Shown here: positions 1-64,000 of the stretch, piece by piece
Position numbering within the stretch: the stretch's first letter is position 1
Layout of the letters: every line of letters begins with the position of its first letter
NCBI GenBank assembly: GCA_035998445.1
Contig: DASYHQ010000023.1
Coordinates: 1-64,000 of the forward strand
Source: Tepidisphaeraceae bacterium
GTDB lineage: Bacteria > Planctomycetota > Phycisphaerae > Tepidisphaerales > Tepidisphaeraceae
DNA: 64,000 nucleotides
Direction: 5' to 3'
Notes under the pieces: generated by a model
Databases searched by the model: none
The model's input: only the letters and a program-made list of their open reading frames with translations
What the model was told of the DNA's origin: nothing
Position numbers and translations under genes: made by a program

Positions 1-2
1 GC

Positions 3-589
3 TTCGACCGCTGGTGTGCCGCCGGCGTGTGGGAGCGCATCGCCCGCGCGACCGGCGACCCCGACCTGGACGAGGTGCAGCTCGACGCCACGACGGTCAA
101 GGCCCACCCGGTCGCCTCGACCGGGCGGCGGCGACGCGGCGAAAAAAAGAGGACGCCGACGCGCGGCGTTGCCTCGGCCGAGGCCGCGGCGGACTGAGCA
201 CCAAGCTGCACGCCGCCGTCGACGGTCGGGGCCGGTTGTTGCGGCTGGTGCTCACGCCCGGCCACCGCGGCGACTGCCCGCAGGCCGGCCCGCTCCTGTC
301 GGGACTGCGGCGCGGCACGGTCGGGCACGTGATCGCCGACGGGGCGTACGACAGCGACGAGTTGCGTGAGCAGGTGCGACAACTGCGGGCCCGGTGCTGC
401 ATCAAGCCGAACCCGACACGCAAGCGGAAGCGACGCTACGACCGGACGCGGTACAAGCACCGAAACGTCATCGAGCGATTCTTCTGCCGCATCCGCCGCT
501 GCCGGCGCGTGGCCACGCGGTACGAGAAGAAGGCCGCCAACTTCGCCGGCTTCGTCTACCTCGCAGCCTTCATCACCGCGGAGGAATGA
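3..589 (+). CDS. IS5-family (IS427-like) transposase, 5' end outside window, read through a -1 frameshift
   Basis: This is the C-terminal part of a DDE transposase. Two reading frames carry one protein: the first frame (from base 3) has the block with 'LDATTVKAH' and ends at a stop near base 197. The second frame carries 'IADGAYD' and the final block with 'VIERFF' and 'RRVATRYEK', ending at 589. Together these give the D, D and E blocks of the IS4/IS5 fold. The frames join at an A-AAA-AAG heptamer at 143-149, as in IS427-group elements whose transposase is made by frameshifting. Because the break lies on a slippery site it need not be a mutation. The left end of the element is beyond the window, so whether it is intact cannot be judged. 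Confidence 0.85.
   Translation, partial: RPLVCRRRVGAHRPRDRRPRPGRGAARRHDGQGPPGRLDRAAATRRKKEDADARRCLGRGRGGLSTKLHAAVDGRGRLLRLVLTPGHRGDCPQAGPLLSGLRRGTVGHVIADGAYDSDELREQVRQLRARCCIKPNPTRKRKRRYDRTRYKHRNVIERFFCRIRRCRRVATRYEKKAANFAGFVYLAAFITAEE
143..149 (+). other. Probable programmed -1 frameshift site (A AAA AAG)
   Basis: Seven A residues followed by G (142-149) place codons AAA and AAG in the zero frame of the upstream transposase ORF. This is the X-XXY-YYZ arrangement of a -1 slippery heptamer. A slip of one base puts the ribosome into the downstream frame carrying the rest of the DDE domain. No clear stimulatory stem-loop or internal Shine-Dalgarno was established. Confidence 0.6.
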
Positions 590-600
590 ATGTCCGTACC

Positions 601-769
601 ACCTAAAGCGTGTTATGCACTTTCCAGCTCAGAAACTGGCTTGGGTGCCACGGTTTGGTACTCCAAGCCGTGTCTGCGTGTACCGGCACGGCTTGGAGTA
701 CCAAACCGTGGCACCCAGCGTCGTCACGCCTGCGTTACTGGCCCCCAAAGTGCATAACACGCTCTAGGT
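601..769. repeat. MITE-like nested palindrome next to the IS
   Basis: Outer inverted repeats at 601-623 and 747-769 match at 22 of 23 positions, with the core AGCGTGTTATGCACTTT. A TA dinucleotide lies just inside both ends (604-605 and 765-766). Within them a perfect 31-bp inverted repeat (642-672 and 687-717) with a 14-nt loop forms a long hairpin. No ORF is carried. It may be a short non-autonomous element with TA target duplication, or the right terminus of the IS followed by a solo end. Confidence 0.65.
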
Positions 770-788
770 CGCATCCGAAACTCAGGCA

Positions 789-867
789 GGGTGCCACGGG
801 CGGCTTGCCCGCCCGTGCTTGCGAGTGGTCACGTCGGACACGGGCAGGCAAGCTGCCCGTGGCACCC
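789..867. repeat. Inverted repeat, GTGCCACGGGCGG family
   Basis: Arms at 789-817 and 839-867 (29 nt each, two mismatches) contain the core GGTGCCACGGGC and are separated by 21 nt. A similar arm recurs inside the gene at 42367-44754, and a relative with GTACCACGGGCGG lies at 31021-31084. Confidence 0.75.
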
Positions 868-1045
868 CGTTTTCAGACACAACCTGGCGGCGAAGTTCCG
901 CCGCAGAGGCGCGGCTCTGCGGTGCTTAGTTGATAGCCGACGCGACCCCGCCCCCTTTTTCACTTGGCCGGATCGAGATCGGCCGGTTGCCCGGGCTTCG
1001 GGTGCGGGGGCAGAGTGGGTGGGGCCGGTGACTGAGGGGCGGGGG

Positions 1046-1116
1046 CCCGTGTCCGAGGCGTTCGGGCCCGTGTCAAAACGGTTCGGACACGGGGCAAAAT
1101 CGTTCGGACACGGGGC
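1046..1116. repeat. Cluster of GTGTCCGA / TTCGGACACGGGG repeats
   Basis: Two direct copies of TTCGGACACGGGGC lie at about 1082-1116. They are preceded by inverted-orientation CCCGTGTCCGA and CCCGTGTC units from 1046. The stretch lies in the gene-poor gap 868-1323, in which no convincing coding sequence was found; ORFs there are low-complexity Arg/Gly/Pro readings of GC-rich DNA. Confidence 0.5.
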
Positions 1117-1323
1117 GGATAGGTTCCGTCAGGGGCCGGGTGGACGGCGGCCGGGGGCGGGGTCGCGCGGGCGGGGGCGTTATCGGGGGCAACGGGCGGC
1201 AAATTCTCGGACGCGGACCGTGAGGGGGGATTTTCTTTTGTATAACGCGCCTGACGCGGGCAGGAGTGGGGCGGCATTCGAAGATATAAGGCAGAGCCGC
1301 TTGCGAGTCCTAATCCACATCGC

Positions 1324-2136
1324 CTACCACCCCTTCGCCGCCAGTCCGTAGCCCTCGCACGTTTTGCACTCGGTTTTGCCGGTTCCCTTGCAGGCTTCGC
1401 AATCGGGCGCATCGGTTCGCGCCAGATCTTCCGGGCAGGGCATCAAGCCCGTCCCCGAGCAATTCGGGTCCTTGATCGCGCCCGTCTTGTTGCACACCAC
1501 GCAGGCGGTCGTCACGGGCGAGCCGCTGCTGAGGTCGAGGATTTCGCCGAAGTGCCGCTCGCTGATCGAGAACGTGCCTTTGCCCTTTACGGGAAACGAG
1601 CGCCAGCGGAGGCCGTCTTCCTTCTTCTTCACCCAGTTGCCCTCGGTGGGCTTGAGGCAGGGCGCGGGACACGGGATGACGCCGTCCTTGCAGCGCGGCG
1701 TCTTGCAGGCAACCGTCTGTGCGCCCTGGCAGGTGGCGCAGCCCACCGCCGACCCGGCGGGGTGCCCGGTGCCGTTGCACACCCGACAATTCACGCCGCC
1801 CTCACCCAGGCAGTCGCCGCAGAGCTCGGTCTTGCGGGCCTGCTTCAGTTGCGTGACCGCCCGTTGACGGTTCAGGCCGTTGCTGACGGTCTTCACGTCG
1901 TCCCAGAGCAGTTCGACCGTCTCCACGGGCGGATCGACCCGCTTGGCCGCGGGATCGAGCTTCATCCCTTTCGGCCCCGCGGCCAGCAGCCACCCCTTGA
2001 CCGTCGACTCGTCCGCCTTCACCACCGTCACCGACGGCACCGGCTTGGGCGCGGGCGGCTTGGGTGATTGGGCGTACAACGGGGCCACCCACGCCAGCAG
2101 GATGAACGTCCACTTGCTTACATTACATAATGTCAC
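1324..2136 (-). CDS. Secreted CxxCxGxG-rich (DnaJ zinc-finger-like) protein
   Basis: A 270-residue protein of unknown function. Residues 1-22 form a signal peptide ending 'APLYAQ', followed by a Pro/Lys-rich stretch. From residue 106 to the C-terminus there are repeated cysteine pairs of DnaJ central-domain type (CGDCLGEG, CRVCNGTG, CEACKGTG, CKTCEGYG and more degenerate ones), which predict zinc-binding hairpins. There is no J domain, so it is not a DnaJ co-chaperone. Such exported cysteine-rich proteins are known from planctomycetes, but their role is not established. It is convergent with nothing in its immediate surroundings and divergent from nuoG, with about 150 nt between the two starts. 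Confidence 0.8.
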   Translation of the reverse strand: MTLCNVSKWTFILLAWVAPLYAQSPKPPAPKPVPSVTVVKADESTVKGWLLAAGPKGMKLDPAAKRVDPPVETVELLWDDVKTVSNGLNRQRAVTQLKQARKTELCGDCLGEGGVNCRVCNGTGHPAGSAVGCATCQGAQTVACKTPRCKDGVIPCPAPCLKPTEGNWVKKKEDGLRWRSFPVKGKGTFSISERHFGEILDLSSGSPVTTACVVCNKTGAIKDPNCSGTGLMPCPEDLARTDAPDCEACKGTGKTECKTCEGYGLAAKGW

Positions 2137-2284
2137 GATTGACCTCCGTGCGAACGCGATGGATCAGTTGTAACGAGATCCCACCCTATTGGGAATCGTT
2201 TCGAGCGTCCTCGAAGCTCAACAACACACTTCTGTCCCGGCACCTAGTGAAATCCATCACAACCGCGTATACCATACCGCAGCC

Positions 2285-3886
2285 ATGCCCAAGATCACCG
2301 TAGACGGCGTACAGATCGAAGCGAAGGACAAGCAGATGATCCTGCAGGCCTGCAATGATGCGGGGCATGCGCTGCCGCAGTATTGCTATCACCCGGGGTT
2401 GTCCATCCCCGCGTCCTGCCGTATTTGCCTGGTGGAGGTCGAGGGGATTCCCAAGCTCGTGCCGTCGTGCCAGACGCCGATTCGGGACGGCATGGTCGTG
2501 CATTCCAACAGCACCAAGGCCATCGCCAACCAGAAGCAGGTGATGGAATACCTGCTGATCAACCACCCGCTCGACTGCCCGGTCTGCGACCAGGCCGGTG
2601 AGTGCTACCTGCAGGATTACAGCTACGGGTACGGCCGCAGCCAGAGCCGCTTCGAAGAAGACAAGATCAAGCAGCCGAAGAAGGACGTCGGGCAGAACAT
2701 CATGCTCTACAGCGACCGGTGCATCATGTGCACCCGCTGCGTCCGCTTCACGCGTGAGATCTCCGGTACCGGTGAGTTGTACGTGGACGGGCGCGGCCAT
2801 CGCGAGGAAATCGACATTTTCCCCGGCCGCCCGGTCGACAACAAGCTCGCGGGCAACGTGGTCGACCTTTGCCCGGTCGGCGCGCTGTTGGATAAAGACT
2901 TCCTCTTCAAGCAGCGCGTCTGGCTGCTGAAGAACGCCCCGAGCATCTCGCCGGTCGACAGCGGTGGTGAGAACATCTACCTGAACTACAACGACGGCGT
3001 GATCTACCGCATCAAGCCGCGCTACAACCCTGACGTGAACGGCTGGTGGATTTCCGACGACACCCGCTACAGCTACAAGGCCGTCCACAGCGATGCCCGA
3101 CTGATTCACGCAAAGAAGACGCAGTACGGCGCGCAGGTCGACACCAGCTATCCCAAGGCCGTCGAACAGGCCGCGACCGACCTGAAACACCTCGTGGCCA
3201 CCAATGGCGAGGGCAGCCTTTACGCGGTGCTGTCTCCGATGATGGCCTGCGAAGAGGCGTTCCTGCTCGGCACGCTCATTCGCCAGTGGGATCCGCAAGC
3301 GACGCTCGTCCTCGGCCCCGTGCCGACCAGCGGCCAGAACGAGACGTTCAAGAACAGCCTGACCGGCAAGCAGACCTTCGAGATTCAAGCCGAAAAGGTG
3401 CCCAACAAGAACGGCATCAACCGCGTGCTGGCCATGCTGGGCGGGCCGACGGCGACGTTCGACGAGCTAACCGCCGGTGCGAAGGATCCGAAGTTTGCCA
3501 AGCTGAAGGGCGGCTGGATCGTCGGTGGGTACCTGAGCAACTGGATCACCTCGCCCATGCTGACGGCGTTGAAGGGCTACAAGGTCGTACAGGACATCCT
3601 GCCGTCGGCGCTAACCGAAAAGGCCGACGTCCTGCTGCCCAGCGCCGCCTGGGCGGAAAAGGACGGCAGCTGGGAAAACTACGCGGGCAAGCTGCAAACC
3701 TTCGCCGCCGGCATCGCACCGATGGAGGGCGCGCGACGCGAGGGCGACGTTTACTACAGCCTGCTCGGGCGCACCGGCTTCTACAACGCCGCCGACGTTC
3801 GTCAGGAAATGGGCGAGTTCTTCGCCGCCGCCCCCATGCCCAGCGGTAAGGCCGAAGAGCCGGCGTTCGAGTTCGCGGAACTGTAG
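2285..3886 (+). CDS. nuoG: NADH-quinone oxidoreductase subunit G (short form)
   Basis: Peripheral-arm iron-sulfur subunit of respiratory complex I. The ATG at 2285 was chosen because the protein then begins 'MPKITVDG' like its family; upstream in-frame codons add unrelated residues. Visible clusters: a [2Fe-2S] ferredoxin domain (C34, C45, C48, C62), the His-Cys3 [4Fe-4S] site (H94, C98, C101, C107) and a second [4Fe-4S] set beginning C146-x2-C149-x2-C152 with a later CPVGAL. The C-terminal molybdopterin-oxidoreductase-like half is short (533 residues in all, versus about 900 in Escherichia coli), as in several bacterial NuoG proteins. It is followed by a GH18 gene rather than nuoH, which lies about 6.7 kb downstream. 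Confidence 0.93.
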   Translation: MPKITVDGVQIEAKDKQMILQACNDAGHALPQYCYHPGLSIPASCRICLVEVEGIPKLVPSCQTPIRDGMVVHSNSTKAIANQKQVMEYLLINHPLDCPVCDQAGECYLQDYSYGYGRSQSRFEEDKIKQPKKDVGQNIMLYSDRCIMCTRCVRFTREISGTGELYVDGRGHREEIDIFPGRPVDNKLAGNVVDLCPVGALLDKDFLFKQRVWLLKNAPSISPVDSGGENIYLNYNDGVIYRIKPRYNPDVNGWWISDDTRYSYKAVHSDARLIHAKKTQYGAQVDTSYPKAVEQAATDLKHLVATNGEGSLYAVLSPMMACEEAFLLGTLIRQWDPQATLVLGPVPTSGQNETFKNSLTGKQTFEIQAEKVPNKNGINRVLAMLGGPTATFDELTAGAKDPKFAKLKGGWIVGGYLSNWITSPMLTALKGYKVVQDILPSALTEKADVLLPSAAWAEKDGSWENYAGKLQTFAAGIAPMEGARREGDVYYSLLGRTGFYNAADVRQEMGEFFAAAPMPSGKAEEPAFEFAEL

Positions 3887-4022
3887 GCGGAAGAACGAAT
3901 AGCCCTGCGATACGGGCATCTCATCTGGCACGTCGCCGCGCAGCGGGATAGGCGAGGCGACGTTGGCGACTTGTAACCGGCGGATCGCCGCGAGCACCGT
4001 CGGGTGCTGCTGGGACGCAGTG

Positions 4023-5177
4023 ATGAGTTACTCCAAACCTTTGTCCCTCGCTCTCCTCGCGCTGCTCCTGGTTTTCGCCGGCCCTCGCGTCAGCGCCGCC
4101 GAGCCGTGGGTAAGCGGCTACTACCCGGGGTGGGAACAGGACCGCGTGCCGCCGGCGAAGATTCCGTTCGACGCCGTCACGCATGTGTTTCACTTCGCTT
4201 GCGTCGTCCGGCCGGACGGGACGCTGAACACGTCGGACTTTATGTTGACGGACGCGCACGTGAAGGAGACGGTCGCGGCGGCGCGGGCGGCGGCCAAGAA
4301 GGTCGTGATCGTGCTGGGTGGCGCCGACAGTGAAGCAGGGTTCGTCGGCGCGACGTCGGACGACAACCGCCAGCGATTCATCGCCAACATCGTCGACTTC
4401 GCACGCACGCACGGTTACGACGGCGTTGACATCGACTGGGAACCGCTGAGCAACGCCAACAACGAACAGTTCCGCCGTTTCGTCGTGGAACTGCGTGCCA
4501 AGTTGCGTGCGCACGATCCGCAAGCGCTGCTGACGGCGGCCACTGGGACGAGTCTGACAAATCGCGAGGTGGGACGGTTGTTCGCTGGCTTGCAGGACGA
4601 GCTGGATCAGATCAACCTGATGACCTACGTGCTGGCCGGCGCGTGGGAAGGGTGGGTGACCTGGCACGGGGCCGCGTTGTCCAACGGTGGGGCGCGGTTC
4701 GGCGAAGCGGGACGGGAAATGCCGTCGGTCGAAACGAACATGCGCGAGTTCGTCACGGCGGGCGTGCGACCCGAGAAGCTCGGTATCGGACTCGCCTTCC
4801 ACGGCAGCGTGTGGGCGGGCGGTGAAGGCACCGACACCGGTGGCGTGACGCGCCTTAAGCAAGGTTGGACGACGCCACCCAAGGTGGACGTCGACGTCGG
4901 CTACGCCGACATCATGCGACAGTACTACGCCCCTGATCGCCTTCGCTTCGACGAGGTCGCGCAGAGCCCATACCTGTCGATCGACCGCCCGGGCGCCGCC
5001 GACGATCGCTTCGTCTCCTTTACTGATGCCCGCGCGATCACCGCGCGCTTGGCCCACATGACCGAGCAGCGGTACGGCGGCTGCATTGTCTGGAACATCG
5101 CACAGGATGCGCTTCCAACCGGCGAGCACCCGCTGGCAGACGCGATCATCGCTTTCCGACAACGGCCGGCGCGGTAA
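4023..5177 (+). CDS. Secreted glycoside hydrolase family 18 (chitinase-like) protein
   Basis: 384 residues with an N-terminal signal peptide (about residues 1-25, cleavage after 'VSAA'). The GH18 signature DGVDIDWE lies at residues 133-140; its last Glu (E140) is the expected acid catalyst. 'LMTYVLAG' corresponds to the conserved MxY segment. Family members hydrolyse beta-1,4-linked N-acetylglucosamine polymers by a substrate-assisted mechanism. The true substrate (chitin, peptidoglycan-like or glycoprotein glycans) cannot be read from sequence. The next gene starts 25 nt downstream on the same strand, suggesting co-transcription. Confidence 0.9.
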   Translation: MSYSKPLSLALLALLLVFAGPRVSAAEPWVSGYYPGWEQDRVPPAKIPFDAVTHVFHFACVVRPDGTLNTSDFMLTDAHVKETVAAARAAAKKVVIVLGGADSEAGFVGATSDDNRQRFIANIVDFARTHGYDGVDIDWEPLSNANNEQFRRFVVELRAKLRAHDPQALLTAATGTSLTNREVGRLFAGLQDELDQINLMTYVLAGAWEGWVTWHGAALSNGGARFGEAGREMPSVETNMREFVTAGVRPEKLGIGLAFHGSVWAGGEGTDTGGVTRLKQGWTTPPKVDVDVGYADIMRQYYAPDRLRFDEVAQSPYLSIDRPGAADDRFVSFTDARAITARLAHMTEQRYGGCIVWNIAQDALPTGEHPLADAIIAFRQRPAR

Positions 5178-5201
5178 CATGACCCGCCGAGGCACAGCGA
5201 A

Positions 5202-7358
5202 ATGAAGTTAGACGAATCGCGCGTGGTCACGTTAATGCACCGGTGGGCACGATGGGCCGAGCGGTGGTGGTACGCGGTGCCGGGCAACCCGGCGCTAGGG
5301 TGCTTCGGCACCGGGTACGACTGGTGGGGCGTGCAGACCAACGCGAAGTACGTCGCCGCGATGGCGGTGCTGTCGACGCGGGCGGAACTGAGCAACGCCG
5401 ACCGCGACTGGGCGCGCCAGCGGGCGCTGGCGGCGCTGCGGTTCTGCATCGCGTCACATATGTCAGGGCCGCTGGCATGCACCGACGGTCGGCAGTGGGG
5501 GCAGACGTGGATCAGCGGGTTGGGCATCGAGCGCATGATGCACGGCGTGGCCGCGATCGACGAACACCTGACGGCCGCCGACCGCGCGGGCTTGCAGCGC
5601 ATGCTGGAGTCGGAGTGCGACTGGTTGCTGACCGACTACCGGCGCGGCTCGAACGTCGGCATCAAGATCGACAAGTGGAACGACTCGGGCAAGAACGACC
5701 CGGAATCAAACCTGTGGAACGGCGCGATCCTGTGGCGCACCGCCGCGATGTATCCCGATCACCCGCACGCGGCGCGGTGGCGCGAGCACGGGCTGGCGTT
5801 CTTGGCCGCGGGCGTGAGCATCGCGGCCGATGCGAATGATGACACGGTCTACGACGGCTTGCCGCTGAAGCAGCGGCACGTAGGCGCGGGCTTCTTCGAC
5901 AGCTATGCGCTGGACCATCACGGCTACTTCAACGTCGGCTACATGGCCATCTGCGTCAGCAACGCGGCCATCCTCCACTTCGACCTGAAGCGGCTCAACC
6001 TGCCGGCGCCGCAACTGCTGCACCTGCACCAGCGCGACTTGTGGCGCACGCTGCGGCCGTTGATCTTCACCGATGGTCGCCTCGTGAGAATGGGTGGCGA
6101 CACGCGCGTGCGCTACGCGTACTGCCAGGAGTATCTGGTCCCATCACTGCTGTACGCCGCCGACCATCTCGGTGACGCGATCGCGGTGGAGCTGATGGAT
6201 GGATATCTGTCGTTGTGCGAGACCGAGGCCGCTTACAACGGTGACGGCAGCTTCTACGGCCGACGGTTGGCAGCGCTGGCGAACCACAACCCGTACTATT
6301 ATGTGCGGCTGGAAGGCGACCGCATCAACGCGCTCAGCATGGCGCTCGCCTACGCGCCGCTCGTGCGGCCGAAGAAGAAGGTCGAAGCCGACCCGTCGCC
6401 GACGGTGCTTTGGTCCGACCGCGAGTACGGCGCTGCGATGCATCGCTCACCGACGCGGCTGGCGTCGTTCGCCTGGCGCGCCAAGGGCCTCACGCAGGGC
6501 CTGTGCGTTCCACCCGATCGCAGCGACCTAGCCGAGTGGGAACAGAACCTCGCCGGCGAGATCACGTTCGTGCACGACCCGCATTCCGGCAACAAACTCC
6601 GCCGCCTCGTGCGGCACGACGTTCGCGAGATGCCTGGCGGGTTCATCACCAGCGGTACGATCGTGGAGGGCGCGCAGCTGTTCATCGCCGAAGGATGGAC
6701 CGGCAAGGACCTCGGCCTGCACTACCTCGCGTTCGTCGCGCTGCCGGACGATCGCACGGTCGTCGGCATTCAGGTCTGCCGGGCCGCCGCGCTGCGCGCG
6801 CTGGTTCGCAACGTGAAGGGATTGCGATTGAACGTGCCGAACGATCTGTTCAACAACTTCACGCGCCAACTCGACATCGCTGGCGGCACCGTGCAGTTGA
6901 ACGCCGCCGCGAATAACGAAGTGGTGTCGCTCGATTCGCGCTGGGCGACGATCGACGGCCGGTTGTCGGTGGTGGGCCTGTACGGCGCACCGACGCTCAC
7001 GCTCGACCGTTCCACCGCCCAGCGCGGTGGTGCGACGCCGAACCTGACCGTCGAGCAACTCTGCTTCGGTCACCGCAGCGAGGTCGCGCCGTTTTTCGTC
7101 GAACCGAATGCCGTGCTGCTGGACTGCGCCTGGATGGTGAGCACGACCGACGCCGCCGCTACGCGCCAACTGGCCGACCGCAACGCGACGGCTCGGGTGG
7201 AAACGAACAATGACGCGCTGCGCGCCGTCGCCGTCCACGACACCGCTGGAAAGCGTCACGTGATCGTGCTGAACGCCAGCGAGTCATCGGTGACCGCCGA
7301 CGTGATGGGAAAGACGATCACGCTTCCCGCGGGCGAGGCGACGCATTGGGCGGTGTAA
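5202..7358 (+). CDS. Large toroid-type protein, possible polysaccharide lyase or hydrolase
   Basis: 718 residues, no signal peptide, no membrane segment. The first 400 or so residues are helical, with regularly spaced aromatic and His/Tyr residues (for example 'NHNPYYY' and 'DSYALDHHGYFNVGY'). This resembles the alpha/alpha-toroid of lyases and some glycoside hydrolases. The last 300 residues read as beta-rich, as in the C-terminal sandwich of heparinase/alginate-lyase-type enzymes. I do not recognise a specific family, so the enzyme class is inferred from overall pattern and from its position 24 nt behind the GH18 gene. A GAGG Shine-Dalgarno precedes the ATG by 9 nt. Cytoplasmic location would suit an enzyme acting on imported oligosaccharides. 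Confidence 0.6.
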   Translation: MKLDESRVVTLMHRWARWAERWWYAVPGNPALGCFGTGYDWWGVQTNAKYVAAMAVLSTRAELSNADRDWARQRALAALRFCIASHMSGPLACTDGRQWGQTWISGLGIERMMHGVAAIDEHLTAADRAGLQRMLESECDWLLTDYRRGSNVGIKIDKWNDSGKNDPESNLWNGAILWRTAAMYPDHPHAARWREHGLAFLAAGVSIAADANDDTVYDGLPLKQRHVGAGFFDSYALDHHGYFNVGYMAICVSNAAILHFDLKRLNLPAPQLLHLHQRDLWRTLRPLIFTDGRLVRMGGDTRVRYAYCQEYLVPSLLYAADHLGDAIAVELMDGYLSLCETEAAYNGDGSFYGRRLAALANHNPYYYVRLEGDRINALSMALAYAPLVRPKKKVEADPSPTVLWSDREYGAAMHRSPTRLASFAWRAKGLTQGLCVPPDRSDLAEWEQNLAGEITFVHDPHSGNKLRRLVRHDVREMPGGFITSGTIVEGAQLFIAEGWTGKDLGLHYLAFVALPDDRTVVGIQVCRAAALRALVRNVKGLRLNVPNDLFNNFTRQLDIAGGTVQLNAAANNEVVSLDSRWATIDGRLSVVGLYGAPTLTLDRSTAQRGGATPNLTVEQLCFGHRSEVAPFFVEPNAVLLDCAWMVSTTDAAATRQLADRNATARVETNNDALRAVAVHDTAGKRHVIVLNASESSVTADVMGKTITLPAGEATHWAV

Positions 7359-7362
7359 TTCC

Positions 7363-7500
7363 GGCCGTGGCATGGGCGCCAGAGCCCATGCATGTTGTGA
7401 ACCAAGAGATTTGTTGCAGCCGCGCGGTCGAAGCGGTCTGCCACAAATGTCAACGACCGTTCAATCGAGATGCATGGGCTCTGGCGCCCATGCCACGGCC
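7363..7500. repeat. Perfect 31-bp inverted repeat, CATGGGCGCCAGAGCCCATG family
   Basis: Arms at 7363-7393 and 7470-7500 are perfect inverted copies; each arm is itself a small hairpin (CATGGGCGCC...GCCCATG). The spacer is 76 nt with no ORF. It fills the space between the converging genes ending at 7358 and 7525. Related copies lie at 20893-21175, 25150-25287, 34165-34309, 42087-42223 and 58455-58484. Confidence 0.85.
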
Positions 7501-7524
7501 AATGCGATCGCCGCTGTAGTGACA

Positions 7525-9351
7525 TCAACTCGCCAGCGCTGCCGCCGAAGGTGTCGCGCCGCTGCGGCTCCTTATGCCACCAATCTCGAAGCGCAGCGTG
7601 AAGCTGTCGAGCGTGCCGGGGAGCTTGCCAGGCGGCAGGCGGTGGGGGTCGCGCAGGCGGACCGTGTGGTTGTCGATCAGGCCGGCCAGCACGCCGCTGG
7701 TCAGCAGCAGCACGAGGTTCTGCGCGGGGCAGTGAGCGGTGCCGCCGCTGAACGGCACGAACGGCCACTCGCGCGGGGGGAAGCCGCACACGTTGGCGTC
7801 GTCTTCAATCCAGAGGTTCGGGTGGAACGTGTTGGCGAAGGGCAGGCGCTCGTCATCGCGGTGGAAGAAGGGCGCAAAGAGCAGCACGCCGGTGCGCGCG
7901 GGCATAATACCGTTGTCCCACTCGGTCTGGCGTGTCGTCTGCCGCAGGATCATCGGTGTGGTCGGCCAAAGCCGTAACGCCTCCAGCATCGCGGCGCGCA
8001 ACAGCGGGCGCATCGGCCGATCGGTGACGGCGCCGCCGGTGGTTTCCTGGCGCACCTCGTCCAAATGCTGCGGATGCGTCGCCAGCAGCGCCAGCGCCCG
8101 GAACGACGCCATGGCGGCCGCATCGAACGCGAATAGCCACTGCGGAATTTGCCCCTCGGGCTTCTGCTCGTCCGATCGCACCTTCGTCGCCATGTAAGCG
8201 CAAAGGCTGTTGGGCTCGGCCTTGTCCAGGTAGGCGCGAATGCGGCCGTGCAGTTCGTCGCGCAGATCCGTGCGGCGCGGTTTGGCGAAGGCCCAGTTGG
8301 CGTCGGCGCGCAGCCAGGCGGCCAGGTCGGTAATGCGCCGGTCGTCGCGCGCGCCATTGCCGAAGATCACCCGCCGAACGATCGCGAAGATCGCGTCGAT
8401 GTAGTCGTCCCACCGCAGCTCGCCGCCCGACTGCTTCACGTGGTTCAACAATCGGCCGATCTCGTCGTCCACGATTGGCAGGAACGCGCCGGCCATGTGG
8501 TGGATGGGGCTCTTGCTCTCCAGCACCTGGTCGTTCAACTCGCGGCGCAATCGCCGCGCCGGCCCGTGCGAGATGAGCACGCCGTGCGGCTCGAGGTGCG
8601 CCAGGGCCGCCTGCTTCTCGGTACTGGCGGTGGCGAAGGGCTCTGGCGATTCATCGAGCACCCGGCGGACGTGGTCGGGGTCCAGCAGCACCGCCTGATT
8701 GCGGAACGGCACCTTCAGCATGAGCGGGCCGTTACCGTACTTGCGCCGCAACTGCTGCATCATCTTCACCGCCGCCGTGTCGACACCGAGCTTTTCGCTC
8801 ATCGCCACCACGCGCGGCCGGCGGATGATCGCGCCCTTAGCCACGTTGGGCATGAACATGCCCCACACCACCTTCGACGAGTCGAGCAGCGACGCGGTCG
8901 GCAGACGGTTCTCCTTCGCGATCTTCGGCTCGCTCGCCGCATCACCGGCACCGGTGGCGGTCATTGTGTCGGTCGGCGTGACGACGTGGACTTCATCCAC
9001 GCGCGGTTTCGATTGGCTGTCCGTCAACGGCGCGACGGCCATATCCATCAGCCCCATCCCCAGCGCGCACGCGGTGACGGCGGCGTTCTCGCGCCGCCGT
9101 TGGACGAACGGCAACGCGCCCATCATTACGCCCCCCGCAGCGTCGAGCGCCAGGTGCGTCTTCATCGGCAGCATCTTGGCCACACCTAACTCGTGCCGCG
9201 TCACCAAGGCGTAACCCAACTTGCCCAACGCCAGTATTGTCGCGGCGCGCGTGAACGGCTTGCTTGCCCCCAACAATCGCGGGAACGCGATCGCGAAGGC
9301 GACGGTGGCGATATCGAGACAGGCGTGCGTACGCGTGGAGATCTTCATCAT
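7525..9351 (-). CDS. Cytochrome P450 fused to an N-terminal membrane domain
   Basis: 608 residues. The ATG at 9351 follows GAAGGA by 8 nt, so it is preferred over the longer frame. Residues 1-130 hold about four hydrophobic segments and begin 'MKISTRTHACLD', resembling SPW-type small membrane domains. A linker follows, then a P450 domain with the ExxR helix ('EALRLWP') and a heme-ligand loop 'FSGGTAHCPA' (Cys near residue 541). The I-helix segment reads 'FDAAAMASF', without the usual acid-Thr pair that activates oxygen. The protein may therefore be a peroxygenase-like or otherwise unusual P450. Membrane-anchored, substrate unknown. It stands alone, convergent with the toroid gene. Confidence 0.85.
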   Translation of the reverse strand: MMKISTRTHACLDIATVAFAIAFPRLLGASKPFTRAATILALGKLGYALVTRHELGVAKMLPMKTHLALDAAGGVMMGALPFVQRRRENAAVTACALGMGLMDMAVAPLTDSQSKPRVDEVHVVTPTDTMTATGAGDAASEPKIAKENRLPTASLLDSSKVVWGMFMPNVAKGAIIRRPRVVAMSEKLGVDTAAVKMMQQLRRKYGNGPLMLKVPFRNQAVLLDPDHVRRVLDESPEPFATASTEKQAALAHLEPHGVLISHGPARRLRRELNDQVLESKSPIHHMAGAFLPIVDDEIGRLLNHVKQSGGELRWDDYIDAIFAIVRRVIFGNGARDDRRITDLAAWLRADANWAFAKPRRTDLRDELHGRIRAYLDKAEPNSLCAYMATKVRSDEQKPEGQIPQWLFAFDAAAMASFRALALLATHPQHLDEVRQETTGGAVTDRPMRPLLRAAMLEALRLWPTTPMILRQTTRQTEWDNGIMPARTGVLLFAPFFHRDDERLPFANTFHPNLWIEDDANVCGFPPREWPFVPFSGGTAHCPAQNLVLLLTSGVLAGLIDNHTVRLRDPHRLPPGKLPGTLDSFTLRFEIGGIRSRSGATPSAAALAS

Positions 9352-9618
9352 GACTGCATCCTTCGGAAGCGCGCGACCGGGAAACGAACGACGCGGGTGC
9401 CGCCTAGCGGAGCGCGGTTCCACCGTCGTGCCTGGCGTCATTCGCGAAGCGCGGCAAAGCCCGTTCCAGCGATGCCCGAACGAACACAGCTAGGGAAAAA
9501 CGATGTAGCCGGTCCGCGGATGGTGATCATCCGAGCCGAGACGCGTTTCGGGGGTATTCAGTTTTGGCCTGATCGTGGATCATCATCCAATCCAGTGGTG
9601 ACAATGGGAGGGCCACGC

Positions 9619-10569
9619 ATGTCTGTACCTGAGGAAGATCCGCCGCCATTACCCTCGAATGAGCAATCTCCCCTGTCGTACCGGCAGGGACCGCAACCCG
9701 TCTCGCTGCGCGGGTTTCGGCTGTTGCTGTTTCTGACGCTCGTGAACACCATCTTGCTGGGCGGCTTTGTTATGGGGCCGGCGCTGTCGGCGTTCGGCAA
9801 GCAGCAGTGGGCGGACTACCAACGTCGACAGGCCGCCGAACGTGCCGAGGTCGCGAAGATCGCGAAGGAACAGGCGGCCGCAGCAGCGCGACAGGTGGCG
9901 ATGGTGGCCGAGCAGAAATGCTTTACCCACGCGTGGCCGATGGGAACGCTTCTGTACGACGACGATCCCAAGCGTCCCGGCGGCCCCGAGGAACCAGCGG
10001 GTAAGCGCGGACAGGACGGAAAGCTCCCCAGCACCAACCCATCGGTCGCCACTCCGCAACTGCCATGGCCTTGGGTGACGCCGTTGCCGGAGGCATTTCA
10101 ATCTGTGGCTTCGTCGCTACCGTCAAGGTTGGCCGGTCGGGCCCTCTCTGCACAGACCTTACTGTTCATGCACGAGCGACGCGCGTCCCAGTCGTCCGAG
10201 CCTCGCCTCGTCGTCGTCCTGATCGATGCGACGTTCCTGCTGAACCGATCGCAAGGGTTTCAGCATGGCCGTCGTGATGTATCTGCAATTGTGCTGCACC
10301 CTACGTCGCCCACCACGCCCATGACCGTCCGAATGTCCTCCGAATACAATCGTACGGAGGATTCCGGTGATCCGTACCCACCCCTGCGTCTCTTCGCCGG
10401 CGTCGCCGACTCGGCCGATGTCACGCGGTTTTACATACCATATGAAATGGCCGGGAAGTCGGGCATGATCGTCGGACGCCTACAAGGCGACGACACGGTC
10501 CATCTGCGGGCCGAGGGGCCGCTCGCGAGCGGATGGCACCTTGACCTGAATCGCCCCTATTCACCGTAG
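9619..10569 (+). CDS. Single-pass membrane protein of unknown function
   Basis: 316 residues; the ATG at 9619 is chosen over 9604 because GGGAGGG lies 7 nt before it. A proline-rich cytoplasmic head (about 35 residues) is followed by one membrane segment ('FRLLLFLTLVNTILLGGFVM'), then a basic/alanine-rich helix and a larger domain without recognised motifs. No enzyme signature is visible. It precedes nuoH by about 70 nt on the same strand and may share its transcript, but there is no evidence that it belongs to complex I. Confidence 0.65.
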   Translation: MSVPEEDPPPLPSNEQSPLSYRQGPQPVSLRGFRLLLFLTLVNTILLGGFVMGPALSAFGKQQWADYQRRQAAERAEVAKIAKEQAAAAARQVAMVAEQKCFTHAWPMGTLLYDDDPKRPGGPEEPAGKRGQDGKLPSTNPSVATPQLPWPWVTPLPEAFQSVASSLPSRLAGRALSAQTLLFMHERRASQSSEPRLVVVLIDATFLLNRSQGFQHGRRDVSAIVLHPTSPTTPMTVRMSSEYNRTEDSGDPYPPLRLFAGVADSADVTRFYIPYEMAGKSGMIVGRLQGDDTVHLRAEGPLASGWHLDLNRPYSP

Positions 10570-10638
10570 CGGCAGATCCGTCGAAAAACGCCAGTCCAAC
10601 CGCGCCGGTGGTGGCGGAAGTAAAGGGGCGCGTTTAGG

Positions 10639-12120
10639 ATGCTGCCCATCATGGTCGACGTGCTCACTGACTGGTTCAAGGCCAACTATCACTGGATCAC
10701 CCTCGCGATCGTCCTGCACGTCATCGTGCTGGGCACGGTCGCGTACCTCATCCTGCTCGAGCGCAAGATCGCGTCGTGGGTGCAGGACCGTATCGGGCCC
10801 AACCGCACGGGGCTGGGGTTCGGCATCATCCCGATCCTGAAGAACTTCAAGTTCTGGGGCTTGGGCCAACCCATGGCCGACGGGTTGAAGCTGTTTTTGA
10901 AGGAAGACTATCGACCGAAGCACGTTGACAAGATCCTGTTCAGCCTTGCGCCGATGGTGATGATGACGGTGATCGTCATCAGTATTGCGACGCTGCCGTG
11001 GGGCGGCTGGGTGGGGGAGAAAGAGACGATCGACGTAACCGCCCAAGCGATCGCCAGCGCCGGCCAGAGCGCCGCCGCCAACGCCGAGTACGCTGCGGCG
11101 ATTCAGGCCGCCATTCCACCGGGCAACGAGTTGATCGGTGTGCCGGTTTTCGCGCAAGACAACGGTCAGGTAACCGCCACGTTCTGGCACGGCTGGATGT
11201 TCCAGATCGCCAACCTGAACATCGGTGTCCTCTACATCCTGGCGACGCTGTCGCTGGCGGTGTACGGCGTGGTCATAGGTGGGTACGCCAGCAACAATAA
11301 GTTCTCGTTCCTGGGGGGCTTACGTGCGACGGCCAACATGATCAGCTACGAGATTCCGCTTGGCCTGGCCGTGCTGACGATCGTGGTGATGTACGGCACG
11401 CTGAATTTGGCAGAACTGGTCGAGGTGCAGGCCCACTCGTGGTACGGCGTGCTGCCGGCGTGGAACATCTTCTGCCAGCCACTAGCGTTCGTGATGTTCC
11501 TGATCTGCATCCTTGCCGAGGCCAACCGCGCCCCGTTCGACACCGCCGAGGCCGAGCAGGAACTGGTGGGTGGCTATCACACGGAATACTCGTCGATGCG
11601 GCTGGGTCTGCTGCTGCTGGCCGAGTATGCGGGCATGATCACCACCAGCGCGATCTGCGTGGCGCTGTTCTTCGGTGGTTGGGATTTCCCCGGTTTGCGC
11701 GGCCACCTGAACCCGGCGCACCCATCGCTGGTCGACAGCGTCTGGGTCGCCATCGCGCGGGCGGCGGTGTTCTACGGCAAGGCGCTGTTGATCATCAGCG
11801 TCTTCATGTGGGTCCGCTGGAGTTTGCCACGATTCCGCTTCGATCAGATCATGACGCTGGCGTGGCGCGGTTTGATCCCCATCGCGCTGCTGCAGCTGAT
11901 GGCGACGGCGTTCCTCGTCTACTACTGGGGCGGTGAAGGTCGCCAGTACATGCGCATCAACGGCTGGCACGCCCTGATGATGTTCGGCATGAACGCGTTG
12001 ATCGCCGTCGTGGTGATGGTCGGCAGCACGTTCCTGCCACCGGCACCGCAGACGAACCGCCGCGTGCACGTGCCGGGCAGCCGGTTCAACCAGACGGCGT
12101 TGCCGGCGTCGTTGAACTAA
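10639..12120 (+). CDS. nuoH: NADH-quinone oxidoreductase subunit H
   Basis: Membrane-arm subunit of complex I next to the quinone site. 493 residues with about eight to ten membrane segments. Family landmarks include 'LLERKIASWVQDRIGPNRTG' near residues 40-59, the loop 'EANRAPFDTAEAEQELVGGYH' split over residues about 294-315, and 'EYSSMR'. An Ala-rich insertion of some 50 residues after the second membrane region makes it longer than the about 325 residues of E. coli NuoH. An alternative ATG lies four codons in (10651). The SDR gene begins 13 nt after the stop, so both are probably on one mRNA. Confidence 0.95.
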   Translation: MLPIMVDVLTDWFKANYHWITLAIVLHVIVLGTVAYLILLERKIASWVQDRIGPNRTGLGFGIIPILKNFKFWGLGQPMADGLKLFLKEDYRPKHVDKILFSLAPMVMMTVIVISIATLPWGGWVGEKETIDVTAQAIASAGQSAAANAEYAAAIQAAIPPGNELIGVPVFAQDNGQVTATFWHGWMFQIANLNIGVLYILATLSLAVYGVVIGGYASNNKFSFLGGLRATANMISYEIPLGLAVLTIVVMYGTLNLAELVEVQAHSWYGVLPAWNIFCQPLAFVMFLICILAEANRAPFDTAEAEQELVGGYHTEYSSMRLGLLLLAEYAGMITTSAICVALFFGGWDFPGLRGHLNPAHPSLVDSVWVAIARAAVFYGKALLIISVFMWVRWSLPRFRFDQIMTLAWRGLIPIALLQLMATAFLVYYWGGEGRQYMRINGWHALMMFGMNALIAVVVMVGSTFLPPAPQTNRRVHVPGSRFNQTALPASLN

Positions 12121-12133
12121 TGCGAGGTCCGCC

Positions 12134-12877
12134 ATGCAGCGACTTGCGAACAAGGTTGCGATCGTCACCGGCGCCAGCCGGGGCATCGGAGCGGCCATCG
12201 CGCGCAAGTTGGGCGTGGACGGGGCCAAGGTCGTCATCAACTACGCCGCCAGCGCCGAAGAGGCCGAACGGCTGGCGAGTGAGATCCGCTACGCGGGTGG
12301 GCAGGCGGTGACGGCGTGCGCCGACCTGTCCAACCCCGACCACATTCCCGACCTCTTCGAAACCGCACGCTTGGCCTACGGTCGGCTCGACATCCTCGTC
12401 AATAACGCCGGCACCGCCATCCTGAACCAGCCGCTGGACCAGACCGACATTAGCCAGTACACGAAGCAGTTCGATCTGAACGTCCGCGGGCTCATCTTGT
12501 GCACGCAGGTAGCGCTCGTGGCGATGGGCGACGATGGTGGCCGGATCATCAACATCACCAGCGGCATCACCCGCACCCCCACCGCCGGCAGCAGCCTCTA
12601 CAGCGCCACCAAGGCCGCGGTGGAAATGCTGACCAAGTGCTGGGCCAAGGAATTGGGCGTTCGCGGCATTACCGTTAACGCCGTCGCCCCCGGCACGACG
12701 GATACGGACCTGCTGCGCTCCGCCATGACGCCAGAGATCGCGCAAATGCTGATCCAGGCCACACCGCTCGGCCGCCTGGGCCATCCGGACGATATCGCGG
12801 ATGTGGTGGCATTCATCGCGTCAAACGAGGCCCGGTGGATCACCGGCGAGATCATCGGGGCGACGGGGGGTCTTTAG
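12134..12877 (+). CDS. Short-chain dehydrogenase/reductase (FabG-like)
   Basis: 247 residues of classical SDR layout: nucleotide-binding TGASRGIG at 12-19, NNAG at 90-93, catalytic Ser143, Tyr156 and Lys160 (YxxxK). 'PG' follows in 'AVAPGTTDTDLL' and the C-terminus ends 'TGEIIGATGGL', as in 3-oxoacyl-ACP reductases. It reduces a carbonyl or oxidises an alcohol using NAD(P)(H). Substrate is not predictable, and fatty-acid synthesis is unlikely to be its main role here because no fab genes are nearby. It lies 13 nt behind nuoH and 54 nt ahead of the Uma2 gene. Confidence 0.9.
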   Translation: MQRLANKVAIVTGASRGIGAAIARKLGVDGAKVVINYAASAEEAERLASEIRYAGGQAVTACADLSNPDHIPDLFETARLAYGRLDILVNNAGTAILNQPLDQTDISQYTKQFDLNVRGLILCTQVALVAMGDDGGRIINITSGITRTPTAGSSLYSATKAAVEMLTKCWAKELGVRGITVNAVAPGTTDTDLLRSAMTPEIAQMLIQATPLGRLGHPDDIADVVAFIASNEARWITGEIIGATGGL

Positions 12878-12931
12878 ATCGGCTTCGACAGCAGCGGGGG
12901 ATGGCTGCTATACTGTGCCGGGAGCGTTGTC

Positions 12932-13495
12932 ATGACTCAACTTGCGACCGCACACACGTTCGCTGAACTGCTCGCCTTGCCCGATGACGGCAAGATTTAT
13001 GAGCTGGTACGCGGCGAGTTCGTGGAGAAACCTATGGGGCGGCGATCGGTCGGGACGGCGTCGGAAATTCAGATCACCCTAGGCGGCTTTGTGAAAGCCA
13101 ATCGCCTTGGCTCCATCGCCACCGAACTGCCGATCAACTGCTTTCCCTGGCTGGGCAATCATGGGCGACGGCCCGACGTGTGCTTCTTCGATTGGCAGCG
13201 CCTGCCGGAGGGTTTTGCGTCAGACGAACACGTCACCGTAGCGCCCAACTGGGTCGCAGAAGTGTTGTCCGAGCACGACAACGCGATCGATGTTGACGAA
13301 AAACTCGAAGAGTACCTTCAAGCCGGCGTCGAGTTAATCTGGATTGTTAATCCAGCGGTGCGTACCGTTCGCGTCCATCGGGCCGACGGCAGCGTGGCGT
13401 TTTATCACGAGGCCGACACGATCGACGGTGGCACCGTGTTCCCTAACTTTCGGGCTAAAGTTCACGACCTGTTCCCTCAGCCGATGTCCAAGTAG
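12932..13495 (+). CDS. Uma2-family (DUF820) putative endonuclease
   Basis: 187 residues with the PD-(D/E)xK-like pattern of this family: 'RRPDVCFF' (D82), E110 in 'WVAEVLS' and K124 in 'VDEKLEEYLQAG'. The hallmark 'GVELIWIVNP' follows. Uma2 proteins are abundant in cyanobacteria and planctomycetes and are thought to be restriction-like nucleases of mobile origin; their targets are unknown. It is wedged between the SDR gene and nuoI (12 nt before the nuoI start), so it probably entered the nuo transcript as a cargo gene. Confidence 0.9.
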   Translation: MTQLATAHTFAELLALPDDGKIYELVRGEFVEKPMGRRSVGTASEIQITLGGFVKANRLGSIATELPINCFPWLGNHGRRPDVCFFDWQRLPEGFASDEHVTVAPNWVAEVLSEHDNAIDVDEKLEEYLQAGVELIWIVNPAVRTVRVHRADGSVAFYHEADTIDGGTVFPNFRAKVHDLFPQPMSK

Positions 13496-13507
13496 ACTGT
13501 CTCCGCC

Positions 13508-14044
13508 ATGAAAGACTCCGACGTCCTAGTTCTGGAAGAACCCAAGTTGTCGCTGGCCGATCAGTTTTACCTGCCGCAGGTGCTGAAGGGGCTGGGGACG
13601 ACGATGAAGCACATGCTGAACGTCGTCGTGCTCGGCAACGATCGCGTGCTGCAGTACCCGGAAGAGCGCCGCGAGGACTTGCCGCTGGGCGAAGGGGGCA
13701 TGCTGCGCGACACCTATCGCGGCGTGCACCGGTTGAACAAGGATGAAGAGGGCCGCGTGAAGTGCGTCGCCTGCTTCATGTGCTCCACCGCCTGCCCCGC
13801 CCGCTGCATTCACATTGAGGCGGCCGAGTCGCCGTGGCAGGATCGTGAAAAATACCCGGCGAAATTCGACATTGACGAGCTCCGCTGTATTTACTGCGGC
13901 ATGTGCGAAGAGGCCTGCCCGGTTGACGCGATCGAGCTCACCAGCAAGTACGACATCGTCGGGCTGACCCGCCAGGAGATGATCTTCGATAAGTCCAAGC
14001 TCCTGCGCGTGTACGACGAGACGATTAAAGACGAGCCGATGTAG
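13508..14044 (+). CDS. nuoI: NADH-quinone oxidoreductase subunit I
   Basis: 178 residues. Two ferredoxin-type [4Fe-4S] motifs are visible: C86-x2-C89-x2-C92 with C96 or C100, and C127-x2-C130-x2-C133-x3-C137. These carry clusters N6a and N6b, which pass electrons from the NADH arm to quinone. The N-terminus 'FYLPQVLKGLGTTMKHML' is the usual amphipathic entry of NuoI. It is followed by a strong intrinsic terminator, so nuoF just downstream must have its own promoter. Confidence 0.95.
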   Translation: MKDSDVLVLEEPKLSLADQFYLPQVLKGLGTTMKHMLNVVVLGNDRVLQYPEERREDLPLGEGGMLRDTYRGVHRLNKDEEGRVKCVACFMCSTACPARCIHIEAAESPWQDREKYPAKFDIDELRCIYCGMCEEACPVDAIELTSKYDIVGLTRQEMIFDKSKLLRVYDETIKDEPM

Positions 14045-14075
14045 ATTAAACGCCTGAAGGACGTCATTGCACCCA

Positions 14076-14106
14076 ACGCCCAAGCGACGAGTCGCTTGGG
14101 CGTTTT
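14076..14106 (+). terminator. Intrinsic terminator after nuoI
   Basis: A 13-bp inverted repeat (14076-14088 and 14091-14103, core CGCCCAAGCGAC) is followed by TTTT. The inner pairs would open to give a realistic loop. Placement 32 nt after the nuoI stop supports function. Confidence 0.8.
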
Positions 14107-14136
14107 GCTTGCCATGCATGTCGTTTGACAAACCAC

Positions 14137-14219
14137 CGTCATCCTGAGGTACCCCGAAGGATCTCTTCGTCTTCGGCGCGGGGGGCGGAAGAGATCCTTC
14201 GGGGTGCCTCTAGATGACG
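14137..14219. repeat. Inverted repeat, CGTCATCCTGAGGTAC family
   Basis: Arms 14137-14167 and 14189-14219 share CGAAGGATCTCTT and CGTCAT ends, with a few mismatches. Relatives occur at 28766-28848 and 33234-33314, and a half copy lies near 42258-42284. It sits in the gap between nuoI and nuoF. Confidence 0.8.
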
Positions 14220-14339
14220 AGTTGAACCGGTTGGTGCGCCAGGCGCATGATTCTATTTTGCATCCGGCGCTCGGGGCCATCGGATCAATCCGATCGCACT
14301 GCTTTCCTCAATCGCCCGGCCCTCTTATCATACGGTGCC

Positions 14340-15692
14340 ATGGCTTTCCCTGAACCCGTCCTTACGAAGCGTATCCCGCAAGACCCCTCGTTGCGCAAGA
14401 CCGTCTGGTACGACGACTACGTCGCCACCGGTGGCTACGAAGCGCTACGCAAGGCCATCACGATGGCGCCGGCGGATATCGTCAAGACCGTCACCGACAG
14501 CGGCCTGCGCGGGCGCGGTGGGGCGGGCTTTAGCGCCGGCATGAAGTGGTCGTTCATCCCCAAGGAAAAGAAGGGTCCGCACTACCTGGCCGTCAACGCC
14601 GACGAGAGCGAGCCGGGGACGTTCAAGGACCGCTACATCATGGATTACGACCCGCACTCGCTGCTGGAGGGCATCGCGATCTGCGCGATCGCCACGCAGT
14701 GCGACGTCGCCTACATCTTCATCCGCGGCGAGTACCACCGGCAGATCAAGGTGCTCGAACAGGCGCTGAAGGAAGCGTACGCCAAAGGCATCTTCGGGCA
14801 GCAGGGTGTGTACGGCAGCGCGACGAAGGTCGAGTGCTACGTCCACAAGGGTGCCGGCGCCTACATCTGCGGTGAAGAAACCGGCCTGCTCGAGGCGCTC
14901 GAAGGCAAGCGCGGCTGGCCGCGCAACAAGCCGCCGTTCCCCGCCATTGCGGGCGCGTTTGCCAAGCCGACGGTCATCAACAACGTCGAGACGCTCTGCA
15001 CAGTGCCGCACGTCATCAACCGCGGGCCCGACTGGTTCAAGACGATGGGCACCAAGAGTTCGCCGGGGCCGAAGCTGTTCGGGATCAGCGGGCACGTGAA
15101 CAATCCGGGCGTGTACGAACAGGAACTGGGCATCACCCTGCAGCAGGCGATCGACATGGCCGGCGGCATGAAGGGCGGCAAGTTCAAGGCCAGCATCTGC
15201 GGCGGCATTAGCATGGGCGTGCTGGGCACGAACCAGCTCGACATCAAGCTGGACTTCGACGACGTGCGCTTCCGCGGTGGCTGCCTTGGCCTGGGCACGG
15301 CCGGCATGATCATCATGAACGAGCACACCGACATGGTGCGCGCGCTGCGCAACTGCGTACGCTTCTACAGCTTCGAAAGCTGCGGCCAATGCACGCCGTG
15401 CCGCGAGGGCAGCGCGTGGATGCGCAAGATCCTGGATCGCATCGTCGATGGTGGCGGCAAGGCCCGCGACCTCGACATGCTAATGGAGCTGGAAAAGACC
15501 ATGGGCATCATGCCTGGCACCACCATCTGCGGCCTGGCCGACGGCACCGCCTGGGCGACGCGCACGTTCATCACCAAGTTCTACGACGAGTTCGCCGCTG
15601 CCTGCCCGGAAGAGCCGTTCAAGACGGTGCCGTTGAAGATCAGCGCCAGTCGGCAAAACGTGCTGGTGCCGATGGGCAGCAACACGCGGTAG
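14340..15692 (+). CDS. nuoF: NADH-quinone oxidoreductase subunit F
   Basis: NADH- and FMN-binding subunit of complex I, 450 residues. The ATG at 14340 gives the family-like start 'MAFPEPVLTKR'. Visible signatures: 'GLRGRGGAGF' near residues 56-64 and 'NADESEPGTFKDR' near residue 96 (both part of the FMN/NADH site). 'YICGEETGLLEAL' also matches, and the C-terminal [4Fe-4S] motif 'SCGQCTPCREGS' lies near residue 346, with a further Cys in 'TTICGLADG'. No nuoE lies next to it in this window, which is unusual because NuoE and NuoF normally form a flavodehydrogenase module encoded together. Confidence 0.95.
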   Translation: MAFPEPVLTKRIPQDPSLRKTVWYDDYVATGGYEALRKAITMAPADIVKTVTDSGLRGRGGAGFSAGMKWSFIPKEKKGPHYLAVNADESEPGTFKDRYIMDYDPHSLLEGIAICAIATQCDVAYIFIRGEYHRQIKVLEQALKEAYAKGIFGQQGVYGSATKVECYVHKGAGAYICGEETGLLEALEGKRGWPRNKPPFPAIAGAFAKPTVINNVETLCTVPHVINRGPDWFKTMGTKSSPGPKLFGISGHVNNPGVYEQELGITLQQAIDMAGGMKGGKFKASICGGISMGVLGTNQLDIKLDFDDVRFRGGCLGLGTAGMIIMNEHTDMVRALRNCVRFYSFESCGQCTPCREGSAWMRKILDRIVDGGGKARDLDMLMELEKTMGIMPGTTICGLADGTAWATRTFITKFYDEFAAACPEEPFKTVPLKISASRQNVLVPMGSNTR

Positions 15693-15715
15693 GACATTTC
15701 GACGAGAAGATTCGC

Positions 15716-15839
15716 TCTGGTCCCTCTCCCGGTACGCCGGGAGAGGTTAGGTGAGGGTGATTTCGAGCTGCTGGCGAATCAGGAAGAAAAAATCACCCTC
15801 ACCTAACCTCTCCCATGAGTACATGGGAGAGGGACCAGA
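15716..15839. repeat. Inverted repeat, TGGTCCCTCTCCC / GGTGAGGGTGATTT family
   Basis: Left arm 15716-15763 and right arm 15790-15839 are near-perfect inverted copies. Each contains a smaller hairpin (CTCTCCC...GGGAGAG). Related material lies at 40502-40614, 41931-41968 (half) and 44769-44810. It occupies the 3' flank of nuoF. Confidence 0.85.
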
Positions 15840-15928
15840 CCAATACACCGTCTGGGGGCACGACGGGTGCTGATCACGCGGCTAGCGCGTTCGGCTCTTG
15901 CGATAACGATTCCATCAGGAGAAGCAGC

Positions 15929-16543
15929 GTGAACCCGAGCCGCACCTTACGCGCACGCAACGTCGGGCTGGCACTGAGTATCGTCGTGATGGGTGTGTCG
16001 CCGCTCGCGGCGCAGGTGCAGCCGGGCGCGCCAGCGACCGCGCCCGCCACGGCGCCAACGACCGCGCCAGCGGCAGCGGTCGATGCGGCGCTTCATCAGG
16101 CGGCACACGCGCAAGGGCAGGCGTGCGGCGACGCCCTGCTCGCCGGTGACTTCAAGACGCTGATCCGCTTCACCCATCCCAAGATCATCGAGATGGTCGG
16201 CGGCGTCGACGCCATGATCGCGACGCTCGAGAAGGGCGAGCGCGAGATGAAGACGGGTGGCATGCGCCTGACCGCCGTCACGATCGGTGCTCCGTTGCAG
16301 ATCATCACCACCGAGACCGCTGCGTTCGCGGTCCTGCCGCAGCGCATCAACCTCGCCTTGTCCGGTGGGCAAGCATTGCATGACAGTTTCCTCCTTGGTC
16401 ATAGCACTGATCGCGGGGCGACCTGGACGTTCGTCGATGGCACCGGCCTGAACGACCGCACGATGAAGTTGCTTTTTCCCGATGCGCCGGCCGACCTGAA
16501 GCTGCCGGCCAAACAGAAGCCGACGTTCATATCCGACAAGTGA
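15929..16543 (+). CDS. Exported protein with a Thr/Ala/Pro linker, function unknown
   Basis: 204 residues from a GTG start at 15929, chosen because AGGAG lies 7-8 nt upstream. A signal peptide (about residues 1-29, ending 'SPLAAQ') leads into a low-complexity 'APATAPATAPTTAPAA' linker. A compact domain of about 140 residues follows, whose helix-then-sheet pattern ('LLAGDFKTLIRFTHPKIIEM') recalls NTF2/SnoaL-like folds. No catalytic residues can be assigned. It stands alone on its strand. Confidence 0.7.
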   Translation: MNPSRTLRARNVGLALSIVVMGVSPLAAQVQPGAPATAPATAPTTAPAAAVDAALHQAAHAQGQACGDALLAGDFKTLIRFTHPKIIEMVGGVDAMIATLEKGEREMKTGGMRLTAVTIGAPLQIITTETAAFAVLPQRINLALSGGQALHDSFLLGHSTDRGATWTFVDGTGLNDRTMKLLFPDAPADLKLPAKQKPTFISDK

Positions 16544-16600
16544 CGGGCTCGTTTCCATGCCGCCGCGCATGTGAATCCACGGCTCATACGATCGCCTGCG

Positions 16601-16918
16601 CTACTTCTGCAATTTCCAATACGCCTGAGCCGTCCCTTTGCTCAGCGGTTGTTCGTTGTCACCGGCGACCGCGATGATGCGGCCCTCGGCATCCTTGCGG
16701 AAGCCCAGTTGATCGCCTTCCTGCAGGCGAACCGTGGTCGTCGCATTGGGGCTCAGCGTCGTGTACAGCTTGTACGTGCCGGTCTTCGGGGCCGTCTGCA
16801 TCACCGGTTCATTAGTGCGGCCTTGCGTGACGATCGTCGTGCCCGGCTGGGCGCCGCAGCCCGCGGTGAACAGTCCGGTCACAACACAGGCACGCAGCGC
16901 GAAATTTCTCAGCAGCAT
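16601..16918 (-). CDS. Small lipoprotein, paralogue of the upstream gene
   Basis: 105 residues from the ATG at 16918, preceded by AAGGAG. The lipobox 'FTAGC' predicts a lipid-modified Cys near residue 21. The mature part ('TGTYKLYTTLSPNATTTVRLQEGDQLGFRKDAEG') parallels that of the protein at 16930-17256, including 'GCGAQ', 'TGTY', 'GFRK' and 'QAYW'. The two genes are 11 nt apart in the same direction and look like a tandem duplication. The function is not known; the proteins should sit on the outer face of a membrane. Confidence 0.8.
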   Translation of the reverse strand: MLLRNFALRACVVTGLFTAGCGAQPGTTIVTQGRTNEPVMQTAPKTGTYKLYTTLSPNATTTVRLQEGDQLGFRKDAEGRIIAVAGDNEQPLSKGTAQAYWKLQK

Positions 16919-16929
16919 CGGCGGCTCCT

Positions 16930-17256
16930 TCACAAGTTCTTCCGGTAGTTCCAGTAGGCCTGCGACGTCAGGCCCGACAGGCCGTACGACTGGTCCTTGT
17001 AATATGCCTCGACCCCACCGTCGGCCGCCTTGCGGAAGCCGAGCGGTTCGCCTTCGGCGACCTGGATCGTCACGACTGGGTTGGGGTTGGCGGCCGTCGT
17101 CAGCGTGTAGGTGCCGGTGTAGGGGGCTTGGCCGCCCACGTCGGGATTAGTGGGGCCGGCGGTAAAGACCGTCTCGCCCTCCTGCGCGCCGCAACCGCCT
17201 AAGAACAGGCAGAGCGTCGCGAGCATCGTAAACAAACTGAATCGCATCGTGGTCAT
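16930..17256 (-). CDS. Small lipoprotein, tandem paralogue
   Basis: 108 residues; the ATG at 17256 has a strong AGGAGGTG ribosome-binding site. Lipobox 'LGGC' with Cys at residue 22. The mature chain carries 'TGTYTLTTAANPNPVVTIQVAEGEPLGFRK' (shown in part) and ends 'SQAYWNYRKNL', aligning over its length with its downstream neighbour. Probably the first gene of a two-gene operon. It is divergent from dinB, whose start is 84 nt away, so a shared regulatory region is possible. Confidence 0.82.
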   Translation of the reverse strand: MTTMRFSLFTMLATLCLFLGGCGAQEGETVFTAGPTNPDVGGQAPYTGTYTLTTAANPNPVVTIQVAEGEPLGFRKAADGGVEAYYKDQSYGLSGLTSQAYWNYRKNL

Positions 17257-17339
17257 AACGGCACCTCCTGCGGCCGCTGCAGAACCTACGGCATGACCCC
17301 GCAAGCGGGGAACCCCTGTTTTTATCGGACGCGAAAGAA

Positions 17340-18548
17340 GTGTTCGTTCGACGATATAATGTGGTCGTGCTCGGTCCGCTGCGCATCCTCCACGTCGACA
17401 TGGACGCGTTCTACGCGTCGGTCGAACAGCTCGATCAGCCGCACCTGCGCGGCCGGCCGGTGCTGGTAGGACATGACGGGCCACGCGGTGTGGTGTCGGC
17501 GGCATCGTACGAGGCGCGCAGGTTCGGATGCCGCAGCGCCCAACCGACCGCCGTCGCGAAGCGGTTGTGTCCGCATGCGATCGTGGTGCCGGTGCGGTTC
17601 GCGCGGTACGGCGAGGTATCGCGGCAGGTGTTCGCGATCTTCGAAAGCTACACGCCGCTCGTTCAGGCGCTAAGCGTCGACGAAGCCTTCCTCGACGTCG
17701 CCGCCAGCGTGCGGTTGTTTGGCGAGCCAATCGAGATCGCGCGGCAGATCAAGCAGCGCATCCACGGCGACACCGGTCTCACCGCTTCGGTCGGCGTGGC
17801 GCCGAACAAGTTCCTGGCCAAGCTGGCGTCGGACATGAACAAGCCCGATGGCCTGACCGTCATCGGCGACCACAACGTCGACGAGATCATGCCGCCGCTG
17901 CCGGTCGAGAAGATCTGGGGCATCGGCCCGAAGACGATGGAGCGCCTCAACGACATCGGCGTGCGCACGGTCGGTGACCTGCGCAGACTGCCCGTAGAGC
18001 TGCTGAAACTGCGCCTTGGCGACGAGGCCGACCACTACCGCCGGCTGGCCTTCGGCATCGACGCCCGTGCCGTCTCGCCCGACCGCGACGCCAAGAGCAT
18101 CGGTCAGGAACAAACCTTCGGCCAAGACCTGACCGACCCCGAAGCCGTGCGCAGCGTCATTCTCGGCCAGACCGAACAGGTCAGCGCGCGCCTGCGCCGC
18201 AACGCGGTGGTGGCGCGGTCGGTCACCGTGAAGATCCGCTACGGCGACTTCGAAACCATCACCCGCCGGACCACGCTGGTGGAGGCCGTCGACACCACCG
18301 CGCCACTTTGGAACGCCGCCAAGGCTCTGTTCGACGCCTGGGCGGCGAAGGACTTCCGCCCGGTGCGACTGATCGGCGTTACCGCTAGCCAACTGTCAAC
18401 CGCGGCGGAGCAGTCGTCGCTCTTTCCCGATCCAGCTCGCGAGAAGGAGAAGCGGCTCGACAACGTGGTCGATCAGATCAACGCCAAGTTCGGCAAGCGA
18501 GCCGTCAGCCGCGCACAGGCGACGTCCAGACGGCGAACGGAAAAGTAG
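17340..18548 (+). CDS. dinB: DNA polymerase IV (Y-family)
   Basis: Error-prone translesion polymerase, up to 402 residues. The first in-frame GTG (17340) is used; GTG codons at 17361 and 17367 would give starts closer to the usual 'ILHVDMDAFYASVE'. Catalytic carboxylates are visible in 'HVDMDAFYASVE' and 'SVDEAFLD'. The little-finger domain follows the thumb HhH segment 'IWGIGPKTMERLNDIG'. Near the C-terminus 'QSSLF' is a sliding-clamp binding motif of QxxLF type. No LexA box was identified upstream. Confidence 0.93.
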   Translation: MFVRRYNVVVLGPLRILHVDMDAFYASVEQLDQPHLRGRPVLVGHDGPRGVVSAASYEARRFGCRSAQPTAVAKRLCPHAIVVPVRFARYGEVSRQVFAIFESYTPLVQALSVDEAFLDVAASVRLFGEPIEIARQIKQRIHGDTGLTASVGVAPNKFLAKLASDMNKPDGLTVIGDHNVDEIMPPLPVEKIWGIGPKTMERLNDIGVRTVGDLRRLPVELLKLRLGDEADHYRRLAFGIDARAVSPDRDAKSIGQEQTFGQDLTDPEAVRSVILGQTEQVSARLRRNAVVARSVTVKIRYGDFETITRRTTLVEAVDTTAPLWNAAKALFDAWAAKDFRPVRLIGVTASQLSTAAEQSSLFPDPAREKEKRLDNVVDQINAKFGKRAVSRAQATSRRRTEK

Positions 18549-18582
18549 GGAAACCGTATCGGGCGACGTGCAGGACGTGCCG

Positions 18583-19152
18583 TCACTTCTTCAGAAAGTT
18601 CGCCAGCAGCTTCTCGCCCTGTTCGGTCAGGAAGCTTTCCGGGTGATATTGAACGCCTTCCAGCGGCCACGTCTTGTGGCGAACGCCCATGATCTCGTTG
18701 TCGCCGGTCCAACTGGTAATCTCGTACTCCGGTGGCAACGTTCCCTGGCGGATGATGAGGCTGTGATACCGCGTGGCGGTGAACGGGTTGGGCATGCCGG
18801 TGTAGATCGTCCGGCCATCGTGGTGAATCGTGTCGGTCTTGCCATGCATGAGCTTGGCCGCCCGCTCGACGATCGCGCCGGCGGTGAAGCCGATGCACTG
18901 ATGCCCAAGACACACGCCCAGCACCGGCAGCTTCGGGCCGAAGTGGCGAATGATGTCGTTGCTGACCCCGCCTTCCTTCGGCGTGCAGGGGCCGGGGCTG
19001 ACGACGATGTGCGTCGGCTTCAGTTCCTCGACCTGATCGACCGACACCTTGTCGTTGCGAAACACCTTCATCTCCAGCCCCGGCGACACCTCGCCGAGCT
19101 TCTGGACCAGGTTGTAGGTGAACGAGTCGTAGTTATCGATCAGGACGATCAT
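18583..19152 (-). CDS. Anthranilate / aminodeoxychorismate synthase glutamine amidotransferase component
   Basis: 189 residues of class I glutamine amidotransferase type. The ATG at 19152 gives the conserved start 'MIVLIDNYDSFTYNLVQ'. Nucleophile Cys81 lies in 'GVCLGHQ', and the His/Glu of the triad in 'QYHPES' near the C-terminus. Such proteins supply ammonia from glutamine to TrpE or PabB, and one protein often serves both. No trpE or pabB is nearby, so TrpG and PabA cannot be told apart here. It converges on dinB. Confidence 0.9.
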   Translation of the reverse strand: MIVLIDNYDSFTYNLVQKLGEVSPGLEMKVFRNDKVSVDQVEELKPTHIVVSPGPCTPKEGGVSNDIIRHFGPKLPVLGVCLGHQCIGFTAGAIVERAAKLMHGKTDTIHHDGRTIYTGMPNPFTATRYHSLIIRQGTLPPEYEITSWTGDNEIMGVRHKTWPLEGVQYHPESFLTEQGEKLLANFLKK

Positions 19153-19308
19153 GGCGCGGGGATTGTAGGTGAGTTGCGCCCGGACTGCTACTGGAGCCGG
19201 CGATAGCAGTCGCAGGCTCCCAGTCGTCACATCAGGAAAAACAACCGTGGATTTACACTCCCTACTCGTATAAGCAGTAATGCGACCGTTTCACCCGGAA
19301 AGGCTCCC

Positions 19309-20610
19309 ATGCTCGACATGCTGCGCCTGCGGCTCGACACGCTGAACTTCCTCGCGTCGCTCGCGACGCGCGGCGACTTCACACGCTTCGGTCCGAAGAA
19401 CAACGTGGTGCTCGTGAGCCATCCCGACCTCATCCGCGAGGTGCTGGTCACGCAGGCCGCTAAGTTCATCAAGGGGCCGGCGCTGCGGTCGACGAAGTCC
19501 ACCCTCGGCGAAGGGCTGCTGACCAGCGAGGGCGACTTCCACAAGCGCCAACGGCGCATCATTCAACCGGCGTTCCACGCGACGCACGTCGCGACCTACG
19601 GCCAGACGATGGTGCAGTTCACCGACCGCCTCAGCGGCGCCTGGCAGGACGGGCAGACCGTCGACATCCACGAGGCCGCCACCCGGCTGACACTGGAGAT
19701 CGTCGCCAAGACGCTGTTCGATGCCGAGGTGGAACAGGACATCGCCGAGATCGGCCGCGCGATGACGGCCAGCGTCGAGCTGTTTCCCATCCTGCTCTTG
19801 CCGTTCGGCAACTGGCTCGCGCGCCTGCCGCTGCCCCCCGTACGACGGTTCCACCACACCTGGCCGAAGATGACGCAGACGATCGAGCGTTTCATCGCCG
19901 AGCGGACCGCCAGTGGCGCGACGGGCAACGATCTTCTCTCGGTCCTCATTCGGGCCACCGATCCCGAAGAATCGGCCGGCGATGGCGGTGGCTATCGCAT
20001 GAGCCCCCAGCAGCTGCGCGACGAGGCGATCACGCTCTTCACCGCCGGCCACGAGACGACCGCCAACGGGCTTACGTATGCGTTTCACCTGATCGCGCAC
20101 TACCCAGAGGTTCAACAAAAGCTGCATGCCGAGTTGGACGCCGCGCTGGCCGGGCGAAAGCCCGAGGCGAAGGACCTCGACGCGCTGCCGTACACGCGCG
20201 CGATCGTCAGCGAGGCGATGCGCGCCTACCCGCCCGTCTGGACCGTCGGCCGCGAGGCCAACGACGACGTGCAGCTCGGCGAGCACACGCTGAAGAAGGG
20301 CGCGATCGTGCTGACCAGCCAGTGGGTTGCCCACCACGACGCCCGCTGGTGGCCCCGCCCCAACGAGTTCGACCCCGACCGCTGGCTGACGCCCGATCCC
20401 GACCGCCCGCGCTACGCCTACTTCCCCTTCGCCGGTGGCCCGCGGTCGTGCATCGGCGAGGCCTTCGCGTGGATGGAGATGATCCTGGTGCTGGCGACCA
20501 TCGCCCAGCGATGGTCGTTCGAGCCACAGTCGCCGCGCGAGCTTCGGCTGGCCCCAAGTATCACGCTGCGCCCGAAAGATGCGGTGCGCGTCCGCGTCAC
20601 GCCGCGGTAA
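19309..20610 (+). CDS. Cytochrome P450
   Basis: 433 residues, soluble, with all core motifs: I-helix 'AGHETT' near residue 247, ExxR in 'SEAMRAYPP', the 'WVAHHD...W..P..FDPDRWL' meander, and the heme loop 'FAGGPRSCIGEAFA' with Cys381. The sequence resembles the fatty-acid hydroxylase-like bacterial CYP groups (CYP102/CYP110-like), but substrate is unknown and no ferredoxin or reductase gene is adjacent. Unlike the P450 at 7525-9351, it keeps the oxygen-activating Thr. The terminal region 20611-21296 behind it has no gene. Confidence 0.93.
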   Translation: MLDMLRLRLDTLNFLASLATRGDFTRFGPKNNVVLVSHPDLIREVLVTQAAKFIKGPALRSTKSTLGEGLLTSEGDFHKRQRRIIQPAFHATHVATYGQTMVQFTDRLSGAWQDGQTVDIHEAATRLTLEIVAKTLFDAEVEQDIAEIGRAMTASVELFPILLLPFGNWLARLPLPPVRRFHHTWPKMTQTIERFIAERTASGATGNDLLSVLIRATDPEESAGDGGGYRMSPQQLRDEAITLFTAGHETTANGLTYAFHLIAHYPEVQQKLHAELDAALAGRKPEAKDLDALPYTRAIVSEAMRAYPPVWTVGREANDDVQLGEHTLKKGAIVLTSQWVAHHDARWWPRPNEFDPDRWLTPDPDRPRYAYFPFAGGPRSCIGEAFAWMEMILVLATIAQRWSFEPQSPRELRLAPSITLRPKDAVRVRVTPR

Positions 20611-20721
20611 CGTGTTCATCGCAACAGCAGCGAACGCGAAGGTCGCAACGGGCGGACGCGAAGCACCGCGAAGAGGATCTTCACCCCCGGCGGCAGTTTG
20701 GGTAAGCGGAAACACGACATC

Positions 20722-20752
20722 GTGCACCATTTTGCACCATTGTGCACCATTG
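20722..20752. repeat. Short triplicated TGCACCATT repeat
   Basis: Three copies of TGCACCATT occur within 31 nt in the gap downstream of the P450 gene. No associated gene or operator role is evident. Confidence 0.5.
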
Positions 20753-20892
20753 GGTGTGACCGATACACATCCCGCGACGTCACGCGTGTCGGCTATTCAA
20801 TTGTCAAAGAGCGCACTCTCCAACTCTACGCTCGCGCTGCGCGATCCACGTTGGTTTAGCGCAACACTCCGGCGATCACGTTGCGCCGCGCC

Positions 20893-21175
20893 GCACGTAG
20901 CATGGGCGTCTCACCCATGACAATGGCCGGAGCAGCGGATGTTGTTCCTGCAGACGATATTGCGTCGGTCGTCACCGTAGCATGGGCGCCAGAGCCCATG
21001 GTGTCGGTACCCCAGCACGTCGGATGGTACACCATCCAAATCAGCAATCGCGCCATCGAAGGGGTTGCCAGCACCAATGGTAGAGCAGATCGCTTGCGCT
21101 CGTTATCTCGGGCCGAGTACGGCCCGACACCGCGGGGTACCGCGGCTCCATGGGCGAGACGCCCATGCTACGTGC
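20893..21175. repeat. Composite palindromic repeat, GTAGCATGGGCG family
   Basis: The outer arms 20893-20919 and 21149-21175 are inverted copies with one mismatch (core GCACGTAGCATGGGCGTCTC). A third unit with CCGTAGCATGGGCGCC lies between at about 20975-21002. The remainder of the 685-nt gap 20611-21296 shows no coding potential. Confidence 0.8.
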
Positions 21176-21296
21176 AGAGCGAGCCCGGCGATGCACGCTT
21201 ACGCCCCCGCAGAACGACAAGGCGTGATAAGATGTAATCCACGCCTTCAGACGCGGGAGCGCCTGTTACACAGAAGTGCTTGCGGCTCGCGTCGAC

Positions 21297-21710
21297 CTAC
21301 TCCTGCTCGATCGCCAGCACCGACGTCCGCGGGACGAACAGGCGCTTGCCGCCTTCGGTTTCCAGGATGATCCACTGGCTGTCGATGCTGCGCAGCACGC
21401 CCTTCAGCACGTCGCGCCGCGGGCCCGGGGCCAGGGCGGGGGCGCCCTGGATCAGGTGCAGCGAGACGGTCTGGCCCGCCAGCGCGGTGGCCATCGCGGT
21501 CGCCGCGCCGCTGTCGGCGTGGGCGACGGTGCCGGAATGAGCGCCGCCGCTCGGCTGGGTCGCCGTGCGCCCCAGCGGCGCCATCGCGACCGACGACCCC
21601 CGGCCCGCAGGCTTGGCGCCGGCAGTCTGCTTCACGTCACGGCCCGCGGTACAGCCGGTGGTGACGATCGCGAGCAGGGAGAGCGTGCTGAGGACAGTGG
21701 TACGCGTCAT
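21297..21710 (-). CDS. Small lipoprotein of unknown function
   Basis: 137 residues with a signal peptide and lipobox 'VTTGC' (Cys20). A low-complexity Ala/Gly/Thr stretch (residues about 25-75) precedes a compact C-terminal segment with 'DVLKGVLRSIDSQWIILETEGGKRLFVPRTSVLAIEQE' (read in parts). This has the look of an Sm-like or small beta-barrel fold. No family was recognised. It is the last gene of a minus-strand series and is separated from the next by a tRNA-like fragment. Confidence 0.7.
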   Translation of the reverse strand: MTRTTVLSTLSLLAIVTTGCTAGRDVKQTAGAKPAGRGSSVAMAPLGRTATQPSGGAHSGTVAHADSGAATAMATALAGQTVSLHLIQGAPALAPGPRRDVLKGVLRSIDSQWIILETEGGKRLFVPRTSVLAIEQE

Positions 21711-21768
21711 GGGGATGATCCGTTAGAGATAGGTCGCTTCACGATTGCATGGTCGCGTCAGCGACGAT

Positions 21769-21788
21769 GCCGGCGTAGCTCAATTGGT
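21769..21788 (+). other. tRNA 5'-end-like fragment (20 nt)
   Basis: The 20 nt read like the acceptor and D-arm start of a bacterial tRNA (GCCGGCGTAGCTCAATTGGT, typical of tRNA-Thr). The match stops there: no anticodon arm, T-arm or acceptor complement follows. It may be a remnant of integration into a tRNA gene, or coincidence. Confidence 0.35.
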
Positions 21789-21814
21789 CGTCGCTCACGC
21801 AGATATCGCTGGCG

Positions 21815-22159
21815 CTAACCGCGCGGGAAGACGCGCACGTGAACCAGTTTCCCGTCATCGTCAAAGTCAGCCACGTGGACGCCGTCCTTCCCGTTGCGCG
21901 GCTCCACGTGCCACTCGGCGATCACGTGGCGCGGCCCGCTGGTGACGCGGTCGACGATGATCTGCTCGCCGCGCGACATCACGCCCTCGCACAGCTTCAC
22001 CATGCGGTTGCGTACATCCGCATACCCCTTTGCCGCCGTGCCCACGTTCGGGTTGTGGTAGACACCGTCACGGTTCCAGTTGGCCATGATGGCGTCCGGA
22101 TCGTACGCGTTCACGCCCGCAAAGGCGGCGAGGAGGGTGGATTCAAGAGACTCATTCAT
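21815..22159 (-). CDS. SnoaL-like / NTF2-fold protein, third gene of the ART cassette
   Basis: 114 residues with the SnoaL-like pattern: an N-terminal helix ('LLAAFAGVNAYDPDAIMANWNRDGVYHNP', read in parts), then alternating strands ending 'HVRVFPRG'. Members of this fold are isomerases, hydratases or non-enzymatic binding proteins; no activity can be assigned. Its ATG overlaps the stop of the preceding small gene (ATGA), which implies translational coupling. It could equally be an unrelated passenger of the cassette. Confidence 0.75.
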   Translation of the reverse strand: MNESLESTLLAAFAGVNAYDPDAIMANWNRDGVYHNPNVGTAAKGYADVRNRMVKLCEGVMSRGEQIIVDRVTSGPRHVIAEWHVEPRNGKDGVHVADFDDDGKLVHVRVFPRG

Positions 22160-22362
22160 TTGGTGTTTGTTTCGGTCACGGAGACCTTGTCTTTCCCCCA
22201 GGAGCGGTAGCGCTTGCTGAGCTTTCCGCTCTTCGTCAGCACACCAGAGGCCTTCATGGCGGCAGTGCGATCACCCGCGTGGGCGACCTTCAACGCGGCC
22301 TTCAACGCAGCGGGGGACCACGTTCGAAGCGGCGCGCTCACGATCGGCTTACTCTTTGCCAT
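22156..22362 (-). CDS. Small basic protein, candidate antitoxin or partner of the ART-like protein
   Basis: 68 residues from the ATG at 22362, which is preceded by AAAGGA at good spacing; an ATG at 22371 is the alternative. Strongly basic (Lys/Arg-rich) with a helix-forming middle ('AALKAALKVAHAGDRTAAMKASGVL', read in parts) and a 'KSGKLSKRYRSWGK' tail. It overlaps the 3' end of the ART-like gene by 14 nt and the start of the SnoaL gene by 4 nt. No family recognised. The size, charge and overlap fit a small partner of a toxin, but this is inference. Confidence 0.6.
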   Translation of the reverse strand: MAKSKPIVSAPLRTWSPAALKAALKVAHAGDRTAAMKASGVLTKSGKLSKRYRSWGKDKVSVTETNTK

Positions 22363-22936
22363 ACGTGCCATCCTTTCTCACGGACCAGACACCAATGATA
22401 TTCTTCGATTCCCGTACGCACAGCTGAATATGCGCGCCGTGAAAGATTCCGCTGCGGGACCACACGCGTTGTCGCGGCCCTGTCGGCACGAACACGGCCC
22501 GAACCGTCTCCACGTCGAACCCAGCCGATGCCAGATCAACGAACAGTTGATTGAACACCAAGCAGTCGAGATACTTGTGGTTGTTTGCGTTCTGCGGCAA
22601 CCGGAGGCCGCTCGCTTTGAAGTCGGCTGCCACCTTCTGATACTGCAGTTCGAGCAGTTCAGCGTTCTTCGGATCCAAGAGGTCGATGCATTGGCCCAAC
22701 CGCAACACTGCGCCCACTACGGCAGCTTCTTTGCCGTAGCGCCGTTCAGCCCACCACCATGCCTGCTGCGGCGCGTGCTCCCAGAAGTAGATGCCGTGTC
22801 CGAGCCAGTCATCGGTGTTCTCGCTGGGATCAAACACCCGGCCCCGAAGCAGGGATTCTACTGTCTTTCGACGCGTGCCATGAAAACCGATTGCCAACCG
22901 GTCATAGGCGGTCGGATTCACGGCAAATTCGGCCAT
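22349..22936 (-). CDS. ADP-ribosyltransferase-like protein (putative toxin)
   Basis: 195 residues, no signal peptide. The N-terminus has 'GFHGTRRKTVESLL' (H19) and then 'WLGHGIYFWEHAPQQAWWWA' (Y50, E53). Near the C-terminus 'HIQLCVRESKNIIGVW' follows (E176). This order (H in a first strand, GxYF, late Glu) matches the H-Y-E arrangement of PARP/diphtheria-type ADP-ribosyltransferases and the toxin-like proteins built on them. The assignment rests on motif layout alone. It begins 15 nt after the sucC stop and is followed by two overlapping genes, giving a cassette that may be a toxin-antitoxin or defence unit. Confidence 0.6.
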   Translation of the reverse strand: MAEFAVNPTAYDRLAIGFHGTRRKTVESLLRGRVFDPSENTDDWLGHGIYFWEHAPQQAWWWAERRYGKEAAVVGAVLRLGQCIDLLDPKNAELLELQYQKVAADFKASGLRLPQNANNHKYLDCLVFNQLFVDLASAGFDVETVRAVFVPTGPRQRVWSRSGIFHGAHIQLCVRESKNIIGVWSVRKDGTYGKE

Positions 22937-22951
22937 TGTTTCACGCGTTCC

Positions 22952-24127
22952 CTACGCCGCCTTCACCGCGGCGGTCACCTTCTGCGCCGCGTCGGTCAGA
23001 TCCGTCGCGGCGATGATCATCGGCAGGTCCTTGGCGGCGGCCTTCAGGATCTCGCGGGCCTTGTCGACGTTGGTGCCTTCTAGGCGGACGACGACGGGCA
23101 CCTTGAAGCCGATCTCCTTGCCGGCGGCCACCAGGGCCTCGGCGATCAAATCGCACTTGGCGATGCCGCCGAAGATGTTGACGAGGATGCCCTTCACGTT
23201 CGGGTCGGACAGGATGATGCCGAACGCCTCGCGGGCGCCCTCGGCCGTCACGCTGCCGCCGACGTCGAGGAAGTTGGCTGGCTCCTCGCCGTGCAGCTTG
23301 ATGATGTCCATCGTCGCCATTGCCAGGCCGGCGCCGTTGACGAGGCAGCCGATCGTGCCGTCGAGCGCGATGTAGTTCAGCGCGGCCTTGCGGGCGCGAA
23401 CGTCCAGCGGCTTCTCCTGGCTCTCGTCGACCATCGCTTCCAGGTCCTTATGGCGGAACATCGCGTTGTCGTCGAAGTTGAACTTCGCGTCCAGCGCGAC
23501 CAGCTGCCCGTCCTTCGTCACCACCAGCGGGTTGATCTCGGCGATCGAGGCGTCGGTCTGCACGAACGACTTGGCGAGGTTCAGGATGAGCTTCGTCACC
23601 TCGTTGGCCATCTTGCCGGTGAAGCCGAGCTTGTAGGCAACCTCGCGGGCCTGGTAGGCCTGCAGGCCGAGCGTGGGGTGAAGGGCTTCCTTGAAGACCT
23701 TCTCGGGATGATCCTTGGCAACCTCTTCGATCTCCACGCCGCCTTCGGCGCTGGCGATCAGCGTCGCGGTGCCGCGGCCACGGTCGATGGTGATGCCGAG
23801 GTAGTATTCCTTGGCGATGTCGACGCCGGGCGCCACCAGCAGCACGTTGACCGGCACGCCTTCGGGGCCGGTCTGGTTGCTGACCATGCGGTTGCTCAGC
23901 ATGAACTTGGCGGCATCGAACGCTTCATCTGCGGTGTTGCAGAGCTTCACGAAACCGGCCTTGCCGCGGCCGCCCGCGTACACCTGGGCCTTCACCACGC
24001 ACATCGCGCCGCCGAACTTCTTGAACGCCGCGCGGGCCTCTTCGGGGTTGTACACGACCTCGGCGGGGGGAACGGGAACGCCGGCTGCGGAAAGGATCTG
24101 ACGGGCCTGATATTCGTGGATCTTCAT
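22952..24127 (-). CDS. sucC: Succinate-CoA ligase (ADP-forming) subunit beta
   Basis: 391 residues. The ATG at 24127 gives the standard '[12 protein letters not shown]' start. An ATP-grasp domain comes first ('[19 protein letters not shown]', read in parts; '[24 protein letters not shown]', in parts). The CoA-ligase C-terminal domain ('[14 protein letters not shown]', '[10 protein letters not shown]') follows. With SucD it interconverts succinyl-CoA and succinate plus nucleotide triphosphate in the citric acid cycle. sucD, normally immediately downstream, is absent from the window; the ART cassette takes its place. Confidence 0.96.
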
Positions 24128-24194
24128 GGTGCCGACGAGCATAGCGGGGGGAGGGGGATTGGACAATTGCGGGAACTGGAGGGGAGGTGTTGGT

Positions 24195-24456
24195 CTTCTG
24201 TGGGACAGGCATTCTTGCCTGTCTCTCTTGGTCTCCCCCCGTATTGTCGAAATCAAAATCCCAAGTCCCAATGCCAAACAAATCACCAAGCACCAAATCC
24301 CAATCGTAAAGATGGCCTGCTCTGTGTCTGCCTCTGTGCTCTCTGTGCCCACTGTGGTTCAATCTCTTCTTCTTCGCGACTCCTTCGCGGCCTTCGCGTC
24401 CAGCTCATCTCTGAATACGGGGGGAGAGACAGGCAGGAATGCCTGTCCTACAGAAG
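24195..24456. repeat. Composite repeat with GACAGGCATTCCTGCCTGTC ends
   Basis: Arms 24195-24227 and 24424-24456 are inverted copies built around a GACAGGCA-TGCCTGTC hairpin. Between them, in reverse orientation, lie a GATTGGGATTTGG-rich unit (24251-24305) and an ACCACAG/AGAGCACAGAGG unit (about 24318-24360). The same parts occur in the same order at 51162-51430. It fills most of the sucC-nth gap and carries no gene. Confidence 0.75.
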
Positions 24457-24464
24457 AACGGCGG

Positions 24465-25136
24465 CTACTGATCCAAAAACTGCTTCGCCGACGGGCAAAG
24501 TTCCTTCAGCGGGCATTCTGCACACCTGGGCTTGCGGGCGATGCAGATGGCGCGGCCGTGGGCGATCAGCAGGTGGCTCCAGAGGGCCCAGTCGTCCTGG
24601 GGCACGACGGGCATCAAATCCTGCTCGATCTTCACGGCGTCGGCGTGCTTGGTCAGGCCCAGTCGGCCGGCGACGCGGGTGACGTGGGTGTCGACGGTCA
24701 CGCCGACGTTGATGCCGAAGGCGTTGCCCAGCACCACGTTGGCGGTCTTCCGGCCGACGCCGGGCAGGGCATGCAACTCGTCCATCGTGCGCGGCACCTG
24801 GCCGTCATGCTGTTCCAGCAGGGTAGCGGCCATCGCGCGGATGTTGGTGGCCTTGTTGCGGAAAAAGCCGGTGGACTGGATCTGCTTCTCCAACGTCTCC
24901 TGCGGCACGTTCGCAAAATCGGCAGCGGTTTTATGCCTGGCGAAGAGATCCTTTGTGACGATGTTCACCCGTGCGTCGGTGCATTGGGCGGACAGCATGG
25001 TGGCGACCAGCAGTTGCAGGGGGTTCTGGAAATCGAGGCTGCAGGTGGCTTGGGGATAGGTTGCCTTGAGGATCGGCAGGATCGCGTCGACGCGCGCCTT
25101 GCGGGCTTGGATGGTTTTGGAAGAGGGCTTGGGCAT
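24465..25136 (-). CDS. nth: Endonuclease III (base-excision DNA glycosylase/AP lyase)
   Basis: 223 residues. The helix-hairpin-helix 'LPGVGRKTA' carries the catalytic Lys130, and 'VDTHV' the catalytic Asp149. A C-terminal [4Fe-4S] loop has the exact C-x6-C-x2-C-x5-C spacing (C198, C205, C208, C214). It removes oxidised pyrimidines and cleaves at the abasic site. The palindromic repeat at 24424-24456 ends 8 nt from its stop codon and may act as a transcription stop. Confidence 0.96.
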   Translation of the reverse strand: MPKPSSKTIQARKARVDAILPILKATYPQATCSLDFQNPLQLLVATMLSAQCTDARVNIVTKDLFARHKTAADFANVPQETLEKQIQSTGFFRNKATNIRAMAATLLEQHDGQVPRTMDELHALPGVGRKTANVVLGNAFGINVGVTVDTHVTRVAGRLGLTKHADAVKIEQDLMPVVPQDDWALWSHLLIAHGRAICIARKPRCAECPLKELCPSAKQFLDQ

Positions 25137-25149
25137 GAGGCGTCTTTAA

Positions 25150-25287
25150 CGTGGCATGGGCGTCCCGCCCATGCGTGTGATGAGGCCGGTAGATTCTATT
25201 TGTTCCAGATGGCTTGGTCGGCGCTATCTGCAGCTAATCACGGTGCAAGTTTCAATCCACACGCATGGGCGAGACGCCCATGCCACG
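25150..25287. repeat. Inverted repeat, GTGGCATGGGCGTC family
   Basis: Arms 25150-25179 and 25258-25287 are inverted copies with one mismatch (core CGTGGCATGGGCGTC). It lies between nth and the DUF4149-like gene. Confidence 0.85.
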
Positions 25288-25308
25288 GCCGGAGCAGAGC
25301 CGCTCGCA

Positions 25309-25944
25309 TCACGATTTCGACACCACTGGCGCCGGCATCGTGGGTACATCACCACCGGTTCCGGCCTTGGGCATAATGTTCCCGCTGAAGACGATCATCC
25401 CCAGCAGCATGCCGACGACGGCCATCAGCAGGGTTACCGTGCGGCGGCCCTCGCGGTCGAAGTCGTCCTTGGCGGGGTTGGCGATGTCGGGGTCGTCGGC
25501 GTTGTCGATGTAACGCTCACGGTGCGCCAAAACGCGCGGCCAGTGGATGCGCCAGTCGTACAACATGACGGCCGTTGCGCCGAAGAAGAGCATCACGCGC
25601 AGCGCGAAGGCGCCAAAATTACTGCGGAACGCGTCCGGGCCGCTGCGGAGGTCGATCATGAAGGCCTGCAACAGCAGCGTAAGGCCCAGCACCGCGGCGC
25701 AGGCCAGTTGCACGCGCGACAGCCGGGCGACGAGGTCGCCGACGATCGACCCCGCAAGCAGCGTGGCGTGCTGGTTTTCCAGGTTCACCGACAGCACGGT
25801 CGGCAGGATCGGCTTGTAGTCCGTGACGGTCTTGAAGATCGTCGGCGCCGCAATCGCGATAAACAGCACCGCGCCGAACCATGTCGACAGGCTAAGCCAG
25901 TACGCGATCTGCACGAGCTGAAAGAGGGTCTCCGACATGGGCAT
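25309..25944 (-). CDS. DUF4149-like integral membrane protein
   Basis: 211 residues from the ATG at 25944 (an ATG two codons later, 25938, is equally possible). About four membrane segments: near residues 8-30 ('LVQIAYWLSLSTWFGAVLF'), 60-95, 105-130 and 170-192. The N-terminal 'WFGAVLFIAIAAPTIF' is reminiscent of DUF4149 proteins. A cytoplasmic loop has 'HWPRVLAHRERYID'. The role is unknown, and there is no transporter or enzyme motif. Confidence 0.7.
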   Translation of the reverse strand: MPMSETLFQLVQIAYWLSLSTWFGAVLFIAIAAPTIFKTVTDYKPILPTVLSVNLENQHATLLAGSIVGDLVARLSRVQLACAAVLGLTLLLQAFMIDLRSGPDAFRSNFGAFALRVMLFFGATAVMLYDWRIHWPRVLAHRERYIDNADDPDIANPAKDDFDREGRRTVTLLMAVVGMLLGMIVFSGNIMPKAGTGGDVPTMPAPVVSKS

Positions 25945-26091
25945 GGGAGCGTAGGGCCGCGAACACCGAAGTTCAATGGACGATCCCGTCCTGACGATCA
26001 CCCCGCCCCTCGCGAGCTAATTTTTTCTTCATATAGCCCGCCGCTTGCGGCGGGAAAACGCACCCCTGCCCTGGCACACGTTCGTCACCCA

Positions 26092-26922
26092 TCACGCCTT
26101 GGTCAACTCAATCTCAATCACCTCACTCGGGCAAAACAACCGAATATGCAGCGTGGTAAACCCCAGCCCGCGGTTCGGCACGAGCCACGTGCCGTCGATG
26201 AGATGCGGCCCCTTCACGTACCGGCGGGGCAGGCTGTCGTGGCGAATGATCGGCACGCCGCCCGGCAAGCAGATCTGCCCGCCATGCGTGTGGCCCGACA
26301 GCATGACATCCGCAGATAAGGGCTTCATGGGGTGAATAAGGTCCGGGTAGTGCGACAAGATGATCCGCGGCACGCCGGCCTCGCGCGGATTCTGCCCCAT
26401 CTCGTCCAGCCATTGCGGCGTGACATGCTCGCGCAGGCAGCCGGCCGTACCGATGAGCTCGATCGAGCGGCCGTGCCGCTCAACGACCCGCCGCTGACCA
26501 TTTAATAAGGTGACGTTGCTGTCCGCCAACCGCGGTTCGAAGCGCATGCCGTCGTGGTTGCCCAAAATGCCAAAGATGCCAACCTTGGCCGACAATCCCG
26601 CGACAAACTTCATGATGACCGGCAGGGCGGCAGTGTGGTCGAACTTGTCGTCGACAAAGTCGCCGGTCACCAGCACCAGGTCGGCTTGGGCGTCGCGAAT
26701 GGCATCCAGTAGCACGTCATAGGCTTCGTGCCAGCGGTGGGTGGTGTGCAGGTCGGACAGGTGGATGATGCGCGTGCCGACCAGTTCGTCGGGCAAATCG
26801 CGGATCGGCAGCGTCACCACGTTCCACTCGAACCCCTCCGGCGAGCCCACCTGAAGCCACTTCCCCTTTGGCCCCAGCCGGCGGCGCGTGGCGGTGGGGG
26901 TGCTGGTGCTAGGAAGGGACAT
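26092..26922 (-). CDS. Calcineurin-like metallophosphoesterase (YaeI/LpxG-type)
   Basis: 276 residues with a complete dimetal site: SDLH (D57, H59), GDFVDD (near 87), GNHD (near 121), a His in 'LSHYPD', and GHTHGG (near 211). The layout matches the YaeI-like branch, whose members include phosphodiesterases acting on lipid A precursors. No N-terminal membrane segment is present, so a cytoplasmic location is likely. The substrate is not predictable from sequence. Confidence 0.9.
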   Translation of the reverse strand: MSLPSTSTPTATRRRLGPKGKWLQVGSPEGFEWNVVTLPIRDLPDELVGTRIIHLSDLHTTHRWHEAYDVLLDAIRDAQADLVLVTGDFVDDKFDHTAALPVIMKFVAGLSAKVGIFGILGNHDGMRFEPRLADSNVTLLNGQRRVVERHGRSIELIGTAGCLREHVTPQWLDEMGQNPREAGVPRIILSHYPDLIHPMKPLSADVMLSGHTHGGQICLPGGVPIIRHDSLPRRYVKGPHLIDGTWLVPNRGLGFTTLHIRLFCPSEVIEIELTKA

Positions 26923-27121
26923 GCGGACTTACCTGTTCGTCGCGTTGCGCGTTATCGGTCACGCGCATCATGAGTTAATGATTGCGGCCCCATACTCGCG
27001 ACGTATAATAAGCGGCTCGGAAACGATGGCCAGCCCGAAATTACCGCCCCCGAGGTTCGCGATGCGGACGACGAGGCGGTAAGACACGCGACGCGCAGCA
27101 GCACAGTCAGGACCGTCCCCC

Positions 27122-27535
27122 ATGCGTTCATCGATCTTACGTCGCCAGCGCAGCATGACCATCGGCCTGTACCTGAACGCCGCGCTGTTGGCGGTTATCG
27201 CGGTGGCGCTGCTGAACCGGCCCGACGCCCCGCGCCTGCTGCCCGAGTTGCCGACTGCGTACGGACAGAACCAACCCGCCTTTGCCGGTGGGGCGGGGCT
27301 GTTCGTGGTGCCCGGCCAATTCGCGTCGAACACGTTTGGCTGTTATCTCATGGATGTCGACGCGCAGACGCTCTGTGCGTACCAGTGGTTTCCCGGCGAA
27401 AAGAAGCTGCGCCTCGTGGCGGCCCGGTCCTTTCAGCACGACCGGTTCCTGGGCGAGTTCAACACCGACGCCCCGGCCCCGCCGGAGGTGAAGGCCATGC
27501 TGGACAAGCAACGCGAGGCGCCTCGCGGGCAGTAA
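27122..27535 (+). CDS. Membrane-anchored protein of unknown function
   Basis: 137 residues: a basic N-terminus, one membrane segment ('IGLYLNAALLAVIAVALL', residues about 14-31), then a small exported domain. That domain contains 'GLFVVPGQFASNTFGCYLMD' and 'TLCAYQWFPGEKKLRLVAAR' (two conserved-looking Cys). I have no functional assignment; the style is common in planctomycetes. It begins 200 nt from a divergent phosphoesterase gene and is followed after 98 nt by the HTH/Gly-rich gene. Confidence 0.7.
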   Translation: MRSSILRRQRSMTIGLYLNAALLAVIAVALLNRPDAPRLLPELPTAYGQNQPAFAGGAGLFVVPGQFASNTFGCYLMDVDAQTLCAYQWFPGEKKLRLVAARSFQHDRFLGEFNTDAPAPPEVKAMLDKQREAPRGQ

Positions 27536-27633
27536 GACGACGAACCGAAACGACGACTTAGGACCCAGACGACCCTTAGCACGTAAACCGCGGGACGACC
27601 AACCGTCCCCAACACACATCAGGAGCCGCACCC

Positions 27634-28665
27634 ATGGCCAAAATGTTTTACACGATGGACGAGGCCAAGGCCGCACTCGGCAAGTCCGAGGACGAGATCA
27701 AAGCCTACGCTCGCGAAGGTCGCCTGCGCGAGTTCCGCGACGGTCCGCGCCTGATGTTCAAGAGCGACCAGATCGAAGCCCTGAAGAACGACGTCGGCGG
27801 TGGAGACAGTGGCGCGCCGATCAGCTTGGCCGACTCGCGCTCGAGCAGTGGCGCCGGCATCGAACTGGAAGACCCCGGAATCAGTGGGTCGGGTCTGGGT
27901 TCGGGCCTGAGCAGCAGCGGTGGCGGAGGTGGGTCGGGTATCGGTGGGCTGTCGGGCTCGGGCCTGGGCAATATCACGCTGAAGGATGACACCGCCCTGG
28001 CGGCCGACCTTGGCTTGTCGGGCACGGGCCTGAGCGGCACGGCCGCGGGCGCCCGGGCCGGCACCGGCATGAGCGGGTCGATGGGTGGCAGCCGGGTCGG
28101 CATCAACGTCTTCGGCGAAGACGCCGACCATGCCGACCCCATGGCCCAGACGAACGTGTCGCCTGCCATGCGCGACCAATTGAGCCTGGAAGCCGTGGGC
28201 AGCGGGTCGGGCCTGCTCGATCTGACGCGCGAGAGCGACGACACCAGCCTTGGCGCCGATACGCTCGACGAGATCACTCCCGGCACCAGCCGTGGCAACC
28301 GCAGCGCCGCCCCGATGTCCGACACGGTCGGCTCGCTGGCCGGTGGCACGGGCATCGGTTCGGGGGTGCCCGCGATCGAGACCAGCGCCCCCGCCGTCAC
28401 GCGTTCCCCGCGCGGCGCGGTCGTCCGCGAGGTCGAACGGCCCGATCCAATGGCCCCCGCGTTCGGTGGCGCCGCACTGGGCGCCGCGTTCCTCGGCCTG
28501 TTCGCCGCCTTCGCGATCTTCGCCGGCAGCATGGGCGCCTACCCCGACCTCGTCCAAAAGGCCGGCGAGCAGACCTTCTTCATCCTGACCGCGATCCTCC
28601 TCGGCATCGCGCTCCTGTTCTGGGTCTTCGGGTTGTTTATTGGAAAAGCCCTGGGTGGACGCTAA
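27634..28665 (+). CDS. Excisionase-like HTH protein with Gly/Ser-rich linker and membrane tail
   Basis: 343 residues in three parts. Residues 1-50 ('FYTMDEAKAALGKSEDEIKAYAREGRLREFRDG', read in parts) have the MerR/excisionase-type HTH pattern. Residues about 60-270 are low complexity, rich in Gly, Ser and Leu with repeated 'GSGLG' and 'GTGLSG' motifs. Residues about 275-340 carry two membrane segments. It has the order of a membrane-tethered DNA-binding protein or a cell-envelope organiser. Targets are unknown. A strong terminator follows. Confidence 0.75.
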   Translation: MAKMFYTMDEAKAALGKSEDEIKAYAREGRLREFRDGPRLMFKSDQIEALKNDVGGGDSGAPISLADSRSSSGAGIELEDPGISGSGLGSGLSSSGGGGGSGIGGLSGSGLGNITLKDDTALAADLGLSGTGLSGTAAGARAGTGMSGSMGGSRVGINVFGEDADHADPMAQTNVSPAMRDQLSLEAVGSGSGLLDLTRESDDTSLGADTLDEITPGTSRGNRSAAPMSDTVGSLAGGTGIGSGVPAIETSAPAVTRSPRGAVVREVERPDPMAPAFGGAALGAAFLGLFAAFAIFAGSMGAYPDLVQKAGEQTFFILTAILLGIALLFWVFGLFIGKALGGR

Positions 28666-28703
28666 TCCCCAGAACGCGAGAGAAGCATATTCCCTCGACC
28701 GAC

Positions 28704-28737
28704 GGCCTGTTCACTTAAGTGAACAGGCCTTTTTTTT
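28704..28737 (+). terminator. Intrinsic terminator after the HTH/Gly-rich gene
   Basis: A perfect 26-nt palindrome (28704-28729, core GCCTGTTCACTTAAGTGAAC) is followed by eight T residues. It lies 38 nt after the stop at 28665. Confidence 0.9.
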
Positions 28738-28765
28738 GCGCCGTCTGTCGGAAGGTCCCAATTCT

Positions 28766-28848
28766 CGTCATCCTGAGGCACTCCGAAGGATCTCTTTGTC
28801 CTCTACACGTGGGATCGAAGAGATCCTTCGGAGTACCTCAGGATGACG
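28766..28848. repeat. Inverted repeat, CGTCATCCTGAGG family
   Basis: Arms 28766-28797 and 28816-28848 are inverted copies around CTCCGAAGGATCTCT. It separates two convergent genes. Confidence 0.85.
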
Positions 28849-28871
28849 ACGCTTGTGTTGATCAGCTCACT

Positions 28872-30251
28872 TCACTGGCGTGTGCGCCGGCGCTGTCGCG
28901 TCGGCGCCGTCACCGGTTCATTCCCCGGCAACTCGATGCGTGGCGGCGGCTCCGGCGTCACCAGCGTTAGCGCGGGGTACCAGAACTTCGCGACCCGATA
29001 GTTCAGCTCCGTATCGATCGCCAACCGCTCCAGCCGCTCCCCCTTCAACGGTCCACTGGCCGCCTGCCCGTCCAGCGTCCAAAGGCTGCCGCTGTCGGCG
29101 TCGATCAACATCTGCCCGCGACGTTCGTCGGGGGTGACGAGGTTGAACGCGGGAAACAGATCCTCCTTCACCCGCCGATCGAACGCGACCGGCTGGCCCG
29201 TGATCGATTCCGGCAGGAACAGCACTGCGGTGCCACCGGCGCTGAAGTTGGCGACGGTCGTCAGCGATGGCGTTTCCACGAGCGCGACCGGCTGCGCGCC
29301 ATGCACGATCGTGACCAGCGCGTCCGGCTCGTCGTCCATCGCCGTGGGCAACGGGTACGCCGACAGCAACGGCTGGGCGGGACCGGTCGCCAGGCTGGGC
29401 AGCATCACGCGCGTGTTGGGGTGCAGCGCCCGCCACTGGCGCCAAGGCATCTTTTGCGTCGCCACAACGCTGCGCACACCGCTGGGCGTCTTGCCATCGT
29501 CGGTCAGACCGGTGATGCCGTTGATAAACTGCCCGTTGCGCCGGTTGTAGACCAGCAGCGCATTGGCCGGCATGGAAACGAGGTCCAGCTCGGCCGCCCT
29601 GATCGTGCGGTTGACCAGCATGGCGCTGGCGGCGTTGGCGTAGGGGTTCCAGAGCAGCAGCAGGCGCAGCTCACGATCGGTCTGCACGACCACCGGCGCG
29701 TTGAACAGCGCCGCGTACGGGAACGCCAATGGCCGCTCGGCGAAGGTCAGGCCGACGACGTAGTCGTCATCGTTGATAAACGCGGTGTCGGCCGCCTCGA
29801 CGAAGTGCGGCTCGTCGGCGATCGCGAAGCGCTGCATCGGGCCGATCGCGAACGTGTGCGCGAAGAGCGATACCACCGGCGCCAGCCCGATGAGCCACCA
29901 CGCCCGCCGGCGGCCCATGACCACCAGCGCCACCACCGCCATGCAGAACACCACCGACGCCGTCGCGAGCGGCCACTGCAACTGACGCACGGCGCAGATC
30001 ACCTCGACCCCATGCGCGTACCGCGCCAGATCCGGGTGCGTCCCGTACGCCATCACACCAGCGGTGATGATCGCAAAGAGGATGAACGCCAGCGGAGCAA
30101 GCACAGCGGTTAGCGTAACGCACCCGGCGCACGCGGGGAAGGAAAACGCGAAATCGCGACGCCCACCCCACGCCTCATCGATGAAGCGACGGCACTTGTG
30201 CCGCTCCGCCTTCCGCTCAAACGAATCGATTCGGCATTTCCGTCCCCGCAT
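28872..30251 (-). CDS. DUF3179-type membrane/exported protein
   Basis: About 459 residues if the ATG at 30251 is used; a GTG at 30104 is an alternative that begins just before the first membrane segment. Hydrophobic segments near the N-terminus ('LAPLAFILFAIITAGVMAYG', then 'ASVVFCMAVVALVVMG', then 'WWLIGLAPVVSLFAH') precede the DUF3179 domain. Landmarks there are 'FINDDDYVVGLTFAERPLAF' and 'LLWNPYANAASAM', and it ends 'NYRVAKFWYPALTLV'. DUF3179 proteins are widespread in planctomycetes and of unknown function. Divergent from the ABC ATPase gene. Confidence 0.8.
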   Translation of the reverse strand: MRGRKCRIDSFERKAERHKCRRFIDEAWGGRRDFAFSFPACAGCVTLTAVLAPLAFILFAIITAGVMAYGTHPDLARYAHGVEVICAVRQLQWPLATASVVFCMAVVALVVMGRRRAWWLIGLAPVVSLFAHTFAIGPMQRFAIADEPHFVEAADTAFINDDDYVVGLTFAERPLAFPYAALFNAPVVVQTDRELRLLLLWNPYANAASAMLVNRTIRAAELDLVSMPANALLVYNRRNGQFINGITGLTDDGKTPSGVRSVVATQKMPWRQWRALHPNTRVMLPSLATGPAQPLLSAYPLPTAMDDEPDALVTIVHGAQPVALVETPSLTTVANFSAGGTAVLFLPESITGQPVAFDRRVKEDLFPAFNLVTPDERRGQMLIDADSGSLWTLDGQAASGPLKGERLERLAIDTELNYRVAKFWYPALTLVTPEPPPRIELPGNEPVTAPTRQRRRTRQ

Positions 30252-30266
30252 CCTACAATCGTCCCT

Positions 30267-30995
30267 ATGCCGCTCGTCGCTTCCGTTCAAAACTTGACCA
30301 AAATTTACCGCAAGCCCGGCACCACCGTCGAAGTGGCGGCGTTGCGGGCTACGAACCTCGACTTCGTGCAAGGTGAGTACACCGCCATCATGGGGGCCAG
30401 CGGGTCGGGCAAGAGCACGCTGATGAACATCCTGGGCTGCCTGGACCAGCCGTCCAGCGGCCACTACATCCTTGGCGACATCGACATCAGCACGCTGCCC
30501 GACGACAAGCTTTCGGAAATCCGCAGCCAGCGCATCGGCTTCATCTTCCAGAACTTCAATTTGATCCAGCAGCTCACCGTTTTGGAAAACCTGGAGGTGC
30601 CGATGTTCTACCTCGGCATCTCCCCGGCCCAGCGGCGGGCCAAGGCGATGGAACTGGCCGACCGCGTCGGCCTGACCGAACGGCTGGACCATCGCCCCAT
30701 GCAGCTTTCCGGTGGACAGCAGCAGCGCGTCTGCATCGCGCGGGCGCTGGTGAACGATCCCCTGATCGTGCTCGCCGACGAACCGACGGGTGCCTTGGAC
30801 AGCAAGACCGGCCACGCCGTGCTGGAGTTGTTCGACGAACTGGTCGCCGACGGCCGGACGATCATTCTCGTCACCCACGACCCGAGCGTCGGCCACCGCT
30901 GCCAGCGCGTCATCCACCTGCACGACGGCAAGGTGCAACGCGACGAGCGCAACGCGCGCCACGAAGTGCACGGCGAAGCGACGCAGTTCGGCTAG
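30267..30995 (+). CDS. ABC transporter ATP-binding protein (MacB/LolD-type), orphan
   Basis: 242 residues with Walker A GASGSGKST, Q-loop in 'FIFQNFNLIQQLTVLENLEVP' (in parts), signature LSGGQQQRV, Walker B 'LIVLADEPTGALD' and the switch His in 'VTHD'. This layout is typical of the MacB/LolD/FtsE group, which couple to FtsX-like permeases for lipoprotein or peptide export. No permease gene is adjacent: a palindromic repeat and a GH16 gene follow. The partner must lie elsewhere. It is divergent from the DUF3179 gene. Confidence 0.93.
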   Translation: MPLVASVQNLTKIYRKPGTTVEVAALRATNLDFVQGEYTAIMGASGSGKSTLMNILGCLDQPSSGHYILGDIDISTLPDDKLSEIRSQRIGFIFQNFNLIQQLTVLENLEVPMFYLGISPAQRRAKAMELADRVGLTERLDHRPMQLSGGQQQRVCIARALVNDPLIVLADEPTGALDSKTGHAVLELFDELVADGRTIILVTHDPSVGHRCQRVIHLHDGKVQRDERNARHEVHGEATQFG

Positions 30996-31020
30996 GAGCG
31001 ATTCGAATTCGTCTCGTCAC

Positions 31021-31084
31021 CCGTACCACGGGCGGCTCGCCCATGATCTTTCGTGAGCAAACGGGCGGGCCGCCCGTGGTACGG
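31021..31084. repeat. Inverted repeat, CCGTACCACGGGCGG family
   Basis: Arms 31021-31044 and 31061-31084 are near-perfect inverted copies. It lies in the gap between the ABC ATPase gene and the GH16 gene. Confidence 0.8.
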
Positions 31085-31156
31085 AGTTTCGAAACAGCTT
31101 CTAGTCGTCTCCGCAATCTGCCCGTCGCGAAAGCGATGCGCTGTATCATCGGGGGC

Positions 31157-32647
31157 ATGAAGGATGCTCTCCTGCTTCTGCTCGTCGCCGTCGCTTGGTC
31201 GATGTACTTCTTCAGTTCAACGGCCGCTGGCGCCGCCGGCCCGGTTGGGCCATCGGTGGAAGGCCTGGTACTTTGGCTCGACGCTGCCGACCGCGCCACG
31301 TTGGAAATCGATGATCAGGACCGCGTGCGCAGCTGGCGCAGCAAGACCGCAAGCCACGTAACGCTCAAGTCGGGTGCCGATCCAGACTCACGGCCCGTTT
31401 TCGCCAAAGACGCCATCAACAAGTTGCCCGCCGTTCGGTTTCCGGGACACCAGCACCTTACCGCCAGCCGCGACCTTCGTGCGGCGAAAGGACCGGTTAC
31501 CGCGTTCGTCGTCTATCAACGCAAGGCTGATCAGGTTGGAGAGCAGCAGTGGCAACGGCTGGTCAGCGCGCGGATTGAGGGCGAGGCGGCGGACAACCAG
31601 CCGCCAAACTTCATTCTGCTGGCCGAGACAGACGGCCAGCCGCTGGCGGTACCGCCGACCATTACACACAGTGAGGCGGCCAATGTCGCGCTGGGAAAAG
31701 TCACCATCGGCGCATCCACCGAGGGCGGCAACTGGTTCGCCGGCGACGTGGCCGAGGTGCTGCTCTACGAGCGCGCGTTCCTGTCCTACGGCGACCAGCG
31801 CAGCGTCATCGATTACCTGCAAACCAAGTGGAAGGCCCACATCCACGAGGTCGGCTGGACCCGCGTTGGCGAACTGGGGCCGACCCCCGAGCACAAGCGG
31901 CAAGACCTGCCGTTGTCCGACCAGGCCAACCGTGGCAAGTGGACGCTCGACCAAACGTTCAGCGACGAGTTCAACGCCCCCGAACTGGACATGAAGCGTT
32001 GGCACGTCAACCCGGTCGACCACGACAACGACTGGATGGGCCGCGAGCCCGCGATGTTCACGACCACCAACGTAGTGCAGCGGGAGGGCATGCTGCAGCT
32101 AACGTTCCGCAAGGAGACCGTGCCGCTGATGAAGGCGTGGAAGGGATACGCCGACTACACGTCTGCGTTCATTCGCACACGCGGGCGCACGGGGTACGGC
32201 TACTACGAGACGCGCATCCGCCCGATGTCGTCGGCCGGGTCCAGCTCGTTCTGGTTTACCAATACGGGCATCGATGATCAGAAGATCGAGATCGACGTCT
32301 TCGAGATCGGGGCCAAGGCCAAGGGGTTCGAGCGCAAGTACAACATGACCGCCCACGTCTGGCGAACGCCCGAGAGCGACCGGCACTGGGCGGTGGGAGG
32401 CGTGTGGGAGGCGCCGTGGAACCTCGACCACGACTTCCACGTTTACGGGTTCGAGTGGAACGCCGATGAGCTTACGTGGTACGTCGACGGCGTGGTCGTC
32501 CGCCGGATGCGGAACACCAACTGGTTCCTGCCGATGTGGATGATCTACGACAGCGAGGCGATGTGGGACTGGTTCGGGCAGGTCGACGACGCCGACCTGC
32601 CCTCAACCTACTACATCGACTACATCCGCGTCTGGCGAAGCGAATGA
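31157..32647 (+). CDS. Secreted GH16 glycoside hydrolase with an N-terminal LamG-like domain
   Basis: 496 residues from the ATG at 31157. Signal peptide about residues 1-26. Residues about 30-230 form a concanavalin-like domain ('GLVLWLDAADRATLEID' ... 'GDVAEVLLYERAF'), as in laminin-G/pentraxin modules. The C-terminal GH16 domain holds the catalytic motif EIDVFE (E378, D380, E383) with flanking 'YYETRIRP' and 'YGFEWNADELTWYVDG'. This is typical of marine-type galactan or beta-glucan hydrolases (agarase/carrageenase/laminarinase branches). The exact substrate is not readable. With GH18 at 4023 it points to extracellular polysaccharide use. Confidence 0.92.
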   Translation: MKDALLLLLVAVAWSMYFFSSTAAGAAGPVGPSVEGLVLWLDAADRATLEIDDQDRVRSWRSKTASHVTLKSGADPDSRPVFAKDAINKLPAVRFPGHQHLTASRDLRAAKGPVTAFVVYQRKADQVGEQQWQRLVSARIEGEAADNQPPNFILLAETDGQPLAVPPTITHSEAANVALGKVTIGASTEGGNWFAGDVAEVLLYERAFLSYGDQRSVIDYLQTKWKAHIHEVGWTRVGELGPTPEHKRQDLPLSDQANRGKWTLDQTFSDEFNAPELDMKRWHVNPVDHDNDWMGREPAMFTTTNVVQREGMLQLTFRKETVPLMKAWKGYADYTSAFIRTRGRTGYGYYETRIRPMSSAGSSSFWFTNTGIDDQKIEIDVFEIGAKAKGFERKYNMTAHVWRTPESDRHWAVGGVWEAPWNLDHDFHVYGFEWNADELTWYVDGVVVRRMRNTNWFLPMWMIYDSEAMWDWFGQVDDADLPSTYYIDYIRVWRSE

Positions 32648-32678
32648 GGCTCGGTGTTTCCTGCCCACGCTGCTCGCG

Positions 32679-33101
32679 TTACTTCATCTGATAGATGCCG
32701 CGCCCGGCCGATGCGAAGCGCTTGCGCTCCTTGATCAGCGTCTGGTTGACGATCGCGCGGAACATGGGGCTGGACGATTGGTAGCCAGCCGCCAGCACGC
32801 CGTCGACAATCTCGCTGACCGACATCGGCTTGCCGCTCTTGCCCAGCACCGCTTCCAGCGTCGCCACGAGGCTCTGCTCGTTGCGTGGCCGCTTGCCCCC
32901 ACGGCGGCGACCGGCGGTTCCATTGGTGCCGCTGGCGGCGCTACCGTCACCGTCGATCCTGGCGATCTGGCCGTCAATCGCGTCCAGATCGCCCTGCAGT
33001 TGCTTGCGGCGTTTCAGGAGCTTCTTCAGTTCCGTTTCCCGGCTTGCCAGGATGTTCTTGAGTTGCGCGATCGACAGTCCGACGGGTTCACGTTTAGCCA
33101 T
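32679..33101 (-). CDS. Coiled-coil protein with a C-terminal winged-helix (HARE-HTH-like) domain
   Basis: 140 residues from the ATG at 33101, with GAAGGA upstream; upstream ATGs in the frame lack such a site. Residues 8-50 form a coiled coil ('LKNILASRETELKKLLKRRKQLQGDLDAIDGQI', in parts). A basic Gly/Arg linker ('RRRGGKRPRN') follows. The last 65 residues ('LEAVLGKSGKPMSVSEIVDGVLAAGY', 'FRAIVNQTLIKERKRFASAGRGIYQMK', both in parts) fit a winged-helix HARE-type domain. It probably binds DNA or chromatin-like complexes. Partners and targets are not evident from its neighbours. Confidence 0.7.
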   Translation of the reverse strand: MAKREPVGLSIAQLKNILASRETELKKLLKRRKQLQGDLDAIDGQIARIDGDGSAASGTNGTAGRRRGGKRPRNEQSLVATLEAVLGKSGKPMSVSEIVDGVLAAGYQSSSPMFRAIVNQTLIKERKRFASAGRGIYQMK

Positions 33102-33233
33102 AGTTGTATCCTTCAAGGTGCTAACCATATCAAATTTGCCGGCGGGTACCATAGTTGCACATCGTAAACTGTAAATGAGGGTGATACGGGGAGTGGACAA
33201 TGATGAACGGAAATGTGCAGTTCACGACACCTT

Positions 33234-33314
33234 GTCATACTGAGGTACTCCGAAGGATCTTCCCGCGTATTCCACTCTCTGCGGAAGAGATCCTTCGGAG
33301 TATCTCAGGATGAC
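33234..33314. repeat. Inverted repeat, GTCATCCTGAGGTACTCC family
   Basis: Arms 33234-33266 and 33281-33314 contain CTCCGAAGGATCT and GATCCTTCGGAG. The remaining 198 nt up to 33512 show no gene. It fills part of the gap 33102-33512. Confidence 0.8.
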
Positions 33315-33512
33315 GAACTGCGCGGTTTCGTATACCAATCGCATAGACGCGGTGGCGAAAGTGGCGCAACTGAGTTTTTGCAACTCGCCGCCCAATATCC
33401 AGCATCCCCGCGATCGATAACTTGTCGCGGCGACCGTCGTACCCCTTGCGGAAATACGACGTCTCAAAAACAATAGACGCTGGCGACCAATGGGGTGAGA
33501 CGGAGCGAAACC

Positions 33513-34142
33513 ATGAACGCACGGCTGGCGACAACTTTTTCGACGGCGATCATCCTGATGCTCGCGGGCGCAGCGTGCGACGAGACGCCGCAGGCGCCGC
33601 TCGTCCTGCCACCGCCCGAACCGGCCACTCAGCCCGCGCCCGAGCCGGAACGGCCGACGACCCAGGCGCTGCTCGATGGCCCGCGCAAGCGGCTGTCGCT
33701 GGAGGTGCTGCCGTTGTCGCTGGAGGTTCCCGAAAGCTGGCAGTTGCAGCGCATCGGCGGCTCGACCGTTCTCACCGGGCCCGCGCCGTCGAGCGACGTC
33801 ACGATTCATCTCACGACGCGCTCGATCGGCACCGAGATCATCCCGCTGGCCGAGAAGGGCGCGATGGACGAGGCCAAGCAGAACCCCCAGGCCAACCCAC
33901 TGGCGGCCGGGCGCTCGGTCAACGGCATCAAGATCTTCGAGCGCCAGTCGGTCGGCACCGCACCGCTGGACGACGGCACGCCGACCTATCGCTGGATCAT
34001 CAGCGCTTACGGCAACGGCGACAAGGAGACGTCGCCCGTCTACGAGCTGAGCTTCTTCATGCTGACCAAAGGCGACTTCGAGAAGGACCGCGCGTTTCTC
34101 TATTCGATCGTCGATTCAATGCAATGGGCCGGCACGCCATAA
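33513..34142 (+). CDS. Lipoprotein of unknown function
   Basis: 209 residues from the ATG at 33513 (GGAG 9 nt upstream). Signal peptide with lipobox 'LAGAAC'. A Pro/Glu-rich linker ('PPPEPATQPAPEPERPTTQ', in parts) leads to a compact domain of about 150 residues, beginning 'LEVLPLSLEVPESWQLQRIGG'. The 'VPESW' entry is reminiscent of PsbP/DUF1795-like folds. No active-site residues can be named. It is followed by a palindromic repeat and then gluQ on the same strand. Confidence 0.7.
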   Translation: MNARLATTFSTAIILMLAGAACDETPQAPLVLPPPEPATQPAPEPERPTTQALLDGPRKRLSLEVLPLSLEVPESWQLQRIGGSTVLTGPAPSSDVTIHLTTRSIGTEIIPLAEKGAMDEAKQNPQANPLAAGRSVNGIKIFERQSVGTAPLDDGTPTYRWIISAYGNGDKETSPVYELSFFMLTKGDFEKDRAFLYSIVDSMQWAGTP

Positions 34143-34164
34143 CGGCAACAATGCGATGATCTTC

Positions 34165-34309
34165 TTCCCGTAGCATGGGCGGGACGCCCATGACGGTGGA
34201 GAGAACGAGAATCGAAATGAGTAGCAGACAGCGCCGGCCGAAGCGAAAGCAACTAGAACAATCTTCCGGCCTCACCGCGGTCATGGGCGGGACGCCCATG
34301 CTACGGGAA
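34165..34309. repeat. Inverted repeat, CCCGTAGCATGGGCG family
   Basis: Left unit at 34165-34193 and right unit at 34280-34309 share CTTCCCGTAGCATGGGCG in inverse orientation. The inner hairpin bases are inverted relative to each other. The repeat ends 39 nt before the gluQ start. Confidence 0.75.
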
Positions 34310-34348
34310 GATCGCCAATCTCGAGCGCACGTTTGAGCGACAGTTCCC

Positions 34349-35320
34349 TTGTCCACGCAACCCGCCATCACGCGCCTCGCCCCTTCGCCGACCGGTGCGC
34401 TGCACCTCGGCAACGCGCGCACGTTCCTCGTCAACTGGCTGCTCGCGCGACAGCAGGACTGGCGCATCGTGCTGCGCATCGAGGACCTCGATGGCCCGCG
34501 ACTGAAGGTCGGGGCGGATCGGCAGTTGATCGACGACCTGCAATGGCTCGGCATCGATTGGGACGATGGGCCAACGTATCAATCGACGCGGCTGGCGAGC
34601 TACCAAGCGGCGGCCGAACGGTTGATGGCACAGCGGGATGCGTACGCGTGCATCTGCACGCGCAAGGAGATCGAGACCGCCGCCAGCGCGCCGCACGCCG
34701 AGGATGGCGCAACGGTCTACCCCGGCACGTGCCGCGGGCGCTTTACTGATCTGGCCACCGCCCGCGCCGCCACAACGCACGGTGTGGCCGCGGTGCGGTT
34801 TGCGGTGCCGGCGGCGCCAATCGCGTTTGACGACGCCTTCGCTGGCCCGCAGCGGTGGGCTAACGTCGCGCAGCAGTTGGGTGATTTCGTGATCCTCAAA
34901 GGGGATGGCCTGGCGGCGTACCAGTTGGCGGTGGTGATCGACGATGCCGAGGCCGGTGTCACCGAAGTCGTACGCGGCGACGATTTGATCGACTCGTCGC
35001 CACGCCAGATCCTGCTCTACCGCGCGCTCGGCCTGGCCGAACGCATCCCACGTTACACGCACTTGCCGTTGATCGTCGGCCCCGATAGCCGCCGCCTCGC
35101 GAAGCGCCACGGCGATACGCGGCTGGCGACGTACCGCGCGATTGATCCATCGCCGCAGCGCGCGTTGCGCTTGCTGGCGCGATGGTGCGGGATCGACGAC
35201 ACGAGCGATGTCCGGACGGCTCGGGACCTGGTCGGTCGACTTGATCTAACCAGGTTCTCCAAAGACGCGATCACCTTCACCGCCGCGGACGACCGGTTCT
35301 TGCGCAGCGGGAAAACGTGA
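34349..35320 (+). CDS. gluQ: Glutamyl-Q tRNA(Asp) synthetase
   Basis: 323 residues from a TTG start. It has the catalytic half of glutamyl-tRNA synthetase without an anticodon-binding domain, which is the mark of YadB/GluQ-RS. 'APSPTGALHLGN' is the HIGH region (residues about 12-23) and 'RLAKRHG' the KMSKS equivalent. The zinc site appears as C-x-C ('ACICT') and Y-x3-C ('YPGTC'), as in E. coli YadB. The enzyme glutamylates queuosine in the anticodon of tRNA-Asp. Nearby queuosine-synthesis genes were not seen. Confidence 0.9.
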   Translation: MSTQPAITRLAPSPTGALHLGNARTFLVNWLLARQQDWRIVLRIEDLDGPRLKVGADRQLIDDLQWLGIDWDDGPTYQSTRLASYQAAAERLMAQRDAYACICTRKEIETAASAPHAEDGATVYPGTCRGRFTDLATARAATTHGVAAVRFAVPAAPIAFDDAFAGPQRWANVAQQLGDFVILKGDGLAAYQLAVVIDDAEAGVTEVVRGDDLIDSSPRQILLYRALGLAERIPRYTHLPLIVGPDSRRLAKRHGDTRLATYRAIDPSPQRALRLLARWCGIDDTSDVRTARDLVGRLDLTRFSKDAITFTAADDRFLRSGKT

Positions 35321-35364
35321 AGTGGTCCTTCACGAATTACGTTCCCCTTTTCGCCGCAGACCGC

Positions 35365-35787
35365 CTACCGCGCCCGGAGGGCGTCGCGGATTTCCATCAG
35401 CAGTTCCTGATCGCGCGACGGGGCCGGCGGGGCAGCGGGGGCCGGATCGGGCTTGCGGCGGGCAATGTTGATCAATTTCACCACCGCGAAGATCGCCAGT
35501 GCGACAATCAGGAAGTCGATCACCGAATTGATGAACAGACCGTACTCCATATTCACTGCAGGCTTGAGCATCTTACCCGCGGCGTCGATCTCGGCCTCTT
35601 TTAATTCCAGCCGCTTATCCTTGAAGTCGACCCCACCCGTAATCAAACCCAGCGGCGGCATAATCACATTGCTGACCAGCGAGCTGACGATCTTACCGAA
35701 GGCCGCCCCGATGACGACGCCGACCGCGAGATCAACAACGTTGCCGCGCAGCGCGAACTCTTTGAATTCCTGGAAGACGGTGGCCAT
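35365..35787 (-). CDS. mscL: Large-conductance mechanosensitive channel
   Basis: 140 residues, the usual size, from the ATG at 35787 with AAAGGAA upstream. The N-terminus '[23 protein letters not shown]' and the second membrane segment ('[16 protein letters not shown]') are diagnostic. The channel opens under membrane tension to release solutes during osmotic downshock. The C-terminal helix ends '[13 protein letters not shown]'. It converges on gluQ and is followed upstream by the radical SAM gene in the same direction. Confidence 0.96.
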
Positions 35788-35913
35788 GACGATTCCTTTG
35801 GTGTGAGCCCGACGCGCCAGTGTCGAAGCGGACACGGCGGTCAGCGGAATCGTAACTGCCAAGCGAGCACAGCTGCAAGAAGATGAGATGCGCGGACGAC
35901 GTTTTCACCACCA

Positions 35914-37464
35914 CTACACCTGCAGCGGCACTTTCGAAGTGACTGGCTGCGGGATTGCGTTCACATCCGCCAAGTGCACCTCCCGGCCACTGGTCAGCAG
36001 GCCGCGACGGCCGGAGAGCACGCTTTTCAGCTTGGCCATGCCGAAGCCGATGCCGCAGCGCGTCAATCGCACTAGGTGCTCCGGGTGCTTCAGGCTCACC
36101 TTCACGTATTGTCGGCGGACGGGCTTCTGGCGATAGAACTTGCTGATGACTTCAAGGTAATGGCGGTCCAGTTCGTCGACGGTCATGCCGTCAGGCGCCC
36201 AGACGAAGTTCATGCCGTTCATCTTTTCCCAGTGATCCTCGCGGATCGCGGCGCCGAACATCTCCTTGTAGATCGGGCTGCCAGGATAGGGCGTGAACTT
36301 CGTGAGGTTCATGATCGTCATCGGGATGCGCTGGACGAAGTCCTTGGTCATCTGGATGCTCTCGGCCGTCTCACCGGGGTAGCCCAGCATGAACAGGCCC
36401 TTTACGCGAATGCCAGCGGCGGCCGTCCAGCGGACGGCCTCTTCGCTCTTGGCGACGCGGGCGCTCTTGTCCATTTTGCGCAGCATCTCGTCAGAACCCG
36501 TTTCCAAACCGAAGCTGATCTGCCAGCAGCCGGCCTGCTTCATCAATCCAAGGATATCGGGTTTGACGGTGTCGACCCGGGCGGCGCAGCTCCAGGTCAT
36601 CTTCAGGCCGCTGGCCAGCAGCAGGTTGCAGAACTCGGTCGTGCGAAGTTTGCTGGCGAGGAAGAGGTCGTCGACGAAGAGCACGTGGCGCACGCCGTAG
36701 CGCTCGTTCAGGTGCTGCATCATCTCGACGACCTTCGCCGGCGAGTAGTAGCGCACGCGGGCGCCAAAGGTCGACGTGTCGCAGAACTTGCAGTGAAACG
36801 GGCACCCGCGGCTGGCGGCGATCGTGGCGACCGGGCCGCGCGGGTAGTCGTAGACCGCCAACGGGTAAGCCTTGGGGAAGTCGGGCAGAAGGTCCCACGC
36901 GGGGAAGGGCAGGCCATCGAGATCGTTCGGCGTCATCGGCGCGGGCGTGACCTTCAGCTTCCCACCATTGGTGGCGTCGCGGAAAATCAAACCGCGGACG
37001 GTCGACAGGTCATTGCCCGCGTCCAGGGCCTTCAGCAACTCGACGAGGATCTTCTCCCCCTCGCCCTGCACCGCGACGTCGAAATCGGGGAAGCGCGCGA
37101 TTGTTTCCAGCCCCATCGAGGCGATGTGCGGCCCACCGACGATAATCGTCGTCTCCGGCAGCGCCGCCTTCACCAAGCGTGCGATCTTGGCCGATTCCGA
37201 CACGCCGACGGTAAACAGCGTAATGCCGACGTACCGCGGCTTGGCGGCGATCACCCGCGCGGCGACGGCGTCGGCATCCAAGTCGAGAATGTCCGCCTCG
37301 ATGATCGACGGCTCGTACCCGTGCAGCCGCACTTCGGCCGCCAAATGCAACAACCCCAACGACGGAGATCGGTTGGTAATGTGCTTGATAAACGCATACC
37401 CCGGCGAGATCCGCTCGTAGGGCGGATTTACAAACAAGATGTGCCGGTCGTTTGGTACAGCCAT
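35914..37464 (-). CDS. B12-binding-domain radical SAM protein
   Basis: 516 residues. An N-terminal cobalamin-binding Rossmann domain ('HILFVNPPYE', 'VGITLFTVGVSESAKI', 'IIVGGPHIASMGLE', in parts) is followed by a radical SAM core. The cluster motif there is C221-x3-C225-x2-C228 ('RGCPFHCKFCDTS'). It closely follows the layout of BchE/P-methylase-like enzymes and of hopanoid or bacteriochlorophyll-type modifying proteins, which act on unactivated carbons. The substrate is not visible. The C-terminal 60 residues are basic. The gene stands alone. Confidence 0.92.
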   Translation of the reverse strand: MAVPNDRHILFVNPPYERISPGYAFIKHITNRSPSLGLLHLAAEVRLHGYEPSIIEADILDLDADAVAARVIAAKPRYVGITLFTVGVSESAKIARLVKAALPETTIIVGGPHIASMGLETIARFPDFDVAVQGEGEKILVELLKALDAGNDLSTVRGLIFRDATNGGKLKVTPAPMTPNDLDGLPFPAWDLLPDFPKAYPLAVYDYPRGPVATIAASRGCPFHCKFCDTSTFGARVRYYSPAKVVEMMQHLNERYGVRHVLFVDDLFLASKLRTTEFCNLLLASGLKMTWSCAARVDTVKPDILGLMKQAGCWQISFGLETGSDEMLRKMDKSARVAKSEEAVRWTAAAGIRVKGLFMLGYPGETAESIQMTKDFVQRIPMTIMNLTKFTPYPGSPIYKEMFGAAIREDHWEKMNGMNFVWAPDGMTVDELDRHYLEVISKFYRQKPVRRQYVKVSLKHPEHLVRLTRCGIGFGMAKLKSVLSGRRGLLTSGREVHLADVNAIPQPVTSKVPLQV

Positions 37465-37643
37465 GGGGTTACTCGCGTGCGACCATCAAGCATAAACCAT
37501 CTGCGGCGGCGGGCCAATGTCTTTGCATCGCCTGTAGAGAGGGGAGCCACGATGGCGCGAACGCACGAAGGAGGACACGAAGGGGCCGGGAAGGTTGGAT
37601 TAGCAAGTGGGAGGAGGAGGGAAGGCTGACGAGCACCACCAAC

Positions 37644-37699
37644 TGTCATCCCGAGCGGAGCCTGAAGGCTAGCGGACGAAACCCCTCGCGTCAGGCTTG
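37644..37699. repeat. Half repeat, TGTCATCCCGAGCGGAGCC family
   Basis: This resembles the outer arm at 48975-49015 (CGGAGCCTGAAGGCTAGCGGAC versus GGGAGCCTAAAGGCCAGCGGAC, each shown with about 22 nt at most and read in parts). No matching inverted arm is close by, so it is a truncated or solo copy. It precedes the intact repeat at 37705. Confidence 0.55.
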
Positions 37700-37704
37700 A
37701 CCCG

Positions 37705-37808
37705 TGTCATCCCGATGGGAGCTTTGGCGACCTGAGGGATCTCGAACCACGGACGGTTCTCGCCCTTGGGAGATGGGTCAGGTCGCCAAAGCTCCCATCG
37801 GGATGACA
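37705..37808. repeat. Perfect 31-bp inverted repeat, TGTCATCCCGATGGGAGC family
   Basis: Arms 37705-37735 and 37778-37808 are perfect inverted copies; the spacer is 42 nt. Relatives are at 39172-39275, 49034-49140 and 50055-50161. It lies in the gene-free gap 37465-38128. Confidence 0.9.
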
Positions 37809-37835
37809 GTTCACGTGGACTGGCGGCGCTGTCTT

Positions 37836-37890
37836 GATTGGGATTTGGTCATCGGGCATTTGTTGGTCATTGGGACTTGGTCATTCTCCC
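37836..37890. repeat. GATTGGGATTTGG dispersed repeat
   Basis: An AT-richer unit (GATTGGGATTTGGTCAT ... CATTGGGACTTGG) that recurs in inverse orientation at 24251-24305 and directly at 51381-51430. No ORF. The rest of the gap to 38128 shows no gene apart from the ribosome-binding site of the next one. Confidence 0.6.
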
Positions 37891-38128
37891 TCTTCCCCTC
37901 CCCCGCGCCGTTTCTGCGCGTTTTTTCCGAACCCCTCGCTTGCAATTTCCGTAACCAAAGTCAAACTGACTCGCGAAACCGTTCGGCTCGGGCAAGACGA
38001 GAGGCTGGCGGTTTCAGGGGTTTTGACGAAGTTCGTCGCATCCCAAGGTGGGATGCCTCTTCGGGCAACACAGACAAATGCTGGCGGTTCGCCGGCGAAA
38101 TGACATCTCATCGCACAGGAGTTCCTTT

Positions 38129-39049
38129 ATGGCACGGATGCCTCAATGGATCGGTTCCGCGGCGCTTAGCCTCGCGGCCATCACCCTCACCACCGGTTGC
38201 GTTTCCCAGGAACAGTACAACGCGCTCAAGATGCGCACCGACCGGTTGACCGAGCAGCTGGCCAACGCCGAGCGCGAGGGCGCCAGCGCCCGCGCTGAAG
38301 CCGACATGCGCCGCAAGGCCCTCGAGGCCATCGCCAACTCCGGCGACAACAAGGACGGCCTGATCGCCAACCTGACCAACCAGAATGGCGCCCTGCAGGG
38401 CCAGCTCGACGAGCTCAACCGCAAGTACGCCGAGGCCGTCGGCAAGTTTGGCACGATCGGCACCGCGCTGCCGATCCCGCTCACCAACGATCTGACCGCC
38501 TTCGCGCAGGCCAACCCCGATCTGGTCGAGTTCGACGCGACCCGCGGCATCGTGAAGTTCAAGAGCGACCTCACGTTCGCCCCAGGATCGGCCGAGGTGA
38601 AGCCCGAGGCCAAGAACGCGATCGCCCGCTTTGCCCAGATCGTGAACAGCCCCAACGCCAGCAGCTACGAGCTGCTGGTCGCCGGCCACACCGACAACGC
38701 CCGCGTGAGCAATCCCGCGACGATCTCGGCCGGTCATAAGGACAACTGGTACCTGTCGGCCCACCGCGCGATCACGGTCGCCGGTGAGCTGCGTTCGCAC
38801 AACACCAACCCGCAGCGCCTGGGCGTGATCGGCTACGCCGACCAGCGTCCGGTCGCCAGCAACGACAGCGACGCCGGCCGCACCCGCAACCGCCGCGTGG
38901 AGGTCCTGATCCTCCCGACGACGGTCCGCAGCACGCCGATCCCCAACAACAACAGCAACAACAATAACAACGCCGCCGTCCGCCCGGCCGCCAAGCCAGC
39001 AATGAACAAGGACTCGGCCACGGTCGTCGAACCCGCGATGAACAAATAA
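38129..39049 (+). CDS. OmpA-family peptidoglycan-binding lipoprotein
   Basis: 306 residues from the ATG at 38129 (AGGAG upstream). Lipobox 'TTGC' near residue 24. A coiled-coil region (residues about 30-115, 'LTEQLANAEREGASARAEADMRRKALE' in parts) is followed by an OmpA-like domain. Key positions there are 'VAGHTDNARV' and the C-terminal 'SDAGRTRNRRVEVLI', the Arg/Asp positions that hold diaminopimelate. An Asn-rich tail ('NNNSNNNNN') ends the protein. It probably tethers the outer membrane or envelope to cell-wall material. A terminator follows the gene. Confidence 0.9.
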   Translation: MARMPQWIGSAALSLAAITLTTGCVSQEQYNALKMRTDRLTEQLANAEREGASARAEADMRRKALEAIANSGDNKDGLIANLTNQNGALQGQLDELNRKYAEAVGKFGTIGTALPIPLTNDLTAFAQANPDLVEFDATRGIVKFKSDLTFAPGSAEVKPEAKNAIARFAQIVNSPNASSYELLVAGHTDNARVSNPATISAGHKDNWYLSAHRAITVAGELRSHNTNPQRLGVIGYADQRPVASNDSDAGRTRNRRVEVLILPTTVRSTPIPNNNSNNNNNAAVRPAAKPAMNKDSATVVEPAMNK

Positions 39050-39087
39050 GGTTCGTCGGTCAATCGACGCCAAACTGCATCAAACTC

Positions 39088-39122
39088 AAACGCCCCGTGC
39101 CTGAATGGCACGGGGCGTTTTT
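39088..39122 (+). terminator. Intrinsic terminator after the OmpA-family gene
   Basis: Stem 39088-39101 and 39107-39120 (core ACGCCCCGTGCC), 5-nt loop, then a T run (39118-39122). It lies 38 nt after the stop codon. Confidence 0.9.
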
Positions 39123-39157
39123 CGTTGCACCTTGGTCCAGGTGGGTTAGGAGCGGGG

Positions 39158-39299
39158 ACGCGCACGCGATGTGTCATCCCGAGGGGAGCGGTAGCGACCC
39201 GAGGGATCTCCCACGGCCCGCACCGTCAGTCAATCCAGATCCCTCAGGTCGCTACCGCTCCCGTTCGGGATGACATACTTTGCCGCACGCGCACGCGAT
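39158..39299. repeat. TGTCATCCCGAGGGG inverted repeat flanked by 13-nt direct repeats
   Basis: The inverted arms are 39172-39209 and 39237-39275. They are bracketed by identical copies of ACGCGCACGCGAT at 39158-39170 and 39287-39299. The left copy is next to the arm; the right copy is 11 nt from the other arm. It lies between the OmpA terminator and the PEP-CTERM gene. The rest of this 455-nt gap shows no gene. Confidence 0.8.
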
Positions 39300-39504
39300 C
39301 CGTCAGAGGGTGCCGTGCGTCCCCCCTGCCAAACCCCATAACTATTTGATTTTCAATATTGTCAAACGCAATCGCGCAATTTTTGCCTAAGTCGCGATTT
39401 GCTTCCGTCGATACCCATTGTGGAGGACCTGTGGATGGGTGCCCGTGTCCGAGCCGGACCGTTCTGGCCGAAGGCGCGGCCCCGCAACCCCGGGAGCGTT
39501 TCAC

Positions 39505-40344
39505 ATGAAAAAGATCGCCAGCTTTCTAGCCGTCTTAGTGGGGATGACGACCGCAGCCAACGCAGCGCCGGTCAAGTTCGTGTTCGATCCAAACACGCTG
39601 CTGGATGCCACTTCAACCTCGGTCGGCCTGCGCGCCGAACAGGCCGCTCCGCGGCTGGTGGTGGGCAACCGCAGCAACCTCAGCGGCGTCGCCCGCACGT
39701 TCTACACCAACACGAACGGCGACACGAACCAGCCCAACGAGCTGAACGCCTACAACAACTGGGTGGACAGCCTCGGCAGCACCGGTGAAGGCATCACCGC
39801 ATTTAACATGTGGGTGACCACCACCACCATCGCCAACAATCCATACAACAGCTCCGCCTCGGGCAGTTGGAAACAAGGGCTCTACCGCGACGGCACGCAC
39901 GGCAACACGTCGTACGGCCTTAGCGCCACCGCGGCCGACGGATGGAACGCGCTGGTCACCGAGGTCTTCTCGGGCACGTACGGCGTGATGTGGTACACCC
40001 TCGATTCCACCAAGAGCATCCGCCCCACAAAGCTGGGTGGCGCCGACCTGCCCAACTTCAGCTTCAGCATGATCGACTCGAACGCCGTCGTCGGAGAAGA
40101 CTACCGCCTGTGGGTAGGCGCCAGCGCCGGTGGCCCGGGCACCGCCGACACCGGTTTGAAATTCGACACCACCGGCTGGGGCAACCGCACCACGACGATC
40201 TCGCCGTTCGCCTCCACCGACGGCCCGACCGTAGGCTCGGAAGGCTCGGTCTGGCAGGGCATCATCACCGTGACGGCCGTGCCCGAACCGAACTGCCTGG
40301 GCCTGCTGTCGGTCGGCCTGCTCGCCATGGCCCGTCGGCGGTAG
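39505..40344 (+). CDS. PEP-CTERM sorting-signal secreted protein
   Basis: 279 residues with a signal peptide (about 1-20, 'LVGMTTAANA') and a C-terminal PEP-CTERM signal: 'AVPEPNCLGLLSVGLLAMARRR' is present, listed here as VPEP, a hydrophobic stretch and the RRR end. The middle is Asn/Thr/Gly-rich and resembles surface proteins of exopolysaccharide-forming bacteria. In the exosortase (EpsH) system such signals are cut during export; no exosortase gene lies in this window. The binding function of the middle part is not recognised. Confidence 0.9.
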   Translation: MKKIASFLAVLVGMTTAANAAPVKFVFDPNTLLDATSTSVGLRAEQAAPRLVVGNRSNLSGVARTFYTNTNGDTNQPNELNAYNNWVDSLGSTGEGITAFNMWVTTTTIANNPYNSSASGSWKQGLYRDGTHGNTSYGLSATAADGWNALVTEVFSGTYGVMWYTLDSTKSIRPTKLGGADLPNFSFSMIDSNAVVGEDYRLWVGASAGGPGTADTGLKFDTTGWGNRTTTISPFASTDGPTVGSEGSVWQGIITVTAVPEPNCLGLLSVGLLAMARRR

Positions 40345-40383
40345 GCGGCACGGCTGGCAGACGACATCAAACCATCGCTGTAC

Positions 40384-40412
40384 ACCCCGAGCTCGTAGAG
40401 TCGGGGTTTTTT
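40384..40412 (+). terminator. Intrinsic terminator after the PEP-CTERM gene
   Basis: Stem ACCCCGA (40384-40390) and TCGGGGT (40401-40407), loop of 10 nt, then a T run through 40412. It lies 40 nt after the stop codon. Confidence 0.85.
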
Positions 40413-40467
40413 CATTGGAAGTTCGCGGGCAACTGGTGGAGATGGGGGCGGTATAAAAGGGAAAGAA

Positions 40468-40654
40468 CGGAGTACCTCAGAGGGTGTTTCTTTAATCCGG
40501 CCGCTCTCCCATGTACTGATGGGGAGGCTGGGTGTGATTTTGAGCTGCCCACCTCGTCAGCAGTTCGAAATCACCCCCACCCAGCCTCCCCCGGAGTACC
40601 TGGAGAGGGGTCGGACGAGCCGGTCCGGCTTTAAAGAATCCCTCTCAGGATGAC
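40468..40654. repeat. Nested palindromic repeats
   Basis: An outer pair (40468-40500 and 40621-40654, sharing TTTAA...TTAAA and CTCAGAGGG / CCCTCTCAGGAT parts) encloses an inner pair. The inner pair (about 40502-40548 and 40566-40614) belongs to the CTCTCCC...GGGTGTGATTT family. The gap 40413-40708 contains no gene. Confidence 0.6.
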
Positions 40655-40708
40655 AAACTCACGAGAACCGGACTACTTTCACAGGCCCGTAATGGTGGGC
40701 AGGCACCC

Positions 40709-41857
40709 ATGATCAATCACTGCAACTACGCGAATCCCCGACCCCTTCCCTGGCTGCTGATGCTCCTGTTTACCAGCATCACCCTGGCCGCCGACGACGC
40801 GCCCAAATCCAAGGTCGCCATCTTCCCCCTCGCCGGTGATGCGCCGGTCGACCTGCGGGAGCGGGTCGGGTTCTCGCTGCGCAGCAAGCTCGATCGCGAG
40901 GCGACGTATGAGGCGGTCTCGGGCATCGAAATGACCGAGGCGGTTGAGGGTATCGATTCGCCGGTGTCGTTCGCGACGCCGGTGGATGCGGTCGACGATC
41001 TTTCCAAACCCCTGGCGGCCGACGTGGTCATCTGGGGCGAGTTGTCGAAGAAGGACGCGGGTCACGCGCTGGCGGTGAAGGTGTTCGACTTCCGCGCGCT
41101 CGACACGCTGCCGTTCGAGATCCGCCAGCAGATCGACCAGCCGACCGACGTGCGGTTCGTCTCGGAAAGGGTGCTGGAACACCTGGCCGACGTGAAGCGG
41201 TTCGAGCACCCGACAGAGGAAGCCGTCACGGACGACGCCGCCTCGGCGGCGCTCTGGGCAGCCAACCCGAACCTCGTCGTCAACGGCGGCTTCGACGAGG
41301 CGGGGCACTGGGAGCGCATCTTCAAGGCCGAACGGCACCCGGTGCGGCTGGGCAGCGCGCTGCCCGATTACGACAAGATCGTCATCTACACCATGACCGA
41401 GGCTGACGGCACGCCGAACAAGGTATTGGCGATGCAGCTCTCCCGCGCCACCGCCGAGGGACCGGGGCTGGCGGCGCTGTCGGAACCAATCGCGATCCAG
41501 CCCGACACGCGATACCGGCTGCAGTTTCGCTACCGCTCGGGCGGCCCAAAACTGCACATCTTCGTGAAGGGCTACACCAACGTGCCCGACGGCAAGGGCG
41601 GCACGATCGAGCGCGAGATCTACCGCCGGCAAGTACCACCCACCGGCGGCACGGACCGCCAGTGGGTGACGATCATCGACGATTTGAACCCGCAACACGT
41701 GAACCGCCCGGTGCAGCACTTGCGCGTCAGCCTCTACACCTACCTGCACCCGGGCCTGGTGATGTTCGACGACGTGATGCTGAAAGCCGTCGGCGGCCAG
41801 ACCCGCAAAGCCGTCGACGCCGCGATCGACCTGCCCGCAACGCGGCCGGTTCGCTAA
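40709..41857 (+). CDS. Exported two-domain protein of unknown function
   Basis: 382 residues. Signal peptide near residues 11-27 ('PLPWLLMLLFTSITLAADD' in parts). The N-terminal half ('KVAIFPLAGDAPVDLRERVGFSLRSKLDRE', in parts) resembles the entry of TolB/FlgO-like domains. The C-terminal half ('NLVVNGGFDEAGHWERI', 'PDTRYRLQFRYRSGGPKLHIFVKGY', in parts) has the beta-sandwich pattern of carbohydrate-binding modules. Together they suggest a secreted binding or sensing protein. No enzyme site is seen. Confidence 0.7.
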   Translation: MINHCNYANPRPLPWLLMLLFTSITLAADDAPKSKVAIFPLAGDAPVDLRERVGFSLRSKLDREATYEAVSGIEMTEAVEGIDSPVSFATPVDAVDDLSKPLAADVVIWGELSKKDAGHALAVKVFDFRALDTLPFEIRQQIDQPTDVRFVSERVLEHLADVKRFEHPTEEAVTDDAASAALWAANPNLVVNGGFDEAGHWERIFKAERHPVRLGSALPDYDKIVIYTMTEADGTPNKVLAMQLSRATAEGPGLAALSEPIAIQPDTRYRLQFRYRSGGPKLHIFVKGYTNVPDGKGGTIEREIYRRQVPPTGGTDRQWVTIIDDLNPQHVNRPVQHLRVSLYTYLHPGLVMFDDVMLKAVGGQTRKAVDAAIDLPATRPVR

Positions 41858-42366
41858 AGAAGCGTTCAACGCGGAGGCGCAAAGGTACGCAGAGATCGCG
41901 GGGAGAACGTTGGAAAGCGCTCTGGTCCCTCTCCCGGTACTCCGGGAGAGGTTAGGTGAGGGTGATTTAGAGTGACGAGTGACGAAACAAGAATGGTGAA
42001 TCAATGACGAAGTGGGAGTGACGAACGTGCCTCACACCCGTCATCTTGAGAGGGTATTAAAGAACACGCTCGCGTTCGCCTCTCATGTGGCATGGACGCC
42101 AGAGCCCATGCCTGTGGACTGGAAGGAGAAATGCATTTGCGGGTGACTGCGCTGACCAAGCCGCAGGCTCAAAATCGAGTCTTCCGACCTCACGACACGC
42201 ATGGGCTCTGGCGTCCATGCCACGGGCGGAGCGGACGCGGCACCGTTTCTCAACACCTTCGGAGTACCTGAGGATGACGATCAGGCCTGCTTTGGTTTCG
42301 TCATGCGGACTTTGTGCGGAGCGTGAATTCGCTCTCCATTAACCTCTTCTCCGCGCCCTCCGCGTC
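41858..42366. other. Gene-free gap with several repeat types
   Basis: An INAEAQ-type TCAACGCGGAGGCGCAAAGG unit lies near 41866-41890. A solo TGGTCCCTCTCCCGG...GGTGAGGGTGATTT half copy is at 41931-41968. A 25-bp inverted repeat (GTGGCATGGACGCC family) is at 42087-42111 and 42199-42223, and a half CTTCGGAGTACCTGAGGATGACG copy near 42260-42282. No coding sequence was found. Confidence 0.7.
42087..42223. repeat. Perfect 25-bp inverted repeat, GTGGCATGGACGCC family
   Basis: Arms 42087-42111 and 42199-42223 match exactly in inverse orientation, with an 87-nt spacer. Same family as 7363-7500. Confidence 0.85.
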
Positions 42367-44754
42367 TCACCTCTGCGCCTCTGCGTTGATCCCCTGCGCC
42401 TCCGCGTTGATCTCCGCCCGCACAAACTCCCGCCGGCGGTACTGGTAGAACTCGGCCCAGTTCCAGAAGGCGCGCACGTGGAACCGGCGATCGCCAGCGG
42501 CCAGCCAGTCGGGACCGAGCAGGGGGCCGAGGTCGTCCTCGAACAGGTCGGAGTTGGGCGGCTCCTGCGTCCAGACGATCAGGCGGGTAATCGCGGGGCG
42601 GGCGACCATGTCGGCGGCGACGCGGTCGGGGCCGCGGTAGCGGGGGACGTTTAACTCATCCCACGCCTTGTTGCGCCGGATGTCCCACGGGCCGGCGGGG
42701 CCACCGACCGCGCGCTGGAGGTAATAGCTGCCGGCGGTGCTCTCGATGCTGGCCGTGCCGGGCGAGGCGCCACCGCGGCCGGTCTGCACATAGGTGCGCG
42801 TCGCGGCGGAATCGCGGGCGCTGACGAGGTCGGCGGAAATCAGGCCGTGCGGCGCTTCGGTGTCGGCCAGCAGCCGCGTGCCGAACTGCGCAAGGTTGAT
42901 CGCCAGTAGAAAGCACACCGCGGCCCAGCGCAGCGGGCGCGTCGGCAGGTGCATGAATAAGATCGCGACCGCGATCGCCACCGCCGGCCACACGATTGCC
43001 AGCCAGCGCGGCATCCAGATCGATTGCCGACCGGCGACCTGCGTCTCAGCCGCCCGGCCCATCACGAACCCGCGGCGCTCGAAGTATCCTTCTATGCCGT
43101 GATAGAGCCCGAAGCAGATCAGCAGCAGGCTGCCCGTTACCAGAAGAAACTTCAACGAGGCCGCCAACCGCCCGCGCACGGTCTCGGCGGAGCGGTCGAA
43201 CCAGATCGCGGCGATCGCGGCAAGGATAGGCCCGATGACCACCGGCCGCGTCAGTCGGTCGATCCACCGCTCCAGCCACGGCACCGCCGCGTCACCTGCG
43301 GGGCGGACCAGCGCGTCGATCAGCGTCCACACGATCGCCAGTGGGATCGCGACGCCCAGCAGCCGCGACACGAGCGGGCTGACCTGCGTCAGCGCTGCCA
43401 CGCTGATCACGCAGCAGGCGATCACCCACCAGTGACCCCCCGCGAGGCCGCCGATGGTGTCGATCCAATACCGTGGCGACACGGGGCGGTCGGTCGAGGC
43501 GCAGTAGAAGACGTAGGCGGGGATGACGATCCAGAGCGACAGCCACAGCCCGATGCGCCAGGCGGGCTCGATGTGCGTCGGGGTTGGTCGCAGCAAACTG
43601 CCGACTGCGCCCGGCGAGGCGCCTTCCGGGTGCCACGGGCGGCTTGCCCGTCCGTGTTCGAGTTCATTCTTCGAAGGAACGGGTTCGCGGTCGACCGCGT
43701 CGCGTCGGCCGACCCACCGGCGGCTCCAAGGCATCGCGCCAAGGGTCATCAGCAGCAGCAGGATGCCCAGCGCCCATGCCATGGCGCGCGACACCCATTC
43801 GATCACGTTGCCCTTCTGCGCTTCCTGAATCCACAGGAAGCTGAACAGGTACGCCGCGGCACTGTCGGCAATGATAAGGTTGGTCGGCTGGCCTTGGTTT
43901 CGGTCGTCGGCCCAACTGATGCCAGACGCGCCCCAGCCACGCTCTTCGATCTGGTCGGCCACCACGTTGAACGCGCCGTAATGCACGGCGTCGCCCGAAC
44001 AAATCACGAGCATCCCGATTACCAACGCAACGGTCTTCAATCCCGTCGTTCGGCGGGCCGTCAAGAAGAACAGCAGGTGCAGCGCCAGGACGGCAAAGCC
44101 CATCCCATGCAGGCCCACCATCGCCACGCCCGCCGCCACCCACGCCAGCCATGCCGTGCTGCGGGACGTGCGGGCCCACAAGAGCAGGCAAGCCGTGGAG
44201 AGCGCCACGCACAGCCAGAACTCCATGTACATCTTGCCGTCGCGCGAGTAGGCCAGCAGGTACGCGCTGAACGCGGTGAAGGCAGCGACGACGAGGCTCT
44301 CGCGCACGGCGACCATCTGCCGGGCCAGGAAGTACATCGCCGGGATCATCAACGTCCCGGCGATCGCGGGGGCCAGACGCATGCCGAAGGGGTCCATCGG
44401 GATCACGCGCGACATGAACCAGTACAACTGGTAATGCAACGGCGGAAACCACGCGTCCCGCAGCACGGTCAGCAGCTCGCGGTACGTGCCGGCGATGCGC
44501 GCGTACGTCGCCGCCTCGTCGCCCCAGAGCGGGGGCCGGTCGAGCGCGATGAACCGCAGCACGCCACCGGCGATCGTCAGACCCAGCAGGATCAGCATCG
44601 CTGCATGACAGCGGTACCAGGGCCGGGCTATTGATGATGCGATGTAGGCGTGCGCGTTCGTCCCGCGGTCAGCCGCGGCGTCGCGCGCCGAGTCTGATGG
44701 CTCCAACTCGTGGGCCGGACGGAATGCAATCGTATTGTTGTCGGTCGTAGACAT
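42367..44754 (-). CDS. GT-C family (GT39/ArnT-like) integral membrane glycosyltransferase
   Basis: 795 residues from the ATG at 44754; an ATG at 44769 is the alternative, lying in a repeat. The first external loop holds 'RPPLWGDEAATY', whose Asp-Glu is the polyprenyl-phosphate-sugar site of GT-C enzymes. More than ten membrane segments follow, then a C-terminal periplasmic domain. Two stretches look acquired from repeats: an extra loop near 43628-43664 that reads as a GTGCCACGGGCGG arm, and the C-terminal 'AEINAEAQGINAEAQR', which is a translated INAEAQ repeat. Probably transfers a sugar from an undecaprenyl carrier to lipid or protein. Acceptor unknown. Confidence 0.82.
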   Translation of the reverse strand: MSTTDNNTIAFRPAHELEPSDSARDAAADRGTNAHAYIASSIARPWYRCHAAMLILLGLTIAGGVLRFIALDRPPLWGDEAATYARIAGTYRELLTVLRDAWFPPLHYQLYWFMSRVIPMDPFGMRLAPAIAGTLMIPAMYFLARQMVAVRESLVVAAFTAFSAYLLAYSRDGKMYMEFWLCVALSTACLLLWARTSRSTAWLAWVAAGVAMVGLHGMGFAVLALHLLFFLTARRTTGLKTVALVIGMLVICSGDAVHYGAFNVVADQIEERGWGASGISWADDRNQGQPTNLIIADSAAAYLFSFLWIQEAQKGNVIEWVSRAMAWALGILLLLMTLGAMPWSRRWVGRRDAVDREPVPSKNELEHGRASRPWHPEGASPGAVGSLLRPTPTHIEPAWRIGLWLSLWIVIPAYVFYCASTDRPVSPRYWIDTIGGLAGGHWWVIACCVISVAALTQVSPLVSRLLGVAIPLAIVWTLIDALVRPAGDAAVPWLERWIDRLTRPVVIGPILAAIAAIWFDRSAETVRGRLAASLKFLLVTGSLLLICFGLYHGIEGYFERRGFVMGRAAETQVAGRQSIWMPRWLAIVWPAVAIAVAILFMHLPTRPLRWAAVCFLLAINLAQFGTRLLADTEAPHGLISADLVSARDSAATRTYVQTGRGGASPGTASIESTAGSYYLQRAVGGPAGPWDIRRNKAWDELNVPRYRGPDRVAADMVARPAITRLIVWTQEPPNSDLFEDDLGPLLGPDWLAAGDRRFHVRAFWNWAEFYQYRRREFVRAEINAEAQGINAEAQR
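43628..43664. repeat. GTGCCACGGGCGG repeat arm inside a coding sequence
   Basis: The sequence GGGTGCCACGGGCGGCTTGC and the following bases match the left arm at 789-817. Here it is a single arm read in frame as part of the glycosyltransferase (encoding 'ELEHGRASRPWHPEG' on the minus strand). It lies in a loop between membrane segments, where an insertion would be tolerated. Confidence 0.7.
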
Positions 44755-44768
44755 GACGGAACGGATCA

Positions 44769-44810
44769 TCTGGTCCCTCTCCCGCATGCGCCGGGAGAGG
44801 GATCAGACCT
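44769..44810. repeat. TGGTCCCTCTCCC hairpin
   Basis: A short palindrome of the 15716-15839 family (TCTGGTCCCTCTCCC...GGGAGAGGGATCAGA). It lies just upstream of the glycosyltransferase start and could affect its mRNA leader. Confidence 0.6.
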
Positions 44811-44870
44811 GCTGAATAACCTCTGCGGATGACGGTGCGCGCGGCGCGTCATTCCCTCGCCCGAAAGACA

Positions 44871-44899
44871 AGAGCCCACGGCGTCCGGCCGTGGGCTCT
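44871..44899 (-). terminator. Intrinsic terminator after nuoA
   Basis: Stem 44871-44882 and 44888-44899 (AGAGCCCACGGC / GCCGTGGGCTCT), 5-nt loop. On the minus strand it is followed by TTGTCTTT. It lies about 60 nt beyond the nuoA stop codon. Confidence 0.7.
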
Positions 44900-44961
44900 G
44901 TCGCTGCAATCTATTAGTCGTCTGCGTCGCGATCGTTGTCGTTCACGGTGCTACCGGAACG

Positions 44962-45381
44962 CTAATCCCAGCGGAAAATTCCCTTGGCCCAGGCGTAGAT
45001 GTACGCCACCAGCAGGATCGCGACGAACAGCACCATCTCGACCAGGAGCAACGTCGAATGCGACCCCGGCGTCTGCACGGCGTGCGGGAAGATGCTGGCC
45101 CAAGGGTAAAAGAAGACGATTTCGACGTCGAAGACCAGGAAGATCATCGCCACGATGTAGAACCGCACGTTAAACCGCTGCCGCGTGTCACCGATCGGCA
45201 CCATGCCGCTCTCGTACGTCTCTTCCTTGCCAGGCCCCGTACGGCTGGGGCCGATCAGCGTCGACAGGATCACATTGCCGACGGCAAATCCGATCCCGAT
45301 CAACAGCAGCAGCACGACCGGCGCCCAGGAACTAGGCGCATCGTTCGTCGTCACTTGAGCAAGCACGGCGGTATTGAACAT
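44962..45381 (-). CDS. nuoA: NADH-quinone oxidoreductase subunit A
   Basis: 139 residues, three membrane segments: 'SSWAPVVLLLLIGIGFAVGN', then a conserved loop ('ETYESGMVPIGDTRQRFNVRFY' in parts), then 'VAMIFLVFDVEIVFFYPWA' and a third helix near the C-terminus. The acidic 'FDVE' motif and the 'YESG' loop are diagnostic of NuoA, which lies beside the quinone chamber. It is isolated: nuoB is not adjacent, and the other nuo genes of the window lie 30 kb or more upstream on the other strand. An N-terminal extension of about 15 residues precedes the first helix. Confidence 0.95.
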   Translation of the reverse strand: MFNTAVLAQVTTNDAPSSWAPVVLLLLIGIGFAVGNVILSTLIGPSRTGPGKEETYESGMVPIGDTRQRFNVRFYIVAMIFLVFDVEIVFFYPWASIFPHAVQTPGSHSTLLLVEMVLFVAILLVAYIYAWAKGIFRWD

Positions 45382-45792
45382 AAGTTACCTTCCCAAACCG
45401 CAGCACAGTCTAAGGAACCGCGCGCTGATTGAAAAGCCCGGCTCAGACGATCCCACGTAGCACCCGGCTTGCCAGGGATCTTCACTTCTTGATCGATGTC
45501 GCAACGCCCAACACGACAGAACCGATGCAATACAGGTCAAGCTGGCACATGCGTTGAGCTAGGTACGGTGCCCTTTCGCGGACTCAGCAGATCGATTCGT
45601 AACCTAAACCACTAAATATCTGAACTTGGTCGACGTACGCACGCGATTTGCTTTGCGGGCTTCCTGAGAGATCAGCAGACCTTTCGTCTGCGTCATGCGG
45701 TTGGACGCATTGCGCCTGGGGATATTTTTGAGACTGCCAAGGTTGGTGGTCCGGGCCGGCTCCGCCGTGAGTGTTCTCAGGGAGATTCCACT
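45382..45792. other. Intergenic region between divergent nuoA and DUF11 genes
   Basis: 410 nt with no ORF of note and no palindromic repeat arm, unlike most gaps in this window. It presumably holds the two divergent promoters. GGGAG lies 7 nt before the DUF11 start. A TGGCAC-N5-TTGA match at about 45543-45557 was noticed but lacks the -12 GC. Confidence 0.5.
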
Positions 45793-47415
45793 ATGCGTAA
45801 CACACTCGTCCTGAACCGCGCTGTCGCCTTGTCGTTGAGCGCGGTGCTGGCAGTTCTTACCGGTTGTCAGAATTCTAACTCGCGCGATGGCGGCATGTCG
45901 TCGTCGGGCAGTGGCGGGTCGAAGGGCTCATCGGGAGGCATGCTATCGGAGACCACGACCGACCCCTCCGCAAAGCAGGCCACCGGTGACAAGGCCATGG
46001 CCAACCGGGAGACGCAGCTGCTTGAATCGCTGGCGTACCCCACCGGTAACCGTGAGACGAGTGCCGTGCTACTGGAAAAGATGGGATCGAAGCAGATCCG
46101 CATGGGCCAGCCCTATGAGTATCAGCTGAAGGTCACCAACCTCACCGACGCGCCGCTGGCCGGCGTGGAGATCAGCGAGCAGCTCGGTGAAAACTTCAAG
46201 GTGACGACCGCCCAGCCCGAGGCGCAGCAGCGCAACGGGCAGAACGTCTACTCGCTCGGTGAGCTCAAGCCCGGCGAGAGCCGCACGATCAACGTCACCG
46301 GCACGGCCAACGGCCCCGGTGAGGTCACCAGCTGCACCACCATCGCGTACAACCCCACGCTCTGCACGGTCGCAACCGTGATCGCCCCAAAGATCAACAT
46401 CGCCAAGAGCGGGCCGCAGCAGGCCGACATCTGCGAGGAGATCGTCTACAAGTACTCGATCTCCAACACCGGCACCGGTACCGAGACCAATGTGCGCGTC
46501 GTGGACACGCTACCCGACGGCCTCGTGTCGGCCGATGGCAAGAAGACCATCGACTTCACGGTCGACGCAATCCCGGAAGGCAAGACTCGCGAGTTCGAGG
46601 CGCGCGTGCGGCCCGACCGCGTCGGTGAGTACAGCAGCCAGGCCAAGGCCAGCAGTGCCAGTGGTGAAGTTCAAAGCGAACAGATCACGACGCGCGTGAT
46701 TGCACCGGAACTGAAGGTCGCCGTGAATGGTCCCGAGCGTGAGTACGTCGGCAAGGCCGTGACGTACGAGGTGACGGTCGAGAACAGCGGTCAGGCTGCG
46801 GCCCGCAACGCGCAGCTGTCGTTCGACGGCGCCGGTGAGGCGACGATCGCCGCCATCGGAGGCGAGGGCGAGGCCCAGACCGCCTCCGGAAGCGTGGGTG
46901 GTGACGGTGGCCAGATCGGCAACATCGAGCCCGGCCAGACCCGCCGCTACCGCGTGACCGTGCCGGCCGAGCGCGCCGGCACCATCAACGTGAATGCTGT
47001 CGCCAAGGCCGAGTGCGCCAAGGACGCTAGCGCCATGGCGTCGACCACCATCGAGACCCTTCCGGCCCTGCTGCTGGAGGTCGTCGACCGCGACGACCTG
47101 GTCCGCATCGGTGAGAGCGCGTACTACACGATCAAGGTGACCAACCAGGGCACCGGCCCGGACACCAACATCGGCATCACCGCCACGCTGCCCCCGGAAC
47201 TACAGTTCGTCAGCGGCTCGGGTGCCAGCCAGGCACAGAACCAGGGTCAGGAGGTCCGCTTCGCCCCGGTGCCCAGCCTGGCGGCCGGCAAGTCGATCGA
47301 ATGGAACGTCGAAGCCAAGGCCACCAAGGCCGGTGACGTCCGCTTCCGCCTGGATATGAACAGCGATTCGCTCGGCAAGAACGTGACCGAAACCGAAGCG
47401 ACCCGTCTGTACTAA
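45793..47415 (+). CDS. DUF11-repeat lipoprotein
   Basis: 540 residues. Lipobox 'LTGC' (Cys25) after a signal peptide. A Gly/Ser linker follows, then at least three DUF11 (OmcB-like) beta-sandwich repeats. They begin roughly at residues 100, 195 and 420 and are marked by 'YEYQLKVTNLTDAPLAGVEI', 'YKYSISNTGTGTETNVRVVD' and 'YYTIKVTNQGTGPDTNIGI' (read in parts). Such repeats form adhesive or structural surface proteins; in planctomycetes they are candidates for cell-wall-like layers. It is well expressed in appearance (strong ribosome-binding site, own terminator), but no enzymatic role is expected. Confidence 0.9.
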   Translation: MRNTLVLNRAVALSLSAVLAVLTGCQNSNSRDGGMSSSGSGGSKGSSGGMLSETTTDPSAKQATGDKAMANRETQLLESLAYPTGNRETSAVLLEKMGSKQIRMGQPYEYQLKVTNLTDAPLAGVEISEQLGENFKVTTAQPEAQQRNGQNVYSLGELKPGESRTINVTGTANGPGEVTSCTTIAYNPTLCTVATVIAPKINIAKSGPQQADICEEIVYKYSISNTGTGTETNVRVVDTLPDGLVSADGKKTIDFTVDAIPEGKTREFEARVRPDRVGEYSSQAKASSASGEVQSEQITTRVIAPELKVAVNGPEREYVGKAVTYEVTVENSGQAAARNAQLSFDGAGEATIAAIGGEGEAQTASGSVGGDGGQIGNIEPGQTRRYRVTVPAERAGTINVNAVAKAECAKDASAMASTTIETLPALLLEVVDRDDLVRIGESAYYTIKVTNQGTGPDTNIGITATLPPELQFVSGSGASQAQNQGQEVRFAPVPSLAAGKSIEWNVEAKATKAGDVRFRLDMNSDSLGKNVTETEATRLY

Positions 47416-47460
47416 ACGTCAACCCCCGGCGCGAGAGCGCCAGGCTGTTTGATCGAAACG

Positions 47461-47494
47461 AAGCCCGTGCGGCCCCCCCGCGCGGGCTTTTTTT
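47461..47494 (+). terminator. Intrinsic terminator after the DUF11 gene
   Basis: Stem AAGCCCGTGCGG (47461-47472) with CCGCGCGGGCTT (one G-U pair), loop of C residues, then seven T (47488-47494). Confidence 0.9.
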
Positions 47495-47616
47495 GCGCGC
47501 CTCAATCCGGTCAATACTCCAGAAGGAACGTCGCTCCGGTCGATAAAAAGTCGACGGGCGCTCACATAGGGGCGTCTTCAGCTGTAAACCGAGTTTTTCC
47601 GGAAGCGGAACGCGAC

Positions 47617-48933
47617 ATGGCCCATCCACGCATCCTCCTGATCGCCGAATCGGCCGACCCGAACGGCACCGACGCCACGCTCGAAGGGTGGCAGATCACC
47701 CGCGCATTGGCGAATGTGACCGACACCCACGTCGTCACCCATGCGCGCCACAGGACCGCGTTCGAGGCGGCGGGGCTGGTGCATGGGCAGGACTTCACCG
47801 CCATCGGTGCGCGCGACAACGTCTCAGCGATCGCCGGCTCGCTCGCCGAGTCGCCCGTGGCGCTCAACTGGGCCGCCGGCGCAGCGCAAAGCGCCGCAAC
47901 TGCCGTGGCTTACGCACGGTTTGAAGAGGTGCTGTGGCTACAGTTCCGCGACCGGTTGCGCAGCGGCGAGTTCGCGGTCGTGCACCGCGTCACCCCGCAA
48001 AACGCCGCCATCCCCAGCCCGATCGCGGCGCGCCTGAAGGAGATCGACGTGCCGTTCGTGCTCGGCCCGATCACCGGTACGCTGCCGGCGCCGCAGAACT
48101 TCAGCGACGCCCGCCGGTCGCTGCCGATCAAGCAGCCGTGGATGCGCTACGTGCGCGAGGCTTACCAGTTCCTGCCCGGCTACCGCTCGACGCGCGGCTG
48201 CGCCAGCGCGATCATCATCGGCTCGCGCGAGGCCGGCCAACGCCTGCCGCGCGGCTTCGCCGACCGCAGTTTCTACATCCCCACCAGCGCCGTCGACGAC
48301 TCGCGCTTCACGAAGGTGCGCACCCGCGTCGCCACCCGGCCGATCAAGGTGCTCTTCGCCGGCCCGCTGACCGAAGCCAAGGGCGCCGACATGCTCCTGG
48401 AGGCCGCGGCCCCGCTGGTGACGGCGGGCAAGATTACGCTCGACTACGTGGGCGATGGCCCGCTCGCGCAGTCGATGTACGACACGACGATCCGCGATGG
48501 TCTCGACGACGGCATCCGCCTGCACGGCCCGGCCGACCCGATGGACCTGCAGGAGTGGATGATCGAATCTGATCTTCTGGCGTTGCCCAGCGTGCGCGAA
48601 ACGAACGGCCAGACGGTCCTGGAAGCCATGAGCGTCGGCTTGCCCTGCGCCGTCGTCGACTACGGCACGCCCGGTGACATCGTAACCGAGCAGACCGGCT
48701 TCCTGGTGCCGCCCGGCGCCCGCCACCAGATCATCGCCAGCTATCGCGAGTTGATGCATGATTTGTGGAACGACCCCGAGTTCATCGAGTCGCGCACGCA
48801 CGTCGCCCGCCAGCACGTCGCCGGCCTCACCTGGGCTGCCAAGGCCAACGAGATCGCGGGCGTGTATCACTGGTTGCTGCACCAGGAAGCGCCGGCGCCC
48901 CGGCTGCCGATGCCGATGCGGCGAGCGGGGTAA
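47617..48933 (+). CDS. GT4-family glycosyltransferase
   Basis: 438 residues, cytoplasmic. The ATG at 47617 gives the family-like 'MAHPRILLIAESADPNGTD'. The C-terminal Rossmann half has the nucleotide-sugar site features: 'VLFAGPLTEAKGADMLLEA' and 'ALPSVRETNGQTVLEAMSVGLPCAVVDYG' (in parts). The E-x7-E motif lies in that second segment. The retaining GT-B fold is expected. It sits between the DUF11 gene and a long repeat region; no polysaccharide cluster surrounds it, so the acceptor is unknown. Confidence 0.9.
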   Translation: MAHPRILLIAESADPNGTDATLEGWQITRALANVTDTHVVTHARHRTAFEAAGLVHGQDFTAIGARDNVSAIAGSLAESPVALNWAAGAAQSAATAVAYARFEEVLWLQFRDRLRSGEFAVVHRVTPQNAAIPSPIAARLKEIDVPFVLGPITGTLPAPQNFSDARRSLPIKQPWMRYVREAYQFLPGYRSTRGCASAIIIGSREAGQRLPRGFADRSFYIPTSAVDDSRFTKVRTRVATRPIKVLFAGPLTEAKGADMLLEAAAPLVTAGKITLDYVGDGPLAQSMYDTTIRDGLDDGIRLHGPADPMDLQEWMIESDLLALPSVRETNGQTVLEAMSVGLPCAVVDYGTPGDIVTEQTGFLVPPGARHQIIASYRELMHDLWNDPEFIESRTHVARQHVAGLTWAAKANEIAGVYHWLLHQEAPAPRLPMPMRRAG

Positions 48934-48974
48934 CTTCAGGCTGACAGACAAAACCCTGTCGCCTCGCGCTCACT

Positions 48975-49190
48975 TGTCATCCCGATGGGAGCCTAAAGGC
49001 CAGCGGACAAACCCTATTGCGCGACCATTCAACGATGTCATCCCGAAGTGAGCGGTAGCGACCTGAGGGATCTCCAAGTGGCTGACACGTGTCCCTCTTT
49101 CGAGATCCGTCAGGTCGGCAAGCCTCCCATCAGGATGACACGTCCATGATCAACGCAGGGGTTTGGTCCGCCAGCCTTTAGGCTTGTACC
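48975..49190. repeat. Nested TGTCATCCCGA palindromes
   Basis: An outer pair (48975-49015 and about 49150-49190: GCCTAAAGGCCAGCGGACAA against TTGGTCCGCCAGCCTTTAGG) encloses an inner pair. The inner pair (49034-49072 and about 49101-49140) carries TGTCATCCCGAAG ends. The rest of the gap 48934-49584 holds one possible 40-codon ORF. Confidence 0.75.
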
Positions 49191-49326
49191 GGCTGGCGCG
49201 ACTATTGCGCGCCTGACGATAATAGAGGTTCTGCCAGCGCTCTGGACGGCAAAGTTGGCACGCGCGGCCTGTTCATAACTATTCCATCAGTAGCCCAATA
49301 AAATTTGCCCTGCTAGATTGCCGGGC

Positions 49327-49449
49327 ATGCGAGCAGTGCGGTTCATGCCTTTGGCGTTCGTAGCGGGCATTCACGGATTTGCCATGTTTGCCGCCTATGC
49401 CGCCGTGTTGGGCGCCACCGTGCTCGTCTCCCGCCGCTTCACGGCGTAA
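49327..49449 (+). CDS. Possible 40-residue membrane peptide
   Basis: An ATG...TAA frame of 41 codons reading 'MRAVRFMPLAFVAGIHGF' and then a second hydrophobic run with 'AAVLGATVLVSRRFTA'. One membrane helix is plausible. There is no clear ribosome-binding site and no known family. Its placement in an otherwise gene-free gap upstream of nusB gives weak support. Confidence 0.25.
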   Translation: MRAVRFMPLAFVAGIHGFAMFAAYAAVLGATVLVSRRFTA

Positions 49450-49584
49450 AGCCCTTACCGCCGACGCGTCCGATAACCCTCTCCGGAAGAGCAACCTGCT
49501 GCTGTGACCGCATGCGCTGCGCCGTTCATCGACCGGCGATTCATCAAGTTGCCACGCCCGCCGGTACCCCTATACTCGTAGACG

Positions 49585-50016
49585 ATGTTAAGCAGGCGGA
49601 AAACACGCGAACTGGCGATGCAGGTGCTGTTCCTGTGGGACACGAACGGCCAGAGCGACCACGCGCTGGCGGCGCAGCTCGTGGACGATGGCTCGACCGA
49701 GGATGCCACGCGCCGCGACGCCCTGGCGATGGCCGCCGGCGCGTGGAACGGGCGCGACGTGGCCGACAAGTGGGTCGAGCGGCTCGCCCCGCAGTGGCCC
49801 CCGCGCCGCCAACCGGCCGTCGACCGCAACCTGCTGCGGCTTGCGATCTACGAGATGACCGCCACCGACACGCCAGCGAAGGTCGTCATTGATGAGGCGA
49901 TCGAACTGGCGAAGTCGTTCTCAACCGAAAACAGCCCCAGCTTCATCAACGGCGTGTTGGACGCGGTGCTGCACGAGCGAACGGCCTTGCTGGAAGGCGC
50001 CGCTAAGCCAGAATAG
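49585..50016 (+). CDS. nusB: Transcription antitermination factor NusB
   Basis: 143 residues, all-helical. The N-terminus 'SRRKTRELAMQVLFLWD' and the C-terminal 'PAKVVIDEAIELAKSFSTENSPSFINGVLDAV' (in parts) are diagnostic. NusB binds boxA RNA with NusE (ribosomal S10) and prevents premature termination in rRNA operons. The usual ribH gene is not upstream; a repeat region is. ftsY follows after a palindromic repeat. Confidence 0.95.
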   Translation: MLSRRKTRELAMQVLFLWDTNGQSDHALAAQLVDDGSTEDATRRDALAMAAGAWNGRDVADKWVERLAPQWPPRRQPAVDRNLLRLAIYEMTATDTPAKVVIDEAIELAKSFSTENSPSFINGVLDAVLHERTALLEGAAKPE

Positions 50017-50054
50017 CGGCGGCAGATACGAGCTCGCGCACCACAAGATAAAGG

Positions 50055-50161
50055 TTGTCATCCCGATGGGAGCCTTGGCGACCTGAGGGATCTCGACCGG
50101 CCGAGCGTCGTTCGAACATTCGAGATCCTCCCGTCGCCTTAGGTTCCGCTCGGGATGACAA
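50055..50161. repeat. Inverted repeat, TGTCATCCCGATGGGAGCC family
   Basis: Arms at 50055-50096 and 50120-50161 are imperfect inverted copies (TTGTCATCCCGATGGGAGCC against GGTTCCGCTCGGGATGACAA). It separates nusB and ftsY. Confidence 0.8.
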
Positions 50162-50200
50162 TGGGTGTGGGACGGCCCGGCGACTTAAATTTTTGAACTC

Positions 50201-51148
50201 ATGCGATTCTTCTCTAAAACCCTCGACAAGCTAAAAGGCGCGCTGAAGAAGACCGCCGCGGTGCTCAACACCGACGTTCGGACGCTGTTCATTCCCGGGC
50301 GGCAAATCGACGACGCGTTTCTGGCCGAGATGGAGGAAAAGTTCATCCGCGCCGACATGGGCGTGAAGAACGTCAGCAAGATGGTCGCGGCCGTGCGCGA
50401 CCGCTGGCGATTGGGCAAGATCAAGAACGCCACCGACGCCGAGGCCGTGGTCCGCGAACAACTGCTAGCCAACTGGCCCAACGAAGAGCGCGAATTGGGC
50501 TTCGCCCCCAGCGGGCCGACGGTGGTGCTGGTGGCGGGAATCAACGGCGCCGGCAAGACGACCAGCATCGCCAAGCTGGCCCACTTGCTGAAGAACGAGA
50601 TGGGCAAGAAGGTGATGGTGTGCGCATCCGACACCTTCCGCGCCGCCGCCGTCGACCAGTTGACGATCTGGAGCCAGCGCATCGGCGTGGAAATCGTGAA
50701 GCACAAGATGGGCGCCGACCCCGCCGCCGTCGCCTACGACGCCTGCGAGGCCGCCAAGACGCGCGGCATCGACGTCCTGATCGTCGACACCGCCGGCCGG
50801 CTGCACACGCAGGACCACCTGATGCGCGAGCTGACCAAGATCCGCGACGTGGTCGCCAAACGCATCGAGGGCGCGCCGCACGAGGTACTGCTGGTCATCG
50901 ACGCTACCACGGGTCAGAACGGCGTGCTGCAGGCGATGAACTTCCAAAAGGCCATCGGCGTTACCGGCATCATCCTCGCCAAGCTCGATGGCACCGCCCG
51001 CGGCGGGGTGGTGGTCTCGATCAAGGAACAGCTGAAGATCCCCGTCAAATTCATCGGTCTCGGCGAAACGCCCGAAGACATCGAAACCTTCGACCCGCAA
51101 CGCTTCGTCGACGCCCTGTTCGGCGAAAAAGTCCCCGCGACCATATAA
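50201..51148 (+). CDS. ftsY: Signal recognition particle receptor FtsY
   Basis: 315 residues: the NG core without the long acidic A-domain of E. coli FtsY, as in many bacteria. G1 'GINGAGKTTS' (near residue 112), G3 'DTAGRLHT', G4-like 'LAKLDGTARGG', and the C-terminal 'IGLGETPEDIETFDP' are all present. With Ffh it delivers nascent membrane proteins to the translocon at the inner membrane. ATG at 50201 gives an amphipathic basic start ('MRFFSKTLDKLKGALKKT') suited to membrane contact. Confidence 0.96.
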   Translation: MRFFSKTLDKLKGALKKTAAVLNTDVRTLFIPGRQIDDAFLAEMEEKFIRADMGVKNVSKMVAAVRDRWRLGKIKNATDAEAVVREQLLANWPNEERELGFAPSGPTVVLVAGINGAGKTTSIAKLAHLLKNEMGKKVMVCASDTFRAAAVDQLTIWSQRIGVEIVKHKMGADPAAVAYDACEAAKTRGIDVLIVDTAGRLHTQDHLMRELTKIRDVVAKRIEGAPHEVLLVIDATTGQNGVLQAMNFQKAIGVTGIILAKLDGTARGGVVVSIKEQLKIPVKFIGLGETPEDIETFDPQRFVDALFGEKVPATI

Positions 51149-51161
51149 CGCCGCACCCCAA

Positions 51162-51430
51162 CTTCTGTAGGACAGGCATTCCTGCCTGTCTCTCCCCCCG
51201 GTCTTCTGTCCTCTATCCTCTGTCTTCTGTGGCACAGACATTCTTGTCTGTGTCTCCCCCCCGTCTTCGATCAAGAAGAGTTCAACGAACCGCCTCCGAA
51301 GAAAAGGTTGAACCACAGAGGACACAGAGCACACAGAGACAGACACGGAGAGAAAGAGTGCGTGTGAGAGGCATCCTTCTGATTGGGATCTAGTGCTTGG
51401 TCATTTGTTTGGTGTTCGGGCTTGGGATTT
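51162..51430. repeat. Composite repeat: GACAGGCATTCC hairpins, ACCACAGAGG unit, GATTGGGAT unit
   Basis: Two direct hairpin units (51162-51200 and about 51227-51262), then ACCACAGAGGACACAGAGCA (about 51312-51331), then GATTGGGATCTAGTGCTTGG (51381-51430). The same three parts occur in the same relative order, inverted, at 24195-24456. It fills the 294-nt gap between ftsY and the cardiolipin synthase gene. Confidence 0.75.
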
Positions 51431-51442
51431 CTTTCCCTTCCC

Positions 51443-52714
51443 TCACAACTGCGCCCTCAGCAACGCCGCCGCGTGTTCCATCAGTTTTTCCATCCACGGC
51501 CGGTTCTGCCATTCCTCCAACGTTACGCGATGCGCACGCTTCAGATCGGCTTCGAACAGTTCCGCTTGGCGTTCGGCAAACTCGACGTCGTAGATGTTCA
51601 GGTTCGCCTCATCGTTCAGTCGGAACGACCGCGTGTCGAAGTTCGCGCTGCCCACCGATGTCCACTGTTCGTCGGCGATCAGCACCTTGCAATGGAACAT
51701 CGTCGGCTGGTACTCGTAGATCTCAATGCCCGCCTCCAGCAGCGGCCCCCAACGCGCGCGTGACGCACGGCGGACCACGTGCGCATCGATATGTTCGCCG
51801 GGCACCACGATCTGCACCCGTGCGCCGCGCTTCCGCGCATTCACCAGTTCCTGTACTGAAAGGTCATCCGGCACGAAGTAGGCGCTGGCGATGCGCAGCG
51901 ATTTCGCGACGCACGCGATCGACATCAAAAACATCAGCCGCGCGCTCTCGCTGCCTTCCTCCGGGCTGCTCATGAACATTTGAGCCGTGCAGCTGCCGGC
52001 CGGTTCGAGTTTTGGGAAGTAGTCGGGGCCGTGCAGGACGCGCTGGTGCGTCTTCAGCCAGTTGTCCATGAACGCCGCCTGCATCTGCGCCACGGCCGGG
52101 CCTTCCACGCGGAAGTGCGTGTCGCGCCAGTGCTGCGGGTCCTGGGCGTCGCCCATCCATTCGTCGGCGATGCCCACGCCACCGGTGAAGCCGATCCGGC
52201 CGTCGATCACCAGCAGTTTGCGATGCGTGCGGTGGTTGGCGCGGCGCAGGTTGTACCAGTGCAGCGGATGGTAGCGCTCGACCTGCGCGCCGCAGCCCTT
52301 CAGGCGTTCGATGGATTGCTGGTCCATGCGTTTGCTGCCGAGCCAGTCGAGCAGCACGTGCACCTTCACGCCGGCCTGCGCGCGCTCGCCGAGCGCATCG
52401 ACGAAGCGCCGGCCGATATCGCCTTGCCAGTAGATGAACGTCTCGAAGACGATCGTCCGCTGCGCGCCGCGAATCGCGTCGAGCATCGCGGGGAAGATCT
52501 GATCGCCGTTCACGAGACGGTCGACTTTGTTGCCCGTGGTGAACTGCGGCGGCAGCAGGTGCTGGACCGATCGCAGGAACTGCTCATCGCCGACCGGGTA
52601 CTGGTGCTGGATCTCGTGCTGGATCTTCTTCTCGTGCGACGTGAGCGCGCGGATGATCAGCGACAGGGTGTACGTGACGACCGCCGTTGCCGCGATGATG
52701 GACCAAGTTCCCAT
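51443..52714 (-). CDS. Cardiolipin synthase-like phospholipase D family protein
   Basis: 423 residues from the ATG at 52714 (a TTG at 52732 is an alternative). One N-terminal membrane segment ('WSIIAATAVVTYTLSLII') precedes two PLD domains. HKD motif 1 is in 'HRTHRKLLVIDGRIGFTGG' and motif 2 in 'FHCKVLIADEQWTSVGSAN' (H-x-K-x4-D in both). These enzymes join two phosphatidylglycerols to cardiolipin, or cleave phosphodiesters. The two HKD motifs and membrane anchor favour cardiolipin synthesis. The single helix (rather than two) recalls the ClsB/C type. Confidence 0.88.
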   Translation of the reverse strand: MGTWSIIAATAVVTYTLSLIIRALTSHEKKIQHEIQHQYPVGDEQFLRSVQHLLPPQFTTGNKVDRLVNGDQIFPAMLDAIRGAQRTIVFETFIYWQGDIGRRFVDALGERAQAGVKVHVLLDWLGSKRMDQQSIERLKGCGAQVERYHPLHWYNLRRANHRTHRKLLVIDGRIGFTGGVGIADEWMGDAQDPQHWRDTHFRVEGPAVAQMQAAFMDNWLKTHQRVLHGPDYFPKLEPAGSCTAQMFMSSPEEGSESARLMFLMSIACVAKSLRIASAYFVPDDLSVQELVNARKRGARVQIVVPGEHIDAHVVRRASRARWGPLLEAGIEIYEYQPTMFHCKVLIADEQWTSVGSANFDTRSFRLNDEANLNIYDVEFAERQAELFEADLKRAHRVTLEEWQNRPWMEKLMEHAAALLRAQL

Positions 52715-52803
52715 ATACCACCGATCCAACACTGGGCGACAGATTCCTGCCGCCGGTCAAAACATCCGCTCAACAGGGCGGAGGAATAGAGTAAGTTACC
52801 GTC

Positions 52804-53736
52804 ATGCCTGAGAAAACGAACAAAGTGGCGATCATCGGCGCCGGCAGCGTGGGCGCGACCATCGCGTACGCCTGCCTGATTCGCGGCGTGGCCAAACGCA
52901 TCAGCATTTACGACCTGAACGCCGACAAGGTGCAATCGGAGCTGCTCGACCTCAACCACGGCCTGCAGTTCGTCCCCATGGCGATCGTGGACGGCAGCGA
53001 CGACGTGGCCGTTTGCGCCGATGCCGACGTGATCGTGGTGACCGCCGGTGCCAAGCAGAAGCCGGGGCAGACGCGCTTGGATCTAACCGAAGCCAACGTG
53101 CGCATCTGCCGCGATCTGCTGCCCAAGCTGCAGGCGGTGGCGCCGCGGGCGATCTTCCTGATGGTCACCAACCCGGTCGACGTGCTGACGTACGTCGCGA
53201 TGAAGATCACGGGGCTGTCGCCGGCGCAGGTCATCGGCAGCGGCACGGTATTGGACAGCAGCCGGTTCCGCTACCTGATCGGCAAGCATCTGGACGTGGC
53301 CGTGCAGAGCGTGCACGCCTACATCGCCGGCGAGCACGGCGACAGCGAGGTGCCGCTCTGGAGCAGCGCGAGCATCGCCAATATCCCGCTGCGCGACTGG
53401 GCCCGCGTGAACCGCGGTTCGATGACGCGCCAGGAAGAGGCCGACATCTTCCATAACGTCCGCACGGCCGCTGCGCAGGTGATCGCGGGCAAGGGCGCAA
53501 CGAACTACGCGATCGGGCTGGCGACCGCCAAGATCTTGGAAGCGCTGCTGCACGACGAGCATCGCGTGCTGCCGGTCAGTTCGCTCATCAGCGACGTCTG
53601 CTTCAGCTTGCCCAGCATCGTCAACAGCACCGGCGTCGAAGCCGTGCTCCCCGTGCCGCTGCACGATGCAGAACTGACCTCGCTGCGCAAGAGCGCCGCG
53701 GTGATCAGGGACGCGATCAAGCAGGCGGGTTTCTAA
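52804..53736 (+). CDS. ldh: L-lactate dehydrogenase
   Basis: 310 residues. NAD site 'GAGSVGAT' at residues 12-19. The specificity loop 'AGAKQKPGQTRLDL' carries Gln85, which marks lactate rather than malate dehydrogenase (Arg in MDH), with Arg91 closing the site. The Asp151-x2-Arg154 pair ('LDSSRFR') and catalytic His178 ('GEHGDSE') are intact. It interconverts pyruvate and L-lactate. Its last codons overlap by 4 nt with the end of the convergent flavin-reductase-like gene. Confidence 0.93.
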   Translation: MPEKTNKVAIIGAGSVGATIAYACLIRGVAKRISIYDLNADKVQSELLDLNHGLQFVPMAIVDGSDDVAVCADADVIVVTAGAKQKPGQTRLDLTEANVRICRDLLPKLQAVAPRAIFLMVTNPVDVLTYVAMKITGLSPAQVIGSGTVLDSSRFRYLIGKHLDVAVQSVHAYIAGEHGDSEVPLWSSASIANIPLRDWARVNRGSMTRQEEADIFHNVRTAAAQVIAGKGATNYAIGLATAKILEALLHDEHRVLPVSSLISDVCFSLPSIVNSTGVEAVLPVPLHDAELTSLRKSAAVIRDAIKQAGF

Positions 53737-54359
53737 GGCTGGCCCTTTAAAAGCTCATCGTACGCCAAGCGGTCCAGATGAAACTGCTCTCGCGTGCGCG
53801 TGTAGGCTCCAGGACTCTGCATGCGGCCAACGGCGTGGAGCGCGCCGGGCTTCACACGGCCACGGTCATCGAGCAATTCGTCATTCGCGTGCAGGTGTAG
53901 CACTTGGCCAACGATGATGCGGTTGCGGCCGAACTCGATCGTCGACAGCTCGCGGCACTCCAGGTTTACCGGGCTCTCTGCTACGCGCGGCGGGCGCACG
54001 CGCGTCGATGGGACGGCTGTGAGACCGACGGCGGCCAATTCATCGACGCCGGCGGGGAAATCCGTCGCGGTGAGGTTCATCTGCTCGGCGATCGCCTCGA
54101 CGACTACGTTCACCACGAACTCACCGGTAGCGCGAATGTTGGCAGCGGTATCCTTCGGCACGTCGCGCTCGCGATCGCCCACGCCAAGCACCACCACCGG
54201 TGGGTCGCTGCCCATGGCGTTGAAGAAACTGAACGGCGCGGCGTTCACGCGGCCGTCGGTGTCGATCGTCGTCACCAGCGCGATCGGCCGCGGCACGACG
54301 ACGGCCGTCAGCAGCGCGTAACGCTCGCGGGCGGGAAGTTCGTCAAAGTTGAACTCCAT
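53733..54359 (-). CDS. Flavin reductase-like (split barrel FMN-binding) protein
   Basis: 208 residues from the ATG at 54359 with AGGAGG 8 nt upstream. The start 'FDELPARERYALLTAVVVPRPIALVTT' (in parts) and 'NAAPFSFFNAMGSDPPVVVLGV' (in parts) match the flavoprotein/flavin-reductase-like fold that binds FMN. Function may be flavin reduction for a partner oxygenase or ferric/nitro reduction. It lies 31 nt downstream of the Nudix gene (both minus), suggesting one transcript. Confidence 0.9.
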   Translation of the reverse strand: MEFNFDELPARERYALLTAVVVPRPIALVTTIDTDGRVNAAPFSFFNAMGSDPPVVVLGVGDRERDVPKDTAANIRATGEFVVNVVVEAIAEQMNLTATDFPAGVDELAAVGLTAVPSTRVRPPRVAESPVNLECRELSTIEFGRNRIIVGQVLHLHANDELLDDRGRVKPGALHAVGRMQSPGAYTRTREQFHLDRLAYDELLKGQP

Positions 54360-54390
54360 GATCGTCCTCCTGCTGTCGGTTGACCGGCCG

Positions 54391-55128
54391 CTACTGCCAC
54401 GTCGCCGCTCGCCACATCGTGATTGTAGCCGCGGCAATGGGAGTGAGGATCGGATCGTCCACGGCGGTGTCCAGCGCGGCAGGTTCCAGCTTCACCGGCC
54501 AGATTGAATCGTGTTCGGCATCATCCAGTTCACTGGCGACGGCGGCGCTCGTGCGTGGGGTGCTGGCGGTGAAGATCAACTCGGGCTGGCGGATCGAGTT
54601 GTCCTGCACGAGGCCGATGCAGCGGACGTCCCGCACCTGCTCGCGCGGCAGGTTCAGCTCTTCCTGCAACTCGCGGTAGACGATCTCGAACACGTCGCGG
54701 CACTCGCGCGGTTCCACGGCACCGGCGAACGGGTGTACGCGGTGCGGGTAGTACGCCACGCGTCCACCACGCCGGCCGAGCAGCAGATGACCGTCGGACG
54801 TCGTCAGCGCGACGCTGGCGCCCAACGGGTTGGCGAACACGTCTGAACCATATCGATCGGCCAACGCCGCCGCGTAGTTCAGGTTCGTGCCGACGTTGAT
54901 CCTGTAGCTGGTGGGGGAGAACCGCAGGTGCAGCACATCGGCCGACGCGTCGTACGATTCCAGCCGACACATCGGCCCGTCGAACAATTGCACCCCCGGC
55001 TTGGCCGCAGCACGCCAGGCCGACTCGATGCCCTGTTCCACTTCATCCACAATGCGCCGCCCGGACGGAACCTCGGTCATCGAGATCTGTCCGGGATGCC
55101 AGTTGCCTTGGGTGATGATGCTGAACAT
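54391..55128 (-). CDS. Nudix-type hydrolase (NUDT22-like)
   Basis: 245 residues from the ATG at 55128; a GTG at 55143 is the alternative. The Nudix box near residue 140 reads 'GAVEPRECRDVFEIVYRELQEELNL' in parts: it keeps Glu residues of REx2EE type, but the spacing is longer and the final Gly is replaced by Asn. This departure and the long N-terminal part ('GTNLNYAAALADRYG') resemble NUDT22-type UDP-sugar hydrolases. The substrate class is a suggestion only. It precedes the flavin-reductase-like gene. Confidence 0.7.
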   Translation of the reverse strand: MFSIITQGNWHPGQISMTEVPSGRRIVDEVEQGIESAWRAAAKPGVQLFDGPMCRLESYDASADVLHLRFSPTSYRINVGTNLNYAAALADRYGSDVFANPLGASVALTTSDGHLLLGRRGGRVAYYPHRVHPFAGAVEPRECRDVFEIVYRELQEELNLPREQVRDVRCIGLVQDNSIRQPELIFTASTPRTSAAVASELDDAEHDSIWPVKLEPAALDTAVDDPILTPIAAATITMWRAATWQ

Positions 55129-55185
55129 ATCCGCTTGACCCACTCGCCGGACCGGCCGCTTTAGCGGCCGGTAATCGCGCTCAAC

Positions 55186-57303
55186 CTAACGTCGAATGAT
55201 CGCCGTGGCGGGCAGGCGCAGCGTGAACTTGCTGCCCTTGCCAAGCTCGCTCGCGACCTTCAGTTCGGCGCCCATCGCGTCGGCCAGGCGCTTGCAGATC
55301 GTCAGCCCTAAGCCGTTGCCCTTGTTGCGGTCTCGTTCGGGATTGCGCAGCTGGAAGAACTCGTCAAAGATGAACGTGAGGTGTTCGATCGCGATGCCCA
55401 TGCCGGTGTCGCTCACGCTGATCTGCAACCGTCCGTCGGCCGCGTCGATATCGTAAGCGATGCGCACCTCGCCGGCCTCGGTGAACTTAATCGCGTTGCC
55501 GACCAGGTTGCCGATCAGCCGCGCCAGCTTGATCTTATCGGTGCGCACCCATATCGGTGGACCGTCGGCGAGCGTAAACGCCAGGTTGCGCTCGCGGGCC
55601 AGCGGCATCAGGTGCTGGCTTTCCAGCATGAGCAGCGCGCGCAGCTCGAACTCGGTCTCCTGCAGCTCGATGCGCCCGGCGTCAAAGCGCGTCACGTCGA
55701 GCACGTCACCGAGCAGGTTTACTAAAGCCATGGAACTCGAATGCAGTTCCTTGGCCATCTCGGCGATCTCGCCCTCGCGGCCGGGGAGGCCGGCGGTGCG
55801 GCGAATGAGCTCGGCGAGCAGGCTGATCGCGTTGGCGGGCGTGCGCACGTCGTGGCTGACCGCGGCCAGGAAGCGCGTCTTGCGCACGCTGGCCTCCTCC
55901 GCCTCGCGCCGGCGCACGTCCAGCTCGCGTTGAAGTTCCTTCAACGGCGTCACGTCGACGAACGCCGACACCGCCGCCTCCGCGTCACCGTTGGCGTCGC
56001 GCAGCGGCGCGATGCTGTACAGCAGCGACAACCGCCGCCCGCTGTTCATCACGATCTCCAGCTCTTGGTTGCTCACCTCGGCGCCGGTGCGCAGCGCCTC
56101 GGCCATGCGCAGATCGCGGTACTCCTGCCCCTCTTGGAACAGGCGTCCGGTCTTCAGCAGTTCCTCCTGCGGCACGTCGGTCTCGAACGGCACGCCGAGC
56201 ATGCGTGCCCCGGCCGGGTTGAAGCGCAGCGTTGTCGCGCCCCTCTCCATGATCGCCATGCCCACGGGCGCGGTACGGAAGACCGTCTCGAACCGCTGGC
56301 GCTGATTGGCGACCTCCTCGAACAGCTCCTCGGAACGTAGCGTGGTCGACGTCTGGTTCGCGAGCGATTCCAGCAGCGCGACCTCGTCGTTCGTCCAGGC
56401 GCGCGGTTGCAGGCTGTACGCCTCGATCGCACCGATCAACCGCGCGCCGATGCGCAGCGGCGTGCTGATCATGCTGCAGAACCGTGTGCCGACCTTCGGA
56501 TGTGGCACGCGCAGTTCCGGGCGCAGCGACAGGTCCTCGATGTACGCGGTGCGACCGTGCGTGAATACCAAAGCCGTGAACGTGCCGTCGAGCGGCATCG
56601 ACCCGTCGGTGGGACCCTCGGCGCCGAAGCCGTTATGGCAGGCGATCGTCAGCTGATCGTTCCGGCGCAGCAGCACGGCCGTGGCGCTGGTGGCGGGCTC
56701 CAGCAATACCTGCAGCGTCTGGCAGATGCGCTCCAGCGCCTCGCCGCGCGGCATGTCGATCGACAGCCGCCGCGACAGCTCCAGCAACACGCCCAGCGCC
56801 CGCTCGCGGCGCTGAAGCTCGTCGTTCGTGCGGCTCAACTGGGCGCTCTGGCGTTCCAGCTCTTCGGTCTGCGACTGCAGCTCCTCGTTCTGCCGCGCGA
56901 TCTCCTCCTCGCGCGCTGCCAGCTCGCTGTTGGACTGTTCCAGCGCGTCGCGGCGCTCGTTGGTCTCAGCCCAGGCGCGCAGCAGGTGGTCGAAGACGAC
57001 GGCCAGCACGGCCAGCACGGTCAACAGCAGCGTGCGGTGCAGCAGCACGCGGGCGTCGCTGCGCTCGATCCACTGCGCGCTCATCGACAGGACGGCGGCG
57101 ATGACGAACAGCGTCCACAGCACGCGACGGTCCCGCGTCCACCAGCAGGCGATGAAGACGGTCGGATAGACCACGGCCGCGTTGAACTTCAGGCCATAGT
57201 GAAGGTCCAACCAGAACAGCGTGCACATCGCGACGACCGCGGTGAACGATATCGCCGCGTTGAGCGGGCCGAACCTGGGATGGGGCGGTGCCGACATGCT
57301 CAT
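55186..57303 (-). CDS. Membrane-associated histidine kinase with GAF and PAS domains
   Basis: 705 residues. Start at 57303, where ATGA overlaps the stop of the upstream CheR gene. Order: three to four membrane segments (residues 1-110), a long coiled coil ('SNSELAAREEEIARQNEELQSQTEELERQ', in parts), a GAF-type domain (about 180-340), a PAS domain (about 345-470), the HisKA phosphoacceptor in 'AAVSHDVRTPANA' (His near residue 484), then HATPase_c ('GNLVGNAIKFTE', 'DTGMGIA', 'GNGLGLTICKRL'). It should autophosphorylate on a histidine in response to a signal. No response regulator gene is adjacent. Confidence 0.93.
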   Translation of the reverse strand: MSMSAPPHPRFGPLNAAISFTAVVAMCTLFWLDLHYGLKFNAAVVYPTVFIACWWTRDRRVLWTLFVIAAVLSMSAQWIERSDARVLLHRTLLLTVLAVLAVVFDHLLRAWAETNERRDALEQSNSELAAREEEIARQNEELQSQTEELERQSAQLSRTNDELQRRERALGVLLELSRRLSIDMPRGEALERICQTLQVLLEPATSATAVLLRRNDQLTIACHNGFGAEGPTDGSMPLDGTFTALVFTHGRTAYIEDLSLRPELRVPHPKVGTRFCSMISTPLRIGARLIGAIEAYSLQPRAWTNDEVALLESLANQTSTTLRSEELFEEVANQRQRFETVFRTAPVGMAIMERGATTLRFNPAGARMLGVPFETDVPQEELLKTGRLFQEGQEYRDLRMAEALRTGAEVSNQELEIVMNSGRRLSLLYSIAPLRDANGDAEAAVSAFVDVTPLKELQRELDVRRREAEEASVRKTRFLAAVSHDVRTPANAISLLAELIRRTAGLPGREGEIAEMAKELHSSSMALVNLLGDVLDVTRFDAGRIELQETEFELRALLMLESQHLMPLARERNLAFTLADGPPIWVRTDKIKLARLIGNLVGNAIKFTEAGEVRIAYDIDAADGRLQISVSDTGMGIAIEHLTFIFDEFFQLRNPERDRNKGNGLGLTICKRLADAMGAELKVASELGKGSKFTLRLPATAIIRR

Positions 57304-58214
57304 TGGCCTCGGCTCCTGCGAAACAGGCCCGGTGCCACCTGCGACAAGCGCGTGGCGCCGGTGGGGGTCTCGGCCTTGCCCAACACCAGCACGCCGCCGG
57401 GCCGCAGCGCGGCTTCCAGGCACTGCCAAAGCTGCATGGCCGCGTTAGGTTGGAGGTAGATCGACAGGTTACGACAGAGGATCACGTCGTGCAGTCCCGG
57501 TTCGGCCTGCTGCAGCACGTCGGCGGCGCGGAACTGCATGGCGCAGCGTAACACGTTCAGCGCGCGCCACGCGCCCTCGCTCCCCCCAGCGTGCGGCACA
57601 AAGTAGCGATCGCGCAGCGCCGTTGGCATCGCCAGCATCTCGGCCGCACTGAACACGCCCGCGGTCGCGCTGGCGACGGCGGTGGCGCGGCAATCAGTGC
57701 CGACCAGGCGCGAGCGCAGCAGGCAGCTGGCTTCCGACAACAGCACGGCCACCGAGTACAGCTCGTGCCCCTCGGAACAGCCAGCGCTCCAGACGCGCAG
57801 CTGGCCACCGGTCTCGTCGATCAACTGGGGCAGAAGTTCGTCGCGCAGGCGCGCGAAGACGCAGGCGTCGCGGAAGAACGACGTGACGCCGATCATCAGC
57901 GCGTCCAGCGCCACCGGCACCACCGCCGGCGCCGTCTCGACGTGGCGGCGCGCGGCGCCGGTGGTGTTGGCGCGCAACGCGCGCAGGCAGGCGGGCAACC
58001 GGCGGAACAGCGTGCCGGGCTTGTAATGCTCGGGCCGCAGGCCCGCGGTGCGCAGGATCTGGTGCACGAACGCCTCGTCGTGCTCGAGCAACGCCGGGTG
58101 CACCTCGGGATGCATCACCCGCGGCGGGCGGGGCGTCAGGTCCAACGGGGGCCGAGACGCTTCCAGATCGCTCGGAAACACCACGTAGCTGAAATTGGCT
58201 GAACGATTCGACAC
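57300..58214 (-). CDS. CheR-type protein-glutamate methyltransferase
   Basis: 304 residues from a GTG start preceded by GAGGAT. The SAM-binding motif 'VWSAGCSEGHELYSVAVLL' (in parts) and the CheR hallmark 'GVTSFFRDACVFARLRDELLP' (in parts) are present, with 'DVILCRNLSIYL' further on. CheR methylates Glu side chains of chemoreceptors. Here no receptor, CheB or CheA is nearby, and the stop codon overlaps the start of a histidine kinase gene. It probably works in the same non-flagellar sensory module, comparable to the CheR-kinase fusions known in other bacteria. Confidence 0.88.
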   Translation of the reverse strand: MSNRSANFSYVVFPSDLEASRPPLDLTPRPPRVMHPEVHPALLEHDEAFVHQILRTAGLRPEHYKPGTLFRRLPACLRALRANTTGAARRHVETAPAVVPVALDALMIGVTSFFRDACVFARLRDELLPQLIDETGGQLRVWSAGCSEGHELYSVAVLLSEASCLLRSRLVGTDCRATAVASATAGVFSAAEMLAMPTALRDRYFVPHAGGSEGAWRALNVLRCAMQFRAADVLQQAEPGLHDVILCRNLSIYLQPNAAMQLWQCLEAALRPGGVLVLGKAETPTGATRLSQVAPGLFRRSRGQ

Positions 58215-58569
58215 CCTACGACATCCTCATCCCCAGGTGGGTCGCCATACCTCTTCATTTCATTCAGACGTCCTTCAAGCAAGGGTTATACCTGATTTGT
58301 CCCCGCGGCACACAGGCGGCACGCCTAAACCAACAGTAGTATCCGCTTGACTGGGCGGTAGTTACCACGATGAACAGAATCGCGGTGGATCGACTTGCGA
58401 CGGGAAAAGAACGGTGACGAAGCTAGCAACAAATCAGATTGTCTGGGCTTTTCACATGCATGGGCTCAGGCACCCATGCCACGGTGAACGCCAAACCACC
58501 TTCTTCATCTTGGCGTTCCGGCGGCCTTGGCGGGTCAATTGATGTATGGGAAGGTCCGAAGCGGGGTGG
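58215..58569. other. Intergenic region upstream of the CheR gene
   Basis: 355 nt with no convincing gene. It contains one solo copy of the CATGCATGGGCTCAGGCACCCATGCCACGG hairpin family at 58455-58484 (read in parts), and otherwise nothing recognised. The CheR promoter is expected here. Confidence 0.6.
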
Positions 58570-59049
58570 TTAAACGTTGATGATCTGAACCGTATCCGTC
58601 TCGGTATCCAAGAGGGCGACGGTCTTTTCGGTGCCGTCGAGCGAGCCGGGGCTGATGACGCGGGTGCGGCCGTGGCGTTCGTCTTGCGTGGCCTTGCTAT
58701 GGCCGACGATCAGGTAGTCGTACAGCTTCTCACGGACGAGGAGCTTGGTCATCTTGGTGTCGTTGCCGTGAATGACGGCCATCGACTTCCCGTCGCTCTC
58801 GAGCTCGCCCATCATGCCGAAGCATTGAATGCCAAGCTGATCGGCGTGTCGCAGCAGACCCATGCGATCCGAATCGCGGTCACCCCAGACGAACGCAGCG
58901 TTCAGGCCGGCAAGTGGGTCGAGCACCTTGCGGTTGCCTATGTCCCCGCAGTGGACGAACAGCTCCGCCCCGGCGTCGGCGAGCACGCGCACCGCGGTCG
59001 CCATGACGTCGAACCGATCGTTCGTGTCACTCATAATACCCACAAGCAT
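58570..59049 (-). CDS. YfcE-type phosphodiesterase paralogue with altered metal-binding residues
   Basis: 159 residues, same fold and length as its neighbour at 59184-59693. Several metal ligands differ from the family: SDTH reads SDTN (N10), GNND/GNHD reads GDRD (residues 56-59), and GHTH reads GHSK (116-119). Asp8, Asp36 ('CGDIG') and the His in 'VIHGND' are kept. It is therefore a candidate pseudoenzyme or an enzyme with a changed metal requirement. ATG at 59049. It lies 134 nt downstream of its intact paralogue on the same strand. Confidence 0.85.
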   Translation of the reverse strand: MLVGIMSDTNDRFDVMATAVRVLADAGAELFVHCGDIGNRKVLDPLAGLNAAFVWGDRDSDRMGLLRHADQLGIQCFGMMGELESDGKSMAVIHGNDTKMTKLLVREKLYDYLIVGHSKATQDERHGRTRVISPGSLDGTEKTVALLDTETDTVQIINV

Positions 59050-59183
59050 GGGCCGCGGATTGTAGTGGCGGTGTGGAAAAGTAAAGAGGGCGCCTAGCGG
59101 ATTTTTGAGCGTGTCAATATGGGAAAGAATAGATGCACGTGAATGAGTGCGTCACATCGCGATCGAATTCACCTAGTTTCGCT

Positions 59184-59693
59184 TCAGCGCAGTTGGCGCG
59201 GCGCGACCGGAACCACAATGGACTGCAGCGTGCCACTGGACGTGTCGAGCAACGCCACCGTCTTCACGGCGGCCCGATAGAGCGCGCCGGGATTGATGAC
59301 GCGCACCGGCCCCATCATCGCGTCCTGTCGTTGGTGGGTGTGGCCTTGGAACAGGTAGGCATAGCGATCGTCGGCCAGGGCGCGGCGCTTCAGGTTCAGG
59401 TCGTCGCCATGCAGGACGAACGCCAGCTTGTCGTCCAACGGCACCTCACTGGCGACGCCCAGGCAATGGACACCAACCCGGCCGGCGTAGGTGGCGAGCT
59501 CGTCGCGGTCCCAGTCGTTGTTGCCGAAGATGAAGTACGCCGGCACGTCGCCCACCAGCAGGTCGACGATCGCCGTGCCCCCGACGTCGCCGCAGTGAAT
59601 AAGCACCTGCGCGCCGCCCGCGAGCAAGCGTTCGACACCCGCCTTGGCGGCGTCGAAATGGCCATGCGTGTCGCTGAGAAGTCCGACGATCAC
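59184..59693 (-). CDS. YfcE/MJ0936-type metallophosphodiesterase
   Basis: 169 residues from a GTG start. A complete dimetal site: SDTHGH (D8, H10), 'CGDVG', GNND, 'LHGDD' and GHTH. Family members hydrolyse cyclic or model phosphodiesters; the physiological substrate is usually unknown. The gene is the intact partner of the altered copy downstream, with 'TVALLDT' and 'RVINPGAL' conserved between them, so the pair arose by duplication. Confidence 0.9.
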   Translation of the reverse strand: MIVGLLSDTHGHFDAAKAGVERLLAGGAQVLIHCGDVGGTAIVDLLVGDVPAYFIFGNNDWDRDELATYAGRVGVHCLGVASEVPLDDKLAFVLHGDDLNLKRRALADDRYAYLFQGHTHQRQDAMMGPVRVINPGALYRAAVKTVALLDTSSGTLQSIVVPVAPRQLR

Positions 59694-59832
59694 GTTGCAC
59701 AGGCTACCGGGAGCGGCTTGGAAATGTAACGTGCTGGTAGTAAGCGTCCGGCCGCTACCATTTCCCTCAGATGCTCTCCCGTTCCGCGTCGCGTATAACA
59801 CGCACGGTAATCACCGTCGAAAGAGCCAATCC

Positions 59833-61188
59833 GTGCCCGACCCGCAACCACCGCAGCCGCCCGATCCCGAAGGACGACCTCTACAGGAACCAACCGACAT
59901 CGACCGGCCCGCCTCGGCGTCGCCCACCGAGCCGGAGATGGAGGCCGAGGCGATCGGCGTCGCCCACGATCCGTACGCGGCGCTGCGCTACCGCGACGCT
60001 CGGCTGTACATGGGCGGGGCGCTGCTCGAGATCGTCGGGTCGCAGATTCAGACCGTGGCGCTCATGTGGGAACTGTTCCAGCGCACCGGCAGCCCGCTGA
60101 CCCTGGGGTGGGTGGGTGGCGTGCAGGCCATTCCCATGCTGCTTCTGACCCTGCCGGCCGGCTACCTTGCCGACATCGTCAGCCGGCGGTTGCTGGTGGT
60201 GGTGTCGCAGGTCGGGCAGGTCGCGGCGTCGCTGTGGCTTGCCTACCTGTCGTGGCACACGGGGTCGGTCGCGCTGATGCTGACCGCGATCGGCCTCGGC
60301 GCGATTTTCCAGGCGCTCGGCTCACCGGCGCGGTCGGCGATGCTGCCGAGCCTGGTGCCGCCGTCGGTGTTTCCCAATGCTAAGGCGTGGTCGAGCAGCA
60401 GCTTTCAGGTCGCCAGCGTGGGTGGGCCGGCGTTGGGGGCGTTTGTGCTGAGCATGCTGGGCGCGCCATGGGCCTACGTGACGGCCGCGGTGTTCTCGCT
60501 CATCTACGCGATCAACACGATGCAGGTGAACCCGCGCCCGTTCGATCGCGGCGTGCGCGAGCCGATGATGAAGAGCCTTAGCGAGGGCCTGCGCTTCGTG
60601 TGGAACACGAAAATCATCCTCGCGACGATCACGCTCGATTTGTTCGCCGTCCTGCTGGGTGGGGCGGTCTACCTGCTGCCGATCTTCGCCAGCGAGCGCC
60701 TGCACGTGGGCGAGTACGGCTTCGCGTTCCTGCGCGCGGCGCCAGCGGTGGGGGCGTTCGTGACCGCGATGATCATCGCCCACACGCCCCCCTTCAAACG
60801 CGCCGGCCGGGCGATGCTGCTGGCGGTGGCGGGTTTCGGCGCCGCCACGATCGTGTTCGGCCTGAGCACGAACTACTGGCTATCGCTGGCGATGATCGCG
60901 CTCACCGGCGCGTTCGACAACGTCAGCGTCGTCGTGCGGCACACGCTGGTGCAGGTGATGACCCCCGACCGCATGCGCGGCCGCGTGAGCGCCGTGAACA
61001 ACGTCTTCATCGGCGCCAGCAACGAGATCGGTGGCTTCGAAAGCGGCGTGACCGCGGCGTGGCTGGGGGCTGTGCGCAGCGTGGTCTTCGGGGGCATCGG
61101 CACGATCCTCGTCGTGGCCGCCGTTGCGATGAAATGGCCCCAGGTGCGCAACTTCGGCTCGCTGAAGGACGCCAAGCCGGCTCAATGA
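59833..61188 (+). CDS. MFS exporter (EntS/MFS_3-like)
   Basis: 451 residues from the GTG at 59833, chosen because it directly follows a GAAAGAG stretch and begins 'PDPQPPQPPDPEG'. About 60 residues of Pro/Glu-rich cytoplasmic head precede twelve membrane segments. The loop between helices 2 and 3 reads 'GYLADIVSRRLLVVVSQ', the standard MFS signature, and a corresponding 'DRMRGRVSAVNN' lies in the second half. The 'IFQALGSPARSAMLPSLVP' segment is typical of the enterobactin/macrolide exporter branch. The substrate is unknown. Confidence 0.9.
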   Translation: MPDPQPPQPPDPEGRPLQEPTDIDRPASASPTEPEMEAEAIGVAHDPYAALRYRDARLYMGGALLEIVGSQIQTVALMWELFQRTGSPLTLGWVGGVQAIPMLLLTLPAGYLADIVSRRLLVVVSQVGQVAASLWLAYLSWHTGSVALMLTAIGLGAIFQALGSPARSAMLPSLVPPSVFPNAKAWSSSSFQVASVGGPALGAFVLSMLGAPWAYVTAAVFSLIYAINTMQVNPRPFDRGVREPMMKSLSEGLRFVWNTKIILATITLDLFAVLLGGAVYLLPIFASERLHVGEYGFAFLRAAPAVGAFVTAMIIAHTPPFKRAGRAMLLAVAGFGAATIVFGLSTNYWLSLAMIALTGAFDNVSVVVRHTLVQVMTPDRMRGRVSAVNNVFIGASNEIGGFESGVTAAWLGAVRSVVFGGIGTILVVAAVAMKWPQVRNFGSLKDAKPAQ

Positions 61189-61264
61189 CTCGGTTAGAGC
61201 AAAAGATAACGTAGATGAAGCAGATGAGAACGTTCTCAATCTGCGCCATCTGCGCAATCTTTGT

Positions 61265-61780
61265 TCACTTCGCTTCGAACGTCATCGCGCCACTGTTCAT
61301 GCAATAGCGTTGGCCGGTGGGTTGCGGGCCGTCGTCGAAGACGTGCCCGAGGTGTCCGCCGCATGTGGCGCATTCGACTTCAACGCGGTGGCCGTCGGCG
61401 TCGGTTACCACGGTGACGGCTTGCTGGTCGGCCGGTTGCCAGAAGCTCGGCCAGCCGGTGCCGGAATCGTACTTTTCGTCCGACCGGAACAGCAGCGTGC
61501 CGTCGGCGGCACAGCGGTAGACGCCCGGCTTCTTGTTGTCGTGCAACGCGTTGCGGAAGGGGGGTTCGGTGCCTTCCTGCCGCAGGATGTAATACTGGTT
61601 ATCGGTTAACCGCTGGCGCCATTGGGCATCGGTGACGGCACGGGGGTCAGCGACAGCCGATCGCGTTGTGGCGCCGGCAGGTTCGTCCGTGGGCTTGGGC
61701 GGTTGTTCGCAGCCAATGATCGAGACGAAGGCAGCGATCGTCAGGCAAGTAAGCAGCTTGGCGAAGATAAATCGGGACAT
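61265..61780 (-). CDS. msrB: Lipoprotein-type methionine sulfoxide reductase B
   Basis: 171 residues from the ATG at 61780. Signal with lipobox 'SIIGC' (Cys24) places it outside the cytoplasm. MsrB landmarks: 'SGTGWPSFWQP' and catalytic Cys near residue 160 in 'RYCMNS'. The zinc-binding cysteines are incomplete: CATCG (137, 140) is present, but the first pair has only one Cys (residue 90; the usual second position is Asp93). It repairs oxidised methionine (R form) in exported proteins. The loss of a zinc ligand occurs in some MsrB subtypes and need not abolish activity. Confidence 0.88.
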   Translation of the reverse strand: MSRFIFAKLLTCLTIAAFVSIIGCEQPPKPTDEPAGATTRSAVADPRAVTDAQWRQRLTDNQYYILRQEGTEPPFRNALHDNKKPGVYRCAADGTLLFRSDEKYDSGTGWPSFWQPADQQAVTVVTDADGHRVEVECATCGGHLGHVFDDGPQPTGQRYCMNSGAMTFEAK

Positions 61781-61850
61781 GTGAAAGTATACGCGGGCAT
61801 TGTTGGGGTAGATGTGGCGCAAAACGTGATGCAGGAGGAAGAGAGGAGAC

Positions 61851-61888
61851 GGGGGGAGAGACAGGCAGGAATGCCTGTCCTACAGAAG
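61851..61888. repeat. GACAGGCAGGAATGCCTGTC hairpin
   Basis: A solo copy of the hairpin family at 24195-24456 and 51162-51430, with GGGGAGAGACAGGCAGGAAT and ...CCTGTCCTACAGAAG flanks. It lies between the msrB start and the rpoN end. Confidence 0.8.
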
Positions 61889-61977
61889 AGGGAGAAATAC
61901 GCCGAGCGACATACCGGCCTTGCCGCTTTAGCGGCAGGGTCTTCTACACCCGCGCCGACGCGCACCGTCGATGAGGC

Positions 61978-63513
61978 CTAAAACTCGCGCCGTTGACGAG
62001 CCGTCGGGATGTTCAGGATCTTCCGGTATTTCGCGACCGTGCGGCGGGCCAGCTCGATGCCCTGTTCCTTCAGCTTCTCGACGATCTCGTCGTCGTTCAG
62101 CGGGTTCTGCTTGTCCTCGTGGTCGATGATGATCTTGAGCTTTTCCTTCACCGCGTCCCAGCTCATCTCTTCGCCGGCGTCGTTGTGGGTGCCACCACTG
62201 AAGAAGCGGCGCAGCGGATAAACGCCGCGCGGGGTTTGGATCCACTTTTCACTGACGGCACGCGAAACGGTCGCGACGTGGATGCCGAGCTGGTCGGCAA
62301 CCAGGATCATCGGCAGCGGCTTGAGCGCCTCGGGGCCCTTCTCAAAGAACTCCTGCTGCGCGTCGACCACCACTCGGATGACGCGCATGATCGTGCTCTT
62401 GCGCTGCTCGATGCTTTCGATCAGCCAGCGGGCGTTGCGCACGTTGTTGGACAAGAACTCGCGCGTCTTCTTGTCGACCGAGCGTTCCTTCATCATCTTG
62501 CGGTACATGCCGCTGATGTAGAGGCTGGGGGCCGGGTCGTGCGTCATCTCGATCTCGTACTTGCCGGTCTCCTCATCGAAGTAGACGACCGCATCAGGCG
62601 TGATGGGGGGCGCGTCGTCTCCACCAATCTGCTTGCCGGGGTGCGGGTGCAGTCGGGCGAGGTGTTTGACCGCCCGCTGGATCTCCGGGATCGGCCGGCC
62701 GAGGCGCTTGCTGATCTGCGGGTAGCGGTTCATCTCCAGGTCTTTGAGATGGTCGCGGACCAGCGCCCGTTCCAGGTCAAAATCGTGGTCGTCGGCGAAG
62801 TCCTCGTCGTTCTCGAGCGCGTCCAGCTGAATCAGCAGGCACTCGCTGAGGCTGCGGGCGCCGACGCCCGTCGGCTCGAGCGTATGAATGAGCGTGATGG
62901 CGGCCTGGATGTCCTCGAGCGTCAGCGGGGTCTTGGAGTCCTTCTGCATCGCCTCGGGATCGGTGCGAAGGTAGCCTTCCGAGTTGATGTAGCTGATGAC
63001 GACCTCACCGGCCTTGCGCACGTCGGGCGTGCACTCGACGAACGCCCACTGGCCCATCAGGTGCTCCTGAAGGGTGATCGAGCGGGCGGCGGTGTTGTTC
63101 ATCGCGTCGAGCTTGCGGTCGCGGTCGCCATCCATGCTCGACGACGCCACGCGGTTGCCGACGCCGGCGTTGGGGCTGAACTCCTCGTTTTCCAGATACT
63201 CGCTGATGCGGGAAAGGCGGTCGAAGTCGTCGGCACCGTCCTCTTTGACGACCAAAGCGCGGTCGCCGTCTTCCAGGTCGCGGGTAGAGGTGGTGCCTTC
63301 ACCGCTTGGGGGCGTATCGGAAGATTCGCCCGGGTTGTCACCATCGATATCGCCTTCCCGAAGTTCCAGAACCGGGTTGTTTTGCAGTTCCTGCTCGATG
63401 CGTTCCTCCAGGGCCAGCAGGGGCAACTGAAGGATCTCCATGCTCTGGATCATGCGCGGCGTCAGCAGCTGCCGCTGGTCCATACGCATGGAAATAGATT
63501 GACTTAACTGCAT
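61978..63513 (-). CDS. rpoN: RNA polymerase sigma-54 factor
   Basis: 511 residues. Region I ('QRQLLTPRMIQSMEILQLPLLALEERI' in parts) is Gln/Leu-rich and receives activator input. An acidic region II covers about residues 50-115. The core-binding domain and HTH ('ATVSRAVSEKW') follow, then the RpoN box 'ARRTVAKYRK' near the C-terminus. It directs polymerase to -24/-12 promoters and needs an AAA+ activator. A gene for such an activator begins 248 nt away on the opposite strand. Confidence 0.97.
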   Translation of the reverse strand: MQLSQSISMRMDQRQLLTPRMIQSMEILQLPLLALEERIEQELQNNPVLELREGDIDGDNPGESSDTPPSGEGTTSTRDLEDGDRALVVKEDGADDFDRLSRISEYLENEEFSPNAGVGNRVASSSMDGDRDRKLDAMNNTAARSITLQEHLMGQWAFVECTPDVRKAGEVVISYINSEGYLRTDPEAMQKDSKTPLTLEDIQAAITLIHTLEPTGVGARSLSECLLIQLDALENDEDFADDHDFDLERALVRDHLKDLEMNRYPQISKRLGRPIPEIQRAVKHLARLHPHPGKQIGGDDAPPITPDAVVYFDEETGKYEIEMTHDPAPSLYISGMYRKMMKERSVDKKTREFLSNNVRNARWLIESIEQRKSTIMRVIRVVVDAQQEFFEKGPEALKPLPMILVADQLGIHVATVSRAVSEKWIQTPRGVYPLRRFFSGGTHNDAGEEMSWDAVKEKLKIIIDHEDKQNPLNDDEIVEKLKEQGIELARRTVAKYRKILNIPTARQRREF

Positions 63514-63761
63514 CCCGGATCACCCTTTATAGGAAGCTGATGCTAGGCATGAGTTTTGCTCATGTCGAAAGAAGTATAGCAGCAACCCCAATAGTCGCCA
63601 ACCTAAAATCGACGGGGTTCATCGAACATTCACGCCGGATAAACCCTTACGAAATGGCTTGAAACTGCTGCGAAGTCCCGATAAACTCCGCACACACCAC
63701 CGGGCAGCACAGTTTATTGATATCCAGATGCGGTTCACGATCCAATAGCGGGGGAATTCTC

Positions 63762-64000
63762 TTGTCATCCACTCTGCATAGCAAAGTGAATCCAGCCAAT
63801 GGCGCAGTCGAGGCCGCTATCTACGCTGCGGCGCGATTGCTGGTAGGTCGATCGATCACCATGGTGACGTTGCGCGAGGTCGCCGCCACCGTGGCCAAAC
63901 GGCGGTCGACGGTGATGATTCTCGGTGAGACGGGCAGCGGCAAGGAGAACGTCGCCCGTTACATCCACGCCCGCTCGGAACGCGCCGGTGGCCCGTTCGT
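63762..64000 (+). CDS. Sigma-54-dependent AAA+ activator, 5' part only
   Basis: The window ends within this gene. A TTG start at 63762 follows GGGGGA by about 7 nt; a GTG at 63786 is the alternative. About 50 residues precede the Walker A motif 'GETGSGKE', after which 'NVARYIHARSERAGGPF' matches the NtrC/PspF activator family. No receiver, PAS or GAF domain fits before the AAA+ domain, so it is PspF-like in layout; control may come through the C-terminal part or a partner. It is divergent from rpoN, which suggests a shared control region at 63514-63761. Confidence 0.85.
   Translation, partial: MSSTLHSKVNPANGAVEAAIYAAARLLVGRSITMVTLREVAATVAKRRSTVMILGETGSGKENVARYIHARSERAGGPF

Follow-up and report, generated by a model that had tools for sequence, protein, structure and literature searches.

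Members of the cytochrome P450 superfamily (PF00067) share a common fold, a Cys heme ligand, an ExxR motif and an I-helix acid, the last of which is canonically followed by a Thr that has long been held central to O2 activation. P450eryF (CYP107A1) is a natural Thr-to-Ala enzyme, in which the I-helix acid is kept and for which a macrolide substrate is known. CYP74-type non-oxidative P450s are marked by an insertion in the heme loop. The CYP152 peroxygenases carry Arg-Pro instead of the acid-Thr pair and have no Phe at the position seven residues ahead of the Cys (PMC5818669). Substitution of the Thr has been studied in several other P450s. The T239A variant of CYP105D18 lost its peroxygenase activity and kept its reductase-driven activity (PMC10750395), and the T268V change in P450 BM3 abolished H2O2 activity unless a helper molecule was added (PMC8944620). 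According to the passage of PMC10750395 that cites Imai 1989, turnover of P450cam Thr252Ala is uncoupled and yields H2O2.

Here, we describe a P450 gene from a planctomycete of the Tepidisphaeraceae. The window, that is, the whole stretch of 64,000 nucleotides that was analysed, belongs to a draft genome of 64 contigs (5.8 Mb, 95.5% complete). The encoded protein belongs to an apparently uncharacterised P450 family and carries an SPW domain as its probable membrane anchor; a literature search on this acid-Ala/Pro family found nothing. The protein differs from other members of the superfamily in having Ala for Thr, no basic residue at the position two before the Cys, and a length of 608 residues with an SPW domain in front.

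7525..9351, minus strand: whole gene, encoding an SPW membrane domain, a linker and a cytochrome P450 (608 aa, open frame)

The P450 domain and its heme loop

7528..8904, minus strand: cytochrome P450 domain, residues 150-608 (PF00067 match at E 3.4e-21, family identity and structure model)
7972..7983, minus strand: ExxR motif, E457-A-L-R460 (column counts in 56 members)
7711..7755, minus strand: heme loop PFSGGTAHCPAQNLV, residues 533-547, with Cys541 as the ligand (column counts in 56 members)

The P450 domain scored 76 bits against PF00067, for which the cut-off is 22.8, and Cys541, E457 and R460 are all present. An AlphaFold2 model, made from an alignment of 49 relatives from which plasmid-derived rows were left out, has a pLDDT >90 for most of the domain, and the top 50 Foldseek matches to this model were all P450s. 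Among solved structures, the best Foldseek matches were CYP97C1, CYP184A1 (a structure with oleic acid) and CYP120A1. Although CYP184A1 (PDB 7wzl, 7wzm), CYP97 and CYP120 rank, by sequence or by fold, among the best-matching proteins of solved structure, their identity to the window protein is only ~16-20%, and CYP184A1 differs further in carrying the canonical HETT. The top NCBIfam match was ApyO, a RiPP P450 (NF050147; E 1.4e-15); however, with 57 bits against a cut-off of 525 bits, the window P450 is not a member of that family.

Much closer in sequence are the members of its own family, to which the domain is 40-55% identical over its full length. Column counts in 56 members gave Glu (54) or Asp (2) at the first ExxR position and Arg in all 56 at the last, and Cys541 and Phe534 are likewise present in 56 of 56. 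The window protein also keeps G537 and the normal F-x-x-G-x-x-x-C spacing, with no CYP74-like insertion. At the position two before the Cys, every one of the 56 members has A, G or V, and the usual basic residue is absent. The preliminary description, which took the heme loop and ExxR to be intact, was thus right about ExxR, F534, G537 and C541 but not about this basic residue.

An I-helix acid without its threonine

8095..8133, minus strand: I-helix motif FAFDAAAMASFRA, residues 407-419 (CYP184A1 alignment and columns of the 88-row alignment)
8122-8124, minus strand: Asp410, the I-helix acid (CYP184A1 alignment)
8119-8121, minus strand: Ala411, in the Thr slot (CYP184A1 alignment)

Comparison with CYP184A1 by phmmer paired FDAAAMASFRAL of the window with HETTATALAFAL of CYP184A1, free of gaps over the acid and Thr slots. 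The same comparison set FDAAAMASFRALALLATHP of the window against HETTATALAFALHLLARHP of CYP184A1, and the distance from the acid to the following HP is equal in both proteins. By this alignment, Asp410 is the acid of the acid-alcohol pair, and Ala411 replaces the Thr. Misalignment of the I-helix, with a canonical motif lying nearby, had been named as the outcome that would overturn the initial reading; it did not occur, the gap-free pairing of both slots ruling it out. The acid-Thr pair had been called absent as a whole, whereas only the Thr is missing and the acid is retained. A profile alignment places a one-residue gap immediately before the acid, and the I-helix may be one residue shorter at this point.

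The same arrangement recurs throughout the family. Over 88 family rows, position 410 is occupied by D (82), E (5) or G (1), giving an acid in 87 of 88, and position 411 by P (61), A (23), N (2), T (1) or G (1). Because Pro or Ala so prevails at 411 and an acid at 410, the absence of the Thr beside a retained acid is, as judged from these columns, a stable trait of a large multi-phylum family.

Size and spread of the family, and probable origin of the planctomycete copy

With an alignment as the query, at least 542 related stretches were found in genome_contigs, the best matches (55%) being from Massilia, although a scan with the window protein as a single query gave no match. Family members occur in Pseudomonadota, Actinomycetota, Chloroflexota, Gemmatimonadota, Acidobacteriota and Deinococcota, in addition to the Tepidisphaeraceae planctomycete, and many copies lie on Rhizobium plasmids. 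The window protein fits the marks of the family, namely the FAFD[PA][AG]G motif, LRLWPTTP and full-length homology. Among ~800 other planctomycete genomes sampled (same phylum, class and family), no full-length relative was found. In a tree of the 88 rows, the window protein forms a long branch of uncertain placement, and the row nearest to it by path is from a member of the Chloroflexaceae (L038). Horizontal transfer of the P450 into the planctomycete is the simplest reading of this distribution.

Two further records deserve mention. A second Chloroflexia genome (G917) holds a decayed, stop-broken family P450 (L139:4114-5468), near which no SPW gene was found. The tree places the P450 of a contig labelled Vibrio cholerae 35D (L072) within Arthrobacter; this record is probably mislabelled or contaminated.

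The SPW membrane domain and its fusion to the P450

8980..9345, minus strand: N-terminal SPW-repeat-like membrane domain, residues 3-124 (homology to a standalone SPW gene, hydrophobic stretches)
8905..8979, minus strand: linker, residues 125-149 (low model confidence; missing from family members)

The gene runs from an ATG at 9351 to a TGA at 7525-7527 with no internal stop across its 608 codons. Its coding frame begins with ATGATGAAG, and AAGGA, which resembles a ribosome-binding site, lies 7 nt before the ATG. Codon-position G+C shows a coding pattern that is unchanged over the whole reading frame, the junction included, and none of the candidate internal starts around the junction has a clear ribosome-binding site. 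Because of the AAGGA at the start and the even codon-position G+C, the N-terminal part is unlikely to be a separate gene, and that candidate was rejected. The initial reading of a membrane domain joined to a P450, which a separate N-terminal gene would have undone, is therefore upheld. In the 440-residue relatives, homology starts at about residue 150 of the window protein, and thus the SPW part is an addition.

Residues 3-124 align with an unfused SPW gene of the same genome (L002; G000:C32:74516-74878) at 34% identity (E 1.8e-12), and this standalone gene in turn matches PF03779 at E 1.9e-18 and 67.1 bits; through it, the N-terminal domain is homologous to accepted SPW members. Unfused SPW genes of the same class also align throughout with the window domain, the LP-x-x-x-H-L-x-x-D core included. 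The window copy differs from members of PF03779 in being fused to an enzyme and in having its SPW motif worn away, with a direct score (E 0.02, 15.8 bits) under the curated cut-off of 31.5. Judged by these alignments, the N-terminal domain is a diverged SPW-repeat membrane domain, in agreement with the SPW-like label that it had first been given. Two stretches, residues 9-30 and 89-110, are strongly hydrophobic, and a low-confidence model places helices at residues 6-26, 31-57, 66-84 and 87-110, so that a multi-pass topology is plausible. In the AlphaFold2 model, confidence is low at the linker, with a pLDDT of ~30-40 in residues 121-140.

No second genome with an SPW-P450 fusion was found, and the single fused example comes from the 64-contig draft; of the two features, only the fusion, unlike the altered I-helix motif, is particular to this genome. 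A related arrangement exists in the Chloroflexaceae locus L038, where an SPW gene starts 117 bp after the stop of the P450 gene, on the same strand and behind AAGGAG. This gene was detected at E 6.9e-32 with an SPW profile built without it. Among the 87 related loci, only L038 has an SPW gene near the family P450. Because the genomes of 36 relatives hold only ~30 SPW matches, placement so close by chance is unlikely (an estimated ~0.002 over all loci). As an SPW protein adjoins the P450 in one phylum and is fused to it in another, these two cases suggest that SPW and P450 may work together.

These observations also bear on the proposal that the protein is an ordinary P450 whose joining to SPW is incidental, or was made by assembly, and is neutral for function. 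Such a proposal is consistent with there being one fused example only and with the low PF03779 score of the window's own SPW domain. It fits poorly with the unbroken frame and codon bias, with a start signal that precedes the SPW domain and with the adjacent P450 and SPW genes of L038, and we consider it improbable. In several of the closest Massilia relatives, the protein starts with a short hydrophobic N-terminal segment, which may represent a second route to membrane association.

Gene neighbourhoods and an EcfG-like promoter

The consensus of EcfG promoters is GGAAC-N16-CGTT (PMC3892343). Using a promoter pattern that was chosen beforehand, we found GGAAC-N16-18-GTT at most 160 bp upstream of 9 of 15 alphaproteobacterial family genes (expected, 0.02 per gene); because some of these 15 come from Rhizobium strains related to one another, they are not independent cases, and the P value overstates their independence. 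The nine loci comprise four from Rhizobium/Neorhizobium, two from Microvirga and one each from Paracoccus, a member of the Beijerinckiaceae and a member of the Rhodospirillaceae, so the motif spans several lineages despite the kinship among strains. In Microvirga and Roseicella, the regions upstream of the standalone SPW genes showed no EcfG motif. In Alphaproteobacteria, the neighbours of several family genes encode sigma-70-family sigma factors, ferritin-like proteins, Mn-catalase, catalase and a member of the superoxide dismutase family. Going by the EcfG-like motif and the stress-related neighbours, the family looks like a part of the general stress response in Alphaproteobacteria.

A gene neighbourhood conserved family-wide was not found; SDR genes recur but are common. 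Likewise, no redox-partner gene recurs in the family neighbourhoods. An FMN reductase gene lies near the P450 in L033, and in Roseinatronobacter a fusion protein that combines a flavodoxin-like/FMN reductase domain with a UbiA prenyltransferase domain (L035:2869-4362) is encoded 0.6 kb upstream of the family P450; neither arrangement is repeated in other loci.

Substrate, proton transfer and oxidant

Taken as a whole, we favour, with confidence only a little above even, a membrane-tethered P450 that acts on a lipid-phase substrate with acid-aided proton transfer, is linked to stress and was acquired horizontally. Here, the SPW domain, to go by its homology and hydrophobicity, would tether the heme domain to the cytoplasmic membrane. 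The membrane location and the remote matches to lipid- or carotenoid-binding P450s suggest a lipid-phase substrate, and the P450 would most likely oxidise one that is fatty-acid- or isoprenoid-like. Since the acid is kept, Asp410, together with a substrate group or a bound water, could take over the proton transfer that is usually supported by the Thr. P450eryF shares the Thr-to-Ala change and the kept acid, although it belongs to a separate family. Involvement in the response to oxidative, osmotic or desiccation stress is likely, and the planctomycete probably gained the P450 horizontally and fused it with an SPW domain of the kind that it already had.

Alternatively, the enzyme may be a peroxide-driven P450 that uses H2O2 in stress, with Asp410 as the acid-base catalyst and Ala or Pro sparing the O2 proton relay. 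That no redox-partner gene recurs in the neighbourhoods would fit this alternative; however, many bacterial P450 genes have no adjacent redox partner anyway. The preliminary description had arrived at possible peroxide use from the loss of the Thr, which does not follow, because the CYP105D18 T239A and BM3 T268V variants lost H2O2 activity, the latter when no helper was added (PMC10750395; PMC8944620). The comparison with CYP152-like peroxygenases that it proposed also failed on both sequence hallmarks examined. Arg-Pro is absent, with Asp410-Ala411 in the window and D/E followed by P/A in the family, so that an Asp stands where CYP152 has its carboxylate-binding Arg, and F534 supplies the Phe that CYP152 lacks. 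By these hallmarks, the protein is not a CYP152 member. Nonetheless, the window protein shares with P450 BSbeta and OleT an I-helix without Thr, and Pro, the residue that occupies the Thr slot in the family majority, is the same residue as in the CYP152 Arg-Pro (PMC5818669). Moreover, OleT P246D, in which an acid was placed at the Pro position, supports peroxide use (reviewed in PMC5818669). The Pro in the Thr slot and the catalase and Mn-catalase neighbours thus keep peroxide use in contention, albeit as a rather unlikely reading.

A non-oxidative or oxidase-type heme enzyme, such as an isomerase, a dehydratase or an NAD(P)H oxidase making H2O2, seems improbable as well. The uncoupled turnover attributed to P450cam Thr252Ala in PMC10750395 (citing Imai 1989) and the absence of the Thr from nearly the whole family would accord with such an activity, yet all but one of the 88 rows retain the acid, the heme loop is spaced normally with no CYP74-like insertion, and no positive evidence for it was found.

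The wider point is that a widespread bacterial family does without a residue of such standing in O2 activation while keeping the acid. If the family were peroxide-driven, it would represent a second natural solution for H2O2 use by P450s. A fuller version, in which an acid-Pro/Ala family acts in the general stress response, uses peroxide at the membrane and partners an SPW protein in some lineages, the two being a single chain in the planctomycete, is unlikely in our estimation; if true, it would define a natural peroxygenase class that is separate from CYP152 and marked by an acid, not an Arg, in the active site. Two points are open to testing, namely control by EcfG in Alphaproteobacteria and the link to SPW membrane proteins.

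Other features of the window

The genome holds two further P450 genes. One of them, also in the window (19309-20610, plus strand, 433 aa), lies 10 kb from the fused gene and has a canonical TAGHETT I-helix.

Two convergent genes end on either side of a perfect 31-nt inverted repeat at positions 7363-7500, with arms at 7363-7393 and 7470-7500 that are 76 nt apart. Its 25-nt core has 14 copies in the genome and occurs three times as inverted pairs ~105-112 bp apart; the repeat is a REP-like or REPIN-like element.

Complex I-like subunit genes, named from their translations, are located at 2189-3886, 10639-12120 and 13508-14044. Within 2189-14044, genes of other kinds stand among them, including the P450 gene and genes for a GH18 protein, an SDR and a protein of 718 aa, which gives the look of an unusually interrupted nuo cluster.

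What the first reader, a model, noticed from the sequence alone, without database searches (positions are those of the whole stretch)
21769..22936. Three-gene overlapping cassette led by an ADP-ribosyltransferase-like protein
The ART-like protein (H19, GxYFWE at 48-53, late E176) is followed by a basic 68-residue protein that overlaps it by 14 nt. A SnoaL-fold protein comes next, starting within the stop codon of the small gene (ATGA). Tight overlaps imply coupled translation, as in toxin-antitoxin units. The order (large putative toxin, small basic partner, accessory fold) is not one I recognise. A tRNA-like 20-nt fragment lies at its downstream edge. What is seen: motifs, overlaps, sizes. 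What is inferred: ART activity and a TA or defence role.
Basis: partly seen in the sequence, partly recalled or inferred. Interest (0 to 1): 0.72.

Follow-up and report, generated by a model that had tools for sequence, protein, structure and literature searches.

The report
Chaperone-free CmdT-like toxin-antitoxin pair
Two overlapping bacterial genes look like an uncharacterised toxin-antitoxin pair: an enzyme related to one that tags messenger RNA to stop phage growth, next to a tiny partner protein that travels with it across bacteria and into an archaeon.

Summary
The three overlapping minus-strand genes are real, but the conserved unit has two genes. Its nearest named kin is CmdT, the mRNA-modifying toxin of the anti-phage system CmdTAC. 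The second gene (68 aa) belongs to an unnamed small-protein family with a conserved motif. A profile seeded on ten plasmid copies finds it within 700 nt of the ART in 72 of 99 other distinct loci (iterated: 85 of 99, and nowhere else in 0.44 Mb of flanks). CmdTAC's SecB-like chaperone is absent; resemblance to the hypervariable CmdA was not found. Partner-upstream and partner-downstream loci separate by a single change on the tree; the window is toxin-first, as is CmdTAC. The SnoaL gene has no homologue in 60 relatives or beside any other ART held: a bystander. The tRNA-like 20-mer is real but no tRNA gene. Best reading: a widespread, chaperone-free CmdT-family toxin-antitoxin module with its own antitoxin family. 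Toxicity, neutralisation and RNA target are inferred, untested.

The parts
22349..22936 (-). Toxin candidate: ADP-ribosyltransferase of the CmdT kind, 195 aa
   Evidence: AF2 pLDDT 93.2, pTM 0.87; ART folds as top PDB matches; PD-T4-9_A (CmdT) profile E 1.2e-7, matched by 77 of 77 relatives
22880..22882 (-). H19, first residue of the proposed H-Y-Q triad
   Evidence: His in 77 of 77
22787..22789 (-). Y50, second residue of the triad, in WLGxGxYFWE
   Evidence: Tyr in 77 of 77
22424..22426 (-). Q171, third residue of the triad, in H-I-Q
   Evidence: Gln in 77 of 77; E176 is Glu in only 4 of 77
22156..22362 (-). Antitoxin candidate: 68-aa partner (71 aa if the first ATG at 22371 is used), overlaps the toxin gene by 14 nt
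   Evidence: Seed-only partner profile E 6.5e-5 (iterated profile, which includes this protein, 1.3e-10); partner within 700 nt of the ART in 95 of 109 loci; SD-like AAGGA before the ATG at 22362
21815..22159 (-). SnoaL_2 protein, 114 aa, overlaps the partner gene by 4 nt (ATGA); judged a bystander
   Evidence: PF12680 42.3 bits; no homologue in 60 relatives nor in the flanks of other ART loci; GC3 0.843 against 0.694 for the ART
22952..24220 (-). sucC-like gene (succinyl-CoA ligase beta; name by recall) whose stop lies 15 nt before the ART start: possible read-through transcription into the pair (inference)
21769..21788 (+). 20-nt look-alike of a tRNA 5' end; not a tRNA gene and not shown to belong to the unit

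Best explanation
22936-22156 is a two-gene, chaperone-free toxin-antitoxin module. The first protein is an H-Y-Q-type ADP-ribosyltransferase homologous to CmdT. The most likely mechanism is that, when free, it uses NAD+ to ADP-ribosylate a nucleic acid, most plausibly single-stranded mRNA as CmdT does, and so stops translation. The 68-aa partner, translated from a frame that overlaps the toxin's 3' end, binds the toxin, probably helps it fold as CmdA does for CmdT, and holds it inactive, perhaps through its conserved part (residues 32-59, helix, turn and helix in a weak model). The partner is presumably the labile component, and its loss after phage attack or loss of the locus would release the toxin. 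Shown: homology, invariant triad, ART fold prediction, close genetic pairing, one pair of sister genomes with partner kept and toxin absent, absence of a CmdC-like chaperone gene. Inferred: enzyme activity, RNA target, toxicity, binding, neutralisation, trigger.
For: (1) ART. (2) CmdT kinship: 77 of 77 relatives match PADLOC PD-T4-9_A and no other PADLOC profile at E <= 0.01; the window ART scores 30.0 bits, as high as the toxins of two loci with a CmdTAC chaperone (28.4 and 22.0 bits); blastp 30% over 110 aa, E 6e-15 for a single comparison, against one of them (L019). (3) Pairing: a profile made only from the annotated CDS upstream of the ART in ten plasmids hits within 700 nt of the ART in 72 of 99 other distinct loci, with 2 hits elsewhere; the iterated profile in 95 of 109 (85 of 99 without the seeds), with none elsewhere. 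(4) In 392 Planctomycetota genomes: ART in 16, partner (E <= 1e-4) in 14, both in 11, Fisher p 2e-15. (5) Tight junctions: partner stop and nearest toxin start codon within 15 nt in 57 of 62 partner-first loci (taking the nearest start favours small distances). (6) Between two genomes of one genus the toxin is absent and the partner kept in one, in collinear flanks 88-96% identical. (7) The ART is on plasmids (61 of 72,556 records; 35 typed conjugative) and patchy (3 of 26 genomes of the window's family); the window's ART has odd composition, GC3 0.69 against 0.86-0.90 for three neighbours.
Against: No activity, toxicity or rescue was tested. Foldseek gives no PDB match at E <= 1e-3 (best 2.2e-3) and VIA Z is only 7.6-8.8, middling values. 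The third triad residue is Q, not the E of diphtheria toxin and PARP1 (recalled). The partner model is weak (pLDDT 77, pTM 0.41) and matches no solved fold credibly, so binding is inferred from genetics alone. Four ARTs (L011, L062, L067, L108) lack a recognisable partner, and two or three genomes carry a partner without an ART. The RNA target is by analogy with CmdT at about 30% identity; E. coli CmdT itself was not available for the tree or the comparisons.
Confidence: 0.66

Rival explanations
1. One reading: ART, small protein and SnoaL-fold protein work as one unit.
For: ATGA overlap of the second and third genes.
Against: No SnoaL homologue at E <= 1e-3 in 60 relatives; phmmer of the SnoaL protein over the ORFs of the ART loci held finds only the window itself; SnoaL GC3 0.843 is near that of neighbouring genes, the ART and partner are lower (0.694, 0.768).
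Confidence: 0.04
2. A branch of CmdTAC without its chaperone: the partner is a diverged CmdA.
For: Toxin homologous to CmdT, same toxin-then-partner order, and CmdA is known to be highly variable (PMC11618068 section 34; PMC9519451 passages): here the small second ORFs of the two chaperone-bearing loci do not match each other either, so lack of similarity to the partner is weak evidence.
Against: Partner profile against the second ORF of L019: hhalign probability 0.3% (single-sequence target); the partner profile finds nothing in L019 and L036; none of 60 partners ends in AA or LAA whereas CmdA ends in LAA (PMC11618068) and the two second ORFs end in AA and VA; queries made from the two chaperones find no third chaperone beside any ART locus held (next best E 0.43).
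Confidence: 0.2
3. The partner is an activator, folding factor or active-site-completing cofactor (as HPF1 is for PARP1/2, recalled) rather than an antitoxin; the pair is an effector complex.
For: The third triad residue is Q; CmdA is needed for CmdT to fold and CmdT alone is not toxic (PMC11618068 section 6, PMC11445053).
Against: A partner is kept where the toxin is absent, which fits an antitoxin better; overlapping genes and plasmid carriage are usual for toxin-antitoxin units.
Confidence: 0.15
4. A toxin-antitoxin pair whose ART does not target mRNA but DNA, tRNA, a protein or NAD+ itself.
For: The VIA list mixes PARPs, diphtheria toxin and the toxin-antitoxin complexes NatRT, MbcTA and ParST; identity to the toxin of L019 is only 30% over 110 aa.
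Against: Only CmdT profiles among PADLOC models match; no RES or DarT family appears among the Pfam matches of 77 members at E <= 0.01.
Confidence: 0.3
5. Not a conflict module: an ART with a small regulator in ordinary physiology, placed in a sucC operon.
For: Starts 15 nt after the sucC stop.
Against: Patchy distribution, plasmid carriage and odd composition; none of 23 sucC loci of relatives (L125-L147) holds the ART.
Confidence: 0.05

Closest known systems
CmdTAC (PD-T4-9), toxin-antitoxin-chaperone anti-phage system, E. coli ECOR22 (PMC11618068, PMC9519451)
   Same: Homologous ART toxin with an H-Y-[E,D,Q] triad and a WLGxGxYF motif (shared with L019 and L036); toxin gene first, small second gene overlapping it (L019, L036).
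   Different: No SecB-like chaperone; partner without detectable similarity to the second ORF of L019 or L036, though those two do not resemble each other either; partner ends in TNTK, not LAA; the toxins of L019 and L036 split from the other 100 ARTs (support 98).
RES-Xre toxin-antitoxin modules (ParST, MbcTA, NatRT; class name recalled)
   Same: ART-fold toxin with a protein antitoxin; VIA Z 7.6-8.5.
   Different: Invariant H-Y-Q; no RES family among Pfam matches of 77 members; no Xre-type family among Pfam matches of 60 partners (one member matches an Mnd1 HTH model at 7e-4, taken as chance).
DarTG (DNA ADP-ribosyltransferase with macrodomain antitoxin; PMC5179494 seen in search listing only)
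   Same: ART toxin that modifies nucleic acid in a two-gene unit.
   Different: Partner is 48-80 aa in A3 without a recognised enzyme domain, not a macrodomain hydrolase; no DarT family among Pfam matches.
PARP and exotoxin A/diphtheria-type ARTs (H-Y-E, recalled)
   Same: H and Y motifs; weak Pfam PARP (12 of 77, best 5.1e-5) and Exotox-A_cataly (1 of 77) matches.
   Different: Third residue Q; single-domain protein with a dedicated small partner gene.
phrog_14664 (PHROGs, unknown function)
   Same: Matches the window ART over residues 16-149 at E 2.9e-15: phage members of the same family exist.
   Different: No function assigned in PHROGs; its members were not examined.

Membership tests
CmdTAC | CmdT-homologous ART toxin | tested here: met
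   PADLOC PD-T4-9_A E 1.2e-7, 30.0 bits, as high as the toxins of L019 and L036; blastp to L019 E 6e-15
CmdTAC | H-Y-[E,D,Q] triad | tested here: met
   H19, Y50, Q171 invariant, 77 of 77
CmdTAC | SecB-like chaperone CmdC as third gene | tested here: not met
   Third gene is SnoaL_2, no PADLOC PD-T4-9_C match; chaperones of L019 and L036 as queries: best in the whole window E 0.055, some 17 kb away, and no other ART locus at E < 0.4
CmdTAC | CmdA antitoxin by sequence | tested here: inconclusive
   Partner profile against the second ORF of L019, probability 0.3%; but the second ORFs of L019 and L036 do not match each other
CmdTAC | C-terminal LAA (ClpXP-type) tail on the antitoxin | tested here: not met
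   Window partner ends TNTK; 0 of 60 partners end in AA
CmdTAC | N6-adenine ADP-ribosylation of GA in single-stranded RNA | not testable with these tools
   Needs enzyme assay
Type II toxin-antitoxin module | Two adjacent genes, small partner protein, conserved linkage | tested here: met
   95 of 109 loci, two of them convergent; junctions
Type II toxin-antitoxin module | Toxicity of one product and neutralisation by the other | not testable with these tools
   Needs expression in E. coli
RES-domain toxins | RES domain by sequence | tested here: not met
   No RES family among Pfam matches of 77 members at E <= 0.01
RES-domain toxins | ART fold shared with NatRT, MbcTA, ParST toxins | tested here: inconclusive
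   VIA Z 7.6-8.5, tied with PARPs and diphtheria toxin
DarTG | DarT domain by sequence and macrodomain or NADAR partner | tested here: not met
   No DarT family among Pfam matches of 77 ARTs; no macrodomain or NADAR family among Pfam matches of 60 partners
PARP (PF00644) | Pfam PARP domain above the gathering score | tested here: not met
   Window ART 14.4 bits against a cut-off of 26.7
SnoaL_2 (PF12680), third ORF only | Pfam match above the gathering score | tested here: met
   42.3 bits against 27

The most novel reading that the evidence does not exclude
A large, unnamed superfamily of chaperone-free toxin-antitoxin modules pairs a CmdT-kind ADP-ribosyltransferase that poisons mRNA with a roughly 50-100-aa antitoxin of a new family (A-x3-L-x3-G-I-x-T-x2-G-x-L-x3-Y), seen here in eleven bacterial phyla and a methanogen. 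The chaperone-guarded, capsid-sensing CmdTAC would be one specialised branch of it. Gene order flipped once, from the CmdTAC-like toxin-first to partner-first.
Probability: 0.48. Interest if true: 0.72.

Novelty: new variant of a known kind. Interest (0 to 1): 0.6.

Why it matters
CmdTAC is among the first systems shown to ADP-ribosylate mRNA, and its trigger acts through a chaperone. If the same kind of toxin is also kept, and widely, by a tiny chaperone-free antitoxin, mRNA ADP-ribosylation may be a much commoner conflict weapon than counts of CmdTAC suggest, with a different way of being switched on. In the ten plasmid loci opened here both proteins are annotated as hypothetical, and the published CmdTAC surveys required a chaperone gene nearby (PMC11618068 section 34; PMC9519451 passages), so these pairs would not be called by that rule. 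The pair is compact and the triad gives ready-made inactive mutants, so the claim is directly testable in laboratory E. coli.

Tried and rejected
SnoaL as a third component: rejected. E176 as catalytic residue: rejected. tRNA relic as a mobile-element scar: the 20-mer has no second copy within two mismatches in the assembly, no Rfam match and no tRNA gene; left unexplained.

A toxin-antitoxin fusion in L009/L049 (one contig held twice): partner-like pieces sit in two frames, so I read it as a probable frameshift and did not use it as evidence.

Finding CmdT through SecB: tblastn of E. coli SecB in plasmids listed 28 records, annotated as SecB or not annotated at the place; none was opened. Chaperone-bearing CmdTAC loci were later found among loci already held: E. 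coli SecB by phmmer found L036 (E 0.017) and L019 (0.12), with L063 at 0.37, a weak test; PADLOC PD-T4-9_C confirmed the first two, and these two proteins as queries found no other. PADLOC CmdT profile in 294 Planctomycetota genomes: 4 with a match, all already in this ART family (one is the window's genome), and one control genome, Methanocaldococcus jannaschii.

Solved structures: single sequences and profiles gave only weak or chance matches. Fold search of the small protein: no credible match; ART against viral models: 4 at E <= 1e-3, phage polyvalent or uncharacterised proteins, not pursued. A GC3 ranking of window ORFs failed because the filter kept an antisense ORF over the ART, so only direct values are used. 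sucD downstream of sucC was looked for with a crude motif; nothing was concluded.

Rows dropped before counts: five duplicate loci (L008, L025, L049, L096, L106) before the 109; L021 and L022 gave no ART ORF; seven broken or partial ARTs (L007, L015, L020, L023, L024, L077, L110) before the 102-row tree; from A2, L077 and L110 (broken ART), L049 (the frameshift suspect) and L093 (copy of L106), so 77 of 81 possible rows; from A3, L106 (copy) and L113 (start unclear) of the 61 partners listed.

Loci without a partner by the final count (14 of 109): L009, L011, L015, L019, L024, L036, L040, L041, L062, L067, L082, L088, L102, L108. Of these L019 and L036 carry a CmdTAC chaperone, L015 is broken, L011/L062/L067/L108 form one group in the tree (support 84), L009, L024, L040, L041 and L082 show a partner by eye or below threshold, L088 and L102 only doubtfully. 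Partner hits without ART in the 392 genomes: 29 genomes match at E <= 0.01, 14 at E <= 1e-4; the weaker 15 I take as mostly chance, except G241, where a weak partner (0.004) adjoins an ART remnant.

Literature (open-licence PMC only, no bioRxiv): searches listed no paper whose title or abstract describes this pair; that is not proof of absence. Read: PMC11618068 (abstract, sections 6, 12, 34, first part of 41, passages), PMC11445053 (whole), PMC9519451, PMC13036486, PMC11833690, PMC9503650 (passages only). The last describes other ART toxin-antitoxin pairs (with Dmd, ARG) in phages. PMC5179494: listing only.

Full report
WHAT IS THERE. The three ORFs exist on the minus strand: 22936-22349 (195 aa), 22371 or 22362-22156 (71 or 68 aa) and 22159-21815 (114 aa). 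The first gene starts 15 nt after the stop of a sucC-like gene, so it may be read from that operon (inference).

THE FIRST GENE IS AN ADP-RIBOSYLTRANSFERASE OF THE CMDT KIND. AlphaFold2 on a 77-row alignment gives pLDDT 93.2 and pTM 0.87. Foldseek ranks 1-17 in the PDB are PARPs and NatRT (best E 2.2e-3, probability 0.98; none at E <= 1e-3). The 50 entries shown by VIA have Z 7.6-8.8 and include NatRT, MbcTA, PARPs, diphtheria toxin and ParST; the top row is a chain of a cyanophage pre-ejectosome. These are ART folds at middling scores. Across 77 sequences H19, W44, L45, G46, G48, Y50, F51, D124, H169 and Q171 are invariant. PADLOC's CmdT profiles (PD-T4-9_A) match 77 of 77 members (PDLC04069; 71 of 77 for PDLC04068), best 6.8e-10, and no other PADLOC profile does at E <= 0.01. 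In Pfam, PARP matches 12 of 77 (best 5.1e-5) and two other models one member each; in NCBIfam one model matches two members; so neither library has a family for it. PHROGs has one, phrog_14664 of unknown function (E 2.9e-15 for the window protein).

HOW WIDESPREAD. ART matches: 7 of 101 genomes in the relatives set, 17 (single sequence) or 16 (profile) of 392 Planctomycetota (each count includes the window's genome), 61 of 72,556 plasmid records, 35 of them typed conjugative, 4 of 50,697 phage records, and at least 543 confirmed stretches in GTDB species genomes, of which the best 80 were kept. By record titles and taxonomy the ARTs held come from Planctomycetota, Verrucomicrobiota, Lentisphaerota, Acidobacteriota, Pseudomonadota, Myxococcota, Bacteroidota, Bacillota, Elusimicrobiota, Campylobacterota, Cyanobacteriota and Armatimonadota, and one archaeon, Methanimicrococcus. 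The pair is seen in all of these but Armatimonadota, that is eleven bacterial phyla and the archaeon. In the ten plasmid loci opened, both genes of the pair are 'hypothetical protein'.

THE SECOND GENE IS ITS CONSTANT PARTNER. In the ten plasmid loci opened a 56-101-aa CDS lies directly upstream of the ART. A profile built from these ten alone, chosen by position and not by sequence, hits within 700 nt of the ART in 72 of 99 other distinct loci and in two places elsewhere; the iterated profile, which took in hits wherever they lay, hits in 95 of 109 (85 of 99 without the seeds) and nowhere else in the remaining flanks (650,878 minus 207,347 bases). The window's small protein scores E 6.5e-5 with the seed-only profile and 1.3e-10 with the iterated one, of which it is a member. 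The family consensus is about A-x3-L-x3-G-[IV]-x-[TD]-x2-G-x-L-x3-Y; G43 is kept in 59 of 60, G49 in 52, Y55 in 43. Charge is not conserved (36 basic, 11 acidic, 13 near neutral of 60). Pfam, NCBIfam and PADLOC have no family for it (only single-member chance matches). In 392 Planctomycetota genomes the ART is in 16, the partner (E <= 1e-4) in 14, both in 11; Fisher p 2e-15. Both profiles contain some Planctomycetota sequences and genomes are related, so the p value is only indicative.

ORDER AND HISTORY. The iterated count gives 65 loci with the partner upstream, 27 downstream, 2 convergent and 1 overlapping (L002, which reads as downstream). On a quick maximum-likelihood tree of 102 ARTs the upstream and downstream labels need one change; the 61 upstream rows are one side of a branch against the 28 downstream or convergent rows (support 92, not starred). 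The smallest starred set with the window has 12 rows: ten planctomycete ARTs, partner-downstream in the eight where a partner was labelled, plus L019 and L036. These last two split from the other 100 (support 98). Each has ART, an 81- or 84-aa ORF, then a SecB-like protein matching PD-T4-9_C at 4.6e-13 or 9.9e-18, so I take them as CmdTAC. With them as outgroup, toxin-first is the older order. Both have long branches (2.3-2.5) and E. coli CmdT is not in the tree, so this rooting is tentative. In 62 partner-first loci the partner stop and the nearest toxin start codon lie within 15 nt in 57, most often overlapping by 4 (9 loci) or 1 nt (8 loci).

NOT CMDTAC AS DEFINED. The window has no chaperone gene: the third ORF matches no PD-T4-9_C profile, and the two chaperones of L019 and L036 find nothing better than E 0.055 in the whole window and no other ART locus below E 0.4. 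The partner shows no similarity to the second ORF of L019 (hhalign probability 0.3%) and none of 60 partners has the AA or LAA end. But the second ORFs of L019 and L036 do not match each other either, so distant kinship of partner and CmdA is not excluded. It works like a CmdT toxin-antitoxin unit in toxin and order; a defining feature of CmdTAC, the chaperone, is not met.

THE THIRD GENE IS A BYSTANDER. The SnoaL_2 protein has no homologue at E <= 1e-3 in 60 relatives and none beside the other ART loci held. Its GC3 (0.843) is close to the neighbours sucC 0.896, P450 0.896 and nth 0.862, whereas the ART (0.694) and the partner (0.768) stand out: the pair looks imported, the SnoaL gene less so.

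A NATURAL CONTRAST. G131 and G248 belong to one genus. Their loci are collinear with 88-96% identity; G248 has partner and toxin, G131 has the partner without the toxin. I read this as loss of the toxin, as a toxin-antitoxin pair allows; the direction was not tested and it is one case.

MECHANISM. Shown: fold prediction, triad, kinship to CmdT, linkage, order. Inferred from CmdT (PMC11618068, PMC11445053): NAD+-dependent modification of single-stranded RNA, block of translation, need of the partner for folding, neutralisation by the partner. Open: the trigger. Without a chaperone it cannot sense capsid in the way of CmdTAC; a labile partner lost on host shut-off or plasmid loss is the simplest alternative. 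Defence and plasmid addiction are both compatible with the contexts seen: neighbours in plasmids include conjugation genes (L028, L031), an integrase, an FRG-domain gene and a second toxin-antitoxin pair (L029), an AbiEii-family gene (L030) and a DNA methyltransferase (L034); no control set was run, so this is anecdote.

VERDICT. Observation partly confirmed, interpretation partly supported. A new variant of a known kind: a chaperone-free CmdT-family toxin-antitoxin module with its own antitoxin family, widespread and, in the papers searched here, undescribed.

Noticed in passing
L019 (unnamed Planctomycetota genome G461) and L036 (phage record MT837118.1): CmdTAC-type loci (ART, small ORF, SecB-like) in a planctomycete and on a short phage-labelled contig.
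   Followed up: partly
L152 against L010/L096: Two genomes of one genus with collinear flanks: partner kept in both, toxin absent in one.
   Followed up: partly
L149 (G083): Partner gene without an ART in the 3.2 kb held, followed by a 148-aa ORF of unknown kind: perhaps an orphan antitoxin or one paired with another toxin.
   Followed up: no
L011, L062, L067, L108: Four ARTs from four phyla that group together (support 84) and have no recognisable partner; a different partner family may exist there.
   Followed up: no
L103 and L115: L103 holds two ART genes each with a partner; L115 has a second partner-like gene upstream of the first.
   Followed up: no
window 21769-21788: 20-nt look-alike of a tRNA 5' end (one mismatch to tRNA-Thr and tRNA-Gly 5' ends in three relatives) with no tRNA body and no second copy in the assembly.
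   Followed up: partly
control genomes: Methanocaldococcus jannaschii matches the CmdT profile PDLC04068.
   Followed up: no
PDB 9k3a_B residues 1419-1605: A segment of a cyanophage A4 pre-ejectosome protein is the top VIA match to the window ART, so probably an ART-like domain.
   Followed up: no
window 22952-24220 and loci L124-L147: sucC-like gene whose downstream neighbours vary between relatives; a crude sucD motif was seen after it in 1 of 24 loci, though some others have an ORF of similar size there.
   Followed up: no
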